The position numbers were made by a program, and so were the translations under genes. Source: Winslowiella iniecta (GTDB lineage: Bacteria > Pseudomonadota > Gammaproteobacteria > Enterobacterales > Enterobacteriaceae). From it: 64,000 nucleotides of DNA. Below the pieces are notes generated by a model. That model searched no databases and had not been told where the DNA came from. It saw only the letters and a program-made list of their open reading frames with translations. Below are positions 1-64,000 of this stretch, in pieces; the stretch's first letter is position 1; the number at the start of each line of letters is the position of its first letter. The stretch lies in contig NZ_JRXE01000004.1 in assembly GCF_001267535.1 (NCBI RefSeq), positions 146,428-210,427 on the forward strand. The letters run 5' to 3'.

Positions 1-305
1 AGCAGCATGGCAAACGGCGTGCCGAGCTGTACCACGATCGCCCCGGTTCCGGCGTCGGTATAGTTGATGCCCACGAACAGCAGCGAAAAATGCAGGAAAC
101 CGAAGGTGAACGCCAGTGGCAGCAGATAACGCAGCTGCTCACGGGTGACGCGGGTAAACGGTATCAGCAGCAGCGCCACCACGATAAAGCGCATGCAGGT
201 CATAAACAGCGGCGGCAGATCCAGCAGACCCCACTTAATCGCCACGTTATTAAACGCCCAGAGAGAGACCACCAGTAAAATCAGAAAAAAATGACGCAGT
301 GCCAC
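1..305 (-). CDS. EamA/DMT-family transporter, N-terminal part (runs off the left edge)
   Basis: Reading leftward from a GTG at 303-305, the frame stays open to the window edge (about 101 residues). The start is supported by AAGGA about 7 nt upstream. The protein begins with a short basic stretch (ALRH) and a hydrophobic helix containing LWAFNNVAIKWGL, then DLPPLFMTCMRF, the arrangement at the N-terminus of EamA-type drug/metabolite transporters, where a tryptophan-rich first helix is followed by PPLxxxxxRF. Further helices follow around residues 30-48 and 60-95. Family members are inner-membrane exporters of amino-acid derivatives and other small molecules; the substrate here cannot be told. 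It is divergent from the amidotransferase at 529. Confidence 0.75.
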   Translation of the reverse strand, partial: MALRHFFLILLVVSLWAFNNVAIKWGLLDLPPLFMTCMRFIVVALLLIPFTRVTREQLRYLLPLAFTFGFLHFSLLFVGINYTDAGTGAIVVQLGTPFAML

Positions 306-528
306 GACGCATTCCTTAATGTTGCGTTGTTAACTCACCGGTTAATCATGACACGAATACGCGGGTGTCGGGATAAATGAAACAGTAATTTTTTTTATGC
401 TAGCTGGCTTAGGTATTCAGAAAAAGTGATAAGACGTAACCGATGGAAAGTGTCAGACTACGCAGCGGTTACCTGAGGTATTCAGGCAGTGATGCTTTTT
501 CAAAAAATGACAAGGAGTCTGATTCGGC

Positions 529-1239
529 ATGTCCCATTTATCCATAGCGCCATTGGCGATTATTCAACTTGAGGTTCCACCGGCAGAAGTCACTACGCGG
601 GTTGGCGATCAGATTGACTGGTTTGTGCAGGCGTTAGCATTACAGGACGCAGAGTATCGGGTGATACGTCCGCATCTCGGGGAGCAACTCCCGGATTACA
701 GTTCGGTTTCTGGCGCAATTCTTAGCGGTTCCTGGGCAATGGTCACCGATCATGCCGACTGGAGCGAGCGCACTGCCGCCTGGGTGCGGGGGGCTGTCGA
801 CTCTCAGCTGCCGCTGCTTGGGGTTTGTTACGGTCATCAGTTGATCTCTTATGCGCTGGGCGGCACCGTAGCGGATAACCCGCACGGCTGGGAACGTGGC
901 CTGCAACGGCTGGACAATCTGGCACCGGGCGATGCGCTGCTTTCAGCCTTGCCGGCACAGTTCGATGCGTGGCTGACCCATCGCCAGTCGGTGCTAAAAG
1001 CGCCGCCAGGGGCGCAAGTGCTGGCGCGTTCGGCACTGGAGGGCTGCCAGATTATTCGCTACTCAGCGTCAGCGCTGTCGGTACAGTTTCATCCCGAATT
1101 TACTCAGCAAATTATGAGCGCCTGTCTGCCAGAAAATGCCACTGAACAGGGCGACACGCTACAAGGCACCGACTGGGCGCGCACGCTGCTGGAGGCATTT
1201 TACCGCAGCACGCTGCCGCAGCAGGCAGCGGTCAGTTAA
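529..1239 (+). CDS. Class I glutamine amidotransferase-like protein
   Basis: A 236-residue cytosolic protein with the glutaminase fold of class I amidotransferases. The nucleophile elbow LLGVCYGHQLISYALGG (about residues 97-113) carries the catalytic cysteine, and VQFHPEF near residue 188 carries the catalytic His and Glu, so the triad looks complete. No synthetase domain is attached, as in the stand-alone GuaA-like amidotransferases (YfeJ type). These release ammonia from glutamine or act on gamma-glutamyl compounds; the acceptor is unknown. AAGGAG lies about 11 nt before the ATG. It is a single gene facing away from the EamA transporter, and the gene after it is decayed, so context does not suggest a pathway. 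Confidence 0.8.
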   Translation: MSHLSIAPLAIIQLEVPPAEVTTRVGDQIDWFVQALALQDAEYRVIRPHLGEQLPDYSSVSGAILSGSWAMVTDHADWSERTAAWVRGAVDSQLPLLGVCYGHQLISYALGGTVADNPHGWERGLQRLDNLAPGDALLSALPAQFDAWLTHRQSVLKAPPGAQVLARSALEGCQIIRYSASALSVQFHPEFTQQIMSACLPENATEQGDTLQGTDWARTLLEAFYRSTLPQQAAVS

Positions 1240-1278
1240 CCCCCGACAGAGCACGCCGGTGGCGTGCTCATTATGCCG

Positions 1279-1644
1279 TCAGCCAATACTTTCCAACGCC
1301 GTCACTTTTTGCAGAATGGTGAACGCGACGGCATCCGTCACCTGCTGAGTGGTCGCGGTCCCGCCCATGTCCGGGTTTTTTATCCCCGCCTGACACACCG
1401 TTTCGACCGCCTGCATCACCGCCTGCGCCGCTGGCGCTTCGCCAGGATGCTCCAGCATCTGTGCCGCGGTCCAGAAGCTGGCAATCGGATGAGTGGCAGC
1501 GGGTTTGTTGTCACGACGGCAGTGCGGTTTGCGCTGTGACCATGACAGCCACAGAACCAGTAGCGCTGAAAGCACCAGCAGTGCGGCGACAAAATAGAGT
1601 TCATTGGCATAGCTGCCGTATGGATCTCCACCAACTTCGCTGTT
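1279..1644 (-). pseudogene. Chimeric remnant: membrane-protein tail joined to the C-terminus of a tartrate/D-malate dehydrogenase-like enzyme
   Basis: On the minus strand one open frame has two unrelated parts. The upstream part (about 1500-1642) contains a strongly hydrophobic segment, ELYFVAALLVLSALLVLWLS, followed by SQRKPHCRR, which looks like the last membrane helix and basic tail of a transporter. The downstream part (about 1279-1500) reads PIASFWTAAQMLEH and later NPDMGGTATTQQVTDAV, the C-terminal signature of the isocitrate/isopropylmalate dehydrogenase family, closest by eye to tartrate/D-malate dehydrogenases. There is no ATG with a ribosome site and no N-terminal domain. I read it as the scar of a deletion that fused a transporter end to a dehydrogenase end. 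The transporter assignment is weak; the dehydrogenase part is clear. Confidence 0.6.
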
Positions 1645-2478
1645 TTATCGCCGTAGCAGAAGAGCTGCATTTTGGACATGCGGCTGCTGGAGGAGGATCT
1701 CGGCACCCGCCTGTTTATCCGCACGCTGCGCCATGTCGCGCTGACGCCAGGTGGCCTGTTACTGTTTGATGAGGCCAGATTATTGATTGCGCAGGCGGAT
1801 GCCCTGACCAGTCGGTTCCGTCAGATGGGGCAACAACAGGCGACGACGCTAAAGATTGGCGCTCTCGACAGCGCCGCTGCCGGATTAATTCCGCAACTGT
1901 TGCACGCATTTCGCCAACGTTATCCGCAAACCGAAGTACAGATATTCGAAGACAAAACCCTGCGCTTATTACCCCGGCTGAAATCAGGTCGGTTAGATCT
2001 GATATTTATTCGCCCGCCGGAGAAAAAAGAGCCAGAGATTGTAATGCGTTTCTTATTTAATGAAGCGATTGTGGTGGCGGTGGCGGAGTGTCATCCGCTG
2101 GCAAAACGTGACTGTTTACAGATTGAGGATTTGCAGGATCAGCCGTTAATCGTCCCGGAACGTAAATCGCGGCCACACAGTCATAATCTGTCGATCAATC
2201 TGTTTGCCGAGGCCGGGTTAAGCGCCAGAATTGCTCAGCTTGCCGATGAAAAACGGACCATTATCAATCTGGTGGCGGCCGAGCTGGGGAGTGCCATTGT
2301 GCCGCAATGGACCTCGCGCATGCCGGCGCGCAACGTCAGTTATATTCGGTTAACCGGCAAGGGGGCCGGAGCGATTAATGGTCTGCCGCTCTCCGTGGCC
2401 TGGATGCGTGATGCGCGTGACCCGTTGCGCGAAAAAATGCTGGAGATACTGATGGCGCAGCCGCAGTTATCAGCCTGA
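1620..2478 (+). pseudogene. LysR-type regulator with deleted helix-turn-helix and frameshift
   Basis: The N-terminus starts at ATG 1620 with MDLHQLRCFIAVAEELHFGH, the usual first helices of a LysR DNA-binding domain, but after about 21 residues the frame jumps straight to RLLEEDLGTRLFIRT, which normally follows some 14 residues later. The missing part is the second half of the helix-turn-helix, including the recognition helix. The junction CATGCGG would fit both sides (H-A-A in one frame, M-R in the other), as expected for a deletion between short direct repeats, and the frames on either side differ. The rest of the effector-binding domain (to 2478) is intact. The ATG has no clear ribosome site. 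A downstream TTG at 1672 could start a product without a DNA-binding domain, but function as a regulator is unlikely. Confidence 0.75.
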
Positions 2479-2621
2479 TGCTGGCGAATTGCTGAGGATA
2501 TTTCTGTCCACTTCACAATTTCGCCGCCTGCCATCTGACATCTTCGTTTTCTTCTGCCAGTGTTAATTCTGGGTTATGTCATTGTTAATTATGCACCAGT
2601 GAAATGGACAGGAGAAACACC

Positions 2622-4142
2622 ATGCGTTACGCATATCCGGGATATAAAGGTTCGCTGATCACGCTGCAACAACGTTATGGCAACTTTATCAATGGCGAAT
2701 TTGTCGCGCCAGTACAGGGTGAGTATTTCTCAAATACCTCGCCGATTAACGGCTCAGTGGTCGGCGAGTTCCCGCGTTCAGGAGCACAAGATGTGGATAA
2801 TGCGGTTGCTGCCGCGCATGCGGCGGCAGAGGCCTGGGGTAAAACGTCTGTGCAGGTGCGTTCGCTGACCTTACTGAAAATTGCCGACCGGCTGGAGCAA
2901 AATCTGGAAAGAATGGCGGTTAATGAAACCTGGGATAACGGTAAACCGGTGCGCGAAACCCTCGCGGCGGATCTGCCGCTGGCGGTTGACCATTTCCGCT
3001 ATTTTGCCGGTTGCCTGCGCGCGCAGGAGGGTACCGCAGCAGAGATTGATGAATTTACCGCTGCTTATCACTTCCATGAACCGCTGGGTGTGGTGGCGCA
3101 AATTATTCCGTGGAACTTCCCGTTGCTGATGGCGGCGTGGAAGCTGGCACCGGCGCTGGCAGCGGGTAACTGCGTGGTGCTGAAACCGGCAGAGCAGACG
3201 CCGCTTTCGATAACGCTGTTTGCTGAACTGATTAACGATCTGCTGCCGCCGGGCGTGCTGAACGTGGTGCACGGCTTCGGGCGTGAAGCGGGTGAAGCGC
3301 TGGCGTCGCATAAAGATATCGCCAAAGTAGCGTTTACCGGTTCAACCGCCACCGGCGGACATATTCTTGAGCTGGCGGCAAAGAATCTGATCCCCTCCAC
3401 CGTTGAGCTGGGCGGCAAATCCCCGAATATCTTCTTTGAAGATATTATGCAGGCGGAGCCGTCATTTATTGAAAAAGCGGCGGAAGGCGTGGTGCTGGGT
3501 TTCCTGAACCAGGGGGAAATCTGTACCTGTCCGTCGCGTGCGCTGGTGCAGGAGTCCATCTATCAACCGTTTATCGAAGCAGTACTGAAACGCATCAAAA
3601 CCATAAAACGTGGCGATCCGATGGACAGCGAAACCATGATTGGCGCGCAGGCTTCACAACAGCAGTTCGATAAGATCCTCTCTTATCTGGATATCGCGCA
3701 GCAAGAGGGCGCGGAAGTGTTGGTCGGCGGCGGCATTGAGAAACTGGAAGGCGATCTCGCCAGCGGTTACTACATTCAGCCCACACTGCTGAAAGGTAAC
3801 AACAGCATGCGCGTGTTCCAGGAAGAGATTTTCGGGCCGGTAATCGGTATTACCACCTTTAAGGATGAAGCCGAAGCGATTGCAATTGCTAACGATTCGA
3901 TTTACGGGCTGGGTGCCGGCGTCTGGACCCGCGATATTAATCGCGCGTATCGCGTAGGACGGGCGATTAAAGCCGGACGCGTCTGGACTAACTGCTATCA
4001 TCTCTATCCGGCGCACGCCGCATTTGGCGGTTATAAAAAATCCGGAATTGGCCGTGAAACCCATAAAATGATGCTCGATCACTATCAGCAGACGAAAAAT
4101 TTGCTGGTGAGCTATAGCGTGCAGCCGCTGGGCTTCTTCTGA
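2622..4142 (+). CDS. NAD-dependent aldehyde dehydrogenase, ExaC/AcoD/AldB type
   Basis: The ATG at 2622 is chosen over 2604 because GGAG at 2611-2614 sits 7 nt before it; this gives 506 residues starting MRYAYPG, as in ExaC/AcoD acetaldehyde dehydrogenases. Motifs in order: [10 protein letters not shown] (cofactor-domain loop), FTGSTATGG (NAD site), VELGGKSPN (general-base Glu), [13 protein letters not shown] (catalytic Cys) and FQEEIFGPV. The protein resembles E. coli AldB over its whole length, including the C-terminal LLVSYS.QPLGFF. These cytosolic enzymes oxidise acetaldehyde and other short aldehydes to the acids, often in alcohol or acetoin use or stress. The broken LysR gene upstream reads the same way and may once have regulated it. 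The AldB and ExaC subgroups cannot be separated confidently by eye. Confidence 0.88.
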
Positions 4143-4178
4143 TTGCGGTTAAGCCGTGCATACCCTTGCCTGCCATCA

Positions 4179-4244
4179 GGAGGGGAGCCGAAATGGCGCC
4201 CCTCCAGTCTCTTGTCGAGGCGGCGTTTTCGCCTCCCGTGACAA
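4179..4244. terminator. Two adjacent hairpins after the aldehyde dehydrogenase gene
   Basis: Positions 4179-4205 pair GGAGGGGAGCC with GGCGCCCCTCC around a GAAAT loop, with one internal mismatch. Positions 4212-4244 pair TTGTC with GACAA outside and GAGGCG with CGCCTC inside, around GCGTTTT. Neither has a good T tract. The second belongs to a set of GC stems with A4/T4 loops that recurs at 9724 and 37147. They probably serve as 3-prime-end structures. Confidence 0.5.
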
Positions 4245-4383
4245 ACTATCCCGAAAGACTCCGGCAATCCCGGTAATGTGACCCGCAGTTAAAAATGATA
4301 ACTGTGATGGTCGAACAATTGCTTAATGCCTCGCGCAAGGATACCTGTTGTTTATCAACAGCGTGTATTAATTGGAGGCATTA

Positions 4384-4947
4384 ATGAATACCGTGCTCTT
4401 AAGTTTTAATGGTGAGCGTCGTGATCCACTTAGCGATGGCTTACACCCCGGCAATGGTCTGCGGCCTTACAACCCAACACTGATGCGGTTTAATTGTCCG
4501 GATAGCTGGAGTCCTTTTGGCGCGGGAGGGACTCATCCCTGGGCATGGTGCGAGGGTGACCCGATCAACCGTGCCGATCCCTCGGGTCATTTCAGCTGGC
4601 AGGTCGCCGCAGGCATAGGGTTAGGCTTACTTGGTATGGTGACATCACTGTTTACTGCGGGGGCATCGCTCGCGGCGACAGGCAGTCTCAGCGCCGCGCT
4701 GGCCGAAGCCTCGAGCCTGACGTTATTCACCACGGGCTCGGCATTATTCGCGGATATCACCGGTATTGCCAGTTGGCTGGCAGAAGCGAGGCAGTCGACA
4801 TTAGCGCCAACCCTGGGATGGCTGTCATTTTCCACTGGGATGTTATCATTTGTTAGCGGTCTGGCGCTGGCGGGAAATCGCCTGTTGATTTCACAACAGG
4901 AAAAAAAATTAGCGGGTAATCTGTTTTCGCTCGGGAACCGTTCTTAA
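4384..4947 (+). CDS. Orphan RHS-core protein with hydrophobic tail (first half of a split gene)
   Basis: The ATG at 4384 has TTGGAGG 6 nt upstream and is preferred to the in-frame TTG at 4372; it gives 187 residues. Residues about 10-70 are the RHS repeat-associated core: FNGERRDPL, NGLRPYNPTLMRFNCPDSWS, PFGAGG and the terminal DPINRADPSGH. This motif marks the junction between RHS cores and their variable C-terminal domains. The large N-terminal RHS barrel is missing, as in the short RHS-core proteins of Pseudomonas and relatives. Residues 75-175 are hydrophobic, with about three possible membrane helices. The frame ends at TAA 4945, but the same frame reopens immediately into the next entry with no other stop, so this is probably the front half of one longer gene. 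Function unknown; an effector or surface role is inference. Confidence 0.7.
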   Translation: MNTVLLSFNGERRDPLSDGLHPGNGLRPYNPTLMRFNCPDSWSPFGAGGTHPWAWCEGDPINRADPSGHFSWQVAAGIGLGLLGMVTSLFTAGASLAATGSLSAALAEASSLTLFTTGSALFADITGIASWLAEARQSTLAPTLGWLSFSTGMLSFVSGLALAGNRLLISQQEKKLAGNLFSLGNRS

Positions 4948-4980
4948 AGTCAGCTTAATCCAAATCTGGTTATCGCCACC

Positions 4981-5463
4981 ATGTCACCCGAAAGAATCGA
5001 AACAGGCGACCGGGTTTTTCTGCGCTATGCCAGTCGTGAAAGTAATGATAAAGCGATTTTTGTCTCACACAGCCGTTTCTTACCCATCAAATACTTTAAT
5101 GGTACGGCAAAGTTGACTCTGCCTGAAGGGCTGTCGGTCAGCTATTACATCAGGCGTGGCGAAAAGCTCGGTTCATGGAGTATGTTACGGATTTACAATC
5201 GTTTGCAAGGTAGCGCCAGCGATGAAGTGATGCCGTTCTCACAGACTTATCAAGGCAAGACGCGCATCGAGAACCTCTCTTTAAGGCCCATTTCGGAAGG
5301 TACGGTCTCCTTATCAATGATGCGTTCACCGCCTGATTATAGTTACGATCTTATTGTACCGGTTCAGCCGGCAGAAACCCGGCATCTGATCGATCTGGCT
5401 CAGCGCTACCATTATCATGACCTGCAAATTTTAGGTTGTCGCGCAAGGAGGCTCTCTAATTAG
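4981..5463 (+). pseudogene. C-terminal half of the RHS-core gene, separated by one in-frame stop
   Basis: This 160-residue frame (ATG 4981) is in the same reading frame as the RHS-core gene. The 33 nt between the TAA at 4945-4947 and this ATG contain no further stop (they read SQLNPNLVIAT), and the ATG has no Shine-Dalgarno sequence. The simplest reading is one ancestral protein of about 360 residues cut by a nonsense mutation. The domain has an IFVSHSRFLP motif, then a run ending LPEGLSVSYYI, which resembles by eye the Stv-type putative adhesin domain (alert/His motif followed by a P-x-G-x-x-x-x-x-Y strand). That resemblance is tentative. The alternative, a separately translated partner or immunity protein, is less likely without a ribosome site. 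Its end overlaps the convergent ascG end by 8 nt. Confidence 0.5.
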
Positions 5464-6478
5464 CCTGGTAAAAAGGCCCGTTGCCCACCGAATCCCTGAC
5501 CAGTAACTCCGACAGGAACAGGTTGTCGCGGGATAAATAGCCACCATCCAGCATCGAGATCAGTTGGTTAATCACCTGATTGATCATATCGCTGACCGGA
5601 TCTTTGACGCTGGACAGTGACGGCGTCAGAAAGGGCGCGGTGGGGATATTGTCAAAACCAATAACCGAAATGTCGTCCGGCACGCGAATGCCCGCAGCGG
5701 TAAAGGTTTTTATCGCGCCAATCGCCATATCATCATTACTGGCAATCAGCGCGCTAAAGCTAACCTTGCGGTTAAGCAGCGTGTCGGCCGCCGCTGCGCC
5801 GCTGGCCGGACTCCATTTACCGTGGATAATCCGTTCTTCGCTGAGCGGTAGCCCACAGTCGAGTAACGCCTGTTTGTAGCCGGACAGGCGTTCGATGGCG
5901 GTTGGTGAATCGAGCGAGCCGGTAATAAAGGCGATATGCTGATGGCCGCGCGCGATCAGATGACGGGTTGCCTGATAACTGGAACCTTTATGATCGCAGC
6001 AAATACAGTGGCTTTGATGCTTTCGCAGCTGACGGTTCACCACCATAACCGGCTGTCGGGTTTGATCGATTATCACATCCAGCGCATCGACGGTAAGAAA
6101 GCGCGGATAAATAATGATGGCATCGCAGCGTAAATCCAGCAGAAACTGAATCGCCTGCTGCTCCTCTTCAGCACTGTGTTTGCCATCCACCAGAATCAGC
6201 TGACGGCCATTGGCTTCCAGCTTCCTTGCCGCCTGGGAAAGTAACTCATTAAAGTAGCTGCCATTGTACAGGGTGTTGGTGACCACCAGACCAATACACT
6301 GTGAAGTGGTGCTGGCCAGATTGCGCGCCAGCAGATTGGGCCGGTATCCGGTCTCTTCAATGGCGCTGAACACCTGCTGTTTCGTTGCTTCGCTGACATA
6401 ACCCTTGCCTGACAGCACACGTGAAACCGTGGCTTTCGAGACGCCGGCTTTTTTTGCCACTTGCTGCATGGTCGACAT
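5456..6478 (-). CDS. ascG: LacI-family repressor AscG
   Basis: A 340-residue regulator close in sequence to E. coli AscG over the full length. The N-terminal helix-turn-helix reads MQQVAKKAGVSKATVSRVLS, followed by the hinge helix YRPNLLARNL, then a periplasmic-binding-protein-like sugar domain with LVDGKHSAEEE and ASNDDMAIGA. AscG represses the asc operon for aryl beta-glucosides and is relieved by the sugar. It is divergent from ascF; the 325-bp gap holds an AscG-like palindrome at 6698-6711. Its 3-prime end just overlaps the RHS-associated frame coming from the left. Confidence 0.92.
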   Translation of the reverse strand: MSTMQQVAKKAGVSKATVSRVLSGKGYVSEATKQQVFSAIEETGYRPNLLARNLASTTSQCIGLVVTNTLYNGSYFNELLSQAARKLEANGRQLILVDGKHSAEEEQQAIQFLLDLRCDAIIIYPRFLTVDALDVIIDQTRQPVMVVNRQLRKHQSHCICCDHKGSSYQATRHLIARGHQHIAFITGSLDSPTAIERLSGYKQALLDCGLPLSEERIIHGKWSPASGAAAADTLLNRKVSFSALIASNDDMAIGAIKTFTAAGIRVPDDISVIGFDNIPTAPFLTPSLSSVKDPVSDMINQVINQLISMLDGGYLSRDNLFLSELLVRDSVGNGPFYQAN

Positions 6479-6697
6479 AGCTGATTCCGCAATCTGTAAG
6501 AATAGTTGCCATTCTACACATTTCGCTACGGCTAACTAACTGTTCTGACTGGCGGAAGTGGGTTATTTGCGGCGAGAGCGCTACCGCACACCGGCACAAA
6601 AATCATTTAATTGCGATCGAATGTCGATCGTTATCACAAAACGAAAATTAACCCCTCTTATCTCTTGAACTATGACGAATAGTTGAACATTCTCGTG

Positions 6698-6711
6698 TGG
6701 AACCGGTTACT
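6698..6711. promoter_or_regulatory. Probable AscG operator
   Basis: TGGAACCGGTTACT matches the known AscG site TGAAACCGGTTTCA at 11 of 14 positions with the central AACCGGTT intact. It lies in the ascG-ascF gap, 93 bp before the ascF start. A LacI-family centre (CG dyad flanked by AAC/GTT) together with the ascG/ascF context makes this a good candidate. Confidence 0.75.
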
Positions 6712-6803
6712 TATTTTGCCCTGCTGTTGTGCAGTAACGCGGTTTTCATTATCTAACCAGATGAATTTAATAATAATTTCTCGTTACAAGAGAGTGGTTA
6801 CTT

Positions 6804-8267
6804 ATGTCAAAAAATTTTGAGGCAGTTTCACGATCGATCGTTGATGCTCTTGGTGGTGCCGGGAATATCGAAGCCGTCACGCACTGCATGACGCGTTTAC
6901 GTTTTGTGCTGATTGACGCCAGCGCCGTTGACAGCGCCAGGCTGAAGTCGATTTCAGCAGTGATGGGCGTGGTGCAGAATGAAAACCAGTGCCAGGTGAT
7001 TATTGGCAACACTGTTTCCCAGGCCTGGGCCGAAGTGATGAAATTGCTGCCCTCTGGCGCACCGGCATCACCGGCCGCCGCCACGCCGGTGAAGAATAAA
7101 TTGACCCTGAAACGCATTGGCGCAGGCATTCTTGATGCGCTGATCGGCACCATGTCGCCGCTGATCCCGGCGATTATCGGTGGTTCGATGGTGAAACTGC
7201 TGGCGATGATCCTTGAGATGAGCGGGGTGATGGAGAAAGGCGCGTCGACGCTGGTGATTCTGAATGTGATTGGCGACGGTGCTTTCTTCTTCCTGCCGGT
7301 GATGGTGGCGGCCTCGGCGGCAGTCAAATTCAAAACCAATATGTCGCTGGCAATTGCTATCGCTGGGGTGTTGGTTCATCCCAACTTTATCGACCTGATG
7401 GCGAAGGCGGCGCAGGGGCAGCCGGTGGAATTTATCGGATTCTCGGTGACCGCGGTGAAATACACCTATACCGTAATCCCGGCGCTGTGCATGACCTGGC
7501 TGCTTTCATATATTGAGCGTTGGGTCGACCGTATTACCCCAGCGGTAACTAAAAACTTCCTGAAACCGATGCTGATTGTACTGATTGCGGCACCGGTTGC
7601 GATCGTGCTGATTGGCCCGTTGGGTATCTGGATCGGCAGCGGGATTTCCGCGCTGGTGTATACCATTCATAGCTATCTGGGCTGGTTATCAGTCGCGATT
7701 ATGGGGGCGATCTGGCCGTTGCTGGTGATGACCGGCATGCATCGCGTCTTTACGCCCACCATTATTCAGACTATTGCCGAAACCGGCAAAGAGGGCATGG
7801 TGATGCCTTCAGAAATCGGTGCCAACCTGTCGCTGGGCGGCTCTTCGCTGGCGGTGGCATGGCGGACTAAAAACCCGGAACTGCGCCAGACGGCGCTGGC
7901 CGCGGCGGCCTCGGCAATTGTTGCCGGTATTTCGGAACCGGCACTGTACGGTGTCGCGGTACGGCTGAAGCGCCCGCTGATCGCCTGCCTGATCAGTGGT
8001 TTTGTCTGTGGCGGTATCGCCGGTATTGCCGGGCTGGCCAGCCATTCAATGGCTTCACCGGGGCTGTTTACCAGCGTGCAGTTCTTCGACCCGACTAACC
8101 CAATGAGTATTGTCTGGGTATTCGGCGTGATGATTCTGGCGGTGGTGCTGTCGTTCGTCACCACCTTATTGCTGGGATTCGAGGATATTCCGGTGGAGAA
8201 CAGCGAACAGCAATCCACTGCTGCCACACCGTTTGACGCGCCGCAGCGCGCAGTAAAAGTTAACTGA
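6804..8267 (+). CDS. ascF: PTS beta-glucoside transporter, EIIBC component AscF
   Basis: A 487-residue inner-membrane sugar permease of the glucose superfamily PTS. The N-terminal EIIB domain (about residues 1-85) carries the phospho-accepting cysteine in EAVTHCMTRLRFV. A linker follows, then the EIIC domain with about ten membrane helices (about residues 105-465), including the conserved GISEPALYGV. It imports cellobiose, arbutin or salicin while phosphorylating them and needs an EIIA from elsewhere, since no IIA domain is attached, as in E. coli. Sequence and length are close to E. coli AscF throughout. It leads the ascFB operon under AscG. Confidence 0.93.
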   Translation: MSKNFEAVSRSIVDALGGAGNIEAVTHCMTRLRFVLIDASAVDSARLKSISAVMGVVQNENQCQVIIGNTVSQAWAEVMKLLPSGAPASPAAATPVKNKLTLKRIGAGILDALIGTMSPLIPAIIGGSMVKLLAMILEMSGVMEKGASTLVILNVIGDGAFFFLPVMVAASAAVKFKTNMSLAIAIAGVLVHPNFIDLMAKAAQGQPVEFIGFSVTAVKYTYTVIPALCMTWLLSYIERWVDRITPAVTKNFLKPMLIVLIAAPVAIVLIGPLGIWIGSGISALVYTIHSYLGWLSVAIMGAIWPLLVMTGMHRVFTPTIIQTIAETGKEGMVMPSEIGANLSLGGSSLAVAWRTKNPELRQTALAAAASAIVAGISEPALYGVAVRLKRPLIACLISGFVCGGIAGIAGLASHSMASPGLFTSVQFFDPTNPMSIVWVFGVMILAVVLSFVTTLLLGFEDIPVENSEQQSTAATPFDAPQRAVKVN

Positions 8268-9713
<1,446 letters not shown>

Positions 9714-9723
9714 TCTTTGCGAC

Positions 9724-9743
9724 GGGCGGCGAAAACGCCGCCC
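9724..9743. terminator. Hairpin at the end of ascFB
   Basis: GGGCGGCG and CGCCGCCC pair perfectly around AAAA, 10 nt after the ascB stop and between it and the convergent DeoR gene. There is no T tract, so termination efficiency is uncertain. Confidence 0.6.
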
Positions 9744-9778
9744 CGACGGTGAATATTTCCGGCAGCAGCGCAGAATCT

Positions 9779-10549
9779 TTATACCCATTCGATCGCGATA
9801 TTTTTCGCCGTAAACGCCGCCAGCCTCTCTTCCGGCACACGCTTATCCACCACCATCAGCGAAATATCTTCGCATAACACGACCGAATAACGGGCGATGC
9901 CGGGAATTTTATCGGCGGTCAGCGCAACAATAATGTCGTTACTGCGCTCAACCACCGCTTTTTTGAATTCAGCATCTTCATAGTCAAATACCGTCAGTCC
10001 GGCATCGGCATCCATGGCACAACCGCCGAGAAAAGCCTGATCAAACCAGATATGGCTCAATTGCTGCTGCGGTGTGACGCCGAGGCTGCCGCCGGTCTGT
10101 TTCTGCAGCCGCCCTCCAAGCATAATCACTTCGCAGTGCGGATAGTTCATCAGCTCCACGGCAATCAGCGGCGAGTTGGTGACAACGGTCAGTTTCAGCT
10201 GCACCGGCAGTGCTTTCGCCATCGCCAGATTCGTTGAACCGGCATCAATATAAATACATCCGCCCTCCTTGACGCGCCGGGCGCAACCTGCGGCAATTGC
10301 AGTTTTTTCCGCACTGGATTCCCGCGCGCGATGGCTGAACGAGCCCGATTCCGTCACGATGCTGACGGCACCGCCATACACCTTTTTGCACACTCCCTCA
10401 CGCGCTAACTGCTGCAAATCTCGGCGGATAGTGTGTTCGGACACCTGTAACTGCGCGGAAAGGTCTGCGCATACTACCCGACCTTCATCACGGAGTTTCT
10501 GACGAATCAGGGATTGTCGCTGCTGCGGAAAAGCTGCATAATCGAGCAT
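9779..10549 (-). CDS. DeoR-family transcriptional regulator
   Basis: The start at 10549 (MLDYAAFPQQRQSLI) is preferred to the upstream 10615 because AAAGGAA sits just before it; this gives 256 residues. Residues about 8-60 form the DeoR winged helix (LSAQLQVSEHTIRRDLQQLA). Residues 75-235 are the sugar-phosphate sensor domain, with IYIDAGSTNLAMA, VVTNSPLIAVEL and a C-terminal VVDKRVPEE. Such proteins usually repress sugar or nucleoside genes and respond to a phosphorylated sugar. It is divergent from the MFS gene at 10649 with a 99-bp shared promoter gap, so that gene is the likely target. The effector is unknown. Confidence 0.85.
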   Translation of the reverse strand: MLDYAAFPQQRQSLIRQKLRDEGRVVCADLSAQLQVSEHTIRRDLQQLAREGVCKKVYGGAVSIVTESGSFSHRARESSAEKTAIAAGCARRVKEGGCIYIDAGSTNLAMAKALPVQLKLTVVTNSPLIAVELMNYPHCEVIMLGGRLQKQTGGSLGVTPQQQLSHIWFDQAFLGGCAMDADAGLTVFDYEDAEFKKAVVERSNDIIVALTADKIPGIARYSVVLCEDISLMVVDKRVPEERLAAFTAKNIAIEWV

Positions 10550-10648
10550 TAAATTTCCTTTATTTACCGTAATCGAGCAGAAATGAGCATACAGCATTAT
10601 CCCTGACGCATTCAATTTATCGATAACGGTGTAAGAGAACTTAGCGAA

Positions 10649-11815
10649 ATGTCAGATTACTCAAGGTCTTTACCGCAGCAGAGTGCCGATTTTATCCCGG
10701 CGAAGCGTGAACAGGGCGCAACCCGGTTGATGTTTTTTATTGCCGGTTTCGCCACTGCCGCGTGGGCGGCGCTGGTGCCGTTTGCCAAACTGAATACCGG
10801 CGTCAATGACGGCACGCTCGGGCTGTTGCTGCTGTGCCTTGGCGGTGGCGCGCTGGTGGCAATGCCGTTAACCGGGGTATTAACCACGCGTTTCGGCTGC
10901 CGTGCGGTGCTGATCACCTCAGTATTTATCTTCAGCCTGATTATGCCGTTGCTGGCGGTGATCCCTGACAGCGCCATGCTGGCGCTGGCGCTGCTCGGTT
11001 TTGGCGTGGGGATCGGTATTACCGACTGTGCAATGAATGTGCAGGCGATAATTGTTGAGAAAGCGTCGTCGAAGCCGGTTATGTCCGGGTTTCACGGCTT
11101 TTATAGCATTGGTGGTATCGCCGGAGCCGGTGCGATGAGCGGAATGATGTTACTCGGCCTCTCGCCATTCAGTGCCACTTTAATCATCGCACTACTGGTG
11201 TTGCTGCTGCTGCTGCTCAGTATCCGTGGTTTACTGAACTATGCCAATCCCGCCGAGGGGCCAGCTTTTGCGCTGCCGCGCGGCGCGGTACTGGTACTGG
11301 GCGCTATCTGTTTTGCCGTGTTCCTCGCCGAAGGGGCGGTACTTGACTGGAGTGCGGTGTTCCTCACCGAATACCGCGCATTACCCGACTCTGCTGGCGG
11401 CCTCGGTTTTGCCTGTTTCGCTGCTACCATGACCCTCGGGCGTCTAACTGGTGATCGCATCGTCGCGCGTTTTGGTCGTTATCCGGTGGTGATTGTCGGT
11501 GCCGTAGTGGCGGCGAGCGGTCTCGCCCTGACGATTTTTGTTCCGTTCTGGATATTTTCCCTGATTGGTTATGCGCTGATCGGCATCGGCTGCGCCAATA
11601 TCGTACCGGTGATGTTTTCAGCCATCGGCAGACAAACCAGTATGCCGCAGGCGGTTGCTGTACCGGCTATCTCGACGATGGGCTATATGGGCGTGCTCGC
11701 CGGGCCAGCGAGCATCGGCTTTGTAGCCCACTACAGTAGCCTGCCGGTGGCGTTTATGCTGGTAGCGCTGTTGCTGCTGGTCGTCGCGTGGGTGGCGCGG
11801 CGCGTCAAAATGTAA
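10649..11815 (+). CDS. MFS transporter, YbjJ-like
   Basis: A 388-residue protein with 12 predicted membrane helices and a short polar N-terminus. The segment GITDCAMNVQAIIVE followed by MSGFHGFYSIGGIAGA matches the YbjJ/FucP-like MFS subgroup, where a GxxxxAMNxxG-type helix is followed by HGxYSxGxxxG. The second half carries ATMTLGRLTGDRIVARFGR, the MFS loop motif. The substrate is unknown; the divergent DeoR regulator suggests a sugar or sugar-like compound. A hairpin at 11827 ends the gene before the lldR operator region. Confidence 0.83.
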   Translation: MSDYSRSLPQQSADFIPAKREQGATRLMFFIAGFATAAWAALVPFAKLNTGVNDGTLGLLLLCLGGGALVAMPLTGVLTTRFGCRAVLITSVFIFSLIMPLLAVIPDSAMLALALLGFGVGIGITDCAMNVQAIIVEKASSKPVMSGFHGFYSIGGIAGAGAMSGMMLLGLSPFSATLIIALLVLLLLLLSIRGLLNYANPAEGPAFALPRGAVLVLGAICFAVFLAEGAVLDWSAVFLTEYRALPDSAGGLGFACFAATMTLGRLTGDRIVARFGRYPVVIVGAVVAASGLALTIFVPFWIFSLIGYALIGIGCANIVPVMFSAIGRQTSMPQAVAVPAISTMGYMGVLAGPASIGFVAHYSSLPVAFMLVALLLLVVAWVARRVKM

Positions 11816-11826
11816 ATTCCTCCCTT

Positions 11827-11845
11827 GCCGCGCGTTCTGCGCGGC
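11827..11845. terminator. Hairpin after the MFS gene
   Basis: GCCGCGC pairs with GCGCGGC around GTTCT, 11 nt after the stop. It is followed by AGTTATTGG rather than a T run, and it insulates the MFS gene from the lldR promoter. Confidence 0.5.
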
Positions 11846-11850
11846 AGTTA

Positions 11851-11863
11851 TTGGTCCTACCAA
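11851..11863. promoter_or_regulatory. LldR operator, distal site
   Basis: TTGGTCCTACCAA is a near-perfect dyad of the FadR/PdhR/LldR type (TTGGT-N3-ACCAA). It is the exact reverse complement of the proximal site at 11967. The sites are 116 bp apart, close to 11 helical turns, like the two E. coli lld operators that act together. Confidence 0.8.
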
Positions 11864-11966
11864 TATCGTCATAACATCGCGGGCGATCACAGATAAGTGA
11901 AAATTACCCGCTGCAAGGTTGCATGAAAATAACACCAGATTAACACTACTGCTCCGTTACGCTTTT

Positions 11967-11979
11967 TTGGTAGGACCAA
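11967..11979. promoter_or_regulatory. LldR operator, proximal site
   Basis: TTGGTAGGACCAA lies 44 bp before the lldR start and mirrors the distal site at 11851. A pair of such sites is the known arrangement for lactate-responsive control by LldR. Confidence 0.8.
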
Positions 11980-12022
11980 TATTGACAATGGTCTGTTGCC
12001 CGCTGAACCGTCAGGAAAAAAG

Positions 12023-12817
12023 ATGAGCAGTAAACTTAATCCCCCGCGTCCGGCAGACCCGCTGGTGAGCAGGCTGAAGGCGTTAATTGACGATCGAAAA
12101 CTGCAGGCAGGAATGCGCCTGCCCGCCGAACGCCAACTGGCAGCCGAGCTGGGCGTATCACGCTCGTCACTGCGCGAGGCCATCCAGCAGCTGATCAGCG
12201 TTGGCATGCTGGTCAGCCGACGCGGAGACGGTACCCGATTGCGCGAGCAGATCGCGCTGTGGACCGATTTGAGCATCGTTGAACCGTTACGCCAGCTGGT
12301 TGAGGACGATCCTGATTATCGTTATGACATCCTTGAAGCGCGCCATGCCATTGAAGCCAGCACCGCATGGTATGCCGCCTTACGTGCTACCGAGGCGGAT
12401 AAAGAGCAGCTGCAATATGCCTTTGATGCCACCCTGAAACTGAAGGACAGTGACGATCCGGCACTGGCCGCGCAGGCGGATGTGCGCTTTCATCTGGCGA
12501 TCGCGGTGGCTTCACACAATCTGGTGTTGCTGCAAACCATGCGCGGCTTTTTTGATCTGATGCAGACGTCGGTGCTGCAAAGCCGCCAGCGCATGTACAG
12601 CCAGCCGGTGATTTTTTCCCGCCTGACTGACCAGCATCACGCATTGTTACAGGCGATTGTTGGTGGTGACGCCGAAGCAGCACGTCAGGCGGCGATGACC
12701 CATCTGGGTTTTGTCCATGACACGATGAGAAGCTTACATGAAGACGAAGCACGCCAGCAGCGGTTGATGCGCTTGCCGGGCAACGTACTGAAATCACATA
12801 AGGAAGGCGAAGAATGA
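12023..12817 (+). CDS. lldR: GntR-family lactate regulator LldR
   Basis: The start at 12023 ([10 protein letters not shown]) has AGGAAAAAAG before it; the frame is open further upstream but without a ribosome site. The 264-residue product has a FadR-type winged helix (residues about 25-75: [20 protein letters not shown]) and an all-helical ligand domain with [35 protein letters not shown] and MRGFFDLMQ, all closely matching E. coli LldR. LldR represses, and with L-lactate helps activate, the lld genes. It overlaps lldD by 4 nt. In E. coli the order is lldPRD; here no lactate permease precedes it. Confidence 0.9.
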
Positions 12818-13956
12818 TCATTTCCGCTTCAACGGATTATCGGGCGGCCGCGCAGCGGAAACTCCCGCCGTTTCTGTTTCACTATATTGATGGCGGGGCG
12901 TATGGCGAGCACACTTTACGGCGCAATACCGCAGATTTAGCCGATATTGCTCTGCGTCAGCGTGTGCTGAAAAATATGTCGGCACTGAGTCTGGAAACGA
13001 CGCTGTTCGGGGAAAAACTGGCGATGCCGGTGGTGCTGGCACCGGTCGGACTGACCGGTATGTATGCGCGTCGTGGTGAAGTGCAGGCGGCGCGCGCGGC
13101 GGCGAAAAAAGGCATTCCGTTTACGCTTTCGACGGTCTCGGTCTGCCCGATTGAAGAAGTGGCACCGGCTATTGACCGGCCAATGTGGTTTCAGCTGTAT
13201 GTGCTGAAAGACAGGGGCTTTATGCGCAATGCGCTGGAACGTGCGCAGGCTGCCGGGGTGAAAACGCTGGTGTTTACCGTGGATATGCCGGTACCCGGTG
13301 CGCGCTACCGCGATGCCCACTCCGGTATGAGCGGCCCGAACGCCGCGGCGCGCCGTATTATGCAGGCGATGACGCATCCGCAGTGGGCGTGGGATGTCGG
13401 GCTAAACGGTAAACCGCACGATCTGGGTAACGTTTCAGCCTACCGCGGTAAACCGACCACGCTGGAGGATTATATTGGCTGGCTCGGGGCCAACTTCGAT
13501 CCGTCAATTTCATGGCAGGATCTGGAGTGGATCCGTGAATTCTGGCAGGGGCCGATGATTATTAAAGGCATTCTGGATGCGGAAGATGCCAAAGATGCGG
13601 TGAAATTCGGCGCTGACGGCATTATTGTCTCGAATCACGGTGGCCGCCAGCTGGATGGCGTACTCTCCAGCGCCCGCGCGCTGCCAGCAATTGCTGACGC
13701 GGTAAAAGGCGACATCACTATTCTGGCCGATTCCGGCATTCGTACCGGCCTCGACGTGGTGCGTATGATTGCGCTGGGCGCTGACAGCGTACTGCTGGGG
13801 CGGGCATTTGTTTATGCGCTGGCAGCCGCCGGTGAGGCGGGAGTGATTAACCTGCTGGAACTGATGGAAAAGGAGATGCGCGTGGCGATGACCCTGACCG
13901 GTGCGAAATCCATCAGCGAAATCAGTCGTGAATCGCTGGTGTCGTTACCGGCCTGA
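12814..13956 (+). CDS. lldD: L-lactate dehydrogenase, FMN-dependent, quinone-linked
   Basis: A 380-residue member of the FMN-dependent alpha-hydroxy-acid dehydrogenases. It begins [20 protein letters not shown] and shows [11 protein letters not shown], the [18 protein letters not shown] barrel segment, [14 protein letters not shown] and the active-site [10 protein letters not shown] containing the catalytic histidine. The C-terminal [19 protein letters not shown] and [14 protein letters not shown] bind the FMN phosphate. The enzyme oxidises L-lactate to pyruvate at the inner membrane and passes electrons to quinone. An ATGA overlap with lldR shows translational coupling. Slightly shorter than E. 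coli LldD (396) but with all motifs present. Confidence 0.93.
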
Positions 13957-13973
13957 AGCGGTAGGGGAATTCT

Positions 13974-13996
13974 CTTGCCCGTTCAGTGCGGGCAGG
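13974..13996. terminator. Hairpin after lldD
   Basis: TGCCCG pairs with CGGGCA around TTCAGTG, extended by flanking C-T/G-G. It stands in the 41-bp convergent gap between lldD and the YjbR-like gene and could serve both. Confidence 0.55.
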
Positions 13997-13997
13997 A

Positions 13998-14357
13998 TTA
14001 TTCCTGCTGAGTTAACCGATCGCGTTCTGATTTTTTCAGCTTCGCCACCACCAGATGATAAGAACGGATGATCAAGTCTTGCAGCATGCCATCATCAATT
14101 TCACCGCTTAAGCTGATGGTCATCCAGTGTTTTTTATCCATGTAGTAACCGGGTTTTATCGCGGCGAATTCATCCACTAAAAATGCCACATCGGCTGGCG
14201 TGCCTTTCAGCGTCACTCGGGCGACCGCTTCCTGCTGCGAGACCACCGCAAACATTTTACCCATCACCTTAAACACCAATGCCTGCGGGCCAAATGGCAG
14301 GCCGGACTCTGCCGCTTTCTGGCTTAAAAGAAATAACTCAACGTCTTTTTGATTCAT
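13998..14357 (-). CDS. MmcQ/YjbR-family protein
   Basis: The start at 14357 (MNQKDVELFLLSQ) has GGAG before it and gives 119 residues; the longer upstream frame has no support. The order of elements fits the YjbR/MmcQ (CyaY-like fold) family: GPQALVFKVMGKMFAVV, then RVTLKGTPADVAFLVDE, then KPGYYMDKKHWMTISL and a final helix with a basic tail. Family members are small cytosolic proteins often annotated as DNA-binding; no biochemical role is established. It stands alone, convergent with lldD. Confidence 0.78.
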   Translation of the reverse strand: MNQKDVELFLLSQKAAESGLPFGPQALVFKVMGKMFAVVSQQEAVARVTLKGTPADVAFLVDEFAAIKPGYYMDKKHWMTISLSGEIDDGMLQDLIIRSYHLVVAKLKKSERDRLTQQE

Positions 14358-14588
14358 GTTTACTCTCCGTGATGCAACCGGGCAGCGGTTGATTGACTCG
14401 CTATCTGTCACGAATTTATGACTTACCCAATGTGGCCTTTTAAATACAACTCCGACCAGAAAAAAACATTTCCAATTAATTGTACAAAAATAAGATTGTT
14501 GTATAGATTTGTTTTGTACCAACCTACAGCATGGTGAAGCCAGATACCTTGCGGCACAACTGAAGTTGGCAGCAGCACGCCGTTTCAG

Positions 14589-14608
14589 ATGTTTTTTAAA
14601 GTTGTACA
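14589..14608 (+). promoter_or_regulatory. Motif shared upstream of the ariR-like gene and ycgZ
   Basis: ATGTTTTTTAAAGTTGTACA lies 50 nt before the small ariR-like gene and agrees at 17 of 20 positions with the sequence at 15325-15344 upstream of ycgZ. The flanks form a GATGT/ACATC inverted repeat. This points to common control of the two transcription units by one factor. Confidence 0.55.
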
Positions 14609-14657
14609 TCATCGCCCGCTTTGCGGGCTGAGCAACTTAACTTTTGAGAGTTTGAAA

Positions 14658-14915
14658 ATGCATGCAAAAATTGCCGCAAAAGAATTTAATACCGAGTCGC
14701 AAATTACTGATTATTTTAAGAACACTGGTGATCTTTACCAGAGCGAATCTGCGGTTATTGAGTCAATTTATCAAGAGCTGTTAAGCGTAAAAACCAAAGT
14801 CAGAAGTCGGGACGTGATTCTGAATCTGATTGATAAACTTGAGAGTGAAAACGATGTGCTACAGGCAGATATCTATCGTAAGGCACTTGAGTTAGTGGTC
14901 TCTCAGGGTCAATAA
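14658..14915 (+). CDS. AriR/YmgB-family connector protein (first copy)
   Basis: 85 residues, start ATG 14658 with GAGAG upstream. The pattern is that of E. coli AriR (YmgB): ITDYFKNTGDL, then ESAVIESIYQELL, RSRDVILNLIDKLE and DVLQADIYRKALELVV. AriR is a small helical dimer tied to biofilm, acid resistance and the Rcs phosphorelay. This copy shares most of the framework with the second one at 16209, so the two are paralogues. It has its own upstream region and is convergent with the small gene at 14942. Confidence 0.75.
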   Translation: MHAKIAAKEFNTESQITDYFKNTGDLYQSESAVIESIYQELLSVKTKVRSRDVILNLIDKLESENDVLQADIYRKALELVVSQGQ

Positions 14916-14941
14916 AATTAACCCACTGAAATGTAACACTA

Positions 14942-15145
14942 TCAAGGAAGACCTTCTGTGACACTATGCCTGGCCAACAGATAGAGGTGCTTTTGTTGGT
15001 CACTTGAGGCCTGCGCGCCTTGTAGCTGCAGAATAAGGATGATGTTACGCGGCTCGACTGCCTGACCGCAGCGAATCAATTCAAATACCGCTCTGCCGAT
15101 AACTTCACAGACTTGCTGGCGATGGCTGTGGTGACTGCTTTGCAC
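14942..15145 (-). CDS. YmgA-like small protein, minus strand
   Basis: The GTG at 15145 has GGGAG 5 nt upstream and is preferred to the GTG at 15151, which touches the same site; this gives 67 residues. The sequence VCEVIGRAVFELIRCGQAVE followed by RNIILILQLQGAQAS and a final helix has the same plan as YmgA (G-x-A-V-x-x-L-I-R, then helix, then basic tail) and as the gene at 15844. It faces the ariR-like gene at 14658 and reads away from ycgZ. It would be the fifth member of this family in 1.8 kb. Confidence 0.6.
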   Translation of the reverse strand: MQSSHHSHRQQVCEVIGRAVFELIRCGQAVEPRNIILILQLQGAQASSDQQKHLYLLARHSVTEGLP

Positions 15146-15324
15146 TTCCACTCCCGTTTCTGGTGAGGGTTACAGTGTATCACCTGAAAGCAAGCTGGCC
15201 TATTTACGCCCGCGATCTTTTCATGGTCGCGGCATCAGGATTTGCTGCCTGTCATCGGCTGTTATGTCAGCCTTAGCACTTTTTGCACAAACATCACTGC
15301 GGCAGATTGACAGAATTCCTATAC

Positions 15325-15344
15325 ATGTTTTTTAAAACTGTATA
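15325..15344 (+). promoter_or_regulatory. Motif shared upstream of ycgZ and the ariR-like gene
   Basis: ATGTTTTTTAAAACTGTATA lies 60 nt before ycgZ and matches 14589-14608 at 17 of 20 positions. A perfect TTGACA is at 15307-15312, but no standard-spaced -10 was found for it. TACA/TGTA arms flank the AT-rich core. Confidence 0.55.
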
Positions 15345-15403
15345 AGTTAGTCTTTCAAAAGACTTGGGCATTTTTAGAACTTTTCAACGCTGAGGGCAGA
15401 CAC

Positions 15404-15649
15404 ATGCGTCAGGATGGATTTAACACCAAACCCGATCAGGACATTGCCCGGTATTTTAATGAGGCCAGCTTACCGTCTCAGCAGGAAACACTGGGCCAGA
15501 TCGTTGTGGAGATCCTGCGTTCAGGTAAACATATCAACCGTAAAACCATCTGTGCCAAGTTGCTGGTCCGGCTTGAACTGTGCAGTTGCCAGCAGCAGGA
15601 AAGACATTATCAGGAACTTATTGGTATGCTTTTTGGTCGTGGGGATTGA
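15404..15649 (+). CDS. ycgZ: Connector protein YcgZ
   Basis: 81 residues with GAGGG 7 nt before the ATG. It follows E. coli YcgZ almost segment for segment: DIARYFNEASLPSQQETLGQ, IVVEILRSGKHINRKTICAK and a C-terminal HYQELIGMLFG. In E. coli ycgZ leads the ycgZ-ymgA-ariR(ymgB)-ymgC operon repressed by the blue-light-linked regulator BluR; products act through the Rcs system on biofilm and curli. Here it leads ymgA-like and ariR genes in the same order, although gaps are wide (about 70-190 nt). BluR and BluF genes are not in the window. Confidence 0.78.
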   Translation: MRQDGFNTKPDQDIARYFNEASLPSQQETLGQIVVEILRSGKHINRKTICAKLLVRLELCSCQQQERHYQELIGMLFGRGD

Positions 15650-15843
15650 GTATTACGTTGCTATGTTCTCCGAATGACTGATGTTTCTGCCTGAAATACT
15701 AGCCCGAAAATTCTGACAGGATCGCGTTCGCCAGGAGTTTTCTCCCTGCCGGAACCGGCCTGGAGGTTCGCTGCAAGCGAAACCCGTTCAAGTAACTGCC
15801 TCGTATCCATTCAGAGGCGCGTAACTGATTCAGAGAAGCTGTT

Positions 15844-16137
15844 ATGACCAGAAGTGATGAAGAAAAATTAACCGACATTATGATGGGCGAAGCCGTCCTT
15901 GCACTTATCCGCGCCGACGGCGTGATTAGTAACGCTGCGTTGATCCATCAGTTGCAACTGATGGCGAAAGCGGAGAGTGATGGCGTTAAACGCCGTGCCT
16001 GCCAACGCGCGATTAATGAAGTGAGAGCCAGTCAGGCAGACAGCCACAAACGCGTGACGCATGAAATTCGTGGCAGGGACAATGTCGTGCATCTGTTTAC
16101 CAGTGACGGACCGGCTGATGGCACCAAAAAACACTGA
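15844..16137 (+). CDS. ymgA: YmgA-like connector protein
   Basis: 97 residues. The N-terminal half (MGEAVLALIRADGVISNAAL, then IHQLQLMAKAESDGVKRRA) follows the plan of E. coli YmgA (GQAVLQILR...LIKQL), and the C-terminal tail is polar and low-complexity, also as in YmgA. It sits between ycgZ and ariR just as in E. coli. A 194-nt gap with a GGTTCGCT/AGCGAAACC hairpin separates it from ycgZ, so it may have reduced or separate expression. Confidence 0.62.
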   Translation: MTRSDEEKLTDIMMGEAVLALIRADGVISNAALIHQLQLMAKAESDGVKRRACQRAINEVRASQADSHKRVTHEIRGRDNVVHLFTSDGPADGTKKH

Positions 16138-16208
16138 GCAGAAACGGCATTACGACTTTGCTAAACAGCCCGGCAGCATAAACTATTAATAGTTCAGAGG
16201 AATTACCC

Positions 16209-16463
16209 ATGCAGCAGTCGTCTACAGAAAGTCAGCTTTCTGATTATATCGAAAACGGTGGTGAAGGGCATTCGGCCGAAGCTGAGTTCATCGGCGCCGT
16301 TATTAAGGAAATTGTCGCTTCAGGTAAGCATGTGACCAATAAGGCCGTTATCCTGAAACTGATTGAAAAGCTGGAAACCACGACAGATGCGGTGACGCAA
16401 GATATTTATCGTGACGCGCTGGAGCTGGTAGTGGGTCGTACGCCAGATGACCCCGAGTTTTAA
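16209..16463 (+). CDS. ariR: AriR (YmgB) biofilm/acid-resistance regulator, second copy
   Basis: 84 residues with AGAGGAA before the ATG. It aligns with E. coli AriR: SDYIENGGEG, EAEFIGAVIKEIV, SGKHVTNKAVILKLIEKLET and DIYRDALELVVGRTPDDPEF, where the final acidic tail matches the E. coli ending. AriR is a helical homodimer reported to affect biofilm formation and acid tolerance and to act with the RcsC sensor. It closes the ycgZ-ymgA-ariR group; the betT terminator follows on the other strand. Confidence 0.78.
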   Translation: MQQSSTESQLSDYIENGGEGHSAEAEFIGAVIKEIVASGKHVTNKAVILKLIEKLETTTDAVTQDIYRDALELVVGRTPDDPEF

Positions 16464-16528
16464 CCTACGTTTTTCGCCACCGCCGCGCTGACCCCACCTT
16501 TTTTTTAAAATACCCGCTTCTGATTACC

Positions 16529-16554
16529 GCAGGCCAGCAGAATCTCTGGCCTGC
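16529..16554. terminator. Hairpin between ariR and betT
   Basis: GCAGGCCAG pairs with CTGGCCTGC around an 8-nt loop in the convergent gap. T-rich DNA (16500-16506) precedes it on the plus strand; the A-rich side serves the betT transcript, so it may act in both directions. Confidence 0.65.
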
Positions 16555-16565
16555 GCTTCTGCTAA

Positions 16566-18599
16566 TTAAACATTGGGGAAGGTGATATTATTCCCCGGTG
16601 CTTCACGATGCAGGTGAATAAAGTTCAGGTGACGTTCATACTGGTCAAGGATATCAATAATGACCTGATCCTTACTGTAATCCATCAAATCATTGCCCTG
16701 ACTGCCCTCAAGCAGGAAAGTCTCCAGACGATAATAGGTAGATTTACCGCTACGCGCGCGATAGGTAAAGCCCGGTACCGAGTATTGCTGCGGCCACACC
16801 TGATAGACGAAATCCTGTTCTTCTCCCAGATTGACACGCAATTCGAGATGGCCCAGATTTTCATCATCAGCGGGCGGCAGGTTTTCCAGCGTCACTCTTC
16901 CGCCACGCAGTTCAAGCTCCTTGGCCACATCCTGCATGGCAGGTAACATCACGGTTTCCATCATCTGCTGGGTATAGCGAGTACCCGGATAATTCATTAA
17001 GCGTGAAAGCCGTTTTTTCCAGCTCAGGCGATCCTGCCCGCTTATCAGATAAGGTGCCGTATCACGGTTGGCGCTTACGCGGCGATAATCTTCAACTTTC
17101 AGTGATTTATATAATCCTGCCATCACAAAAAAGATCACGAAGCTGAACGGAAGACCCATGATGACCGTGGCATTCTGTAGTGCAGTGATACCGTTAGTCG
17201 ACAGCATTCCCAGCGTCAGCACACCAATGGTGACTGACCAGAAAATGCGCAGCCAGTTTGGCGCATCGCTGTTGATATCTTTTAGCTTCGAAGTAAAGTT
17301 ACCGAGTACCAGCGAGCCGGAATCTGCCGAGGTGACATAGAAAAGCATACCGGTGATGGTGGCGACCGACGCACTTAATTTAAATGCCGGATATTGCGCC
17401 AGCAGGCTGTAGAAACCACGCTCAGCATGCGACATCACTTCCTGCGCAAATCCCGCGTTACCATGGATGATCTCGTACAGTGCGGCATTACCAAACACTG
17501 AGAGCCATAGCAGGGTAAAGGTAAACGGAATAATCAGTGTGCCAAGCACAAACTCGCGGATAGTACGGCCACGGGAGATACGCGCCAGGAACAGGCCAAC
17601 AAACGGCGACCAGGCCACCCACCATGCCCAGAAGAACAGGGTCCAGCTGTTCATCCACTCACCAGGCCGGTCAAAAGCAAAGGTGTTTAACGTCATACCC
17701 ATAAAGCGATTGATATAGTCGCCAACGTTGAGTACCAGCGCGTTTAACAGGAATTCAGTATTACCGGCAAACAGCACGAACAGGATTAAACCTAACGCCA
17801 GGGCGACATTCAGCTCTGACAGAATACGAATACCCTTGTCGACACCCGAGGTGACGGAAATCGTCGCGATCACCACCGACAGTACAATTAACGCGGTTTG
17901 CGCTCCCAGGCCTTCCGGAATGTCGAACAGCACTTTCAGACCGTAGTTTAACTGCACGACGCCAATACCCAGCGTGGTGGCGATACCAAAGATGGTGCCG
18001 ACGACGGCGGCGATATCCACCGTATGGCCAATCGGGCCATTAATGCGTTTGCCAAAAATAGGGTAGAGCGCCGAACGGATGGTGAGCGGCAGATTGTAGC
18101 GATAGCTGAAGTAGCCCAGTGCAATGCCCATCAGCGCATACATTGACCAGCCGGTCAGACCGTAGTGGAACAGGGTCCATACCATCGCCTGACGGGCAGC
18201 TTCAAAGGTCTGCCCGGCGCCTTCAGGCGGCTGCATATATTGCGTCACTGGCTCTGCGACCGAGAAGAACATCAGGTCGATACCGATGCCCGCAGCAAAC
18301 AGCATGGCGGCCCAGCTGAGTACGCTGAACTCCGGTTTCGACTGTTCAGGGCCAAGTTTTATGGAGCCAAAGCGCGAGCAGGCAACAAACAGCACGAAAA
18401 CGATATAGACTGTGGCCGCTAACATGTAATACCAGCCAAATGTTGCCGATACCCAGTTTACTGCCTTTAGAATCCATCTGGCTGACAGATCGCTGTAAAA
18501 AATAGTCATCAAAGAAAACGCTAAAATCAGCCCGGCTGAGGTGTAGAACACCACGGGGTTGATTCTGTCTTTCTCTTCGGCAGGTGGATTATTCATCAA
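16566..18599 (-). CDS. betT: High-affinity choline transporter BetT (BCCT family)
   Basis: 677 residues, the same length as E. coli BetT and nearly collinear with it (for example NPVVFYTSAGLIL, SKPEFSVLSWAAMLFAAGIG, WTLFFWAWWVAWSPFVGLF). Twelve membrane helices occupy about residues 15-515; the last 150 or so residues form the cytosolic C-terminal domain that senses osmotic stress, ending LNFIHLHREAPG. It imports choline, driven by the proton gradient, for oxidation to glycine betaine. In E. coli betT is divergent from betIBA; here its neighbour is an unrelated DUF421 gene, so the oxidation genes must be elsewhere if present. A BetI-like operator lies 196 bp upstream. Confidence 0.95.
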   Translation of the reverse strand: MMNNPPAEEKDRINPVVFYTSAGLILAFSLMTIFYSDLSARWILKAVNWVSATFGWYYMLAATVYIVFVLFVACSRFGSIKLGPEQSKPEFSVLSWAAMLFAAGIGIDLMFFSVAEPVTQYMQPPEGAGQTFEAARQAMVWTLFHYGLTGWSMYALMGIALGYFSYRYNLPLTIRSALYPIFGKRINGPIGHTVDIAAVVGTIFGIATTLGIGVVQLNYGLKVLFDIPEGLGAQTALIVLSVVIATISVTSGVDKGIRILSELNVALALGLILFVLFAGNTEFLLNALVLNVGDYINRFMGMTLNTFAFDRPGEWMNSWTLFFWAWWVAWSPFVGLFLARISRGRTIREFVLGTLIIPFTFTLLWLSVFGNAALYEIIHGNAGFAQEVMSHAERGFYSLLAQYPAFKLSASVATITGMLFYVTSADSGSLVLGNFTSKLKDINSDAPNWLRIFWSVTIGVLTLGMLSTNGITALQNATVIMGLPFSFVIFFVMAGLYKSLKVEDYRRVSANRDTAPYLISGQDRLSWKKRLSRLMNYPGTRYTQQMMETVMLPAMQDVAKELELRGGRVTLENLPPADDENLGHLELRVNLGEEQDFVYQVWPQQYSVPGFTYRARSGKSTYYRLETFLLEGSQGNDLMDYSKDQVIIDILDQYERHLNFIHLHREAPGNNITFPNV

Positions 18600-19112
18600 T
18601 TACCTCTGGTTATGCGATTACAAATCTCTCAGTGAGTAAGACTTACACGCCAGACCATGTCTGGAAACAGGGATAACCCTTCAATTCTTCCGTGTACTCG
18701 TTGTTTATCACCGTTTTTAACAGACATTAATCCTGGCACGCCATTTCGTTTATGACTGAAATTATTCACGCCTTCAGACTAACAGCTCTGGTTCTTATAT
18801 TGAACGGTCAATATAAAAAAGTTTACCCGGTTGATTGCTGGTGGCAGATTTACTAAACGGGGGATGCCGCAGCACAACTGGCCTGAGACGCCAGCCGGGT
18901 CACTGATGAGTAAATCAGCAGTTTCTGAAGAAATGCGGATTTGGTTGATTTTTGCTCAGCGGTTGACACTGCATCGGTTAAAGCGATGCAGGGATTTAGC
19001 GAATGTCTTATCATATCTGTGCAGACGAGGAGACTGTTTCTTAGGATTAATCCGTATTGGCTCAGATCTCAGACCGGCCGTTAATCCGTTAGTTCAGCAA
19101 GAGGGAATCAAA
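18600..19112. other. betT / DUF421 divergent intergenic region
   Basis: 513 bp with no gene I can support. It holds the BetI-like palindrome at 18795-18816 and the ribosome site of the DUF421 gene. A frame extending the DUF421 gene upstream from 18831 has no ribosome site and no recognisable sequence, so I treat it as non-coding. Confidence 0.6.
18795..18816. promoter_or_regulatory. BetI-like operator
   Basis: A perfect 9-bp inverted repeat, TTATATTGA and TCAATATAA, around ACGG. It contains ATTGAACG, the core of the E. coli BetI site in the betT-betI region. It lies 196 bp upstream of betT and 297 bp before the DUF421 start. It implies choline-responsive repression by a BetI encoded elsewhere. 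Confidence 0.75.
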
Positions 19113-19763
19113 GTGGAATACTATGGAATAGTCCTGGTTAAATTTATTATCGGTTTTTTTATCGTTATCCTTCACCTTAATCTGTCAGGTAAAACCCAGC
19201 TATCACAAATGACCCCGGTGGATTTTATTGGCAACTTTGTGCTGGGTGGTGTGATTGGGGGCGTTATCTACAGTGATACCATCCCACTTTATCAGTATCT
19301 TATTGTTCTGCTGATTGGCGTCAGCTTAATTTCACTGCTTAATTCGGTGACGAAACACATCAGTTTCTTTCGTATTGTGGCAATCGGTGAACCGATACCG
19401 ATTATCAAAAAAGGACGATTCCTGATGGATAACATCCTGCAGAAAAAGAATAAAATCGACATATTGAATATTACCTCACAACTTCATTGCCAGGGTGTTC
19501 ACTCATTCCAGAGCGTAACCTATGCACAGATTGAGCCTAACGGTCAGCTGACGGTGATCTGTGATGAAGATGTGATGCCTTCAGTCATCATTATGAAGCA
19601 GGGGAAGGTCAGAAGTTATGCACTCCATGCCGTGGATAAAGATGAGAACTGGCTTAATGATGAAATAAATAAAAGAGAGATTCAGCAAGAGGAGATATTT
19701 ATTGCAGAGTTCTGGGAAGGACGCGTGATTTTTATCCTGAATAATGGCGAAGTTGTCCATTAA
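19113..19763 (+). CDS. DUF421 (YetF-type) membrane protein
   Basis: The GTG at 19113 is chosen because AGAGGGA sits about 8 nt before it; this gives 216 residues. Three N-terminal membrane helices (about residues 4-24, 38-52, 60-80) include LSGKTQLSQMTPVDFIGNFV, the family hallmark (GKr-x-l-x-q-mt-pfD). The cytosolic C-terminal domain has GEPIPIIKKGRFLMDNI and HSFQSVTYAQIEPNGQLTVI, also typical of YetF/DUF421. The function is not established; Bacillus YetF relatives act around spore and cell envelope. It ends in a strong bidirectional terminator. Confidence 0.8.
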   Translation: MEYYGIVLVKFIIGFFIVILHLNLSGKTQLSQMTPVDFIGNFVLGGVIGGVIYSDTIPLYQYLIVLLIGVSLISLLNSVTKHISFFRIVAIGEPIPIIKKGRFLMDNILQKKNKIDILNITSQLHCQGVHSFQSVTYAQIEPNGQLTVICDEDVMPSVIIMKQGKVRSYALHAVDKDENWLNDEINKREIQQEEIFIAEFWEGRVIFILNNGEVVH

Positions 19764-19772
19764 AGTGGCCTG

Positions 19773-19808
19773 AAGCTGTAATCAGCGATTAAGCGCTGAT
19801 TACAGCTT
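19773..19808. terminator. Bidirectional terminator between DUF421 and LysR genes
   Basis: A perfect 15-bp stem, AAGCTGTAATCAGCG with CGCTGATTACAGCTT, around ATTAAG. It occupies most of the convergent gap. Confidence 0.8.
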
Positions 19809-19810
19809 TA

Positions 19811-20698
19811 TCACAAGTGCAGATTCTGCATCAGGTAGTCGATAAACAGCCGGCACTTGAGCCGGATACGATGATCGCCGGCAAAGACGACGGTGATGTC
19901 CTGCTGCGGAAGGCGATATTCTGGAAAAAGCTGCACCAGTTCTCCGGTGGCTCTCTCCGTTTTGACCAGCCACTCCGGCAGAATAGCGATGCCCAGCCCG
20001 GATTTTACCATCGCTTTTATCGATGATGAGGAGTTCGCATAAAATCGGGCGGTCGCCCGCAGCTCAAAGGTTTCCCGCTCAGCGTGGCACAATGTCCATT
20101 GGGTCGGCGTCGCTAAGTTGCTGTTAGCAATCCATTGTGCGGAATTTAAATCAGCGAGTGAGTGAAGCGGATTATCTCTGAGCCATTGTGCGGATGCCAC
20201 CATTACAATCGGGTAACTGGCCAGTTTACGGCTTTTTAATGTGGAGTCGCGCAAGGTGCCAAGACGAATGGCAAGATCAAGTCGTTCAGAAATTAAATCA
20301 TTAAGAGAGGCATCAGCAAAATAATTGATATTTAAAGCCGGGTGAATTTCGCAAAACTTAGCAATTAACGGCAGCAGGTATTTTTCACCAAATTCTGCCG
20401 TCGAGGTGATCGTCAGGGTGCCAGAAAGTGAACGATGACTTTCACTGATATTTTCCAGAGAGGTCTGGATCGTGAGAAATATCTGCTGAAAGTCATTATA
20501 CAAGGTCTCACCCGCCTCAGTCAGCGTGATGCCGCGGGTATTACGGATCAGCAGTGGAATATTCAACAGATCCTCAAGGGATTTAACGTGAATACTGGCC
20601 ATCGCCTTACTGATAAAAAGTCGCTCGGCGGCACGCGTGAAAGAGCCACAATCGACTACCGCGATAAACGTCTGAATCTGTTTTAAGTGATTAAACAT
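19811..20698 (-). CDS. LysR-family regulator of the adjacent MFS exporter
   Basis: 295 residues. The N-terminal winged helix (FIAVVDCGSFTRAAERLFIS, then KSLEDLLNIPLLIR) is followed by an effector domain with SGTLTITSTAEFGEKYLLPL and ISERLDLAIRLGTLRDSTL, a pattern of the CrgA/DsdC-type LysR group that has ERLDLAIRxGxLxDSxL. It is divergent from the DHA2 exporter gene with an 89-bp gap rich in AT, where its operator should lie. The inducer is unknown. Confidence 0.88.
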   Translation of the reverse strand: MFNHLKQIQTFIAVVDCGSFTRAAERLFISKAMASIHVKSLEDLLNIPLLIRNTRGITLTEAGETLYNDFQQIFLTIQTSLENISESHRSLSGTLTITSTAEFGEKYLLPLIAKFCEIHPALNINYFADASLNDLISERLDLAIRLGTLRDSTLKSRKLASYPIVMVASAQWLRDNPLHSLADLNSAQWIANSNLATPTQWTLCHAERETFELRATARFYANSSSSIKAMVKSGLGIAILPEWLVKTERATGELVQLFPEYRLPQQDITVVFAGDHRIRLKCRLFIDYLMQNLHL

Positions 20699-20787
20699 TG
20701 ACTGTTAAATTTTAGTAAACATCGAGTTTAATTTATATTAATCGACAGTCAGCGTCAAGTCATCCAGAATCCGTGCCGGAGGTCAAA

Positions 20788-22155
20788 ATGACATATCGTT
20801 ATCGTGTTGCCATTATCTTTTTAGCCGGTTTTTTTATTGACTGCATTAATATTTTTATGTCAGCCATTGCATTGCCTGATATTTCCCGCGAACTGCATAT
20901 TTCTGAATCCAGCGTGGTCTGGGTGGCAAACAGTTATATTCTCGGTTTAACCCTGATTATTCCGCTCAGCAACTGGATTGCCAGTCTGGCAGGTGCACGG
21001 TTTACCATGATGGTGTCGATGGTGATATTTAGTATCGGGGCGTTACTTTCGGGTCTGTCGACTGATTTTTTCTCGCTGACGCTGTTCCGCTTTATCCAGG
21101 GCGTGGGCGGTGGCCTGCTGATTCCGGTTGGCCAGGCCTTAACCGTGGGCATGTTTAAACAAGATGAGCGCGCCAGAATATCGACGTTGATTATGGCGGT
21201 GGCGCTGATAGCACCGGCCTGCTCGCCTGCTGTTGGTGGAGCGTTAGTCGATCACTTTTCATGGCGTTGGGTTTTCCTTGGCAATATTCCGTTTAGTCTG
21301 ATCACCGCAGCGCTGGCGCTACTGTGGATCAGAGCCGAAAAAACCACCGCGCATCGCCCCGATCTTGCGGGCTTAGTGTTGGTAAGCCTGACGCTGACGG
21401 CACTGCTGCTGGGCATGTCGTGCTATGCCGCTGCGGTCAGCAATCAGATAGCGCTGGCACTGTTGCTGACCGGAATCGTTCTGGCGCTGTGGTATCTGAG
21501 GCATTACCGGCGGAAAGCCGATCCCATTCTGGATTTAAGCGTGCTGCTTAATCCCCGCATGGGCTTCTCTGTACTGATCTATCACGCGATACCCGGCATT
21601 TTTAGCGGGGTAAACTTACTGAGCATCTTTTTCCTGCAACAGGTGCTGGGCTGGTCCGCCAGCGAAACCGGGCTGATGATGGTACTGTATGCCGCCGGGG
21701 CTTTTTGCGCCATGATGACGGGTGGACGGCTATATAACCGTATCGGCGCCGCGCCGCTGTTTCTCACCGGACTGTTGCTGCATGCCGCGGGTATCGCACT
21801 GCTGTCGCTGGTCGGCAGCGCGCATGGACTGCCGTTACTGATAATCGCTTACCTGCTGATGGGGTCGGGCGGGGGCATCGGCGCCAGTACTGCCCAGACC
21901 ACCGCGATGCTCGACTTTACCGATGAGCGTTTGGCTCGTGCCAGCACGGTGTGGAATCTGAATCGCCAGATGTCATTCAGCATCGGGGCGGCGCTCTTTA
22001 CTCTTATGGTTAATCTGCTGCAACAACAGACCACCATAACCTCGGCTTATCATTACACGTTTCTTATTGCTGCCGGGCTGGGGTTATTGCCTCTGCTCAG
22101 GCTTAAGCAGCTTATTCCACAACCGGAGTCCTTATGCCATCAGAAAAAGAGTTAA
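20788..22155 (+). CDS. DHA2-family MFS multidrug exporter
   Basis: The ATG at 20788 has GGAGG 5 nt upstream and gives 455 residues. About 14 membrane helices are apparent, as in the DHA2 (EmrB/QacA) group. Visible motifs are DISRELHISESSVVWVANSY (helix 1-2 loop), RFIQGVGGGLLIPVGQALTV and APACSPAVGGALVDHFSWRW, the antiporter motif C, followed by the WRWVFLGNIP signature of EmrB relatives. Such inner-membrane proteins export drugs or lipophilic compounds using proton influx. No EmrA-like partner is nearby. It overlaps the next gene by 22 nt, so the two form an operon, probably controlled by the divergent LysR. Confidence 0.87.
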   Translation: MTYRYRVAIIFLAGFFIDCINIFMSAIALPDISRELHISESSVVWVANSYILGLTLIIPLSNWIASLAGARFTMMVSMVIFSIGALLSGLSTDFFSLTLFRFIQGVGGGLLIPVGQALTVGMFKQDERARISTLIMAVALIAPACSPAVGGALVDHFSWRWVFLGNIPFSLITAALALLWIRAEKTTAHRPDLAGLVLVSLTLTALLLGMSCYAAAVSNQIALALLLTGIVLALWYLRHYRRKADPILDLSVLLNPRMGFSVLIYHAIPGIFSGVNLLSIFFLQQVLGWSASETGLMMVLYAAGAFCAMMTGGRLYNRIGAAPLFLTGLLLHAAGIALLSLVGSAHGLPLLIIAYLLMGSGGGIGASTAQTTAMLDFTDERLARASTVWNLNRQMSFSIGAALFTLMVNLLQQQTTITSAYHYTFLIAAGLGLLPLLRLKQLIPQPESLCHQKKS

Positions 22156-22535
22156 CTGCTCACCAGAGCGTCATCGAACTTCATCAATGGATAGAAGACG
22201 TCTTTACCGGGCGCGCGGGGCATCCGTCCACGCTGGAGAAACTGCTCAGCAGTTTCAGTGCATCCTTTAGCATGATAACGATTAAAGGTCAGCTTATTGG
22301 CCTGGCAGAGGTAGAAACCCTGTTTCGTCAACAATCCTCGGGACGACCAGAGTTACGTATCGAGATTGACGCCTGTGAAACGCTGGCTGAAACCGCAGAA
22401 AGCGTGGTGTGCCGCTATCGTGAAACGCATCACTGGCAGGGAAGTGTCCAGTCCCGCTGGTCGCTGGCAATCATTGATATTGATAACGGACAGCCGGTCT
22501 GGCGCTATCTTCATGAAACGGCGATAGCGCAGTAA
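22134..22535 (+). CDS. NTF2/SnoaL-like small protein
   Basis: 133 residues. The plan fits the SnoaL/DUF4440 cone fold: an N-terminal helix pair (VIELHQWIEDVFTG, LEKLLSSFSASFSMI), strand and turn GQLIGLAEVETLFRQQ, and C-terminal strands with SVVCRYRETHHWQG and WRYLHETAIA. Such proteins serve as enzymes or binding partners for small molecules. Translation starts inside the end of the exporter gene, which ties its expression to export and suggests work on the same compound. No catalytic residues can be assigned. Confidence 0.65.
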   Translation: MPSEKELTAHQSVIELHQWIEDVFTGRAGHPSTLEKLLSSFSASFSMITIKGQLIGLAEVETLFRQQSSGRPELRIEIDACETLAETAESVVCRYRETHHWQGSVQSRWSLAIIDIDNGQPVWRYLHETAIAQ

Positions 22536-22547
22536 CGGCTTAACTGA

Positions 22548-22577
22548 TGGCGAAGCCGCATGATTCCGGTTTCGCCA
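22548..22577. terminator. Hairpin after the SnoaL-like gene
   Basis: TGGCGAA with TTCGCCA, extended inside by GCCG/CGG, around CATGATTC. It lacks a T tract but is placed 13 nt after the stop codon. Confidence 0.45.
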
Positions 22578-22716
22578 CCGGCGTGGTTAAGCGCAAATCT
22601 AATGTAAGCCTCTGTAAATTCCAGTCATTTAATATAATGTTTTTAACCTGGCGTTCCGCTGATCCCTTATCTAAAATAACGTCACTGCAAGTAATTCATC
22701 CAGACTGGCTCAGGGA

Positions 22717-23295
22717 ATGACAAATTTAACACTCTTTAATCGTGCACTGTTTCTGTCATTTCTGACGCTGGCCGGTTGTACTTCCCATAAGCCGGTAAGT
22801 GACCAGCAAACGCTAAATCACCCTTCAGCGGACACGCTTTACCGCAGCAAAAACACCGATCTTATTCCGGTGATTGCCGCACTTCACGATCAAATGCATT
22901 CATGGCAAGGTACGCCTTATCATTGGGGCGGAACTGAATTAACCGGTGTGGATTGTTCCGGATTTGTCTGGCGCACGCTGAAAGACAGATTTAATCTGCC
23001 AATGGACAGAGTCACCACCAGTCAGCTGATCCTGATGGGTACAAAAATCGAACCTGCACATCTGCAACCCGGAGATTTGGTGTTTTTCCGCATTCATCGG
23101 CAGATGCATGTGGGCTTTTATGATACGGATAAACACTTTCTTCATGCCTCGGCAAGCAAAGGCGTGATGCGCTCTTCGCTGAATAATCCTTACTGGAAAT
23201 CCGTTTTTCTCGAAGCCAGAAGGTTGCCGAAAGAGAAGGGGGCGCAAATTACATTTAACTATACCGATGATGAAGGTCAGTTAGCCAAAAACTAA
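22717..23295 (+). CDS. nlpC: NlpC/P60 lipoprotein, probable peptidoglycan endopeptidase
   Basis: 192 residues starting at ATG 22717 (only a weak AGGG nearby). A signal sequence ends in the lipobox LTLAGC, so it is a lipoprotein; the next residues TS favour the outer membrane. The C-terminal NlpC/P60 domain has the catalytic Cys in GTPYHWGGTELTGVDCSGFV and His in MHVGFYDT, then FLHASASKGVMRSSLNNPYW, all very close to E. coli NlpC. Family members cut the D-Glu-meso-Dap bond or related links in stem peptides. It is longer than E. coli NlpC (154) by an N-terminal linker and a C-terminal tail. Confidence 0.85.
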   Translation: MTNLTLFNRALFLSFLTLAGCTSHKPVSDQQTLNHPSADTLYRSKNTDLIPVIAALHDQMHSWQGTPYHWGGTELTGVDCSGFVWRTLKDRFNLPMDRVTTSQLILMGTKIEPAHLQPGDLVFFRIHRQMHVGFYDTDKHFLHASASKGVMRSSLNNPYWKSVFLEARRLPKEKGAQITFNYTDDEGQLAKN

Positions 23296-23599
23296 CCGAT
23301 GCAGCTGTCAATCGGTCTTTAATGCCCTGTTCCACCAATATGCTCTTCTTTCTGCCTTGCGCCGTAAATCTGATGCTCGTCGTTGCCAGCGAAAGTAACA
23401 CCAGTCCTCACGCTGTCCTGTGTGAGTTGAATATCACACAGGTTCGGATGTATATTTCGCCAGGCAAAATCTTAATTGATGAGGGTTTTGATATTGGAAG
23501 TCTGTCGAGAATTATGATCAATTTCCGCATCATCCTTTGCCAGGCGACGATGTCCGATCATTAATACAATAAGATAGTTAATCTTGACCGGGTGAAATA
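23296..23599. other. Intergenic region with no recognised feature
   Basis: 304 bp between the NlpC gene and a LysR gene of the same direction. I see an AT-rich stretch before 23600 that should contain the LysR promoter, but no gene, repeat or convincing hairpin. Confidence 0.5.
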
Positions 23600-24493
23600 A
23601 TGAATATCAAGCAACTGAGTTATTTTTGTCAAATCGTTGAGTCCGGCAGCGCCAGTGCGGCGGCGAAGCAACTCTTTATTGCTCCAACCGCGATCAGCAT
23701 GCAGTTAGCCGCGCTGGAGCAGGAGCTGGGCGGTGAATTACTGAACCGCAGCTCCCGGCCAATGTCATTAACCAAACTGGGTAATTTCTTTTATCCCCGC
23801 GCCCAGCAGCTGTTATATGATTTTCATAAGTTGCAAAGTGAAACCCGGTCGTTTATCACCCGTGCTGATACAGTATTAAATATTGCCTTTCCGCGCTCGA
23901 TTATGGTGAATCTGTTACCGAAAGCGATTAAATCCTTTACGGAAAATAATAGTCATATTACGCTTAATCTGACGGAGGTACTGTCAGAATATCAGCCGGA
24001 AATGATACAGAATCAAACGATTGATATTGGTATCACGCGCGAGTTTGAAGGTGACTGCATCGTGCCGGATAATTTAAACCATCACCTGATACTGATTGAT
24101 CCCTTATTCGCCGCCATTCCGCGCGAACACTATTTAACGAAGAAAAAGTTTTTAACGTTGCATGATTTCTGTCATTCCCCCTTTATCAGTTATCCAAAAG
24201 ATGATCGCAGCGGTTTTGCGCAAAAAATTCTTGATTACTTCACCGCTCATCAATGTATGCCAATCATTTCACATCGCGCAATTGAAATTCATACCGCACT
24301 GGCGCTGGTCGGCGCAGGGTTAGGCGTGACTTTAATTGGTAAATCAGCCATTCCTGATAATCGCCAGGATATTCTGTTTATCCCCATCGAGGACTTTAAA
24401 GTAAACAGCTATATTTACGCCATCAGCAATCCAGACAACAGCGGTACACATATTGATGCATTTATAGAGGTATTAAAGCGTGTGGTTGCGTAA
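23600..24493 (+). CDS. LysR-family regulator next to the RraA/MFS operon
   Basis: 297 residues. It starts MNIKQLSYFCQIVESGSASA with AAKQLFIAPTAISMQLAALE as the recognition region, the Nac/Cbl-like subgroup in which Y-F replaces the usual F at the first helix. The effector domain includes IDIGITREFEG and a glycine-rich ALVGAGLGVTLIG near the C-terminus. It is convergent with the transporter gene, with only 1 nt between the two stop codons, so the pair belong to one module; the regulator reads toward the operon rather than being divergent from it. The ligand is presumably a carboxylic acid used by the RraA proteins; this is inference. Confidence 0.85.
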   Translation: MNIKQLSYFCQIVESGSASAAAKQLFIAPTAISMQLAALEQELGGELLNRSSRPMSLTKLGNFFYPRAQQLLYDFHKLQSETRSFITRADTVLNIAFPRSIMVNLLPKAIKSFTENNSHITLNLTEVLSEYQPEMIQNQTIDIGITREFEGDCIVPDNLNHHLILIDPLFAAIPREHYLTKKKFLTLHDFCHSPFISYPKDDRSGFAQKILDYFTAHQCMPIISHRAIEIHTALALVGAGLGVTLIGKSAIPDNRQDILFIPIEDFKVNSYIYAISNPDNSGTHIDAFIEVLKRVVA

Positions 24494-24494
24494 C

Positions 24495-25826
24495 CTATGC
24501 GGTTTTCATCGGCTCCTCGATTGTCAGCACAATAATAAAGGTAAGAATTGAGATAATGGACATAAAGACAAATACTGTGTTCCAGCCGTAATAGTCCAGG
24601 ATCAATCCACCGATAAACGGTGTTGCTGCCCCTCCAAGCTGCCCCCCCATATTGACGATAGCGTTAGCGGTGGGGAAATTTCGCCTGGCGATAAACGACA
24701 TCGGATATACCATATACGCCGAAAATCCAATACTCAGTAGCAGGCCGGTTAAGAACAATAATAACGCGCAGATAAGTGGATTGGCCGGGATGTAAATCAG
24801 AAACAGCATCATTACCGAGGTCGAAATTGCTGAAATCAGCATCCCCGGCTTTCTGCGTTTACCAAGCATTTTATCGGAGATAATGCCACCGAACAGATTC
24901 CCGAGTACCGCGCCAACCCACGGAGCCGCCGCGACAAAGCCCATTCCCATTACCGAGAACTGTTTTTCTGTCAGCAGATAGGTAGGGATCCATGCCAGCA
25001 ACAAACTGGAGATGCCGAGCTGGAAGCAATAGCCCAGACTACATCCCCACACATTCCATGAGCGGTAGATTTGACCGCTGCTGTTCAGCGTTTTTACCGG
25101 CCGCACACGAATCAGTGCATCGAGAAAGGCGATTTTTTTATACTGATCTTGCGGCTGTTTTTGTCGTGCATCCGCTGCTTTTTCGTTAATCAGATCGATT
25201 TCTGCCGCATTAGTAAAGCGAGAGTTTTCAGGCTTATCGGCGACAAAGAAATACCACAGTATCGGTAGCAGCAGGCCGGGTAAGGCGAAAAACAGAAAAA
25301 TCTCTTTCCATCCCCAGTGGGTAATGATTAGCGAACCGATAATCGGGGTAAGCACCGGGCCGAGTTTTATTGAGGATAGAAAAATGCCTGAGGCGATGCC
25401 TTTTTCACGTGATGGAAACCAGTTATTGATGGTGGATGTCACGCCAATCGGGAGCGGTCCTTCGGCGACGCCCAGCAACATCCGGCAGATTTTCAGCTGA
25501 AAAATGGAACCCACCATCCCCGTTAGCCCGGTTGCCACTGAGGTCAGCACCATGGAGGTGGTAAAGACTTTGCGCACGCCAAAGCGTGAAATCAGCCAGG
25601 CAGAAGGTAATTGCACCAGTGCATAGGCGATAAGAAACAGGCTGGCCAGTGCGCCTGCTTCCGTATTCGTCATGGTGAACTCTTTACGAATAAACGGCAG
25701 CGCTACCCCGAGGTTTGCGCGATCCGCTGCGGCAACCGTATAGATAAGAAAAAACAGGGTAGCCACCCACCAGCGGTGGTGGGTGGTTTTCTGCTGAGCT
25801 GGCGCGAGTTCAATACGTGTACTCAT
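24495..25826 (-). CDS. MFS transporter of the anion:cation symporter (ACS) family
   Basis: 443 residues, 12 membrane helices. The N-terminal pattern WWVATLFFLIYTVAAADRAN and then IRKEFTMTNTEAGALASLF is the hallmark of ACS carriers (D-galactonate, glucarate, phthalate types), with RMLLGVAEGPLPIGVT and NWFPSREKGIASGIFLSS (motif after helix 4) following. ACS proteins import organic acids with protons. It is the last gene of a minus-strand operon with two RraA-type genes 10 nt and about 700 nt upstream, so its cargo is likely an oxo- or hydroxy-acid that those enzymes split. Confidence 0.87.
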   Translation of the reverse strand: MSTRIELAPAQQKTTHHRWWVATLFFLIYTVAAADRANLGVALPFIRKEFTMTNTEAGALASLFLIAYALVQLPSAWLISRFGVRKVFTTSMVLTSVATGLTGMVGSIFQLKICRMLLGVAEGPLPIGVTSTINNWFPSREKGIASGIFLSSIKLGPVLTPIIGSLIITHWGWKEIFLFFALPGLLLPILWYFFVADKPENSRFTNAAEIDLINEKAADARQKQPQDQYKKIAFLDALIRVRPVKTLNSSGQIYRSWNVWGCSLGYCFQLGISSLLLAWIPTYLLTEKQFSVMGMGFVAAAPWVGAVLGNLFGGIISDKMLGKRRKPGMLISAISTSVMMLFLIYIPANPLICALLLFLTGLLLSIGFSAYMVYPMSFIARRNFPTANAIVNMGGQLGGAATPFIGGLILDYYGWNTVFVFMSIISILTFIIVLTIEEPMKTA

Positions 25827-25836
25827 AAATGTAATC

Positions 25837-26493
25837 TCACTCTAAATGAAAACGCCGGAAGGTTTCTGCTAAATGCATTAATTCAGCGGTCGTGGCACCC
25901 TGTTCAATGGCGGTTTTAAATCTGCTTTCTTTTTCTTCACGGGCGACAGATTGGGAAATGGCATGATCCAGCGTAGCGGGCGGCACAATTACCACGCCGT
26001 CTCTGTCGCCAATGACAATGTCGCCGGGGTGAATCACACAGTCGCCAATTGTCACCGGAATATTAATTGCTCCTGGCTGATGTTTCCCGGTGCCCTTAAT
26101 GGATAAACCGCGGGCAAAGGCCGGGAAGTGCAGATCAACAATCGCCTGAGCGTCACGCACCGCGCCGTTAACCACAATGCCCGCCAGTCCGAGGGTCATG
26201 GCCTGAGTAGTGAGTACGTCGCCCCAGACGCCAGCTTCCATAAAACCTTTGCACTCGATCACCAGCACATCGCCAGGCCTGGCATGCAGCAGGGCGTAAT
26301 GAATCATCAGATTATCGGCAGGGCGCATATCAATGGTGAATGCCGGGCCGACCATTTTCATCGTCGGGCTAAGCGGTTTAATACCTGAATCCAGGGCACC
26401 AAAGGCTCCCTGCGCTTCATATACCGTGGCGGTGCCAAGCTGTTTTAACAGATCAATGGTTTGTGCAGATAAAGGGACGGGGTTATTGATCAT
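25837..26493 (-). CDS. RraA-family aldolase/decarboxylase-like protein (copy 1)
   Basis: 218 residues. It has the RraA fold signature: AGVWGDVLTTQAMTLGLAG (Gly-Asp loop at about residues 88-92) and NGAVRD with the invariant Arg113-Asp114 that bind metal and substrate in 4-hydroxy-4-methyl-2-oxoglutarate / 4-carboxy-4-hydroxy-2-oxoadipate (HMG/CHA) aldolases. GDIVIGDRDGVVIVP is the C-terminal motif. True RNase E regulators lack the extended C-terminal helix seen here (residues 180-218), so an aldolase or oxaloacetate decarboxylase is more likely. It lies between a second RraA gene and the ACS transporter. Confidence 0.82.
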   Translation of the reverse strand: MINNPVPLSAQTIDLLKQLGTATVYEAQGAFGALDSGIKPLSPTMKMVGPAFTIDMRPADNLMIHYALLHARPGDVLVIECKGFMEAGVWGDVLTTQAMTLGLAGIVVNGAVRDAQAIVDLHFPAFARGLSIKGTGKHQPGAINIPVTIGDCVIHPGDIVIGDRDGVVIVPPATLDHAISQSVAREEKESRFKTAIEQGATTAELMHLAETFRRFHLE

Positions 26494-26524
26494 CGGATGC
26501 TCCTGGTTAATTAAAAGGTGGTTT

Positions 26525-27196
26525 TTATTTATTAGGGTTGCGTTGCAGCAGGTGATAATGATGTTTTTTGCGAGCGTCAGAGAGGGTCATTCCGTTTAGG
26601 GCATCGTCGAGAATCTGTTGCTCAATTTTCTGCATGGTAAGGGCTCTGTTTACCACCGCTTCAATATGCTGCTGAGCGATCACCACCACGCCATCAATAT
26701 CGGCAACCACGAGGTCGCCCGGTTTAATCAGCACACCGCTTATGGCTATCGGCTCACAGACTGCGGCGACCTGCACCCGATCTTTACCGGTGCGCATATA
26801 GTTACCCAGGGCATACAGTGGATAATTCACCGCGTTAGCTTCGGCGGTATCACGGCATACACCATTGATTACCGTGCCGGCGATGCCTTTTTGCGCAGCC
26901 AGCTGGCTTAAAATTCCGCCCCAGACGGTACAGTCCAGGCGTCCGGCATTATCAATGACCACGACGTCTCCCGGTTTTACCTGATCGATAAAATCGCCCA
27001 CTGTGCCGGGCTGATCGTGATCGATCGCGACATAACGCACTGTCCATGCGCGGCCAACAATCGCCTGATTAGCCGTGATCGGTTTAATTCCCAATAAGGA
27101 ACCCGGCAGAGAAAAGTAATCCAGCGCATCGGAAAGTTCTGGCGTGGTTAATTGACGGGCTTTTTCGATACTGTGTGTGAGATTTGTTTGTGTCAT
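26525..27196 (-). CDS. RraA-family protein (copy 2)
   Basis: 223 residues, the first gene of the operon. Motifs: TTPELSDALDYFSLPGSLLG, DCTVWGGILSQLAAQKGIAG, NGVCRD (Arg-Asp kept) and GDLVVADIDGVVVIAQ. It differs from copy 1 in the loop before the Arg-Asp (GG replaces GD), so the two are diverged paralogues and not a recent duplication; they may form a hetero-oligomer or act on successive substrates. The family includes metal-dependent HMG/CHA aldolases and RNase E inhibitors; the catabolic transporter downstream favours the former. A 31-nt gap separates it from copy 1. Confidence 0.8.
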   Translation of the reverse strand: MTQTNLTHSIEKARQLTTPELSDALDYFSLPGSLLGIKPITANQAIVGRAWTVRYVAIDHDQPGTVGDFIDQVKPGDVVVIDNAGRLDCTVWGGILSQLAAQKGIAGTVINGVCRDTAEANAVNYPLYALGNYMRTGKDRVQVAAVCEPIAISGVLIKPGDLVVADIDGVVVIAQQHIEAVVNRALTMQKIEQQILDDALNGMTLSDARKKHHYHLLQRNPNK

Positions 27197-27406
27197 CAGT
27201 GTCTCCTTTTACATCATGATTTCTCATCAGGGCTCAGGAGACAATTGGGTGAAAATGGATGTAAGTTCAAAAAAAATGAATCTGACGCGTGCAGGCAAAA
27301 ATAGTGTGGGGGTTATTTGTAATGCATTGAATTTAAATATTAATTTTTTTATTTATCGACAGGCTGCGATGCTTTTTTTGCGACAAGAATCAAAATAAAT
27401 GTCAGC

Positions 27407-27426
27407 GGTCGGCTTTTCAGCCGACC
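27407..27426. terminator. Terminator-like hairpin after ynfM
   Basis: GGTCGGC pairs with GCCGACC around TTTTCA, 27 nt beyond the ynfM stop on the minus strand. The minus-strand sequence continues into GACATTTATTTTG, a loose T-rich tail. Confidence 0.6.
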
Positions 27427-27452
27427 CGCCAGTGAGAGAGAGGGGCAGTGTG

Positions 27453-28706
27453 CTAATTGTTATTCTGTTTAGCAAACAGCGCTAAAAAGAGTCCAGCGGC
27501 TGAGATCGCGACGGTGAGCCCTACGATGGCATTCCAGCCGCCATGCAACCAGAACCAGCCACCAACAGAGCCGGTAATACTCGATCCCATATAATAAAAC
27601 AGTAAGTAAAGAGACGAAGCGTGCCCGCGTGTACTGCCGGCCAGCGGGCCGACAGAGCCGCTGGCAACGGAATGCGCGACAAAAAAGCCGGTAGTGACCA
27701 GAATAATACCGATAATAATACTGGCGAGGCTCGCAGGGATGGTGCACAGCACACCGGCAAGCATCAGTATAAAGCCGGTGATTAACAGCGGTTTTTTACC
27801 AAAGCGGTCGGCCAAACCGCCCGCCACGGAGGAGGACACGATGCCAAAAGCGAAGGCACAAAAAATTAAGCTCACCTGCGTCTGGCTAAAACTGAAAGGT
27901 TCAGCCGATAAACGGAACGTGGCGTAATTAAATAATGTGACGAAGATACTGGTGAGGAAAAATCCCGTTGCATACAGGCGCAGTAATGCAGGATTTTTCA
28001 GATGCTGAGACCATGTTTTCAGATGGAAATGCAGATTCAGTCCGGGTTTACGTTGAAAGTTTTTTGACTCTGGCAGCAGAAGAATAAATCCGACGGCGGC
28101 GATCAGGCATAACACCCCCAGCACTGCCATCGCCATGCGCCATGAGGTGAACTCGGTTAATAAGCCCATCCCCACACGACCCATCATGGCACCAAACGCG
28201 GTTCCTCCGACATACAGTCCCATGGTTTTTCCCAGATGGCGCTTGTCAATCTCTTCCGCCAGCCATGCCATCGCCACCGCCGGCACGCCACCCAGCACCA
28301 CGCCTTCCGCCGCGCGTGCAATCAGCAGCATGTGCCAGTCGGGCACCACGGCCGCAATGAAATTACATATTGAGGCCAGCGCCATAGAGCTAAACATCAG
28401 GCCACGCCGACCCACCGCCTGTGAAAACGCCCCAGCCAGTAATATTGACAGGGCCAGTAATCCTGTGGTCAGGGACAGCGCGAGTGAGCTCTGCGCCGGA
28501 GTGACGGAAAAGGCGTGGGTAAAGGCGGGTAACAGCGGCTGCACGCAGTAGATTAATGAAAAACTGGCGAAGCCTAACAGAAAGAAAGCCAGCCCGGCAC
28601 GGCGATATTCCGGCGTGCCGCGTGCAATGGTGGTGGGGGAAATGATGCTTTGTTGTTCATCGATACGGGCATATTCAGACTTATTCTCATTCACGGTATC
28701 ACTCAT
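27453..28706 (-). CDS. ynfM: MFS transporter YnfM-like
   Basis: The start at 28706 (MSDTVNENKSEY) has AGGAA 5 nt upstream; it gives 417 residues, the length of E. coli YnfM. The N-terminus IARGTPEYRRAGLAFFLLGF and the YCVQPLLP motif match YnfM, as do MSDAxGRR-like AFSQAVGRRGLMF, WLAEEIDKRH and the late AHSVASGSVGPLA and SSLYLLFYYMGSSI. YnfM-type carriers export small molecules; substrates are poorly defined. It is divergent from a LysR gene exactly as E. coli ynfM is from ynfL. Confidence 0.87.
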   Translation of the reverse strand: MSDTVNENKSEYARIDEQQSIISPTTIARGTPEYRRAGLAFFLLGFASFSLIYCVQPLLPAFTHAFSVTPAQSSLALSLTTGLLALSILLAGAFSQAVGRRGLMFSSMALASICNFIAAVVPDWHMLLIARAAEGVVLGGVPAVAMAWLAEEIDKRHLGKTMGLYVGGTAFGAMMGRVGMGLLTEFTSWRMAMAVLGVLCLIAAVGFILLLPESKNFQRKPGLNLHFHLKTWSQHLKNPALLRLYATGFFLTSIFVTLFNYATFRLSAEPFSFSQTQVSLIFCAFAFGIVSSSVAGGLADRFGKKPLLITGFILMLAGVLCTIPASLASIIIGIILVTTGFFVAHSVASGSVGPLAGSTRGHASSLYLLFYYMGSSITGSVGGWFWLHGGWNAIVGLTVAISAAGLFLALFAKQNNN

Positions 28707-28799
28707 GGTATTTCCTGACGGGGATTTATCAGGCAAAACTACGCCAATCAATGCTATATTTCCAATATATGAAGATGCATAAAGGTATATATAAAAAGT

Positions 28800-29684
28800 A
28801 TGGAGATGCGACATATCCGCTACTTTCTTATGCTGGCTGAAGAGAAGAGTTTTACCCGTGCCGCCGCGCGCATCGGTATTGGTCAGCCGCCACTGAGTAT
28901 GCAAATTCGCGATCTGGAAAATGAGATTGGCTATCCGCTTTTCAACCGCACAGCACAAGGGGTGCAACTGACCGAGGCCGGTCGCGCTTTTTTGCAGGAG
29001 ATTAAACCGGTCACTACGCTGGCATCAGACGCGATAGCGTCAGCGAGAAGAGCCGCGATGGGGGAGACGGGAATACTCAGGCTGGGATTTACCGGCACGG
29101 CGGGGCTTAATCCCGTCATCCCCGCGTGCATCAGAGATTTCGGGCAGGCATTTCCCGCCGTGCATATGAATGTCACCGAGGCGAACTCGCTGGCACTGAT
29201 CGATTCGCTGTTGCAAAATCAGCTGGATATTGCGTTTATCAGGGAGGAAAGTTCCTTGCCGGCAGGCATCGACAGCCATCGCGTTTTGCAGGAACCGCTG
29301 GTGGCGGCGCTGCCGTTAGCACACCCGCTGGCGAAAGCGCGTGGAAAGGTTGAGCTGGCGGCGTTGCAACACGATAACTTTATTCTTACCCCCCAGGAAA
29401 CGGGAACCAGTCTCAGAGGCGCGGCGATCCTTGCCTGCCGTAAGGTGGGATTTGAACCGCCTGAAGGACAACCTGCACCGCATATTGTCTCCATACTGTC
29501 GGTGGTCGCTGCCGGTCTGGGGGTGTCGCTGGTACCGGAATCCATGCGCCAGCTCGCCTTGTCTGGCGTGGTATTTAAACATCTCAAATCGCCGCCGCCG
29601 ATGATTGGGCTGGCCGCCGCCTGGAACGCGTCAGCCTTCAGCGCGCCCGCCAGCAACTTTTTGGCACTGGTTAAAATGTTGTAA
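28800..29684 (+). CDS. ynfL: LysR-family regulator YnfL-like
   Basis: 294 residues starting MEMRHIRYFLMLAEEKSFTR with AAARIGIGQPPLSMQIRDLE as recognition helix, matching E. coli YnfL (297 residues). The effector domain contains GILRLGFTGTAGLNPVIP and IRDFGQAFPAVHMNVTEANS, and the C-terminus VSILSVVAAGLGVSLVPESM. It shares a 93-bp gap with ynfM that contains ATATTTCCAATATATG, a dyad typical of LysR sites. It probably controls ynfM. Confidence 0.85.
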   Translation: MEMRHIRYFLMLAEEKSFTRAAARIGIGQPPLSMQIRDLENEIGYPLFNRTAQGVQLTEAGRAFLQEIKPVTTLASDAIASARRAAMGETGILRLGFTGTAGLNPVIPACIRDFGQAFPAVHMNVTEANSLALIDSLLQNQLDIAFIREESSLPAGIDSHRVLQEPLVAALPLAHPLAKARGKVELAALQHDNFILTPQETGTSLRGAAILACRKVGFEPPEGQPAPHIVSILSVVAAGLGVSLVPESMRQLALSGVVFKHLKSPPPMIGLAAAWNASAFSAPASNFLALVKML

Positions 29685-29701
29685 TTGAACCTTTGTTATA
29701 G

Positions 29702-29836
29702 GGTGGAGGGCAGGAAGAGGGATTACCATCGGGTACGGAGAATATCAACGGAACAGCATCACTGCTGAACGCTATCGATTACCCTAAAGCCTGTGAATCC
29801 ACGATCAAAGAAATGCCGCGATGGAGGCAGGAATAA
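29702..29836 (+). pseudogene. Cysteine desulfurase-like fragment
   Basis: The frame opened after TAG 29699 encodes 44 residues beginning GGGQEEGLPSGTENINGTAS, which matches the NifS/IscS signature GGGQERGLRSGTEN near the C-terminal third of class V aminotransferases. It then runs to a stop at 29834 with no further similarity. No start codon or upstream domain is present, so it is a decayed piece of a cysteine desulfurase-type gene. Confidence 0.6.
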
Positions 29837-30011
29837 GCGAAATTGAAACGTAAAATGAGATAAATGCCAGCGCGGTACTGATATTTAACCCAACCAGGCA
29901 GGGAAGGTTTTCTTTTTTTACCTTTAACTTTTTTACCCGCATTAAAATATAATTAAAAGCGCTGCACATCATAAAAGCTAACTGAGTCCTGTTTTTTGGC
30001 AGCATTACCAC
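29805..30011 (-). pseudogene. EamA/DMT transporter fragment
   Basis: 68 residues on the minus strand. NLPCLVGLNISTALAFISFY followed by VSISLIPASIAAFL matches the third and fourth helices of EamA-family transporters (the Y-x-x-x-x-x-I-P-A-S-I-A-A segment). The frame ends at TGA immediately after this segment, so at least half of a 300-residue transporter is gone. It overlaps the desulfurase fragment on the other strand. Confidence 0.5.
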
Positions 30012-30033
30012 CGGCAGAAACTTCTCAGCCGGG

Positions 30034-30813
30034 TCAGCTGCCCGGCGTCTTCAGATAGAACAGGACAAACACACCCGGCAGGTTCTCCACCTCCAGTGAG
30101 GTGTAGGTGTAACGGCTAATATTGCCATCCTTACCGATAATGGCTTTATTCCCGGTGCCAATTTTGCTGACATCGTGATAATTCCACATACGGCGAAAAT
30201 CCGCGCTTTGCTGATCGAGGGTGGATATTACGGCTTCGAACTCTTCAGTCTGCTTGCCAGCAGCATAATTTGAGCGGAACGCCGAAATCGTGTGCTTTGC
30301 CGCGGTATCCCAGTCATGGATAATTTTCCGGTAGTCGCTGTTGATAAACATTAATTTAAGGGAGTTTCGGTCATTCGCCTCTACCGCAGACCAGTCAAAA
30401 ATTTCATTTTTGGCCGCCTCATTCCAGTAGAGAATATCCATATTGGCGCTGCGAACGAACGCCGGGTGCGGGTTAAGCGCATCAACCATGGCGATCACCT
30501 CTTCAGGCAGTTGCCTGCTGGTTCTGGCGGGCGAATGCCTGTGACCGAGCACAATATCTTCCAGGTAATCCTGCTCGACCGGGGAGAGCTTAAGCACCCG
30601 GGCGATGCGCTGCAGGGCACCATGGGAAATGCTGATGCTTCGGCCTTGCTCCAGCCATGTATACCAGCTGACGCTGACGGCGGCCAGCTGTGCGACCTCC
30701 TCCCGACGCAGACCTTTCACTCTGCGGCCTGTCGTGGCAAAACCATATTCGGCAGGGCTGACCGCCTCACGCCGCCTGGTGAGAAAATATTTCACGTCCT
30801 GGTTTCGGGACAT
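30034..30813 (-). CDS. XRE-family regulator with MmyB-like ligand domain
   Basis: The start at 30813 (MSRNQDVKYFLTRRRE) has AGGAG 6 nt upstream; the upstream extension to 30912 is not supported. The 259-residue product has an N-terminal helix-turn-helix with GLRREEVAQLAAVSVSWYTW and LEQGRSISIS, the XRE/MmyB signature, then the MmyB ligand-binding domain (NPHPAFVRSANMDILYWNEA, then W-E-A-like NYHDVSKI). MmyB-like domains bind fatty-acid-like ligands. It is divergent from the YbfB-like MFS gene (114-bp gap) and likely its repressor. Confidence 0.85.
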   Translation of the reverse strand: MSRNQDVKYFLTRRREAVSPAEYGFATTGRRVKGLRREEVAQLAAVSVSWYTWLEQGRSISISHGALQRIARVLKLSPVEQDYLEDIVLGHRHSPARTSRQLPEEVIAMVDALNPHPAFVRSANMDILYWNEAAKNEIFDWSAVEANDRNSLKLMFINSDYRKIIHDWDTAAKHTISAFRSNYAAGKQTEEFEAVISTLDQQSADFRRMWNYHDVSKIGTGNKAIIGKDGNISRYTYTSLEVENLPGVFVLFYLKTPGS

Positions 30814-30927
30814 CGGACTCTCCTGACTATGATTTATTGTCATAGGATAAACCCCCCCATTTTTCCCGGAGTGGTTAGCACTTACGATTAACGGACAGAA
30901 TAAAGTAGTCACGGGAAAAATTGAATT

Positions 30928-32109
30928 ATGTCATCGCAACAGATACCAGGCAACGCAGATACCAGACGCTTAGCCACCGGCAGCGTCAGCACCATGTTCA
31001 CCGGGATATTAACGCTGGTGGTGGTGATGGGAATCGGCCGCTTTTCACTCACTCCGCAGATCCCAGTAATGATTAGCGACGGATTTCTGAATCTGTCCAG
31101 TGCGGGCATCCTCGCCGCCATGAACTATATCGGTTATTTACTGGGCGCGATTCACGTCAGCCGGATAAAGAGAAATCACACCGTTTATCTTAAAACGGGG
31201 CTGGCTGCCGCGATGCTGGTCACGCTGCTTTCGGGTGCAACATCGTCGTTTCTGCTGCAATGCCTGTTCCGCTTTGTCGCTGGCGTCGGCGGCGCGTGGG
31301 CGCTGATTATCGTCACCTCCTGGACACAGCTGGAGCTGGCGGCAAAAAATGCGCCGCGCCTCTCTGCGGCAGTATTTAGCGGCCCTGGCATCGGCATCAC
31401 GTTGACGGGCGTTCTGGCATGGATCATGTCAGCTTATCACTTCAACTCATCGGAAGCCTGGTACGTGTATGGCGCTGTCGCACTGGCCGCGATTCTGCTG
31501 ATCTTCCGCCGCCTGCCGCGTGAATTGCCTGGCGTGCAGAAGAAGGGCGCGGCAGCACCCGCAGGACGTAATCTTAAAGTGCTGCTGGGAGTGTATACGC
31601 TCGCCGGCTTTGGCTACATTCTGCCTGCGACCTTCCTGTCGCAAATGGCGCACGCGGTTTTCAGTAGCGGTGGCCAGGCGGCGTTTTTCTGGCCGCTGTT
31701 CGGGCTGTCAGCGGTGGCGGGGGTATTGCTGGTGATCCTGTTTGCCTCGATGGTTAATACGCGTATCAGCCTGGCCTTTGCCATGATCGTGCAGGGTATT
31801 GGGGTGGCTGCGCCGGTGGTGGCAAATAACGCAGCAGGATTGTTGGTTTCCACCGTACTGACCGGACTCTGTTTTTTGTCGATTATGCAGCTGTCGATGC
31901 GTCTTGCGCGGGAAGTCTCAACCGGTGAAATGGCGAAAACCGTGGGTATGCTGACCGCCGGATACGCAACTGGCCAGTTGATCGGGCCTCTGGTGTCATC
32001 TGCCTGTGTGGCGCTGTTTTCATCACTGGAGCCTGCATTGCTGCTGGCGGCCGCTGCGCTTATCGCCGGAGGTTGCGGTGTGCTTTTGCTGATCCGAAAG
32101 GAAGCGTAG
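30928..32109 (+). CDS. YbfB/YjiJ-family MFS transporter
   Basis: 393 residues with 12 helices. The first helix GILTLVVVMGIGRFSLTPQI followed by P-VMISDGFLNLSSAGILAA is the YbfB/YjiJ signature (GxGRFaytPllP). It continues with NYIGYLLGAI and FRFVAGVGGAWALI. No substrate is known for this group. It is divergent from an XRE/MmyB regulator. The island of decayed genes begins right after its stop. Confidence 0.85.
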   Translation: MSSQQIPGNADTRRLATGSVSTMFTGILTLVVVMGIGRFSLTPQIPVMISDGFLNLSSAGILAAMNYIGYLLGAIHVSRIKRNHTVYLKTGLAAAMLVTLLSGATSSFLLQCLFRFVAGVGGAWALIIVTSWTQLELAAKNAPRLSAAVFSGPGIGITLTGVLAWIMSAYHFNSSEAWYVYGAVALAAILLIFRRLPRELPGVQKKGAAAPAGRNLKVLLGVYTLAGFGYILPATFLSQMAHAVFSSGGQAAFFWPLFGLSAVAGVLLVILFASMVNTRISLAFAMIVQGIGVAAPVVANNAAGLLVSTVLTGLCFLSIMQLSMRLAREVSTGEMAKTVGMLTAGYATGQLIGPLVSSACVALFSSLEPALLLAAAALIAGGCGVLLLIRKEA

Positions 32110-32176
32110 CGTTTAACCGTGGTAGATTTTTGGTATTTACGCAGCGGGAAAATGCTGACAGCAAAGCGATAGTTGA

Positions 32177-32901
32177 AGCCTCACTGGCCGATACTTTAAT
32201 GTTCCGCCATTCTGGTGGCCCAGTGAAGTCTCTGCACAAATTCTTGCTGACCAGTCGATGGATCTGGGAACACATCTCCCGGATCCTGATAAAGGAGCTG
32301 CCTGGGTTGGGTACCCGCAGCGTGTTCATCGTCGCTACGATGATCCGATGTTCAATATCAGCAATCGGATTGCATATGATGGTTTGATGGTTCATGGGAA
32401 AAAAGGACTGCAACGTCACTCCCGGACAGTTGCTGGATTGATGTGGTTGGTAAAAACTGCGAAGGGAACTGGATTGTGGAAGAGGGCGAGACTGTCTAAA
32501 AATTGCTGCTCGGTCTACAAAACATTCACCCTGTTCAGCCTGAGAATATTTTCCTGATTTCGCCTTTCAAAGATTGTTCCCGGAAATTATGGCGTCTGGC
32601 TTCACCTCTGGGTTTTGACACGCGCAAGACGGGAACCGTGCATACCACTCAGGGTAAAGAGGCCAATATTGTGGTGCTAGTGTTGGGGGGTAATTTGCAA
32701 AAACCTGGTGCAAGAGCGTGGGCGGCCAGTCGTCCAAACTTGCTCAACGTTGCGGTGAGCAGAGCTAAGCAGCGGCTGTATGTTGTAGGGGATCGTTCGC
32801 AATGGCAGGAACTGCGGTATTTCTCGACGCTGGCGAAAAACTTGCCTGCCAGGGACAATCTCTCTCCTGACCATCTCCGCCAGGAAAACATGGTGCAGTG
32901 A
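32177..32901 (+). pseudogene. C-terminal part of a DNA2-like superfamily 1 helicase, frameshifted and interrupted
   Basis: Three frame segments together match one protein. 32177 to about 32412 encodes WWPSEVSAQILADQSMDLG and PQRVHRRYDDPMFNISNRIA, the region before helicase motif V. A frameshift before 32419 leads to LPDSCWIDVVGKNCEGNWIV. An in-frame TAA at 32497 follows. The rest (to 32901) encodes NIFLISPFKD, then GTVHTTQGKEANIVVLVLGG and NLLNVAVSRAKQRLYVVGD, helicase motifs V and VI of DNA2/Upf1-type enzymes. The N-terminal ATPase half is missing. It is a dead remnant. Confidence 0.8.
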
Positions 32902-32913
32902 TGCAACGCGAAC

Positions 32914-32962
32914 TCCTCAGTCAGATGAAGAGTTAACGGACGGCTCCGGGTGTACGCATACA
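32914..32962. repeat. Direct repeat, left copy (49 bp)
   Basis: It agrees with 33970-34018 at 44 of 49 positions, in the same orientation; both end in GGGTGTACGCATACA. The two copies bracket the Tlde1-like effector and immunity genes. It could be a duplication made on insertion or the site of homologous exchange. Confidence 0.8.
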
Positions 32963-33075
32963 AAGAGAATGGTATTGCGATCGCAGAAGCGCGAAACGCG
33001 TAATTAAACAGTCACCACTGGATAGTGATATAAGTCCCGTTCCAGTTCCACACATCCTACTGTGTGATTTTTGCA

Positions 33076-33084
33076 TGATATAAT
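33076..33084 (+). promoter_or_regulatory. Extended -10 promoter of the Tlde1-like gene
   Basis: TGATATAAT is a consensus extended -10 (TGnTATAAT), 43 nt before the effector ATG. No good -35 is seen at the expected distance (CCTACT), which an extended -10 can tolerate. AAGGAGA at 33113-33119 is the ribosome site. Confidence 0.55.
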
Positions 33085-33127
33085 CCCTAATCGTTAATGG
33101 ATTTAACGAGCTAAGGAGACATATCAC

Positions 33128-33655
33128 ATGCCGCTTCAAGGAAAATTTGTTGTAAATGATGCCGACTTCTGCCCCTTGCTGATATACGGAGTAGGTACAT
33201 TTATGGCGTATTCTGGAAAGGATCAGTATCGCAATCGTGCTGGTTGTGTTGGAGTTCCCAATCTCGGTCCTATCCCTGACGGTCGTTACCACATAGTTAA
33301 GCGACCTGGTAGCGGGTGGAAGGGGGTAATCCGCGCCGACCTTCATGACTTTTACTCCTGGCCAACGTCTACACCGGTAATTAAGTATGAGTGGTTCGCC
33401 CTCTATAGAGATGACGGTATGATTGATGACCATACGTGGATTAACGGCGTTGAAAGAGGAAATTTCCGCCTTCATCCACCTGGGCCAATGGGTATATCGC
33501 TGGGGTGCATCACTTTCCAGCACCGAATCGATTTTTTGACAGTAAGGCAAGCTCTGCTATCCACACAACAGACTAAGTTGCCAAACGGCTTAATGTCATA
33601 TGGAACGATTGAGGTGATTTTGAATGGCAGTGAGACGTGTCCCAACGGGGTTTAG
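33128..33655 (+). CDS. Tlde1-like (DUF2778) peptidoglycan-targeting effector
   Basis: 175 residues, no signal peptide. The DUF2778/L,D-transpeptidase-like pattern is clear: CVGVPNLGPIPDGRYHIVKR, then NFRLHPPGPMGISLGCITFQ with His116 and Cys127 as the catalytic pair in the H-x10-C layout of Tlde1 (Salmonella T6SS effector that cuts stem peptides and exchanges D-amino acids). The C-terminal half carries the last strands. A strong promoter and AAGGAGA site precede it. The next gene overlaps its end by 32 nt and encodes a small membrane protein, the expected immunity partner. AT-richer than neighbours and bracketed by direct repeats, so probably acquired. Delivery by the T6SS at the right end of the window is inference. 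Confidence 0.85.
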   Translation: MPLQGKFVVNDADFCPLLIYGVGTFMAYSGKDQYRNRAGCVGVPNLGPIPDGRYHIVKRPGSGWKGVIRADLHDFYSWPTSTPVIKYEWFALYRDDGMIDDHTWINGVERGNFRLHPPGPMGISLGCITFQHRIDFLTVRQALLSTQQTKLPNGLMSYGTIEVILNGSETCPNGV

Positions 33656-33887
33656 ATTTCTGCTTGGCGTGTTTTTTTTCATACTGACTTTCTTACTTGT
33701 CAGGCCATCAGATCCTGTCACGAAGGGGGAATACAGATTTTGGAATAATGCAGCCAGTCTATTTGGGGAGAACGATGTTGATGGCTTTGTCGGTGTCGCC
33801 TTGCTTGTTATCAGCGCGGTGACTACTTTCGTCAGCTACCAAATTTCCATTCGTCTTATAGAATCTTATCTGAACAAGCGCCAATGA
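33624..33887 (+). CDS. Probable immunity protein for the Tlde1-like effector
   Basis: 87 residues, ATG 33624 with GAGGTG 7 nt upstream inside the effector gene. There are two hydrophobic helices (about residues 10-26, FRFLLGVFFFILTFLLV, and 55-73, FVGVALLVISAVTTFVSYQI) around a polar loop. The charge pattern places the loop between them (KGEYRFWNNAASLFGEND) on the periplasmic side, where it would meet a peptidoglycan hydrolase. No family could be named. The tight overlap with the effector gene and the pairing convention support the immunity role. Confidence 0.65.
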   Translation: MAVRRVPTGFRFLLGVFFFILTFLLVRPSDPVTKGEYRFWNNAASLFGENDVDGFVGVALLVISAVTTFVSYQISIRLIESYLNKRQ

Positions 33888-33969
33888 AAAATGAACCGGG
33901 CGACAGCTTGAAGGTCTGGCAGAAAAGTGCTCCAAAAATTGTGTCCATTTAAAAAATGATGGGCAGGAT

Positions 33970-34018
33970 TCCTCAATCAGATGAAGAATTAACAGACGGC
34001 GCTGGGTGTACGCATACA
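33970..34018. repeat. Direct repeat, right copy (49 bp)
   Basis: Second copy of the repeat at 32914-32962 (44/49 identical). It sits between the immunity gene and the ychF terminator. The sequences outside the 49 bp diverge at once on both sides. Confidence 0.8.
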
Positions 34019-34050
34019 TGCTTTTTGCCGTTGGGTTGCACTTCAGAAAT

Positions 34051-34079
34051 AAAAAAATCCACGCAACTGCGTGGATTTT
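34051..34079 (-). terminator. Rho-independent terminator of ychF
   Basis: AAATCCACGCA pairs with TGCGTGGATTT around a short loop, and seven A on the plus strand (34051-34057) give the T tract for the minus-strand transcript, 56 nt after the ychF stop. Confidence 0.85.
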
Positions 34080-34134
34080 ATCAGTTTTTATGACGTTCAT
34101 AAGATTCAATGAAACCTCATGAAACAATAAAGAT

Positions 34135-35226
34135 TTAGACGTTAAACAAGAAGTTCATCACATCGCCATCTTTAACGATGTACTCTTTACCTTCTGAACG
34201 CATCTTACCGGCTTCTTTCGCGCCTTGCTCACCCTTATAGGCGATATAGTCTTCATACGCGATGGTCTGAGCGCGGATAAAGCCTTTCTCAAAGTCGGTG
34301 TGGATTTTACCGGCGGCCTGCGGGGCGGTTGCGCCAACAGGGATGGTCCATGCACGCACTTCTTTCACGCCAGCGGTGAAGTAAGTTTGCAGGTTCAGCA
34401 GTGAGTAACCTGCACGGATTACGCGGTTCAGACCTGGCTCTACCAGACCCAGCTCAGCCATAAACTCGTCACGGTCGGCGTCGTCCAGTTCGGCGATATC
34501 AGATTCTACTGCGGCACAGACCGGTACAACGACGGAACCTTCCTGCTCGGCAATCGCACGCACCTGATCCAGATACGGGTTATTTTCAAAACCGTCTTCG
34601 TTGACGTTGGCGATATACATCGTCGGCTTCAGCGTCAGGAAGCTCAGGTAACGGATGGCGGCTTTTTCATCTTCGTCCAGTTTCAGTGAACGCAGCATGC
34701 CCGCGTTGGACAGATGCGGCAGGCATTTTTCCAGTGCCGCCTGTTCTGCTTTCGCGTCTTTATCGCCACCTTTGGCTTTCTTCTGCACGCGCTGCAAAGC
34801 ACGTTCGCAGGTGTCGAGATCCGACAGCGCCAGTTCAGTGTTGATCACGTCAATATCGTCCGCCGGGTTAACTTTGCCGGAAACGTGAATGATATTGTCG
34901 TTTTCGAAGCAGCGCACCACGTGACCAATCGCTTCGGTTTCACGAATGTTGGTCAGGAACTGGTTGCCAAGACCTTCACCTTTCGATGCGCCTTTTACCA
35001 GACCCGCGATATCAACGAATTCCATCGTGGTTGGCAGAATACGCTGCGGCTTAACAATCTCAGCCAGCTTGTCGAGACGTGAATCAGGCATCGGCACCAC
35101 GCCGGTATTCGGCTCAATGGTGCAGAACGGGAAGTTTGCTGCTTCAATCCCCGCTTTGGTCAACGCATTGAACAGGGTGGATTTACCCACGTTAGGCAGG
35201 CCCACGATACCGCATTTGAATCCCAT
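34135..35226 (-). CDS. ychF: Ribosome-associated ATPase YchF
   Basis: 363 residues as in E. coli. The P-loop [20 protein letters not shown], switch motif [18 protein letters not shown] and the NxxE motif ANVNEDGF (in place of NKxD, which makes YchF prefer ATP) are all present, followed by a coiled-coil domain (about residues 130-195, [20 protein letters not shown]) and the C-terminal TGS domain ([20 protein letters not shown]). It acts in the cytosol at the ribosome and in stress control. It opens the conserved chromosome block; in E. coli it pairs with pth, here the SulP gene lies between them. Confidence 0.96.
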
Positions 35227-35568
35227 GTTTGAATCACCTTAATAGCTTGATAATCAAGGTATTTTAAAATACCTCAATAATGACATAGAAAAAACTTCCG
35301 GCATTATACACGTAATTATTACCTGGATGGCGGCGATTTCATCCTGAGTGTTAAGTTATGGCTTGTGATCGCGATCTGATTTTCCGATACTAACGCCATT
35401 CATGACAAACGGAGACCCCCGCGGATGAACTCATTTCTGCTTACGCCACCCTGAGTTTTCCCTCTCCTGCGCGCGGTGATTGCCGCTGCTGTCTGAATGA
35501 CAACCTTACTGTGCCCGGCCTCGTCGGCAGCACAGCAGTCTGATTTTAATAAAAAAAGTGAATAGATT
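35227..35568. other. ychF / SulP divergent intergenic region with overlapping palindromes
   Basis: 342 bp without a gene. Close to ychF it has a perfect 18-bp palindrome AGGTATTTTAAAATACCT (35257-35274) overlapped by CTTGATAATCAAG (35246-35258). This is 20-48 nt before the ychF start, in its leader or promoter. Nothing else is recognised; the part near 35550 should hold the SulP promoter. Confidence 0.5.
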
Positions 35569-37050
35569 ATGTTTAACCTGAGCAACCTCAGGGCTACCGA
35601 CGTCAAAAATGACGTGCTGGCAGGCTCTGTCGTGGCCGTGGCGCTGATTCCCGAAGCGACCGCGTTTTCATTACTGGCAGGATTATCACCGACCATTGGT
35701 TTACATACCGCTTTTATACTGGGTCTGGTGACGGCGTTTTTCGGCGGCAAACCGGGGATGATCTCCGGTGCTGCGGGCTCGATTGTGGTGGTGTTAATCA
35801 GTCTGATTACCCAGCATGGCTATGAATATGTGCTGCTGGCGACCATTTTTGCCGGTGTGATTCAGATACTGACCGGCGTGTTTCGCCTCGGTAAGTTTAT
35901 CCGGCTGGTGCCGCAACCGGCGATCTTTGGCTTTGTTAACGGGCTGGCAATCGTCATTATGCTGGCGCAGATCCCGATGATCAAAAACCAGGGGCCGCAG
36001 ATGTACGGGCTGGTGGCACTGGCGATGTTGATTGTCTGGTTGTTCCCCAAAATTAGCAAAATTATTCCGGGTTCACTGGCGGCGTTGATTGCGATTAGCG
36101 CTATTGCGATTGGTTTTCATCTGGATACCAAACGCGTTGGTGACTTAGCCGATATCTCCGGAACCTTACCGATGTTTCATCTGCCGGATGCGCCACTGAG
36201 CTGGGAAACGCTGAAAATTGTGCTGCCATACTCGGTGATCATTGCGCTGGTCGGATTGATTGAGTCGCTGCTGACCATGGCGGTGCTGGATGAGATGGGC
36301 AGTAAAAAGGGCGCGGGTAACCAAGAGTGTGTGGCGCAGGGCGTCGGTAACACGATTTGTGGCTTCTTTGGCAGCTTTGCCGGTTGCGCAATGATCGGTC
36401 AGTCGATTATTAACTTTACCTCCGGCGGACGCGGGCGGATTTCCAATGCGGTCGGCGCGATTCTGCTGATTCTGTTTGTGGTCAGCCTGTCGCAATATAT
36501 TGCTTTACTGCCGGTGGCGGCGCTGGCGGGCATTATGTTTGTGGTCTGTATCCGAACCTTTGAATGGAGCTCGCTGCGTCGTCTGAAGCGCATGCCAAAG
36601 GCCGATGCGGTCATTATGATTGCGGTGACGCTGGTGACGATTTTTACCGACCTGGCGATGGCGGTGATCTTCGGCGTGATCATTTCGGCACTGGTGTTTG
36701 CCTGGCAGCATGCCCGTATCACCATTTTGCAGCAGCAGGAGCAGGGCGACAGCAAAACTTACCAGCTGGAAGGGCCGCTGTTCTTTGGTTCGGCCAGCGC
36801 GTTTGCCGAGCTGTTTTCCCCGGAAAACGATCCGCAAAATGTGGTGATCGATTTTGCCCGTACCCGGGTGATGGACTCCAGCGGGGTGGAAGCGATTGAT
36901 AAGCTCAGCAGCCGCTATCAGCAGGCAGGAAAAAGCTTACGTCTGCGCCATCTGAGTGAAGACTGCATCAGCTTATTGCAGAAGGCCGGACCTTACTGCA
37001 TGCATGAGCTGGACGATCCCGATTATAAAGTGGCGGCGGATGATGCCTGA
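35569..37050 (+). CDS. SulP-family anion transporter with STAS domain
   Basis: 493 residues. About 12 membrane helices (residues 15-390) carry VALIPEATAFSLLAGLSPTI (SulP signature) and QGVGNTICGFFGSFAGCAMI. The cytosolic STAS domain (about residues 395-485) has VVIDFARTRVMDSSGVEAID. SulP proteins move sulfate, bicarbonate or C4-dicarboxylates. It is shorter than E. coli DauA (YchM, 559), which lies near prs in E. coli, and resembles the shorter YbaR/BicA-like SulP group. It stands between ychF and pth, breaking the usual ychF-pth pair. Hairpins at 37147-37219 follow. Confidence 0.85.
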   Translation: MFNLSNLRATDVKNDVLAGSVVAVALIPEATAFSLLAGLSPTIGLHTAFILGLVTAFFGGKPGMISGAAGSIVVVLISLITQHGYEYVLLATIFAGVIQILTGVFRLGKFIRLVPQPAIFGFVNGLAIVIMLAQIPMIKNQGPQMYGLVALAMLIVWLFPKISKIIPGSLAALIAISAIAIGFHLDTKRVGDLADISGTLPMFHLPDAPLSWETLKIVLPYSVIIALVGLIESLLTMAVLDEMGSKKGAGNQECVAQGVGNTICGFFGSFAGCAMIGQSIINFTSGGRGRISNAVGAILLILFVVSLSQYIALLPVAALAGIMFVVCIRTFEWSSLRRLKRMPKADAVIMIAVTLVTIFTDLAMAVIFGVIISALVFAWQHARITILQQQEQGDSKTYQLEGPLFFGSASAFAELFSPENDPQNVVIDFARTRVMDSSGVEAIDKLSSRYQQAGKSLRLRHLSEDCISLLQKAGPYCMHELDDPDYKVAADDA

Positions 37051-37146
37051 TTTATCTTGCAGGCTGGTCATCAGCCAGGCGTGCGGCGAAAATGCCTAAT
37101 GCTGATCGTTTAAGGAAAAATTACCGGGATTTCTGGAATATCGTAG

Positions 37147-37219
37147 GGGAGCCGTTTTCGGCTCCCGTGCTGATGGCATGCAGTGTTCTAACCCTCGGCA
37201 CGAGCGGCGACAACGCCGC
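37147..37219. terminator. Paired hairpins in the SulP-pth convergent gap
   Basis: GGGAGCCG/CGGCTCCC around TTTT (37147-37166) and GCGGCG/CGCCGC around ACAA (37204-37219). They lie between two convergent genes and resemble the hairpins at 4212 and 9724. Confidence 0.55.
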
Positions 37220-37249
37220 CCTTTGAAAAACGGCGGTTGCCCGTCGGTA

Positions 37250-37837
37250 TTATCCCGCTTTAAACGCATGCAGGCGATTCATCGCCTTTAAACGATCTTC
37301 TTTCAACCACACTTCTGTACAGCGCGCGGCTTCGTCAACGGCGTCGTCAATCAGCTGCTGTTCCGCCGCCTGCGGTTTACCCAGCACAAATCCCACCACT
37401 TTATTGCGATCGCCCGGATGGCCAATGCCAATACGCAGACGGTGGAAATTCAGGTTGTTGCCCAGTTTGCTGATGATATCCTTCAGACCGTTGTGGCCTC
37501 CGTGGCCGCCGCCCTGTTTGAACTTCGCCACGCCCGGTGGCAGATCCAGTTCATCATGCGCCACCAGGATCTCTTCCGGCGCGATGCGATAAAAGGTCGC
37601 CATTGCTGCGACCGCTTTGCCGCTCAGGTTCATAAAGGTGGTCGGCACCAGCAGACGCACATCCTCGCCGCCAATGTTCAGCCGCGCGGTGTAGCCGTAG
37701 AATTTGCTCTCTTCCTTCAGTGACTGATTGTGGCGTTCAGCCAGCAGGTCAACGTACCAGGCACCGGCATTATGACGGGTTGCGGCGTATTCAGCGCCGG
37801 GGTTGGCGAGGCCAACAATCAGTTTAATACTGCTCAC
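37250..37837 (-). CDS. pth: Peptidyl-tRNA hydrolase Pth
   Basis: 195 residues. The N-terminus [20 protein letters not shown] contains Asn10 and the catalytic His20. [11 protein letters not shown] and [20 protein letters not shown] (Asp93, then the flexible loop) and NGLKDI complete the active site. It releases peptides from peptidyl-tRNA dropped by ribosomes and is essential. The gene is convergent with the SulP gene; in E. coli it is co-transcribed with ychF. Confidence 0.96.
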
Positions 37838-38115
37838 AGTGGTAGGTTCCTGATAAGTGCTTAATCTAAGGGCGCTAGTTTACTGCGGCAGGGTACGGAT
37901 TACAAAATTGCCCGGCTGGAGGGGCAACAAAAAAGTAGTTCAGTGGCGTGACAATACATTTTCTATATAAATTCAGTCGATTAGACGTAAAGAAATGTCA
38001 ATCATCGGTCAATATTGTGATCCAGCACGCATCGAAGATGCTGGTCATTTCCTAAACTTATGGCATCCAGGCAATACGTGCTATTGCCTCTTGACTCAGG
38101 TAATGGAGGTGACTG

Positions 38116-38397
38116 ATGAAACGTAAAAATGCACATGTTGCAGGTAATTTCCTGATGGGACTCGGGTTGTTAACCATGATTGTGGGGGTCGGTTACTCGA
38201 TCCTGAATCAACTGCCGCAGCTGCAACTGCCGCAGTATATGACCCATGGCGCGATTTTCAGCATCTTTTTGGGTGCGCTGCTCTGGCTGGTGGGTGCCCG
38301 TATCAGCGGTCGCGAAAAAGTCGCGGATCGTTACTACTGGCTGCGTCACTGCGGAGATAAACGCTGTCGCCGTGCTTCCCATCGTCATAATAGCTAA
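38116..38397 (+). CDS. ychH: Stress-induced membrane protein YchH
   Basis: 93 residues, ATG 38116 with GGAGG upstream. Two membrane helices (about residues 10-28 GNFLMGLGLLTMIVGVGYSI, and 45-65 IFSIFLGALLWLVGARI) and a basic C-terminus (RYYWLRHCGDKRCRRAS) match E. coli YchH nearly throughout. YchH is an inner-membrane protein induced by envelope and acid stress. It is divergent from pth as in E. coli. Confidence 0.93.
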   Translation: MKRKNAHVAGNFLMGLGLLTMIVGVGYSILNQLPQLQLPQYMTHGAIFSIFLGALLWLVGARISGREKVADRYYWLRHCGDKRCRRASHRHNS

Positions 38398-38407
38398 TCA
38401 TGTTAGC

Positions 38408-38426
38408 GGGCGGGGCTACCCCGCCC
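38408..38426. terminator. Hairpin between ychH and the phosphatase gene
   Basis: GGGCGGGG pairs with CCCCGCCC around CTA in the 36-bp convergent gap; it may end both transcripts. Confidence 0.65.
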
Positions 38427-38433
38427 GGAATAC

Positions 38434-39990
38434 TCAGGCGGGTTGCAACTGTTGAGTAAACAGCGTTGCGCCAGCCACATCTTTTAAGCGCACCGTCATA
38501 CTACGGTCATCGGCATCGATATCTACCTGACCAAAAAACTGATAGCCCGCCAGCGGCGAAGTATTCTGTTTTTCCGGCGCTTTCTGATACACCACCTGCA
38601 ATCCAAAGGTGTTATCCGGCGCGTTAGGGCCAAAGCTGCCGGAATTAAGCGGCCCGGAGACAAACTCCCAGAACGGATCAAAATCCTGAAATGTCGCTTT
38701 ATCGGGCTGATAATGGTGAGCCGCGGTATAGTGCACATCGGCAGTAAACCACACCACATTTTTGATTCCCGCATCCTTGATCGCTTTCAGCAGCAGCGCC
38801 ATCTCCAGCTCGCGGCCTTTGGGTGCGCCGTTATCACCATTGGCAATGGCTTCCCAGCGCGCCACGCCTTCGGCGGTTTTTCCGTCCGGTACTTGCAGGC
38901 CAATCGGCATATCGGCAAACACCGCTTTCCAGGTGGCCGTTGACGCTTTCAGTCCGGCCAACAGCCAGGCAATTTGTTGCTTACCCATAAAGGCGCTGTC
39001 GTCGTCGAGGGTGGTTTGCAGATTAGTGCTGTTCGGACCGCGATAGCTACGCATATCCACCACAAAGCGATCGAGCAGTGGCCCGCACGGCAGGTAGCGG
39101 TAGACGCGTTCACTCTCGCGGTCATCAAAATGGCGCATCGGCGCATAGTCGAGAAACGCCCGGGTGGCGCGCGCCTGCAACAGTTCAACACTTTTCACCT
39201 GATAACGATCGTCCAGTTGCTTACTGTCGGACCAGTTATTGGTGACTTCATGATCGTCCCACTGCCAGATTTGCGGCACTTCGGCATTAAAGCGGCGCAC
39301 ATTGTCATCCATCATATTGTAGCGATAGCGCCCGCGATACTCATGCAGCGTTTCTGCCACTTTGCTGACTTCCGGCGTGACGATATTTTTCCATACGCCA
39401 CCTTCGCCTGGCGTGACGGTTTCCTCAATCGGACTGTCGGCATAGATGGTATCGCCGGAGTGAACAAAGAAATCAGGCTGCTGCTGACGCATGATTTCGT
39501 AAATGCGCATCCCGCCCCAGTCGGGGTTAATACCGTAACCCTGGCCTGCGGTATCGCCGGACCAGACAAAGCGGATACTGCGCGTCTGTAGTGACGGGGT
39601 GCGGAACTGTCCGAGTAACGGTTCAGAAATCAGATGATTAAGGTCAGCATCGCGGTAGCTGAGGCGCAGGTGAATCTGCTGGTCTGCGGGCAGGCCGCGC
39701 AGATCGAGGCGGGTGATATAATCGTTTTCCGGCAGTGCCCAGGGGCCACGAATTTTTTGCGGTTGACGAAAACTGCCGTCCGTATCCCACTCCAGCCACA
39801 GACGTGCGGTGCGATCGCTGCGACACCAGACCATTGCCCGATCGTGCAACACATCCCCGGTTTGCAGGCCGGAAGGGGTAGCCGGACGCTGGGCGTCGCG
39901 ACCGATCAGCGGGTTAGCAAACACCGTTTTCGGCAATAACAGCGCAGTGCCACAGGCGAGTCCTGATTTAAGTAAATTTCTGCGATTCAT
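38434..39990 (-). CDS. PhoD-family alkaline phosphatase/phosphodiesterase, exported
   Basis: The start at 39990 (MNRRNLLKSGLACG) has GGAGAG upstream and gives 518 residues. The N-terminal NRRNLLKSGLACGTALLLPK looks like a Tat-type or Sec-like signal (R-R, hydrophobic stretch). The PhoD core shows VWSGDTAGQGYG, FFVHSGDTIYAD (metal-binding Asp), QIWQWDDHEVTNNW and VWFTADVHYTAAHHY, the metallo-phosphatase blocks. Such enzymes release phosphate from phosphomono- and diesters in the periplasm. A good Pho box with correctly spaced -10 lies just upstream, so it should be induced at low phosphate. It is inserted between ychH and prs relative to E. coli. Confidence 0.87.
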   Translation of the reverse strand: MNRRNLLKSGLACGTALLLPKTVFANPLIGRDAQRPATPSGLQTGDVLHDRAMVWCRSDRTARLWLEWDTDGSFRQPQKIRGPWALPENDYITRLDLRGLPADQQIHLRLSYRDADLNHLISEPLLGQFRTPSLQTRSIRFVWSGDTAGQGYGINPDWGGMRIYEIMRQQQPDFFVHSGDTIYADSPIEETVTPGEGGVWKNIVTPEVSKVAETLHEYRGRYRYNMMDDNVRRFNAEVPQIWQWDDHEVTNNWSDSKQLDDRYQVKSVELLQARATRAFLDYAPMRHFDDRESERVYRYLPCGPLLDRFVVDMRSYRGPNSTNLQTTLDDDSAFMGKQQIAWLLAGLKASTATWKAVFADMPIGLQVPDGKTAEGVARWEAIANGDNGAPKGRELEMALLLKAIKDAGIKNVVWFTADVHYTAAHHYQPDKATFQDFDPFWEFVSGPLNSGSFGPNAPDNTFGLQVVYQKAPEKQNTSPLAGYQFFGQVDIDADDRSMTVRLKDVAGATLFTQQLQPA

Positions 39991-40018
39991 GCTTCTCTCC
40001 ATTTTAGCGACAGAGCGA

Positions 40019-40052
40019 AGCATAAGGGGACGGTGTGAAAGCCGTGTGACAG
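40019..40052 (-). promoter_or_regulatory. PhoB-dependent promoter (Pho box plus -10)
   Basis: On the minus strand CTGTCACACGGCTTTCAC is two 7-bp CTGTCAC-like repeats 4 nt apart (CTGTCAC, CTTTCAC), followed after exactly 10 nt by TATGCT as -10. This matches the phoA layout. It ends 29 nt before the phosphatase start. Confidence 0.75.
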
Positions 40053-40059
40053 CGCTGAT

Positions 40060-41208
40060 TTACACCAGCGCAGGCGAAATAAAGGCTTCGACGCGGTTGC
40101 GGCCATTGGCTTTGGCGCGATACAGCGCTTCGTCGGCGGCAACCATTGACTCAGCAAACGGTTGTTGGTGCAGCCAGCGGGTGGTATAGCCAATACTGAC
40201 CGAATAACTGACGTTATCGGGTAGCGAGGCCAGTACCGCGCTGCGGATCTGCTCACTTAAACTGGCGGCAGCAGGCTCATCAACCACCAATATGGCAGCA
40301 AATTCCTCACCGCCAAGACGGGCGAAATGGCCGTCGGCAGGTAATATCTGCTGCACCACCTGACAAAAATCCAGCAAAATGCGATCGCCCTGATAATGCC
40401 CGTAACGGTCATTAATACTTTTAAAATGGTCGAGATCAAACAGGATCACCGACAGCGGTTCGGCGCTGCGGCTACAGCGCAGTGTCAGTTTATCCGCCTG
40501 ATTAAACAGCGCGCGGCGATTCCAGACCCCGGTGAGGGGGTCACGCAGTGAAGCCTGTTTATACATAATCTGGCTGCGCTCATTCACCATCGCCAGAATG
40601 GTAAAAGTGACGCCAATAACAAACAGAATCGATTCCAGAATCACATAGAGTGAAAAAGTCGACCCGCCGATGGCGCCATGCACTTTACTGATACTACCGG
40701 TATCGATCAGCATTCGGGCGATATGAAACAGCAAATGAACCCATAACAGGAACTGGGCAGGCCAGAATGTTACTTGCAGGCTGGCGCGCGAACGCACCAG
40801 CAGGATAATTAAGGCGCTGGTATACAAAATGCACAATACGCAGCAGACGAAAATCCGTTGCGGCAGCGAATGGTAAAATCCCGGAAACAGGCAGAGTATT
40901 GCCCATATCAGGGCACCCAGTACCCAGTGGTAGCGTACGGGTTTGCCGCAAAAGCTGCGAAAAGCATTCAGTAACATGCCATACGCGAGCATCAGCAACA
41001 GATTTCCGACAAAAATGGGTAAAAACTGGAAACCGAAACTGCGCAGACTGCTCAGGAACACCGCCAGCAGGGTCAGGCCCATACTCAGGCAGCTATAGCC
41101 CAGAACCCGATCGTACTGCGTGCCACTCCAGGCAAATACCATAATGATGCTGACAAAGCCCAGCACGAAAAGCTCACAGATATAAAGGGTATAGACGTCG
41201 AGCGGCAT
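40060..41208 (-). CDS. Membrane diguanylate cyclase (GGDEF)
   Basis: The start at 41208 (MPLDVYTLYICEL) is chosen, as the upstream extension to 41241 has no ribosome site; this gives 382 residues. Seven to eight hydrophobic helices fill residues 8-215 and form a membrane sensor. The C-terminal GGDEF domain (about residues 225-380) has DPLTGVWNRRAL, FDLDHFKSINDRYGH and the active-site RLGGEEFAAI (GGEEF), so cyclic-di-GMP synthesis is expected. No clear inhibitory RxxD is seen upstream of GGEEF. It is a single gene with no EAL partner here. Confidence 0.87.
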   Translation of the reverse strand: MPLDVYTLYICELFVLGFVSIIMVFAWSGTQYDRVLGYSCLSMGLTLLAVFLSSLRSFGFQFLPIFVGNLLLMLAYGMLLNAFRSFCGKPVRYHWVLGALIWAILCLFPGFYHSLPQRIFVCCVLCILYTSALIILLVRSRASLQVTFWPAQFLLWVHLLFHIARMLIDTGSISKVHGAIGGSTFSLYVILESILFVIGVTFTILAMVNERSQIMYKQASLRDPLTGVWNRRALFNQADKLTLRCSRSAEPLSVILFDLDHFKSINDRYGHYQGDRILLDFCQVVQQILPADGHFARLGGEEFAAILVVDEPAAASLSEQIRSAVLASLPDNVSYSVSIGYTTRWLHQQPFAESMVAADEALYRAKANGRNRVEAFISPALV

Positions 41209-41421
41209 GGGGGAAACTTTCCAGATAAGCGATCGCAGCAAAATACCACTAATAAATCAGTGGAAAAAGAATTAGCCCCGGTGCGTAACTAAAAAAGTTT
41301 TTACTGGTGCATTTTACGCCAAAAAAGGAGAAAGATAGCGACATAAGCTGGAGTGGGAGAGTATCAGGCAGCGTGGCAGCATATTATGCTCAGCGCTGCC
41401 GGGTGACAACGTTGAGCACAA

Positions 41422-41727
41422 TTAATGGCGTTTTTGGTGTTTCCAGGATGCTTTTGGTTGTCTCAGCTTTTTTCCTCGCAGACACAGCCAGATCAGCAGC
41501 GCGGAAAGCAGGGTGATCGCCATCAGTATCAGTGATAACGGATTAAAGGCCTGCAAAGAGTGCCCGGTTAGCTGCGCCGGACTCGGCCCGAGTTACTCAC
41601 TGGCGCGGGTCAGATTGCCGCTGACCAGATACTGCGCGTCAGATCGCGCGCTGCCAGCGGCGAAACAGTGTGACAGCGGGGGCTGCAAGCCTGACAGTTC
41701 ACCACTCTCATCACTTGCTGGGCGCAT
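41422..41727 (-). pseudogene. Possible small membrane-protein remnant with an in-frame stop
   Basis: On the minus strand after the prs terminator, a frame of 102 codons contains one TAA (41593-41595). Its second half reads LQAFNPLSLILMAITLLSAL and LIWLCLRGKKLRQ, a convincing membrane helix with basic tail. The first half, SARSDAQYLVSGNLTRASE, has no recognised domain. There is no ribosome site, and the only ATG lies within the terminator T tract. It may be the end of a two-helix sensor such as a CSS-motif protein. The 563-bp gap holds nothing else I can name. Confidence 0.25.
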
Positions 41728-41750
41728 AAAAAAAGCCGGGCAAGCCCGGC
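41728..41750 (-). terminator. Rho-independent terminator of prs
   Basis: GCCGGGC pairs with GCCCGGC around AA, and seven A on the plus strand (41728-41734) supply the T tract on the minus strand, 22 nt after the prs stop. Confidence 0.88.
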
Positions 41751-41771
41751 TTTAGACACTCTGCGCTGAAC

Positions 41772-42851
<1,080 letters not shown>

Positions 42852-42863
42852 TCACGTAATCGC

Positions 42864-43721
42864 TTAATGCCCTGAAAGGTTACGGTGCAGCGGAGAGAGG
42901 TTAACCCCTTTCGCAACAAATCCCCGTAACCACTTCGGGGCCAGCTCAAGCACCTGACGGGCTTCGGACTCGGTGTCGAATTCTGCAAACACGCAAGCGC
43001 CGGTTCCTGTCAGGCGCGACGGCGCGTATTCTAGCAGCCAGGAAACAAGCTCTTCAACCTCACGAAAACGTTTTCTTACGACTGCTTCACAATCATTGCT
43101 GAAACCTGCCTGCATAATAGTCGAAAAATCACGCGTTGGCGTGTCTCGTTTCAGCTCCGGGTGATTAAATACCAGCGGCGTGGGTACGCTGACGCCAGGA
43201 TGCGCCACCAGATACCATTTTTCCGGCGGGTTAACCGGCAACAGTTGCTCGCCGATACCTTCGGCAAACGCCGCATGGCCTTTGACAAATACCGGCACAT
43301 CGGCCCCGAGGGTTAATCCCATCGCCGCCAGCTGGTCGAAATCAAAACCGGTTTGCCATAAATGATTCAGCGCGACCAATACTGTCGCGGCGTTGGATGA
43401 ACCGCCGCCAAGGCCACCGCCCATCGGCAATTGCTTATCAATGGCGATAGTGGCACCGGCCTGCGGGGGGAGCGTACCGGCAGTCGCGGCATGCTGCATC
43501 AGCAGACGCGCGGCGCGCACAATCAGGTTTTGCTCGTCCGGTACGCCGTCAACCGGCGTCGACAGGTTAATTTCGCCGCTGCTGTCCGGGGTGATGGTCA
43601 GGGTATCGCCATAATCCAGAAACTGGAACAGCGTTTGCAGATTGTGATAGCCGTCGGCACGACGGCCGGTGATATAGAGAAACAGATTCAGTTTTGCCGG
43701 AGCGGGCCAGGTGGTCATCAT
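42864..43721 (-). CDS. ispE: 4-diphosphocytidyl-2-C-methyl-D-erythritol kinase IspE
   Basis: 285 residues. The GHMP kinase pattern is [20 protein letters not shown], then [20 protein letters not shown] (ATP loop) and [15 protein letters not shown] near the C-terminus. It phosphorylates CDP-ME in the MEP isoprenoid pathway and is essential. Its start (tandem ATGs at 43716-43721) overlaps the lolB stop by 4 nt, so translation is coupled. Order lolB-ispE-prs as in E. coli. Confidence 0.96.
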
Positions 43722-44356
43722 TTAACGGTCCAGCTGTCCATTCTCAGTTTAATACGCTGACTGCCTTCGCGCAGTTCCAGGTTCGCCGGCAGTGCCGGGT
43801 TCACTTTGCTGTCGTAATCCTGCCAGCTGACTTTCCAGTTCTGGCCGTTGCGGCTGTAGTTCAGCTCACGCAGCTGATACTGATCGTTTAGCGCATAGTC
43901 GGTGGCGTCGCCTGGCAGACCCATCATCCATTTGCGCAGGTTCTCCAGCGGAATATCCATCCCGGTCAGCTGAGTGATCATCTTCTCCGCATCATCGCTG
44001 ACGTAGCGTTTGCCTTTGTTATCGACCAGCTGAACCACTGAGCCTTGCGCATCAAGTTGCAATTCGGTGCTGCCCAGCGGGTTGGTCAGCAGTAAACGGT
44101 AGCGATCCGGCGCGGTTTGCTGCCAGTTAAAGCGCGCGTAAACTTTTTGCCTTTCGGAGAGATAGGCAAAAGCGCCACGGGTTTGATACTGGGTGATTTT
44201 TTCAACCGCTTGCTGATGTTGTTGCCATTGGGGAGAGGTGACACTTTGACCTGGCCCCTGCGGTTTATTCAGGGTACAGGCTGCCAGCAAAACGCTGGCC
44301 AGCGGGAGGAGGCGCAGCAGGCGACAGTCCCTTTTCGTAACGAGCTTCATGGTCAT
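43718..44356 (-). CDS. lolB: Outer-membrane lipoprotein insertion factor LolB
   Basis: 212 residues. A signal sequence with lipobox [10 protein letters not shown] makes it a lipoprotein; the next residues TLNK contain no Asp at +2, so it goes to the outer membrane. [34 protein letters not shown] and [12 protein letters not shown] match E. coli LolB. It receives lipoproteins from LolA and inserts them. ATG 44350 may be the true start instead of 44356; GAGGAG lies 11 nt before the latter. It is divergent from hemA. Confidence 0.95.
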
Positions 44357-44581
44357 AGCGTGGTCATCTCCTCAGACGCAATCAGGGCATGCTTGCCCAG
44401 TCTAACCGTTAACGCTAACCATCCGCGTTTAAGCCGTCAATGCTCAAATTGTCTTATTTGACTGCAATCGACTATATCTTGTTAATGCATATGCTCTGTA
44501 TGGCTTTTATTGATCTCGCGCATCTTGTAGAATGCGCTGCACAAAACCCTATCAAGAGTGGGATATCCAGACCTAATCACC

Positions 44582-45838
44582 ATGACACTGCTGGCCCTCG
44601 GAATTAATCACAAAACGGCACCTGTTGCTCTGCGCGAACGCGTTACCTTTTCGCCGGATACGCTGGAACAGGCCCTTAACAGCCTGCTGGCGCAGCCACT
44701 TGTGCAGGGCGGCGTTGTCCTGTCTACCTGTAACCGAACCGAGCTGTACCTGAGTGTGGAACAGCAAGAGAACCTGCAAGAGCAGCTGGTTCGCTGGCTG
44801 TGCGACTACCATCAGCTCAGTGCTGATGAGGTGAGAAAAAGTCTCTACTGGCATCACGACAATGAGGCGGTCAGCCATCTGATGCGTGTCGCCAGTGGTC
44901 TCGATTCGCTGGTACTGGGCGAACCGCAGATTCTTGGTCAGGTGAAAAAAGCCTTCGCCGACTCGCAGCGTGGCCACTCGCTCTCCAGTGAGCTGGAGCG
45001 CATGTTCCAGAAAACCTTCTCCGTCGCGAAACGCGTGCGTACTGAAACCGATATCGGTGCCAGTGCCGTCTCGGTGGCGTTTGCCGCCTGTACACTGGCG
45101 CGTCAGATTTTCGAATCACTGGCAACGGTCAACGTGTTGCTGGTTGGTGCCGGTGAAACCATCGAGCTGGTAGCGCGTCACTTACGCGAACATAAAGTTA
45201 AAAAACTGATTATCGCTAACCGTACCCGTGAACGCGCCCAGCTGCTGGCGGATGAAGTGGGGGCGGAAGTGGTCAACCTGGCGGAGATCGATACCCGTCT
45301 GGCAGAAGCCGATATCATTATCAGTTCTACCGCCAGCCCATTACCGATTATTGGTAAAGGGATGGTGGAGCGTGCGCTGAAAGCGCGGCGTAATCAGCCG
45401 ATGCTGCTGGTGGATATTGCTGTTCCGCGTGATGTGGAACCGGAAGTGGGTAAGCTGGCCAACGCCTATCTGTACAGCGTTGATGATTTACAGCAGATTA
45501 TCGAAAAAAATATGGCGCAGCGTAAAGCCGCCGCCATTCAGGCCGAAACCATCGTGGTACAAGAGAGCGGTGAGTTTATGGCCTGGCTACGTGCGCAAAG
45601 CGCATCAGAAACCATCCGTGATTACCGTTCGCAGGCCGATCAGGTGCGTGCGGAACTGGAAGCACGTGCGCTTTCTGCCCTGCAACAGGGTGGCGATGCA
45701 GAGGCCATTCTGCGCGATCTGGCTCATAAACTGACCAACCGTCTGATTCACGCTCCTACCAAATCTCTCCAGCAGGCCGCTCGCGATGGCGATGACGAAC
45801 GTCTGCAGATCCTGCGCGACAGCCTCGGGCTGGATTAG
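44582..45838 (+). CDS. hemA: Glutamyl-tRNA reductase HemA
   Basis: ATG 44582 ([20 protein letters not shown]) gives 418 residues as in E. coli; upstream in-frame extension is unneeded. Catalytic Cys50 lies in [14 protein letters not shown], the NADPH domain in [19 protein letters not shown], and the dimerisation helix near the end with [20 protein letters not shown]. It makes glutamate 1-semialdehyde from glutamyl-tRNA, the first step of tetrapyrrole synthesis. The N-terminal Lys/Arg region serving as heme-regulated degron is present. It heads hemA-prfA-prmC-sirB2-sirB1-kdsA. Confidence 0.96.
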
Positions 45839-45907
45839 GTAGTGTCACCGGCAGTTCCGCGACACTACCCATTTAACGAACTCCATTTACAAGGTAAATA
45901 ACACCAC

Positions 45908-46990
45908 ATGAAGACTTCTATTGTTGCCAAACTGGAAGCCTTGCAGGAGCGCCACGAAGAAGTGGAGGCGATGCTCGGTGATGCGGGCGTGATCGCCGAT
46001 CAGGATCGTTTCCGCGCACTTTCTCGCGAATATGCCCAGCTTACCGATGTCAGCCAGTGTTTCCGTCAGTGGCAGCAGGTGCAGGAAGATATCGAAACCG
46101 CCGAAATGCTGATCGCCGACCCGGAAATGCGCGATATGGCGCAGGAAGAGCTGAAAGAGGCGCGTGAGCGCAGCGAAGAGCTGGAGCAACAGCTGCAACT
46201 GCTGCTGTTACCGAAAGATCCCGATGATGAGCGTAACTGTTATATCGAAGTGCGCGCCGGAACCGGCGGTGATGAAGCGGCGATTTTTGCCGGCGATCTG
46301 TTCCGTATGTACAGCCGCTATGCGGAAACCCGCCGCTGGCGCGTTGAGGTGATGAGCGCCAACGACGGTGAACACGGCGGCTATAAAGAAGTGATTGCCA
46401 AAGTGATTGGTGACGGGGCTTATGGCCGGATGAAATTTGAGTCGGGCGGCCACCGCGTGCAGCGCGTGCCGGAAACCGAGTCGCAGGGACGCATTCATAC
46501 CTCCGCCTGTACCGTGGCGGTGATGCCGGAACTGCCGGAAGCCGAACTGCCGGATATTAACCCGACCGATCTGAAAATTGACACTTTCCGTTCTTCCGGT
46601 GCCGGTGGTCAGCACGTTAACACCACCGATTCCGCCATCCGTATTACTCACTTACCGACCGGGATTGTGGTGGAGTGTCAGGACGAACGTTCGCAGCACA
46701 AAAACAAAGCCAAAGCGTTGGCGGTGCTGGGTTCACGTATTCGTGCGGCGGAAATGTCGAAACGTCAGGCGGAAGAAGCGTCAACCCGCCGCAACCTGCT
46801 GGGCAGCGGTGACCGTTCGGACCGTAACCGTACCTACAACTTCCCGCAGGGACGTGTGACTGACCATCGTATTAACCTGACCATTTACCGTCTGGATGAA
46901 GTGATGGAAGGGAAACTGGATACGCTGATCGAGCCGATTGTGCAGGAATATCAGGCTGACCAGCTGGCCGCGTTGTCTGAGCAGGATTAA
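45908..46990 (+). CDS. prfA: Peptide chain release factor 1
   Basis: 360 residues as in E. coli RF1. The GGQ motif stands in [20 protein letters not shown] and is flanked by [16 protein letters not shown], where the A-C-T motif near residue 185-190 is part of the anticodon-reading region of RF1. It reads UAA and UAG and releases the peptide. The stop codon overlaps the prmC ATG by 1 nt (TAATG). Its glutamine is methylated by PrmC, encoded next. Confidence 0.96.
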
Positions 46991-47826
46991 TGGATATACG
47001 CAGTTGGCTAAAAGCTGCTACCGCCGCGCTGTGCGGCGGTGACAGCCCAAAACGCGATGCTGAAATCTTACTCGGCTTTGTCACCGGCAAATCTCGCAGC
47101 TGGCTGATCGCGTTTGATGATACGCTTCTGAGCGCTGAGCAACTGACGCAGCTGGAGGCGTTAATCGCCCGCCGCGCGCACGGGGAGCCGATTGCGCACC
47201 TCACTGGCGAACGCGAATTCTGGTCACTGCCGCTGCGCGTCTCTGCCGCCACGCTGATTCCCCGTCCCGATACTGAAATCCTCGTTGAACAGGCGCTGGC
47301 GCGTCTGCCCGCAGTGCCTGCCTCATTACTCGATCTGGGTACCGGAACCGGTGCGGTGGCGCTGGCGCTGGCCAGCGAGCGCCCGGACTGTCGGGTAACT
47401 GGCGTCGACCGCATTGAAGAAGCAGTGGCGCTGGCGCAATATAATGCCGACAGATTACAGCTGACCAACAGCCACTTTGTGCGCAGTGACTGGTTTTCCG
47501 CGCTGGAAGAACGCCGTTTTGACATGATTGTCAGCAATCCTCCTTACATTGATGCCGAAGACCAGCATCTGTTACAGGGCGATGTGCGCTTTGAACCTCT
47601 TAGCGCGCTGGTGGCAGACGATCATGGGCTGGCCGATATCAAACAGATCGCCACCGCTGCGCCGACGTATTTAAAGCCGGGCGGCTGGCTGTTGCTGGAA
47701 CATGGCTGGCAACAGGCGGCAGACGTTCGGGAAATTTTGCGTCAGCACCAGTTTTTGCAGGTGGAAACCTGTCAGGATTACGGCGGCAACGATCGCGTTA
47801 CCGTCGGACAGAAATTACTATCATAG
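46990..47826 (+). CDS. prmC: Release factor glutamine methyltransferase PrmC
   Basis: 278 residues. SAM-binding motif I is LLDLGTGTGAVALALASERP, motif IV is IVSNPPYI (NPPY, holding the substrate Gln amide), and the N-terminal helical domain (residues 1-85) binds release factors. It methylates the Gln of the GGQ motif in RF1 and RF2. Its start overlaps prfA by 1 nt. Confidence 0.95.
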   Translation: MDIRSWLKAATAALCGGDSPKRDAEILLGFVTGKSRSWLIAFDDTLLSAEQLTQLEALIARRAHGEPIAHLTGEREFWSLPLRVSAATLIPRPDTEILVEQALARLPAVPASLLDLGTGTGAVALALASERPDCRVTGVDRIEEAVALAQYNADRLQLTNSHFVRSDWFSALEERRFDMIVSNPPYIDAEDQHLLQGDVRFEPLSALVADDHGLADIKQIATAAPTYLKPGGWLLLEHGWQQAADVREILRQHQFLQVETCQDYGGNDRVTVGQKLLS

Positions 47827-47842
47827 AGAACAGGATTTTTTT

Positions 47843-48237
47843 ATGGCCGCTTATTATGGAGCAATCAAACACTTTCATTTGCTGACGGTTGCCATCACCA
47901 TCACTATGTTTATCCTGCGTTTTTACTGGTTGCAGGCGGGTTCCGCCATGCTGCAACGCCGGTGGGTACGCATTGTTCCCCATCTGAATGATACCTTACT
48001 GTTTATTTCCGGTATTCTGTTGGTAAACATTACCCATTTTTATCCGTTTTCACCGCAAGGTAGCTGGCTGACTGAGAAGCTGTTTGGCGTTATTATCTAT
48101 ATCGTGCTCGGCGCAATCGTCCTTGGACGGCGACCGCGTGCTAATAAAGTACGCTGGGTTGCCTTCCTCGTGGCGTTAGTGGTGATTTTCGTCATCATTA
48201 AGCTGGCCACAAGTAAAGTGCCACTGTTGGGGATTGT

Positions 48238-48241
<4 letters not shown>
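47843..48241 (+). CDS. sirB2: SirB2-family membrane protein
   Basis: 132 residues starting at ATG 47843 with AGGA upstream. There are four hydrophobic helices; IKHFHLLTVAITITMFILRF, LNDTLLFISGILLVNITHFY and LTEKLFGVIIYIVLGAIVLG match SirB2 (YchQ) of E. coli and Salmonella. Function is not established. It sits 16 nt after prmC and overlaps sirB1 by 4 nt, the conserved arrangement. Confidence 0.9.
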
Positions 48242-49937
<1,696 letters not shown>

Positions 49938-49946
49938 TCGTCCCGG

Positions 49947-49966
49947 GGCCCGCTGCTGTGCGGGCC
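49947..49966 (+). terminator. Terminator after kdsA
   Basis: GGCCCGC pairs with GCGGGCC around TGCTGT, 9 nt after the stop; TTACCCTTCTGTCT follows with only a loose T-rich tail. Confidence 0.7.
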
Positions 49967-50122
49967 TTACCCTTCTGTCTGACCCCTTCCTGTCTCTGTT
50001 CAAAAAACATTACAATTGCCATGCGCGCTTAAAGATAAATCTGCTTGCCGGAAAGGGGCTTAGTCAGCATATTATCGCTCAGCTTACCCGCATGATGGAA
50101 AATCCCGATAAGGAGCAGTAGC

Positions 50123-50536
50123 ATGAAAAAGATCCTTCCACTGGCATTGCTGGTGTTGATGGCAAGCGGATGCAGTCGTGATGAAAGTGGTATCGATGCT
50201 CAGCAGCTGGCAAATCACAGTTTCAGCTTACAAAGCGTTGATGGCGTTAACGTCAGTGACGACGCGCAGAAACAGCCGGAAATCGCGTTCAGCAGCGATT
50301 TACGCGTCAGCGGCGTCATGTGCAACCGCTTCTTCGGCCAGGGCGAACTGAATGGCGATGTGCTGACGGTGAAACAGATCGGCTCGACGCGCATGATGTG
50401 CAGCGATAGTCAGCTGTCGAACTGGGATGGCGTGATTAGCGATGTATTAAATAACGGTGCGACCCTCAAGCTGGAGCAGGGCAGTTTAACCCTGACCGGC
50501 AACGGTCATACGCTGAAGTATCAGGCTGCTAAGTAA
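50123..50536 (+). CDS. hslJ: HslJ, META-domain lipoprotein
   Basis: 137 residues with AAGGAG upstream. The signal peptide ends at lipobox LMASGC, so it is a lipoprotein. The META domain has ANHSFSLQSVDGVNVSDDAQ, SGVMCNRFFGQGELNGD and STRMMCSDSQLSNWD, with the two conserved Cys in C-N-R-F and M-M-C, matching E. coli HslJ. HslJ is linked to novobiocin resistance and heat induction. In E. coli it lies elsewhere, near ldhA, so its position after kdsA is a rearrangement. Confidence 0.9.
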   Translation: MKKILPLALLVLMASGCSRDESGIDAQQLANHSFSLQSVDGVNVSDDAQKQPEIAFSSDLRVSGVMCNRFFGQGELNGDVLTVKQIGSTRMMCSDSQLSNWDGVISDVLNNGATLKLEQGSLTLTGNGHTLKYQAAK

Positions 50537-50555
50537 AAACAACATCTGAAAACAG

Positions 50556-50579
50556 GCAGGCAAGCGATTCCTTGCCTGC
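50556..50579. terminator. Bidirectional hairpin between hslJ and the Fic-like gene
   Basis: GCAGGCAAG pairs with CTTGCCTGC around CGATTC. It lies in the 50-bp convergent gap. Confidence 0.7.
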
Positions 50580-50586
50580 TTGTGGT

Positions 50587-52278
50587 TTAAGGCATATTCC
50601 GTGGTTTTTTTTCCGCCAGTAATGACCGAAAGCGTTGTTCACCCAGTCTCATCTCCGCCACCAGTTCATCGGTGGAATGACCATCAAAATTATTGGGATT
50701 CAACATAATCGTCGGTGGTAAGCCATTTTGCAGGCGCAGGAAGTTCACTAACAAAATGCCGATGGTTCTGGCGTTACCATCCTCAAACAGATGCGCCCAC
50801 TCAAGAATGACACAGAGCCTGACAATCTGTTTCTCTATTTCTTCTTTATTACCGCCCGCTAATGCCACGTTATGATGATATTCAGCGATAAAATTATCAG
50901 CGTTTTTTTGGTGTTCCTCAGGCGTTCGCAAATAGGGATCGCGCATATAATAATCTTCACCTGTCCCCACCATTCTGGTTAAGCAGGGATAGTGTTTAAA
51001 TAACGCCAATCGTTCAGTCCGCCCGGTTTGTGTCAGGTATACCCCCATCTTGAGTTGAAAACCCATAGTGCAACTTCGATAGCCGGTTTCGAAATAAACC
51101 GCAACCCCATTAGTGTCGTAGCGGCAGACCTGATTGATGCAATTATCATGTAGCTGCCTGAAAATATGGCTGTCAAATCGCTTATTAATATTTTCCAGCA
51201 TAAATATCCAGCCGTTATTCATGCCGGACATAAATCCGGCTTCGTTTTCAAAGCTGGTTTTCGAATGCGTAGTTTGCTTATTCCAGTCCAGTGATAATCG
51301 CCAGTAATTCTCGGGCGGCAAATCTTTAAACCAGGCATGCTGTTGCATCACATGAAATAATGCGGTTTCACTTTTCTTAATGGTTGGGATGCCACGGAAA
51401 ACCGCCATAACTACCCCAACCCGGCTGTAGTGTGCAAGAAAGTGCGGGAAATGTTGCGTCACAATGCTGAAATAATCCTCTGACACTTTGTCTGTGGTCT
51501 GCCCGATCAGCAACGATTCTCGCAAAATAAAGGTCTCAATGAGTTTGACGGCCTGCAGGATGCCATCAGGAGCCTCACTGTCAATAGCATTCACGCGTTG
51601 CAAAAGCGTCTCCAGTTTAATGACTTCACTGCTGGTGGCGGTCATGGCAATCTCTGGCGCCGCGCCGAGGGTCTGACAGGGCTCGTCAGCACCGCGCTCG
51701 CTCTGAATAAGGTTGGCCCATTCGGTAATCGGGCCTCGCTGAGGGGAGGTATCAGACACTTCCAGCAGGCCGGTCAGCATGCCAACTATCAGATTTATCA
51801 ACGCGCGCTCTCCTGAAATATTGCCCGATAGCGCAGTCGTGGTTGGAAACGGCAGCAGTTTATCCTCCTGCGCATGTAAATGAAGCGCCAGCACGTGGCC
51901 ACAGACCGGGATTTCATCTGCGACGATGGCAATATTGTAGGTATCGCTGCGCTGAAGAGTGTATTTCGCATCCGGAATCGCGCGATGCTGTTCAACCCAA
52001 TAGTGATATAAGCAACGAAAAGTCGCCGACTTCAAATAGGCATCCTGCAAAACCGGTTCAATCGCCTGGCGAATACCATTATCCATTGGTTGAAAAAGAT
52101 TATTCACCAGCTCGTAGGGCTGGCAGATAATGTCGCTGTTATTGGCCAGTTGACTGTGCGCCAGACGCACAGCGGATGGGTATTTTATCTGGTGCTCAAG
52201 AATGGGATCCGCAACATGATGCTGTCCGTTCGGGGCAGGCATCTGAGAAGAGAGTGGTGGAAGTGTGTGCATATACAT
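50587..52278 (-). CDS. Fic-like effector-type protein with degenerate motif
   Basis: 563 residues, no signal or membrane helix. Near the C-terminus (residues 496-504) HLFEDGNAR is a degenerate Fic motif (usual HPFxxGNGRxxR): His, Phe, acidic residue, Gly-Asn and Arg are kept, but the second Gly is Ala and the last Arg is missing. Helices before it (EEIEKQIVRLCVILEWAHLF) fit the Fic fold. Fic proteins transfer AMP or other groups to target proteins. The N-terminal 300 residues are unlike standard Fic neighbours; residues 150-195 (ERALINLIVGMLTGLLEVSD, then RGPITEWANL) recall by eye an effector metalloprotease in which the HExxH has become NLIVG. This second point is tentative. AT-rich compared with chaA and hslJ; probably acquired. 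No toxin or antitoxin partner is adjacent. Confidence 0.65.
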   Translation of the reverse strand: MYMHTLPPLSSQMPAPNGQHHVADPILEHQIKYPSAVRLAHSQLANNSDIICQPYELVNNLFQPMDNGIRQAIEPVLQDAYLKSATFRCLYHYWVEQHRAIPDAKYTLQRSDTYNIAIVADEIPVCGHVLALHLHAQEDKLLPFPTTTALSGNISGERALINLIVGMLTGLLEVSDTSPQRGPITEWANLIQSERGADEPCQTLGAAPEIAMTATSSEVIKLETLLQRVNAIDSEAPDGILQAVKLIETFILRESLLIGQTTDKVSEDYFSIVTQHFPHFLAHYSRVGVVMAVFRGIPTIKKSETALFHVMQQHAWFKDLPPENYWRLSLDWNKQTTHSKTSFENEAGFMSGMNNGWIFMLENINKRFDSHIFRQLHDNCINQVCRYDTNGVAVYFETGYRSCTMGFQLKMGVYLTQTGRTERLALFKHYPCLTRMVGTGEDYYMRDPYLRTPEEHQKNADNFIAEYHHNVALAGGNKEEIEKQIVRLCVILEWAHLFEDGNARTIGILLVNFLRLQNGLPPTIMLNPNNFDGHSTDELVAEMRLGEQRFRSLLAEKKPRNMP

Positions 52279-52490
52279 ATTTCAGTCCGCCTGAGTAATT
52301 AATCACAGTTATCCGTCATCGCGCGAGGGTGAGTGGCGACTACCGCGGCATTAAGGTCAGGATAATAGCTTCCACGGTTCAATTCTGAGCGCCACCAAAA
52401 AGCGCTGTTGTCGCCGCAAAAGATCAGGATCTGTAGAGTTAAGCCAGCAATGAAAGAGAGTGGCGAGCAGGGGCGCGTCAGATTAGCCTT

Positions 52491-52520
52491 CGCGGAGCCT
52501 GCCAGGCGACAGGCTCCGCG
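52491..52520. terminator. Hairpin after chaA
   Basis: A perfect 11-bp stem CGCGGAGCCTG/CAGGCTCCGCG around CCAGGCGA, 19 nt after the chaA stop on the minus strand. Confidence 0.7.
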
Positions 52521-52539
52521 AGGGTTTTACAGGCGGTGG

Positions 52540-53637
52540 TTACAGCATAATCGTCATCAGATAACCGATAAACAGTGCCAGGTGAGCAGTGCCGTTCAGC
52601 ACATTGGTGCGTCCGGTCGAGAATGAGATATGACAGAGGATCAGCACTGCGATCATCATCACCATATGCGGGGGTTCAAGACCGAAAATCAGCTGCTGGT
52701 CAGTCAGCGTGGCGATAATCGATACTGCCGGAACAGTTAATGAGATGGTCGCCAGCACCGAACCAAAAAACAGGTTCATTGCGCGCTGCACCTGGTTGGC
52801 CAGTACTGCACGGATCGCGCCGAGACCTTCCGGGGACAGAATCAGTAACGCCACCAGGAAGCCGGTAAACTGGGCCGGTGCATTCAGTTCAGTTAACAGG
52901 AACTCCAGCGGATTGGCGTTCATTTTGGTCACGGCAATCACCGCAACCAGATGCACCAACAGCCAGGTGGTATGCCAGGCGCTACCGTGTACCGAAGGCT
53001 TGCCGTGATGTGGGTCGTCACCATCATCTTCATGTTCGTAAACAAACAGACTCTGGTGCGTCTTGGTCTGAATCAGCAGGAAAACGCCATACATTGAGGC
53101 GGAAATGGCGGCGATCAACAACGCCTGACCGGTAGTAAAGTTGCCGCCCGGCAGCGCATTAGGAAACACCAGGACCAGTATCGCCAGCGGGAAGATGGCA
53201 ATCATATACTGCTTAACCCCGGCAAGATTCACGTACTGAGTGGCAAACTTGCGGCCACCCAACAGCAGAGCAAAGCCCACCAGACCGGCGGTGACAATCA
53301 TAATAATGGAGTAAAGGGTATCACGCATCAGCGCAGGTGCGGCGTCGCCGGTGGCCATCAGCGCCGAGATCAGGCTGACTTCAAGAATCACCACCGATAA
53401 ACTGAGAATCAATGAACCATAGGGTTCACCTAAACGATGCGCCAGCACGTCGGCGTGGCGGACAACGCTGAATGCGCTGCTAAGAATGGCGATCAATGCC
53501 AGCACATTGATGCCGACGACAAAAGGAAGTGATTGCGATGAGCCCCACATTGCCAGCACGGCCAGCGCGATAATGGGGAAGATCAGTGAAAATTCTTTAT
53601 GACGTGTTTTTGAGCCTTCTTGCGCTCCCATAGGCAT
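52540..53637 (-). CDS. chaA: Ca2+(Na+,K+)/H+ antiporter ChaA
   Basis: 365 residues, 11 membrane helices, collinear with E. coli ChaA (366). VRHADVLAHRLGEPYGSLIL followed by SLSVVILEVSLISALMATGD is the first ion-binding repeat (with the essential Glu), and FTGFLVALLILSPEGLGAIR the second. The acidic loop YEHEDDGDDPHHGK between the halves is conserved. It exports Ca2+, Na+ and K+ for protons at alkaline pH. AAGGAG precedes the ATG pair; the first (53637) is 4 nt away. chaB and chaC lie divergently, 381 bp away. Confidence 0.95.
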   Translation of the reverse strand: MPMGAQEGSKTRHKEFSLIFPIIALAVLAMWGSSQSLPFVVGINVLALIAILSSAFSVVRHADVLAHRLGEPYGSLILSLSVVILEVSLISALMATGDAAPALMRDTLYSIIMIVTAGLVGFALLLGGRKFATQYVNLAGVKQYMIAIFPLAILVLVFPNALPGGNFTTGQALLIAAISASMYGVFLLIQTKTHQSLFVYEHEDDGDDPHHGKPSVHGSAWHTTWLLVHLVAVIAVTKMNANPLEFLLTELNAPAQFTGFLVALLILSPEGLGAIRAVLANQVQRAMNLFFGSVLATISLTVPAVSIIATLTDQQLIFGLEPPHMVMMIAVLILCHISFSTGRTNVLNGTAHLALFIGYLMTIML

Positions 53638-54018
53638 TCATCTCCTTAATCAGTGCAATTCGCAGAAACCCGAGGCCAGGCTTCTAAGCATTATGGCGGT
53701 TTGTTTATTTTACAAGCTGTAACAGTGTAACAATCTTCGCCTTAAAATTATTCAACTTTACGTTATTTTACCCGTTATCCTGAGATCCATGCTACAGCGC
53801 TGATAAATGAGGGTTATCCCGATTATCCTTAACTTAATCTGAATGTTAGCTAACTGAAGAAAGGCTGAATTCAGGTTTTTATGGTGCTTTCCTTCGCCGG
53901 TAACAACGATAAATGATGGCTAAACGCCGTTTCAAGCTGACCCTGTTAAAACCAGGGGCTTGAACTCTCTGCCAAATGCGCCAGGCTTAGAAAGTGTGTG
54001 GAGAAAGGAGACAAGGTT
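53638..54018. other. chaA / chaB divergent intergenic region
   Basis: 381 bp with no gene visible. AT-rich part 53700-53860 should contain the chaA promoter and the region near 53960 that of chaB. No clear operator or hairpin was found. Confidence 0.5.
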
Positions 54019-54249
54019 ATGCCTTATAAGACGAAACGTTCGTTACCCGACAATGTGAAAAATGTTTTGCCGTCCCATGCTCAGGAGATCTACAAGGAAG
54101 CGTTTAACAGTGCCTGGGAGCAGTATCAGGATAAGCAGGAGCGTCGTGGCGATGAGTCGCGTGAGGAAGTGGCGCATAAAGTGGCCTGGGCGGCGGTAAA
54201 GCATCAGTACCAGAAAGGCGAAGATGATAAATGGCATAAAACACAGTGA
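54019..54249 (+). CDS. chaB: Cation transport regulator ChaB
   Basis: ATG 54019 gives 76 residues as in E. coli; upstream extension to 53998 is not needed. MPYKTKRSLPDNVKNVLPSH and AQEIYKEAFNSAWEQYQDKQ, then AHKVAWAAVKHQYQKG, match ChaB nearly end to end. It is a small helical cytosolic protein proposed to regulate ChaA. It precedes chaC by 177 bp. Confidence 0.94.
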   Translation: MPYKTKRSLPDNVKNVLPSHAQEIYKEAFNSAWEQYQDKQERRGDESREEVAHKVAWAAVKHQYQKGEDDKWHKTQ

Positions 54250-54426
54250 ACCGCAGGGCGAATGATGACACTTTTTTGTCTGCTGACCGACGTCGAACTT
54301 GATCGCCAACAAATAAATGAATATGGTCAAGGGAGTAAGCGTAACGCTAAGTGCGCAAATCAATAACTCACTGGAAAAAACGCTCGTCAGTAACAGGGAA
54401 GTAAAGCTGTGGCACGGGAGGTTCAT

Positions 54427-55104
54427 ATGTTAACGCGGGATTTCTTATTAAAAGCAGACTGTAAAACTGCTTTTGGTTCCATCGAGGAGTCGTTGTTGTG
54501 GACCTGCGAACAGCGCGCAGCATCGCTGGCGGCAGCATTAACCTGCCGTCCGGATAACAGCCCGGTGTGGATTTTTGGCTATGGGTCACTGATGTGGAAC
54601 CCGATCTTTGAATCAGATGAGGTGGCCAGTGGCACGCTGCAAGGCTGGCATCGCGCATTCTGTTTACGGTTGACTGCCGGACGCGGTACTCATCATCAGC
54701 CTGGCCGTATGCTGGCGCTGAAAGAGGGCGGGAACACCAGTGGTCTGGCATTTCGCTTACCGGAAGAGAAGCTGTATGAAGAGCTTGAGCTGCTGTGGAA
54801 GCGCGAAATGATTACCGGCTGTTACCTGCCGACCTGGTGTGAGCTGGCGCTGGATGACGGACGTAAAGTGACCGCGCTGGTGTTTGTGATGGATCCGCGC
54901 CATCCATTGTATGAATCTGACAGTTGCGCAACCACCATTGCGCCATTAATCGCCCATGCCAGCGGGCCGTTAGGCACCAATGCGCAGTATCTCTACTCGC
55001 TGGATCAGGAGCTAAAAAATCGTGGTATGCACGATGATTGTCTGACAGATTTAGTACAGCAGGTGCGCGAGTTGCAAAATTGTCATCACGGAATGCAGGG
55101 GTAA
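54427..55104 (+). CDS. chaC: Gamma-glutamylcyclotransferase ChaC
   Basis: ATG 54427 with GGGAG 6 nt upstream gives 225 residues. The GGCT fold starts PVWIFGYGSLMWNP (substrate P-loop GYGSL), then GWHRAFCLRLTAGRGTHHQP and LPEEKLYEELELLWKREM, which contains the catalytic Glu, then YLPTWCEL. ChaC enzymes split glutathione to 5-oxoproline and Cys-Gly. Very close to E. coli ChaC in the core, with a shorter, different C-terminal tail. It is convergent with an MFS gene; a strong hairpin separates them. Confidence 0.92.
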   Translation: MLTRDFLLKADCKTAFGSIEESLLWTCEQRAASLAAALTCRPDNSPVWIFGYGSLMWNPIFESDEVASGTLQGWHRAFCLRLTAGRGTHHQPGRMLALKEGGNTSGLAFRLPEEKLYEELELLWKREMITGCYLPTWCELALDDGRKVTALVFVMDPRHPLYESDSCATTIAPLIAHASGPLGTNAQYLYSLDQELKNRGMHDDCLTDLVQQVRELQNCHHGMQG

Positions 55105-55112
55105 GCGTTTTT

Positions 55113-55140
55113 CCAGCAGCGGCGCTAATGCCGCTGCTGG
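55113..55140. terminator. Bidirectional terminator between chaC and the MFS gene
   Basis: An 11-bp perfect stem CCAGCAGCGGC/GCCGCTGCTGG around GCTAAT, preceded by GTTTTT on the plus strand. Confidence 0.75.
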
Positions 55141-55145
55141 CCTGC

Positions 55146-56339
55146 TTATCTCGCCGTCGCTTCAGGTCTGAATAACATCAACAGCAGTAACCCGGAGAGT
55201 AAGCTTATCAAAACCGCGCACAGCATCAGGTAGTGCACCGCGCCATTATTTCCCGCCAGCAAGAACAGCGTAAACCCGACCACCGGCAGGATCGACTGGC
55301 AGAACAACACCACCAACGATGAAGCACTGGCCAGTATGGATGTTGGAATAATTTCGATCCTTATTATTCTGTTTATATTTCCGGTAATCACCTTGCCGAT
55401 AATGGTCAGGGCATAGCATAAAATAAATATCGTCAGGGAAGAGGTATGAAAGATTAACAGCAAAGAGGGAATAACAATCATCACTAAGCCAAAAGATAAA
55501 AGCAGCCTTCTGGAGAGCATTGTCAGCATAGCACCATAAACATAGGTGCCGACCACGCCACAGACGCCGGCTGCCACATCAATCAGCCCGAAGTATTTAA
55601 CCGGCAACTGCATATTTTTATCGATTAACGCGGTGCCTGATGATTCGACTAATCCATCAAACATATTATTGCCCAACGCCAGCCCGATAATCGCCAGCAC
55701 CAGCGGCGTGGACAAGATAAAACGTAAGGCGATAAACCGATTGAACGGCTGCTGCTCAGGTGCCGTAGATGATGATTCACTTAGCTGAACGGTGTTTAAC
55801 TGGTCGGCAGCGCGGAAAAAGTACCAGGCATTAATCAAATAAAACACGCAGGGTATCAGCAGCAGATTCTTATAGCCGTAATCAATTAACAGCATTCCGA
55901 CTATCGGGCCAATAATCATGCCGAGGAAGTCCATCCTTGCCATCAGATTAACATGGTGCTCACGCTGTACGCTTAACGTGGCGATCAGCTTTTCATAGGC
56001 AATCATGGTCTGCGAGTTGCCGATGGAAATCAGGCTACCCACGGCACCAAAGGCAATAGCCACAGTCAACGGATCGGTAAAGTTGCTGAAAATAAGCAAC
56101 AAGCACCCGGCAACTTTAATGCAGTCAGAAATAATCGATAACGGCCTGACGCCCGTGTTATCAATATATTTCCCGATTAACGGTATCAGAATCAGGCGCG
56201 GTAACCACCATATGGCATAAGATAATCCGGAGTACGCCAGGCTTCCGGTCAGCATATACACCACCACCGGGGTTAAAAACACCATTAATCCGTCAGCGGT
56301 CAGCACTAAAAATAGCAGGGAAAATAAGCGGGTGGTCAT
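55146..56339 (-). CDS. MFS exporter, third gene of the small-protein/cupin operon
   Basis: 397 residues with 12 predicted helices. The N-terminus LFSLLFLVLTADGLMVFLTP and the helix 2-3 loop GKYIDNTGVRPLSIISDC (MFS loop motif variant) are MFS-like; the short polar region QLSESSSTAPEQQPFNRFIA separates the halves. It resembles exporters of peptides, antibiotics or siderophores in size, but substrate-specific motifs are absent. The ATG overlaps the cupin gene stop (ATGA), so it is made together with the cupin protein. It probably exports the product of this operon; that is inference. Confidence 0.78.
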   Translation of the reverse strand: MTTRLFSLLFLVLTADGLMVFLTPVVVYMLTGSLAYSGLSYAIWWLPRLILIPLIGKYIDNTGVRPLSIISDCIKVAGCLLLIFSNFTDPLTVAIAFGAVGSLISIGNSQTMIAYEKLIATLSVQREHHVNLMARMDFLGMIIGPIVGMLLIDYGYKNLLLIPCVFYLINAWYFFRAADQLNTVQLSESSSTAPEQQPFNRFIALRFILSTPLVLAIIGLALGNNMFDGLVESSGTALIDKNMQLPVKYFGLIDVAAGVCGVVGTYVYGAMLTMLSRRLLLSFGLVMIVIPSLLLIFHTSSLTIFILCYALTIIGKVITGNINRIIRIEIIPTSILASASSLVVLFCQSILPVVGFTLFLLAGNNGAVHYLMLCAVLISLLSGLLLLMLFRPEATAR

Positions 56340-57649
56340 GGGGTTGCCTTGTCTTGTACTTTTTCTTTTAAGAGGACTTTCACATATTTTCCCGTGCTTT
56401 CATCGTAGACTACCACCGATTTCGGTGTGTTATGGCTGGGAAGATCTTTCATCATTTCATGTTGTCTGGCTACCATCTCAATATAGTAATCCATATCAGC
56501 TGCTGTCGGGTTAGTTTTGTAACTGATATAATCGGTGTTCTCAATAGGCCAGTCAATAACATCATGCCCTGGCAAGTAATCACCTTGTTTATCAAGATAG
56601 ATAATCGGACGATTGACAGTAATGATCTTTGCCATATTAAGCAGGGCATGTGCAACTCCGCACGGGATAATAAGTTCAACGTCAGGAGAAGGATAAAATG
56701 TCAGCTCTTCTTCAACAAATAAGGTATCCGAACCTTCTCGCATATCAACCAACATCAGCGTGATCGGCTGTTTTTTGCTGCCAAGGAAAATCAGATGATC
56801 TTCCTGCCCAAGATGCAATCCATAGGAGTCAAAGTCATAATTCTTTGTTCCGTGTTCGACAAGATAAAAAGGGGTTTTCCTCGTGAGCGGAATAATGCCG
56901 CTCTCTTTTCCGGTTTTAATTGAGGGTAGGGTTTTGAATGATACGCCATTGATCCTGGAGATAGCTAAGTCAGTATGACTGCTTTCCTCGATTTTTTCCC
57001 TCAGTTTCAAATTGACCTTCCTACCATCATCCAGCATGAACTCACGTGTTTCTGCATGTTGATACTGATGCTTTTGTAAGTGCTCGGCCTGAAAATCTGC
57101 CACCCGATGATAAACTAAATCCGCTGCCGCTTCTGACATGGGCTGATACCCCACGATCTCTTCTGTCAGGATATCTTCCGGTATGTTGATAATGTCATTT
57201 TCTGGCGACCATTGCGTCGTGCCGTGAGGGAACTGCTCCAGTGGCGGCAGAAAAATTTTATAGGTATTCAAAGTGAATATATTTTCTAAGTTATGGAAAG
57301 TATGTGCGACCCCGGGAGGAATGATGAGTGTTTTTTCTGATGAGGGAGTGATATAAAAGCTCATTCTTTGTTTGAAGGTGACTGAGTTTTTACGGCAGTC
57401 AATAAATTTCGCCAGTATTCTCTGCTTTTCATCGCCGAGAAACGTTAACGTATCCTGTTGGCCAAGGTGAATGCCATATTGCCCATACTTAAACTTGCTC
57501 TCTCCATGATAAACAATATTAACAGGATAAGTGGTCGGAAAGGGAATAACAAATGAGTCTTTCTGACCATTGTTAATTCGCCAGCGAGGAATCCAGTGCA
57601 GGCCTGCTATCAACATATCGCTATTAAGTTCTTCGATATAATGGCTCAT
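56336..57649 (-). CDS. Tandem RmlC-like cupin protein
   Basis: 437 residues with two cupin halves (about residues 30-140 and 250-360), similar to each other: YGIHLGQQDTLTFLG / YGLHLGQEDHLIFLG, and IIPPGVAHTFHNL / IIPCGVAHALLNM. The layout follows dTDP-4-dehydrorhamnose 3,5-epimerase (RmlC): G-L-H at His61 and His279, the V-D-x-R-x-x-S strand (IDCRKNSVTF, VDMREGSDTL) and the P-x-G-V-A-H turn (His116, His334). Both halves keep the catalytic-type His. No other sugar-pathway gene is near. A polar linker (residues 165-245) joins them. Preceding gene: an 87-residue protein; following: an MFS exporter. A role as isomerase, or as modifier of a small molecule or the small protein, is inference. Confidence 0.65.
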   Translation of the reverse strand: MSHYIEELNSDMLIAGLHWIPRWRINNGQKDSFVIPFPTTYPVNIVYHGESKFKYGQYGIHLGQQDTLTFLGDEKQRILAKFIDCRKNSVTFKQRMSFYITPSSEKTLIIPPGVAHTFHNLENIFTLNTYKIFLPPLEQFPHGTTQWSPENDIINIPEDILTEEIVGYQPMSEAAADLVYHRVADFQAEHLQKHQYQHAETREFMLDDGRKVNLKLREKIEESSHTDLAISRINGVSFKTLPSIKTGKESGIIPLTRKTPFYLVEHGTKNYDFDSYGLHLGQEDHLIFLGSKKQPITLMLVDMREGSDTLFVEEELTFYPSPDVELIIPCGVAHALLNMAKIITVNRPIIYLDKQGDYLPGHDVIDWPIENTDYISYKTNPTAADMDYYIEMVARQHEMMKDLPSHNTPKSVVVYDESTGKYVKVLLKEKVQDKATP

Positions 57650-57693
57650 ATTATCGCCCTGTGTAAAAAGGCAGCCTGAGCTGCCTCTTGTGA

Positions 57694-57957
57694 TTAAATA
57701 TTGACTATTTCAATATCATACCCGGCTTCCTGAGCACTGCTTAACAATGTGCAAAGGTTACTGGTATTCAACTGAGCATATTTATCATCTGCCGGAGCGT
57801 TCTTTATGCCAGCCAGCCAGGCTAGCTTGTCGATTGCTGCTGTGGTGGCATTTCTGGTTTGCAGAATCATATCGGTAAAGACATTAGTTTCAATATCTTG
57901 ATCGACAATCACGGGAGCATCTTTATACATTCTTGCAACTTCTGAAAGTTTAATCAT
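57694..57957 (-). CDS. Small 87-residue protein, first gene of the cupin/MFS operon
   Basis: 87 residues, ATG 57957 with GAGGTG 4 nt upstream, so translation should be strong. Sequence begins MIKLSEVARMYKDAP, then DQDIETNVFTDMILQTRNA, TTAAIDKLAWLAGIKNA, and ends EAGYDIEIVNI. One Cys lies in NTSNLCTLLSSA. No membrane helix, signal peptide or known domain is seen; helix is likely through residues 25-48 and 64-78. It is acidic. Size, position at the front of the operon and strong ribosome site recall precursor peptides or carrier proteins, but no double-glycine leader site or 4-phosphopantetheine motif is present. Function unknown. Confidence 0.6.
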   Translation of the reverse strand: MIKLSEVARMYKDAPVIVDQDIETNVFTDMILQTRNATTAAIDKLAWLAGIKNAPADDKYAQLNTSNLCTLLSSAQEAGYDIEIVNI

Positions 57958-58307
57958 AAAACACCTCGTTTAGATATGTGTTAAATTACCCGTCAGTTTG
58001 AGTTGAGAATACAGAAGGAATGCAACGTCTATTCCGACGATATTGATATCACCGGTGTCAACGACCTGTCAATGATTTAGAATTTTTAATTAAAATCTTT
58101 TAATATTATAATCAATTAAATGATTATTAAATTGTGATAATTCCGGTTAAGAATGCTGTTAATTAACACGATTATTTCAGTGTCAAAAGTAATTATGCAG
58201 AAAACGAGACCCGATATGTTGGGTCCCGGTTAAGTGAGAAGAGGCGTTTCCGTTCGAATAGCTAAATTGACCTTTCATTACTGAAAAGCGTTGCTGACCG
58301 GCCTTCG
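57958..58307. other. AT-rich region between the cupin operon and the T6SS operon
   Basis: 350 bp without a gene. 58075-58200 is strongly AT-rich and should contain the promoter of the small-protein operon (which reads left). At 58201-58225 GACCC/GGGTC pair around GATATGTT with AAAA before it on the plus strand, which on the minus strand is a hairpin with CGTTTTC tail, a likely T6SS terminator 83 nt after ppkA. Confidence 0.55.
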
Positions 58308-59747
58308 CTATTGCTGCTGTCCAGGATTAATCAGCCAGGTGCCCGCGCGGTCAATCTTCACTGTCTGCGCCCGCACCCCCTGTTTCTGGCGCAGTTCAAT
58401 GTTATATTCACCGGCGGCCAGATGGAGCACAGCAAAACCCTTGTTACCGGGCTTGATATCCATTGCCTCACCGTTCAGCACCAACGACTCACCGGTTTTC
58501 AGCTTAAGATACACCGTAGCCAGTGCAGGCGCATCGCTGGCGCTTGCTGCCACCGGATCGACCGCAGCAGGAATGCTGCTGACGGAGGCGGCATGTTCCA
58601 CGGTGTTATTGCCGCTGTTATCGCGATTGATAAACAGCGTCAGCGCAATCACCGCCAGCAGCGCCACGCCACTCAGCACCATCAGGGCAGGGGAAAGGCG
58701 GCGCGGCGTGGTTGGCGTCACCAGATTATCTGCCGCGCCGGCGGTCGGGTTAACCGCGAGGATCACCGCTTCAGGAACGGCAGTCTCTTCTGCTTCCTCC
58801 GCTTCTTCATTCGGTGCAGTTACCGCGCTGACCAGCTCCTGAACCTCACTGACCGGCAGATCGATTAATGCTGCCAGTGCGTCGATATTTTGCGGACGAT
58901 CCTCCGGCTTCATCGCCAGCGCGCAATCAATCGCATGCAGCAGTGACAGCGAATAGCCTGCGGGTTGCAGCTGCGCCAGCGGCTGATAGTTATCTTCAAT
59001 ACAGCGCACCACACTGGCCGGTGGCGGGTTACCGGTGACCAGCGTATGCAGAACCGCACCCAGCGCGTAGATATCCGTCCACGGCCCTTGCTCGCTGTCG
59101 CTCTCTTCACTGTATTGCTCAATCGGGGCGAAGCCTGGCTTCAGCATGATTTCGGTTTCATCCGCGAGGTTGCCAATCTCTTTACGCGCTGAGCCAAAAT
59201 CCAGCAGCACCGGCAGCTGATTTTCCTGAATCTGAATGTTATCGAGAGAGATATCGCGATGCAGATAACCGGCGCGATGAAGGGTGTTGATTGCACCAAA
59301 CAGTGGCGACAGCAGCTGGCGGATCCAGCTCTCGTCTATCGCTTGCGGACTGGTCAGCTGCCACTCTTTCAGCGTCATCCCGCTGTAGTAGAGCGTGCCC
59401 ATATAAGCGGTGCCATTCTCTTCCCAGAAACGCAACACGTGCAGCAGGCCGGGGTGATTAAAGCGCGCCAGCAGGCGGGCTTCCAGAATAAAGCTGTTCA
59501 GCCCGGCATGGAACATTTTATGGTAACGTTCACCGCGCAGGCCAAGGCTCAGATCCTCGTTGCGCATCGCCAGTGAAAGGGGCATGTACTCTTTGATGGC
59601 AATAGTGCGTTCTAATAAATGGTCCCAGGCGCGATAGACAATACCGAATCCACCGCCGCCAATCACTTCCTTGATCTCGAATTCATTGAAACGGTGCCCG
59701 GCAGGTAATGCATTTGGCACGGTTTTTTGATGCTCATTTGCCGACAT
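58308..59747 (-). CDS. ppkA: T6SS serine/threonine kinase PpkA
   Basis: The start at 59747 (MSANEHQKTVPN) with AGAGAG 8 nt upstream gives 479 residues. The kinase domain (about residues 20-300) has the glycine loop EVIGGGGFGIVYRAWD, the lysine in RTIAIKEYMP, the catalytic LHRDISLDNIQI and the LLDFGSARK magnesium loop, so it should be active. A membrane helix (LSPALMVLSGVALLAVIALT, about residues 355-374) is followed by a periplasmic region with ATVYLKLKTGESLVLNG. PpkA phosphorylates Fha/TagH on threonine to switch on T6SS; PppA opposes it. Last gene of the minus-strand T6SS operon in this window. Confidence 0.85.
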   Translation of the reverse strand: MSANEHQKTVPNALPAGHRFNEFEIKEVIGGGGFGIVYRAWDHLLERTIAIKEYMPLSLAMRNEDLSLGLRGERYHKMFHAGLNSFILEARLLARFNHPGLLHVLRFWEENGTAYMGTLYYSGMTLKEWQLTSPQAIDESWIRQLLSPLFGAINTLHRAGYLHRDISLDNIQIQENQLPVLLDFGSARKEIGNLADETEIMLKPGFAPIEQYSEESDSEQGPWTDIYALGAVLHTLVTGNPPPASVVRCIEDNYQPLAQLQPAGYSLSLLHAIDCALAMKPEDRPQNIDALAALIDLPVSEVQELVSAVTAPNEEAEEAEETAVPEAVILAVNPTAGAADNLVTPTTPRRLSPALMVLSGVALLAVIALTLFINRDNSGNNTVEHAASVSSIPAAVDPVAASASDAPALATVYLKLKTGESLVLNGEAMDIKPGNKGFAVLHLAAGEYNIELRQKQGVRAQTVKIDRAGTWLINPGQQQ

Positions 59748-59802
59748 ATTTGACACTCTCTGAGAGCTAACGGCCTGATTACAGCAGGCTGTACGCCTGC
59801 GA

Positions 59803-60753
59803 TTAATTTAAAATACGGTATGCGCCAATGGCCGGGTCGACGAGATCGGCATGCAGTTCGTCGACCAGCATCACATTCAGTTTCACTTTCTGATCGTACT
59901 GAGCGGCCCAGCTTTTCTTCACCGTATCGACGCGGCTTTTCACCGTGGCCATATCTGTGGCGGCCTGTTTGTCCATTTTCACCAGCAGCGTGCCGCTGAA
60001 GACCCAGGCGTGCAGGCTGTTATCAAACGGCAGTACCAGCCAGCTATCAGCAGCCTGTTTGCTGCCGAGCACCATGCGCTGATTGTTAATCGCCACGATA
60101 TCCAGCCCGTTGCGCGTCGGGTGCATATTCAGCAAGGGGTAGCCCTGCCAGAAGCTGACCGGCACCGGCGTCGCTTTTCCGTCGGCAGACAGCGTCAGCT
60201 GGGTCTCGCCCTCCAGCCAGCCCTCAGTGGAGCAGCTAAGCGCGCCATCGTCGGGAATAAACAGCGACCGACCCTTTTCATCCCACCAGGTACGGAAATG
60301 ACAACCACCGGGCAGATCAAAATGCTGTAACGGCTGGCTGTCTGCCGGGCGGGAAAGGTCGAGTGGGGCGGCATTGGCCGAGGTTGCGGTGGCAGTGGCA
60401 TCGGCCGTAACCCCCGGCTGCCAGCGCTGCGCTTTGCTGGCACTGCCGCTGGCGAGTACCGAGCCTTTTTTATTGGTCATCTGCCATGGCAGAGTTTCCA
60501 GCTGGCTACATTGTCCGGCTAACAGCGTGCCGACACGCGGCAGGAAATCGTTCAGTATCTGCGATTCTTTGCTTTCACCCGATACAATGCGCAAATTCAG
60601 TGTTGGCTGGCACCAGTCCTCCGGCGCATTGCTCGCGACATTATCAATAAAGACTTCCAGTTCAAGACTCGGTGCATACACCACCCGGTAATCCTCTGCA
60701 CTGGCGGCAGAAGCCATTAACAATGTCAAAACGCCGGGTAACCAGTATTTCAT
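59803..60753 (-). CDS. Periplasmic T6SS-associated protein of unknown function
   Basis: 316 residues. Signal peptide MKYWLPGVLTLLMASAASAE with a signal peptidase I site after ASA. The mature part has EDWCQPTLNLRIVSGESKES, DLPGGCHFRTWWDEKGRSLF and LPFDNSLHAWVFSGTLLVKM, with at least four Cys that may form disulfides. No named domain is recognised. It lies between ppkA and pppA with 14-55 nt gaps, so it is very probably a sensor or accessory part of the posttranslational T6SS switch (a functional analogue of TagQRST in Pseudomonas is conceivable, but there is no sequence match visible). Confidence 0.65.
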   Translation of the reverse strand: MKYWLPGVLTLLMASAASAEDYRVVYAPSLELEVFIDNVASNAPEDWCQPTLNLRIVSGESKESQILNDFLPRVGTLLAGQCSQLETLPWQMTNKKGSVLASGSASKAQRWQPGVTADATATATSANAAPLDLSRPADSQPLQHFDLPGGCHFRTWWDEKGRSLFIPDDGALSCSTEGWLEGETQLTLSADGKATPVPVSFWQGYPLLNMHPTRNGLDIVAINNQRMVLGSKQAADSWLVLPFDNSLHAWVFSGTLLVKMDKQAATDMATVKSRVDTVKKSWAAQYDQKVKLNVMLVDELHADLVDPAIGAYRILN

Positions 60754-60767
60754 AACGTTCCTTGAAG

Positions 60768-61544
60768 TTAATCGCGAGGCGGCAAAAAACGCGCCGAGTC
60801 AGACAATGATTGTAATAACGTTGTTTCCTGTGGCGAACCAATCCACACCGCAACGGCGCTTAAGTTATCGCTTTTGGCACTGCGATCGATCGCTTTTTGC
60901 ATCAGCGCCAGCCACTCGTCCGGCGAGTTAACCATGCGCAACGCCTGCTCCATCTCTTCCGGCTTCAGATTCAGCCAGAAACCATCGGTACAGACTAAAA
61001 AAGCATCGCCATCTTCCAGCTCCAGCACTTCGCTGTAACTGGCGTCACGTTCGGTTTCCGCACCGAGCGCATTATAGAGTAAATTACTGTTAATACCGGT
61101 ATTTTCGTATCCGGCGTCCATCATCTGTTGCGCCAGACTGTGGTCACGCGTCACTTGTTCAATATAGCCGCGGCGGAAGTGATAGATGCGGCTGTCACCG
61201 GCGTGCGCCCACCAGGCCAGTAACCTGACGCGATCGATAAACAGCGCGGCAAGGGTGGTACTCATGCGTTCCAGTTTCGGATTAATCTGCTGCGCATCGC
61301 GCAGGGTGCGGGCGGTTTTTTCCACTGCAAATCGGGTTTCCTGCGGGCTGCAGGGACGATCGCCGTCCAGCTGACCGAGTAGGGTGTCGCAAGTAATGCG
61401 GGCGGCTTTTTCCCCACCTGGCAGCCCTGCCACGCCATCACATACCAGAAAACAGGCGCTGCGCTCGCCCAGCAGGCTACCGGTTAAATCCTGATTGCTC
61501 TGCCTTGCGCCAGTCTGCGACGTTGAGCTAAAGGTTATCTTCAT
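60768..61544 (-). CDS. pppA: T6SS PP2C phosphatase PppA
   Basis: 258 residues of the PP2C (PPM) family. RQSNQDLTGSLL, FLVCDGVAGLPGGEKAARIT (metal-binding Asp), WWAHAGDSRIYHFR, TRDHSLAQQM and KSDNLSAVAVW are the family motifs in order, all metal ligands present. It dephosphorylates the PpkA target to turn T6SS off. It overlaps tagH by 4 nt. Confidence 0.88.
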   Translation of the reverse strand: MKITFSSTSQTGARQSNQDLTGSLLGERSACFLVCDGVAGLPGGEKAARITCDTLLGQLDGDRPCSPQETRFAVEKTARTLRDAQQINPKLERMSTTLAALFIDRVRLLAWWAHAGDSRIYHFRRGYIEQVTRDHSLAQQMMDAGYENTGINSNLLYNALGAETERDASYSEVLELEDGDAFLVCTDGFWLNLKPEEMEQALRMVNSPDEWLALMQKAIDRSAKSDNLSAVAVWIGSPQETTLLQSLSDSARFLPPRD

Positions 61545-62704
61545 TCGGCATCCGCTTTGAGTTGTGAATCTTTATACTGATTAACCTCAACGTCATAGGC
61601 ATGCAAAAACGCTTCGCCAAACAGCGTATGGAAGTCATCTTCGATTTCGCCTGCGGTATTCTGGTAATCGCGCACAAAGTAGTCCCACATTGCCGCTTTG
61701 CGCGAACTGGCAAAACTCATTTTCCCCACCAGACCGTCGCTTTTGGCCTGATCTTCCAGCCGCTGCGGATTAAACGATTGCAGCATCGCGGCGATAATCG
61801 CCCGGATCCCGGCGATCATCCCCAACTGATGAGCCTGTAAATCGACCAGCGCATCGCGCACTGCCTGTTCAGGCTGCATAAAGCCCGGCATCTGGCTCTG
61901 ATACATCTGCATCAACACCGTTTTACCCGACGGCAGGATCTTGAACGGGTTATTCGCCTCATTCAGAATCATGGTCATTTCCGCTTTCACGCCCCGTTTT
62001 AAAATGGAGCGTGAGGAGAGTAATGCCACCGTTCCCTGCGAAAACAGGCTGAGCATACGGCCGGTCATCCGCATCTCTTCTTCAGTCAGCGGCAGTTTAT
62101 TTTGCCTGCTGTCGAGTCCCATTCCTTCCAGCAACGCCTGAATCAGTTTTTCATTGCTACAGGCCGCGTGCTGTTCACTCTGTTCGCGGGCTTCATGCGG
62201 CAGAGGATCGATATCCAACCGTGCGTCACTGTGGTGCGCCGCGCGAACCGGTGGTTTTTCGCCGGGACTGCTTTCATTACCGGCGGCGATAATCGGCTGT
62301 TCGGCCGCAAGAATCCCTAACGGGTCGACCGCCAGTGACGCGTCCTGATTAAACAGGTCGAGTGGATCGAGTGTGTCGGCCGCGGCTACCGGCTGAGCGG
62401 GATCGGTGACCTGAATCTGATAATCGCCGATACCGAGGGAATCGCCGTGTTGCAGCTCAACCTGGTGGCCTCGCGCCAGCGGTACGCCGTTCAGAACCAC
62501 TGAAGTCACGCTGCCGCGGTTAGTCAGACGACACTCGCCGCTGGCAGAGACATGCACCAGTGCTTGCAGGCGTGAAATGGCGCGATCTTCATCCGGCAGC
62601 ACCAGATCGTTGTCGACACTGCGGCCAATGGTCCCGCCTGGTGGCAGGAAATCAACGGCGGTCGGCGGCGTCCCGCTATCGTTTTGCTCAAGGGTAAATC
62701 GCAT
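61541..62704 (-). CDS. tagH: T6SS FHA-domain protein TagH (Fha)
   Basis: 387 residues. The N-terminal FHA domain (about residues 20-100) reads GGTIGRSVDNDLVLPDEDRA and ISRLQALVHVS with TNRGSVTSVVLNG, the phosphothreonine-binding loops. A long polar linker (residues 120-190) follows, then the conserved TagH C-terminal domain (about 195-380: EEEMRMTGRMLSLFSQGTVA, LLSSRSILKR, NPFKILPSGKTVLMQM, and FHTLFGEAFLHAYDVEVNQY). Fha is the PpkA substrate that drives assembly. It overlaps pppA. Confidence 0.88.
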   Translation of the reverse strand: MRFTLEQNDSGTPPTAVDFLPPGGTIGRSVDNDLVLPDEDRAISRLQALVHVSASGECRLTNRGSVTSVVLNGVPLARGHQVELQHGDSLGIGDYQIQVTDPAQPVAAADTLDPLDLFNQDASLAVDPLGILAAEQPIIAAGNESSPGEKPPVRAAHHSDARLDIDPLPHEAREQSEQHAACSNEKLIQALLEGMGLDSRQNKLPLTEEEMRMTGRMLSLFSQGTVALLSSRSILKRGVKAEMTMILNEANNPFKILPSGKTVLMQMYQSQMPGFMQPEQAVRDALVDLQAHQLGMIAGIRAIIAAMLQSFNPQRLEDQAKSDGLVGKMSFASSRKAAMWDYFVRDYQNTAGEIEDDFHTLFGEAFLHAYDVEVNQYKDSQLKADAE

Positions 62705-62741
62705 AAAATTCCTGCATTAAGAGGCCTGGCGGCGAGTCGCG

Positions 62742-63452
62742 TTACTCAAACATCGGCGGATAAAGTCCGTTTCGCCCCGGATGCGCACCTGCCGCCGGGT
62801 TGAAAAGCAGCGAAAAAAGTTGGGCGGTCAGATTGCCGCTGTGTTTATGGGTGGCATGAGGATAACCGTCACTGCGGTTACTCCACCAGTAGCTGATATG
62901 GCGTTGCGGATCGAAACTGTCCGCCACTTCGCGCCAGCTAAGGGTGCAGGATAAATCCTGATAACCAATCACGTCCATTATCGCCGAGCGCTGATTTTCC
63001 GGTACCGGCAGCGGCGACAGCGCCCGCAGGCTGGCTTCCAGCGCATCGGGGGAGAGGCCATTCTTGACGCTATGCAACAGCGCATCGCCCAGCGCCTGAT
63101 ACCAGTCGCCGGAGATGGCCAGTTGCGCCGGATGCCACTCGCTAAGGGAAAAACTGCGCAGCGCCAGCAGTGGCCATGCGCGACCGACCCGATCGCGTGA
63201 GGGCAGTAAACACCCCATCTGAATGCGCTGAACGCCGGGGGTGGGGGGCAGCACAAAATTCCACACCGGCGCGCGCAGAAAATCCTCGCTGGTGGCGTCG
63301 TTATGATAATGCCACCAGGTCAACCCCTGCTGAAACCAGTTTGACCAGCTGGCGACAATCGGCTCAGGCAATCGTCGCTGAAGAAAATCACCGGTAACCG
63401 GCAGCTTCCCGTACCAGCCGGGAGAGAAGTTCTCAGCCATAATCTTATCCAT
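62742..63452 (-). CDS. tagF: T6SS-associated protein TagF
   Basis: 236 residues. The N-terminal signature FSPGWYGKLPVTGDFLQRRL is the TagF/ImpM hallmark (GxxGKLPxxGDFxxR), followed by VASWSNWFQQGLTWWHYHN and GCLLPSRDRVGRAWPLLALR. TagF represses T6SS posttranslationally, in Pseudomonas by binding Fha. The ATG at 63452 lies 4 nt after the tssM stop; ATG 63440 is an alternative. No good ribosome site, so translation is probably coupled to tssM. Confidence 0.87.
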   Translation of the reverse strand: MDKIMAENFSPGWYGKLPVTGDFLQRRLPEPIVASWSNWFQQGLTWWHYHNDATSEDFLRAPVWNFVLPPTPGVQRIQMGCLLPSRDRVGRAWPLLALRSFSLSEWHPAQLAISGDWYQALGDALLHSVKNGLSPDALEASLRALSPLPVPENQRSAIMDVIGYQDLSCTLSWREVADSFDPQRHISYWWSNRSDGYPHATHKHSGNLTAQLFSLLFNPAAGAHPGRNGLYPPMFE

Positions 63453-63456
63453 CGGA

Positions 63457-64000
63457 TTATTGCACGCCCTGGGTGACGGGCGGGAACAGTACGCCAGGCG
63501 CTGACGCCAGCGTCTGACGGCTAATGCCAGCTTTATCCAGATTATCCGCCAGTTTGCGCATCATCAAAGCGTTATCGCGCGCATAGGGTGAGGTCTGAAT
63601 CTGGCGATCGAGCAGCTGGCTGAGGTGCCAGTCCAGCTGCTGTAAATCCCGGGTGGTGACCGTCGACGGCAGGGTACGCTGGAAATTCTGCATCACCCAA
63701 CCACGCAGAAACTCGCCGTCATAATTACGCGGCTGATACAGCATCTGGTACGCGCGCAGCGCATTGCGGCTGAATTCGCCGTCATTGCCTTTGTCGTTAC
63801 GCAAGGTGGCGGTGATCTGTCGCGCCACCCGGGGCAGCAGCAGCGAACGCAAGGCATTCTGGTACAGCGTCCATGCGGCGTCGCTGACCTGATCGCCACG
63901 ATACAGCCCACCGCGCAGGCTCAGCGGCGGGTGGTCGAGCGAAAAGTCGGTTGGCTGCGGCAGTTTTACCAGATTATTTAAAAACGGTAGCAGATCGAGA
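63457..64000 (-). CDS. tssM: T6SS membrane protein TssM (IcmF), partial at window edge and stopping early
   Basis: Residues visible (about 180) match the central region of TssM: LLPFLNNLVKLPQPTDFSL, SLRGGLYRGDQVSDAAWTLY, SLLLPRVARQITATLRNDKG and RAYQMLYQPRNYDGEFLRGW. This stretch normally lies just after the third membrane helix and is followed by 400-500 more residues (IcmF-related and DUF1215 parts). Here a stop comes after APGVLFPPVTQGVQ, 4 nt before tagF. TssM spans the inner membrane and contacts TssJ through that C-terminal half. The protein is therefore C-terminally truncated, or this operon uses a shortened or split TssM. Confidence 0.75.
   Translation of the reverse strand, partial: LDLLPFLNNLVKLPQPTDFSLDHPPLSLRGGLYRGDQVSDAAWTLYQNALRSLLLPRVARQITATLRNDKGNDGEFSRNALRAYQMLYQPRNYDGEFLRGWVMQNFQRTLPSTVTTRDLQQLDWHLSQLLDRQIQTSPYARDNALMMRKLADNLDKAGISRQTLASAPGVLFPPVTQGVQ

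Follow-up and report, generated by a model that had tools for sequence, protein, structure and literature searches.

What links a small protein, a doubled cupin and a transporter in one compact unit of the Winslowiella iniecta genome, and what might such a unit make? Within the 64,000-nucleotide stretch of DNA analysed here (the window), three open reading frames lie on the minus strand, namely a small protein gene (57694-57957, 87 aa), a gene for a tandem protein of predicted RmlC-type cupin fold (56336-57649, 437 aa) and an MFS transporter gene (55146-56339, 397 aa), the product of which is a putative exporter. An earlier note on this DNA had described these as one unit in an AT-rich segment, with a 44-nt gap between the small and cupin genes and an ATGA overlap between the cupin and MFS genes. 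The frames were found at exactly the coordinates it gave, and the spacing and composition also hold: the cassette has 44.3% G+C against 52.1% for the whole window, and 7 of 612 sliding stretches of cassette length (in steps of 100, overlaps counted) are equally low.

A three-gene block inserted at the locus

Comparison with congeners delimits an insert of approximate extent 55105..58307, flanked by the chaC gene and a gene at 58308-59756. The names chaC and T6SS for the neighbours are labels from the first reading. Of the seven congeners examined, five (G033, G005, G036, G004 and G020) have no insert at this site, one (G034) carries it at the corresponding position, and one (G030) has the unit on another contig. 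Between the window and the closest relative found (L002), the dN/dS values are 0.077/0.85 for the small gene, 0.088/1.02 for the cupin gene and 0.103/0.97 for the MFS gene. The three-gene unit is real and travels as a block.

Distribution and co-occurrence of the three genes

A search with the cupin motif only recovered 27 relatives in named genomes, spanning Enterobacterales, Pseudomonas, Streptomyces, Actinomadura and others (the contig scan matched 57 stretches, 30 of which were not confirmed as relatives). The conserved neighbourhoods that the earlier note proposed to look for are indeed present elsewhere: in all 27 a small gene adjoins the cupin gene and an MFS reading frame lies downstream of it, split in one case. 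Because the layout recurs in every named relative, it is more than chance, and the unit is conserved across phyla. The small gene is homologous to that of the window in 17 of the 27 (subfamily 1), where it stands directly upstream of the cupin gene in all 17 loci, and belongs to a separate family in the other 10 (subfamily 2). When 11 enteric loci are compared with antisense overlaps set aside, the small, cupin and MFS families are the only ones common to at least three loci across genera, and no protease is found among the shared families. Within the genus, the small and cupin proteins, searched separately, match the identical 3 of 37 genomes; in the plasmid collection, the four matches of the small protein are the four records with full-length cupin matches. 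Their distances also correlate (r = 0.90 over 11 loci, leaving out L023 with its split MFS gene, L026 and the near-duplicates L005-L007, L012 and L014).

Such strict pairing and parallel divergence would suit a protein-protein complex, as expected if the cupin, which would need the small protein as its partner or chaperone, acts on a free cellular metabolite in a small-molecule pathway whose product the MFS protein exports. MFS carriers usually move small molecules, which also speaks for this account. However, it would be odd for a structural subunit to belong, as in subfamily 2, to another family with no demonstrable relation to the first, or to be duplicated, as the small gene is once (L040). 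We regard this alternative as a serious contender, if an unlikely one.

Within the family, 9 of 295 genomes gave a match and five hold the full tandem protein; among the other matches, L009 and L010 are canonical RmlC, L008 is a fragment with stops and L011 is not classified. With the cupin profile, 2 of 394 genomes in the order sample (E 1e-15) and 1 of 398 in the phylum sample (E 1e-10) matched, the window's own being counted in each, and these figures, which come from samples with a loose first filter, give rough rarity only. The distribution of the cassette is patchy and partly plasmid-borne. A phage or viral origin was considered and rejected, as phage records hold no relatives; on viral contigs, 14 stretches fit a pattern and none is a relative. 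That small protein, cupin and MFS protein stay together in hosts as different as gut-type bacteria and Streptomyces suggests an undescribed route by which a small natural product is made and exported.

A hairpin after the small gene and elements upstream

The gap between the small and cupin genes holds a hairpin at 57666..57689 on the minus strand, which folds into a 10 bp stem with a 4-nt loop followed by a T-run and is attenuator- or 3'-stabiliser-like. It covaries across 13 enteric sequences, themselves related to each other, with 97.4% of 117 cells paired and both partners exchanged in 5 of the 9 pairs; one of five covariation measures, that of further pair types, did not exceed shuffles (442 of 500 as high). 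Judged by the length of the perfect stem, two enteric gaps of the 11 tested, L020 and L021, were equalled in 7 and in 9 shuffles out of 100. In the actinobacteria of subfamily 1, the gap behind the small gene beat shuffles by the same measure at only 2 of 7 loci (L028 and L030), and at 4 of 7 the cupin-MFS gap has strong hairpins as well. After the small genes of subfamily 2 and L016, 8 of 14 regions reach z <= -3.0 against single-base shuffles. As a universal feature the hairpin was therefore rejected: it is solid in enterics and not specific to the small-cupin gap in actinobacteria. A hairpin in this position in enterics is expected if the small protein is needed in excess of the enzyme. It suggests separate tuning of the small gene, perhaps to such an excess, which sits poorly with a role for the small protein as a structural subunit.

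Upstream of the small gene, reading by eye of an alignment of 12 enteric upstream regions picked out a -35-like TTGACA (58067..58072, minus strand), exact in 9 of the 12 and not flagged by the consensus scan; GATATC lies at 58045-58050, 16 nt after it. Between the upstream gene, which ends at 58308, and the cassette is a terminator-like stem (58205..58228, minus strand) of 8 pairs with a T-rich tail, although it is weak alone, since 7 such sites were detected and shuffled sequence gives 3.9 +/- 1.9. GAGGTG, which is Shine-Dalgarno-like, precedes the small gene.

A doubled RmlC-type cupin, predicted not to be RmlC

The cupin protein matches PF00908 at 43.2 bits (cut-off 27) over two stretches, and divides into halves of about residues 1-222 and 223-437, each ending in a similar extension. 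A profile built from 17 of the cupin relatives matches RmlC-type epimerases in PDB, so that an RmlC-type fold is predicted for it by sequence profile. The GxH and PxGVAH features, which had been read from the sequence alone, are present in both halves. H61 and H279 align with the histidine of the RG[LM]H motif, which we take to be the catalytic histidine of RmlC, and do not vary in any of the 17 sequences aligned (the cupin alignments A1, A3 and A5 omit L003/L004 and L026, whose cupin is broken into two frames). The likeness to RmlC thus comprises the fold as judged by profile, together with this histidine and the PxG..H motif in each half.

The two differ in length and layout, the cassette cupin having 437 aa in two domains with a C-terminal extension per half and RmlC about 180 aa in a single domain. 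Further residues presumably with roles in RmlC are the arginine before RG[LM]H, the lysine of KLV, the tyrosine of [FV]YK and the aspartate of [KR]D. In eight cupin halves aligned with two RmlC sequences, the lysine is replaced by Thr or Ile and the tyrosine by Leu, Val or Ile in both halves; the arginine is replaced by Tyr when read outward from the histidine, where the aligner places a gap, and the aspartate has no clear counterpart in either half, in a region of uncertain alignment. On TIGR01221, the RmlC equivalog model, the cupin scores 36.1 bits against a cut-off of 155.75; two control RmlC proteins, taken from relatives, score 166.8 and 270.2 and clear it. With a score this far below the cut-off, a doubled architecture and several residues lost, the sequence places the protein as RmlC-fold but not RmlC.

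A diverged RmlC carrying out 3,5-epimerisation for a surface polysaccharide could claim the PF00908 match and the RmlC-type epimerases found by profile in PDB. Yet the shortfall on TIGR01221 and the absence of the RmlC arginine, lysine and tyrosine from both halves stand against such a deoxysugar enzyme, as do its genomic surroundings: apart from the cassette cupin, no protein of the genome matches PF00908, the RmlD model gives six matches with none over its cut-off, and no sugar genes are common to the enteric loci compared. We consider this already disfavoured reading very improbable. The open-licence literature searched yielded no pathway already described for this cupin, and in this respect, too, the possibility of a new type raised by the earlier note stands.

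The small protein

The small protein is defined by a conserved LAGIK motif and a C-terminal GY[DE][IV]E tail. Its C-terminal half is its most conserved part, and a variable core is not obvious; the conserved tail would also suit a docking segment, were the small protein a partner subunit of the cupin. The window protein has no match in Pfam, NCBIfam, PHROG or PDB, profile searches with the family return weak matches only, and no housekeeping family was found. Its description as acidic fits the window protein (pI 4.4) and two subfamily-1 actinobacterial proteins (4.05 and 4.23); two enteric relatives are closer to neutral (6.2 and 6.7). A central LAGIK or LGKI motif is seen by eye about 35 residues before the end in both small-protein subfamilies. 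Homology between the two was tried and is unproven (hhalign probability 0.3%).

Might the small protein instead be an XRE-type regulator, controlling the cupin and a transporter of drugs or sugars in a detoxification or transport operon? Two relatives are labelled 'XRE family transcriptional regulator' by NCBI, HTH_37 matches 4 of the 18 small-protein members weakly (best E 0.028, below cut-off in the three member tables inspected), and the small gene heads the unit. Against this, the acidic window protein has no helix-turn-helix family even at E 1 to 10, and several actinobacterial copies have LysR, LuxR-type or BTAD/SARP-type regulator genes of their own nearby. The NCBI label is, as far as sequence comparison goes, unsupported, and we think a regulatory role improbable.

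Similarly improbable, in our view, is a role for the small protein as a bacteriocin-like or signalling peptide that is itself secreted, with the cupin as its immunity or maturation partner. The patchy, partly plasmid-borne distribution and the position of the small gene as the first of the unit, with a promoter-like element upstream, would agree with it. However, inspection by eye of the window protein revealed no signal or double-glycine leader, the defence library gave no match to the cassette, and the export of an 87-aa protein would be an unusual task for an MFS carrier.

By eye, no cleavage motif is seen in the small protein either, and a Pfam search of the three cassette proteins gave no protease or leader-recognition domain. 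Six of 18 members, all of them actinobacterial, show a short weak match to the predicted ribosomal-peptide family PF14407, mostly on the helix-AGY.VE segment, with a lowest E of 0.0012 and 19.5 bits where the cut-off is 48; the HTH_37 matches are of much the same weakness. The likeness to NHLP/Nif11-type and PF14407 'Frankia_peptide' precursors is confined to this weak local match; the difference is that the matches fall far below cut-off and the window protein has none.

The MFS protein and comparison with known systems

The MFS protein matches PF07690 (57.9 bits; cut-off 33.4). Between the enteric MFS protein and two subfamily-1 actinobacterial MFS types, each taken by one representative, BLAST detects no similarity (E >= 2.5), whereas the enteric and actinobacterial cupins are 39-43% identical; hence, the MFS partner recurs though its sequence does not. 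The best scores of the actinobacterial MFS proteins, all below cut-offs, are to the H+ antiporter model TIGR00900, Tet(V) and the enterobactin exporter EntS.

A cupin beside an MFS exporter has a parallel in the bacilysin-type pair of BacB, a bicupin isomerase with two barrels, and BacE, an MFS exporter. That pair differs in belonging to another cupin branch, in its other biosynthetic genes and in having no known small protein. A precedent for a RiPP-like reading is the biphenomycin-like pbs RiPP cluster, which likewise combines a short peptide encoded by its own gene, an enzyme of cupin fold (a cupin-like hydroxylase) and an MFS gene (PMC12257519). The pbs cupin is a JmjC-related hydroxylase found beside an MNIO, a radical SAM enzyme, an arginase and a metalloprotease (PMC12257519), whereas the shared genes of the cassette include a single gene for an RmlC-fold protein and none for a protease. 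A cluster of Nif11 and cupin genes, together with a putative epimerase, is noted for Synechococcus in PMC10783134. In the main text of PMC7794033, the terms cupin, epimerase, rhamnose and MFS are absent. In the titles and abstract openings of the open-licence papers listed as matches, there is no description of such a three-gene unit, and none of a peptide as the target of an RmlC-fold enzyme.

A RiPP-like proposal and its implications

We tentatively favour, with confidence just short of even, a self-contained, horizontally spread RiPP-like cassette that makes and exports a small natural product. The small protein, made by the ribosome, would serve as substrate or scaffold; the doubled RmlC-fold protein would bind it and run an acid/base reaction on it through the conserved histidine of each barrel, most likely, by analogy with RmlC, an isomerisation or epimerisation. 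The product might then be released by a host protease, if any, and the MFS protein would export it and protect the producer. The constant company of the three genes, an MFS partner that recurs with changing sequence, the models that the actinobacterial MFS proteins score best with, the LysR or BTAD/SARP-type regulator genes near several actinobacterial copies, the duplicated small gene of L040 and the enteric hairpin speak for this proposal. We infer the substrate role of the small protein, the type of reaction, the release of the product and export rather than import by the MFS protein. The arrangement of small gene, modifying enzyme and exporter, perhaps of a new type, survives the refuting outcomes that the earlier note had named, namely a housekeeping family for the small protein, lack of co-occurrence and a described pathway for the cupin. 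Its RiPP-like character is less secure, since the conserved C-terminal half is unlike a typical RiPP precursor with its variable core and no protease is shared. The faint PF14407 matches, the undemonstrated homology between the two small-protein subfamilies and the unspecific hairpin of actinobacteria also count against it. A bolder form of the favoured proposal, somewhat unlikely in our estimation, is a new ribosomal natural-product class in which a tandem RmlC-fold protein would be the sole maturase acting on a small protein of about 90 aa, for example by alpha-carbon epimerisation or residue isomerisation, in a near-minimal cassette of substrate, enzyme and exporter found in Enterobacterales and Streptomyces.

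If the small protein is the substrate, the cassette would contain, in a unit of only three genes, an enzyme of RmlC fold that works on a peptide and, if true, this would mean that a sugar-epimerase fold has moved to peptide chemistry. It would also correct the database labels of XRE regulator and rhamnose epimerase family, which may hide the unit from genome mining.

Conservation and mobility of the three-gene unit

The three genes, all on the minus strand, encode an 87-aa small protein (57694–57957), a 437-aa tandem cupin protein (56336–57649) and a 397-aa MFS transporter (55146–56339), exactly where the earlier note had placed them, and the 44-nt gap between the small and cupin genes and the ATGA overlap between the cupin and MFS genes were likewise borne out. 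The segment is AT-rich, as had been claimed, with a G+C content of 44.3% against 52.1% for the window, a value matched in only 7 of 612 equal-sized stretches of the window, overlapping ones included. It is flanked by a gene labelled chaC (54409–55104, plus strand) and by a gene (58308–59756, minus strand) of a block labelled T6SS, both labels being those of the earlier note, made from sequence. Between these flanks, the stretch is absent in five of the seven congeners examined (G033, G005, G036, G004 and G020), with 88 bases separating the two matched flanking blocks in G033. Another congener, G034, has the insert at the same place as in the window, and in G030 the cassette and chaC lie on different contigs.

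The cupin is present in 3 of 37 genomes of the genus, being split into two frames in G030, and the small-protein profile, searched independently, matched the same three. Across the family, the full tandem protein was found in five of 295 sampled genomes, with the small and MFS genes adjoining in all five. A cupin-motif scan of named species genomes recovered 27 relatives from Chimaeribacter, Pantoea, Serratia, Dickeya, Proteus, Erwinia, Xenorhabdus, Pseudomonas, Streptomyces, Streptacidiphilus, Actinomadura and Catellatospora. All 27 have a small gene adjoining the cupin and an MFS gene downstream, upholding the expectation that the three genes recur together elsewhere. In subfamily 1 (17 loci, L018–L034), a homologue of the window small protein is encoded directly upstream of the cupin; subfamily 2 (10 loci, L035–L044) has a 90–93-aa small gene from a different family, placed immediately after the first tandem cupin gene. 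Proteus penneri ATCC 33519 (L023, 8290–9467) carries its MFS gene as two pieces, and an assembly from an uncultured Erwinia (L026, 6959–8295) its cupin gene as two frames. Chimaeribacter and Pantoea include plasmid-borne copies; two 4.1 Mb records filed as Proteus plasmids may be chromosomes.

We compared all ORFs of at least 80 aa in 11 enteric loci and considered every family present in at least three of them. The small, cupin and MFS families are the only ones common to different genera, leaving aside ORFs that overlap them in antisense; all remaining shared families are confined to four Proteus loci that have one common insertion site. The cassette is self-contained. The divergences of the small and cupin proteins run parallel (r = 0.90 over 11 sequences; permutation p = 0.0005, the lowest value reachable with 2000 permutations), mean divergence in these sequences being 0.34 for the small protein, 0.29 for the cupin and 0.42 for the transporter. 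Between the window and L002, the closest relative found, each of the three genes seems to be under purifying selection. The common site in the four Proteus species (L022–L025, ~6.0–9.5 kb) lies beside a GGACT-family gamma-glutamylcyclotransferase-like gene (Pfam run on L025); the parallel with the so-called chaC beside the window cassette is probably a coincidence.

BLAST detected no similarity between the window transporter and representatives of two subfamily-1 actinobacterial MFS types (E 2.5 or worse), while the cupins of those actinobacteria are 39–43% identical to that of the window; therefore, an MFS partner has been kept but its sequence has not. The two actinobacterial types (of L028 and L033) are themselves only weakly related (28% over 222 aa). 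In L029, a LysR-type regulator gene (5399–6343) lies directly upstream of the cassette; five of the seven actinobacterial subfamily-1 loci have related ORFs, and BTAD-domain (SARP-type) regulators are encoded near L028 and L031.

Variant layouts also occur. A Streptomyces plasmid (L016, 15882–18765) presents a third one, in which two cupin-like ORFs of a single domain each precede an 85-aa small gene carrying an LGKI motif, a strong hairpin and then an MFS gene. Against PF00908, one of these ORFs scores below cut-off; the other, with no Pfam match at E 0.001, is tied to the cassette by its BLAST similarity to the window cupin. A further tandem cupin-like protein can occur in subfamily-2 loci (L035, 9698–11005; L016, 13368–14513); in that of L016, the second half looks degenerate by eye and Pfam gives nothing at E 0.001. 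On a Leptolyngbya plasmid (L017, 7436–8546), an 88-aa gene precedes that of a lone RmlC-like protein whose PF00908 score is below cut-off; no MFS gene is annotated beside them, and the two may be a cyanobacterial relative of the small-cupin pair.

An RmlC-fold protein with altered key residues

Judged from its sequence, the window cupin is an RmlC-fold protein. It scores 43.2 bits against PF00908 (cut-off 27) and 36.1 against the RmlC (dTDP-4-dehydrorhamnose 3,5-epimerase) equivalog model (cut-off 155.75). With a threshold of E 0.01, a profile of 17 relatives matched 25 PDB sequences; 23 of them are labelled RmlC-type sugar epimerases and two PCZA361.16, which we take to be EvaD, a related epimerase.

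We aligned four N-terminal and four C-terminal halves with two genuine RmlC proteins from relatives (L009 and L010, both over the RmlC cut-off), comparing Lys, Tyr, Arg, Asp and His residues that have roles in RmlC. The halves retain the His of RG[LM]H (H61 and H279), D.R..S and PxG..H; the last reads PxGVAH in the window, a feature already noted from the sequence and confirmed by this alignment, and PxGVGH in actinobacterial second halves. However, the KLV Lys is replaced by Thr (by Ile in the second half of the window cupin) and the [FV]YK Tyr by Leu, Val or Ile; the Arg before the His is Tyr when counted outward from the His, though the aligner sets a gap there, and no residue clearly corresponds to the Asp near the end, where the alignment is uncertain. 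A similar extension, absent from both RmlC proteins, closes each half, and the motif Y-G-[IL]-H-L-G-Q-x-D does not vary in either half across 17 sequences. Searches of the genome found no PF00908 protein besides the window cupin and no RmlD over its cut-off. Given these losses and absences, the cupin has probably ceased to bind nucleotide sugars.

The small protein and associated RNA elements

The window small protein has no match in Pfam, NCBIfam, PHROG, PADLOC or PDB, and its family profile found only four PDB matches, none better than E 0.057. In 18 relatives drawn from both phyla, M1, L48-A49-G50-I51-K52, L63, T65, L71, A75, G79, Y80 and E83 are invariant. Six of the 18 match PF14407, a ribosomally synthesized peptide by its Pfam description (best E 0.0012), and four match HTH_37 (best E 0.028). 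In the member tables examined, the matches to both are below cut-off and fall mostly on the helix-plus-tail segment; they are leads rather than assignments. For the NCBI label 'XRE family transcriptional regulator' on L012 (9693–9956) and L013 (9690–9953), we found no helix-turn-helix backing, and we consider it unsupported. In subfamily-2 locus L040, the small gene is duplicated (8016–8294 and 8526–8807), with a GC-rich hairpin after each copy.

Thirteen aligned enteric loci have one hairpin between the small and cupin genes, differing in sequence with the pairing kept: 97.4% of 117 cells are paired, and five of nine pairs have changed on both sides. Its covariation score of 0.315, maximal at slide 0, compares with 0.185 in shuffles (0/500 as high), and the 'further pair types' measure is not above shuffles (442/500 as high), these counts not being probabilities because the sequences are related. 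Several of the hairpins have a T-run after the stem. Some actinobacterial loci also have a hairpin after the small gene, to which we give no weight because one follows the cupin gene too in four of seven. An alignment of 12 enteric upstream regions shows, by eye, an exact TTGACA in nine, some 110 nt ahead of the small gene, which suggests a dedicated promoter.

A putative peptide biosynthesis-and-export cassette

The best reading of the unit is a small cassette for biosynthesis and export, because the block is kept across phyla, has moved between sites, retains an MFS partner of changing sequence, and has SARP-type or LysR regulators near several actinobacterial copies. We favor the small protein as its substrate or scaffold, because its gene comes first in subfamily 1, shows one case of duplication in subfamily 2 and, in enteric loci, precedes the attenuator-like hairpin. 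Its conserved tail and the lack of a protease in the cassette would also suit a subunit of an enzyme acting on a free metabolite, to which we accord about half the weight of the substrate or scaffold role. In RmlC, the His removes a proton beside a carbonyl; by analogy, our guess is that the cupin would epimerize or isomerize a peptide through similar proton removal.

Among the matches listed from open-licence papers, we found no description of such a unit. Excerpts of two papers offer precedents, namely a RiPP cluster with a cupin-fold enzyme and an MFS gene (PMC12257519) and a Nif11/cupin cluster with a putative epimerase (PMC10783134); among the same listed matches, none has an RmlC-fold protein as its only enzyme. 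We file the unit with the small-peptide natural-product cassettes, as a putative RiPP-type system.
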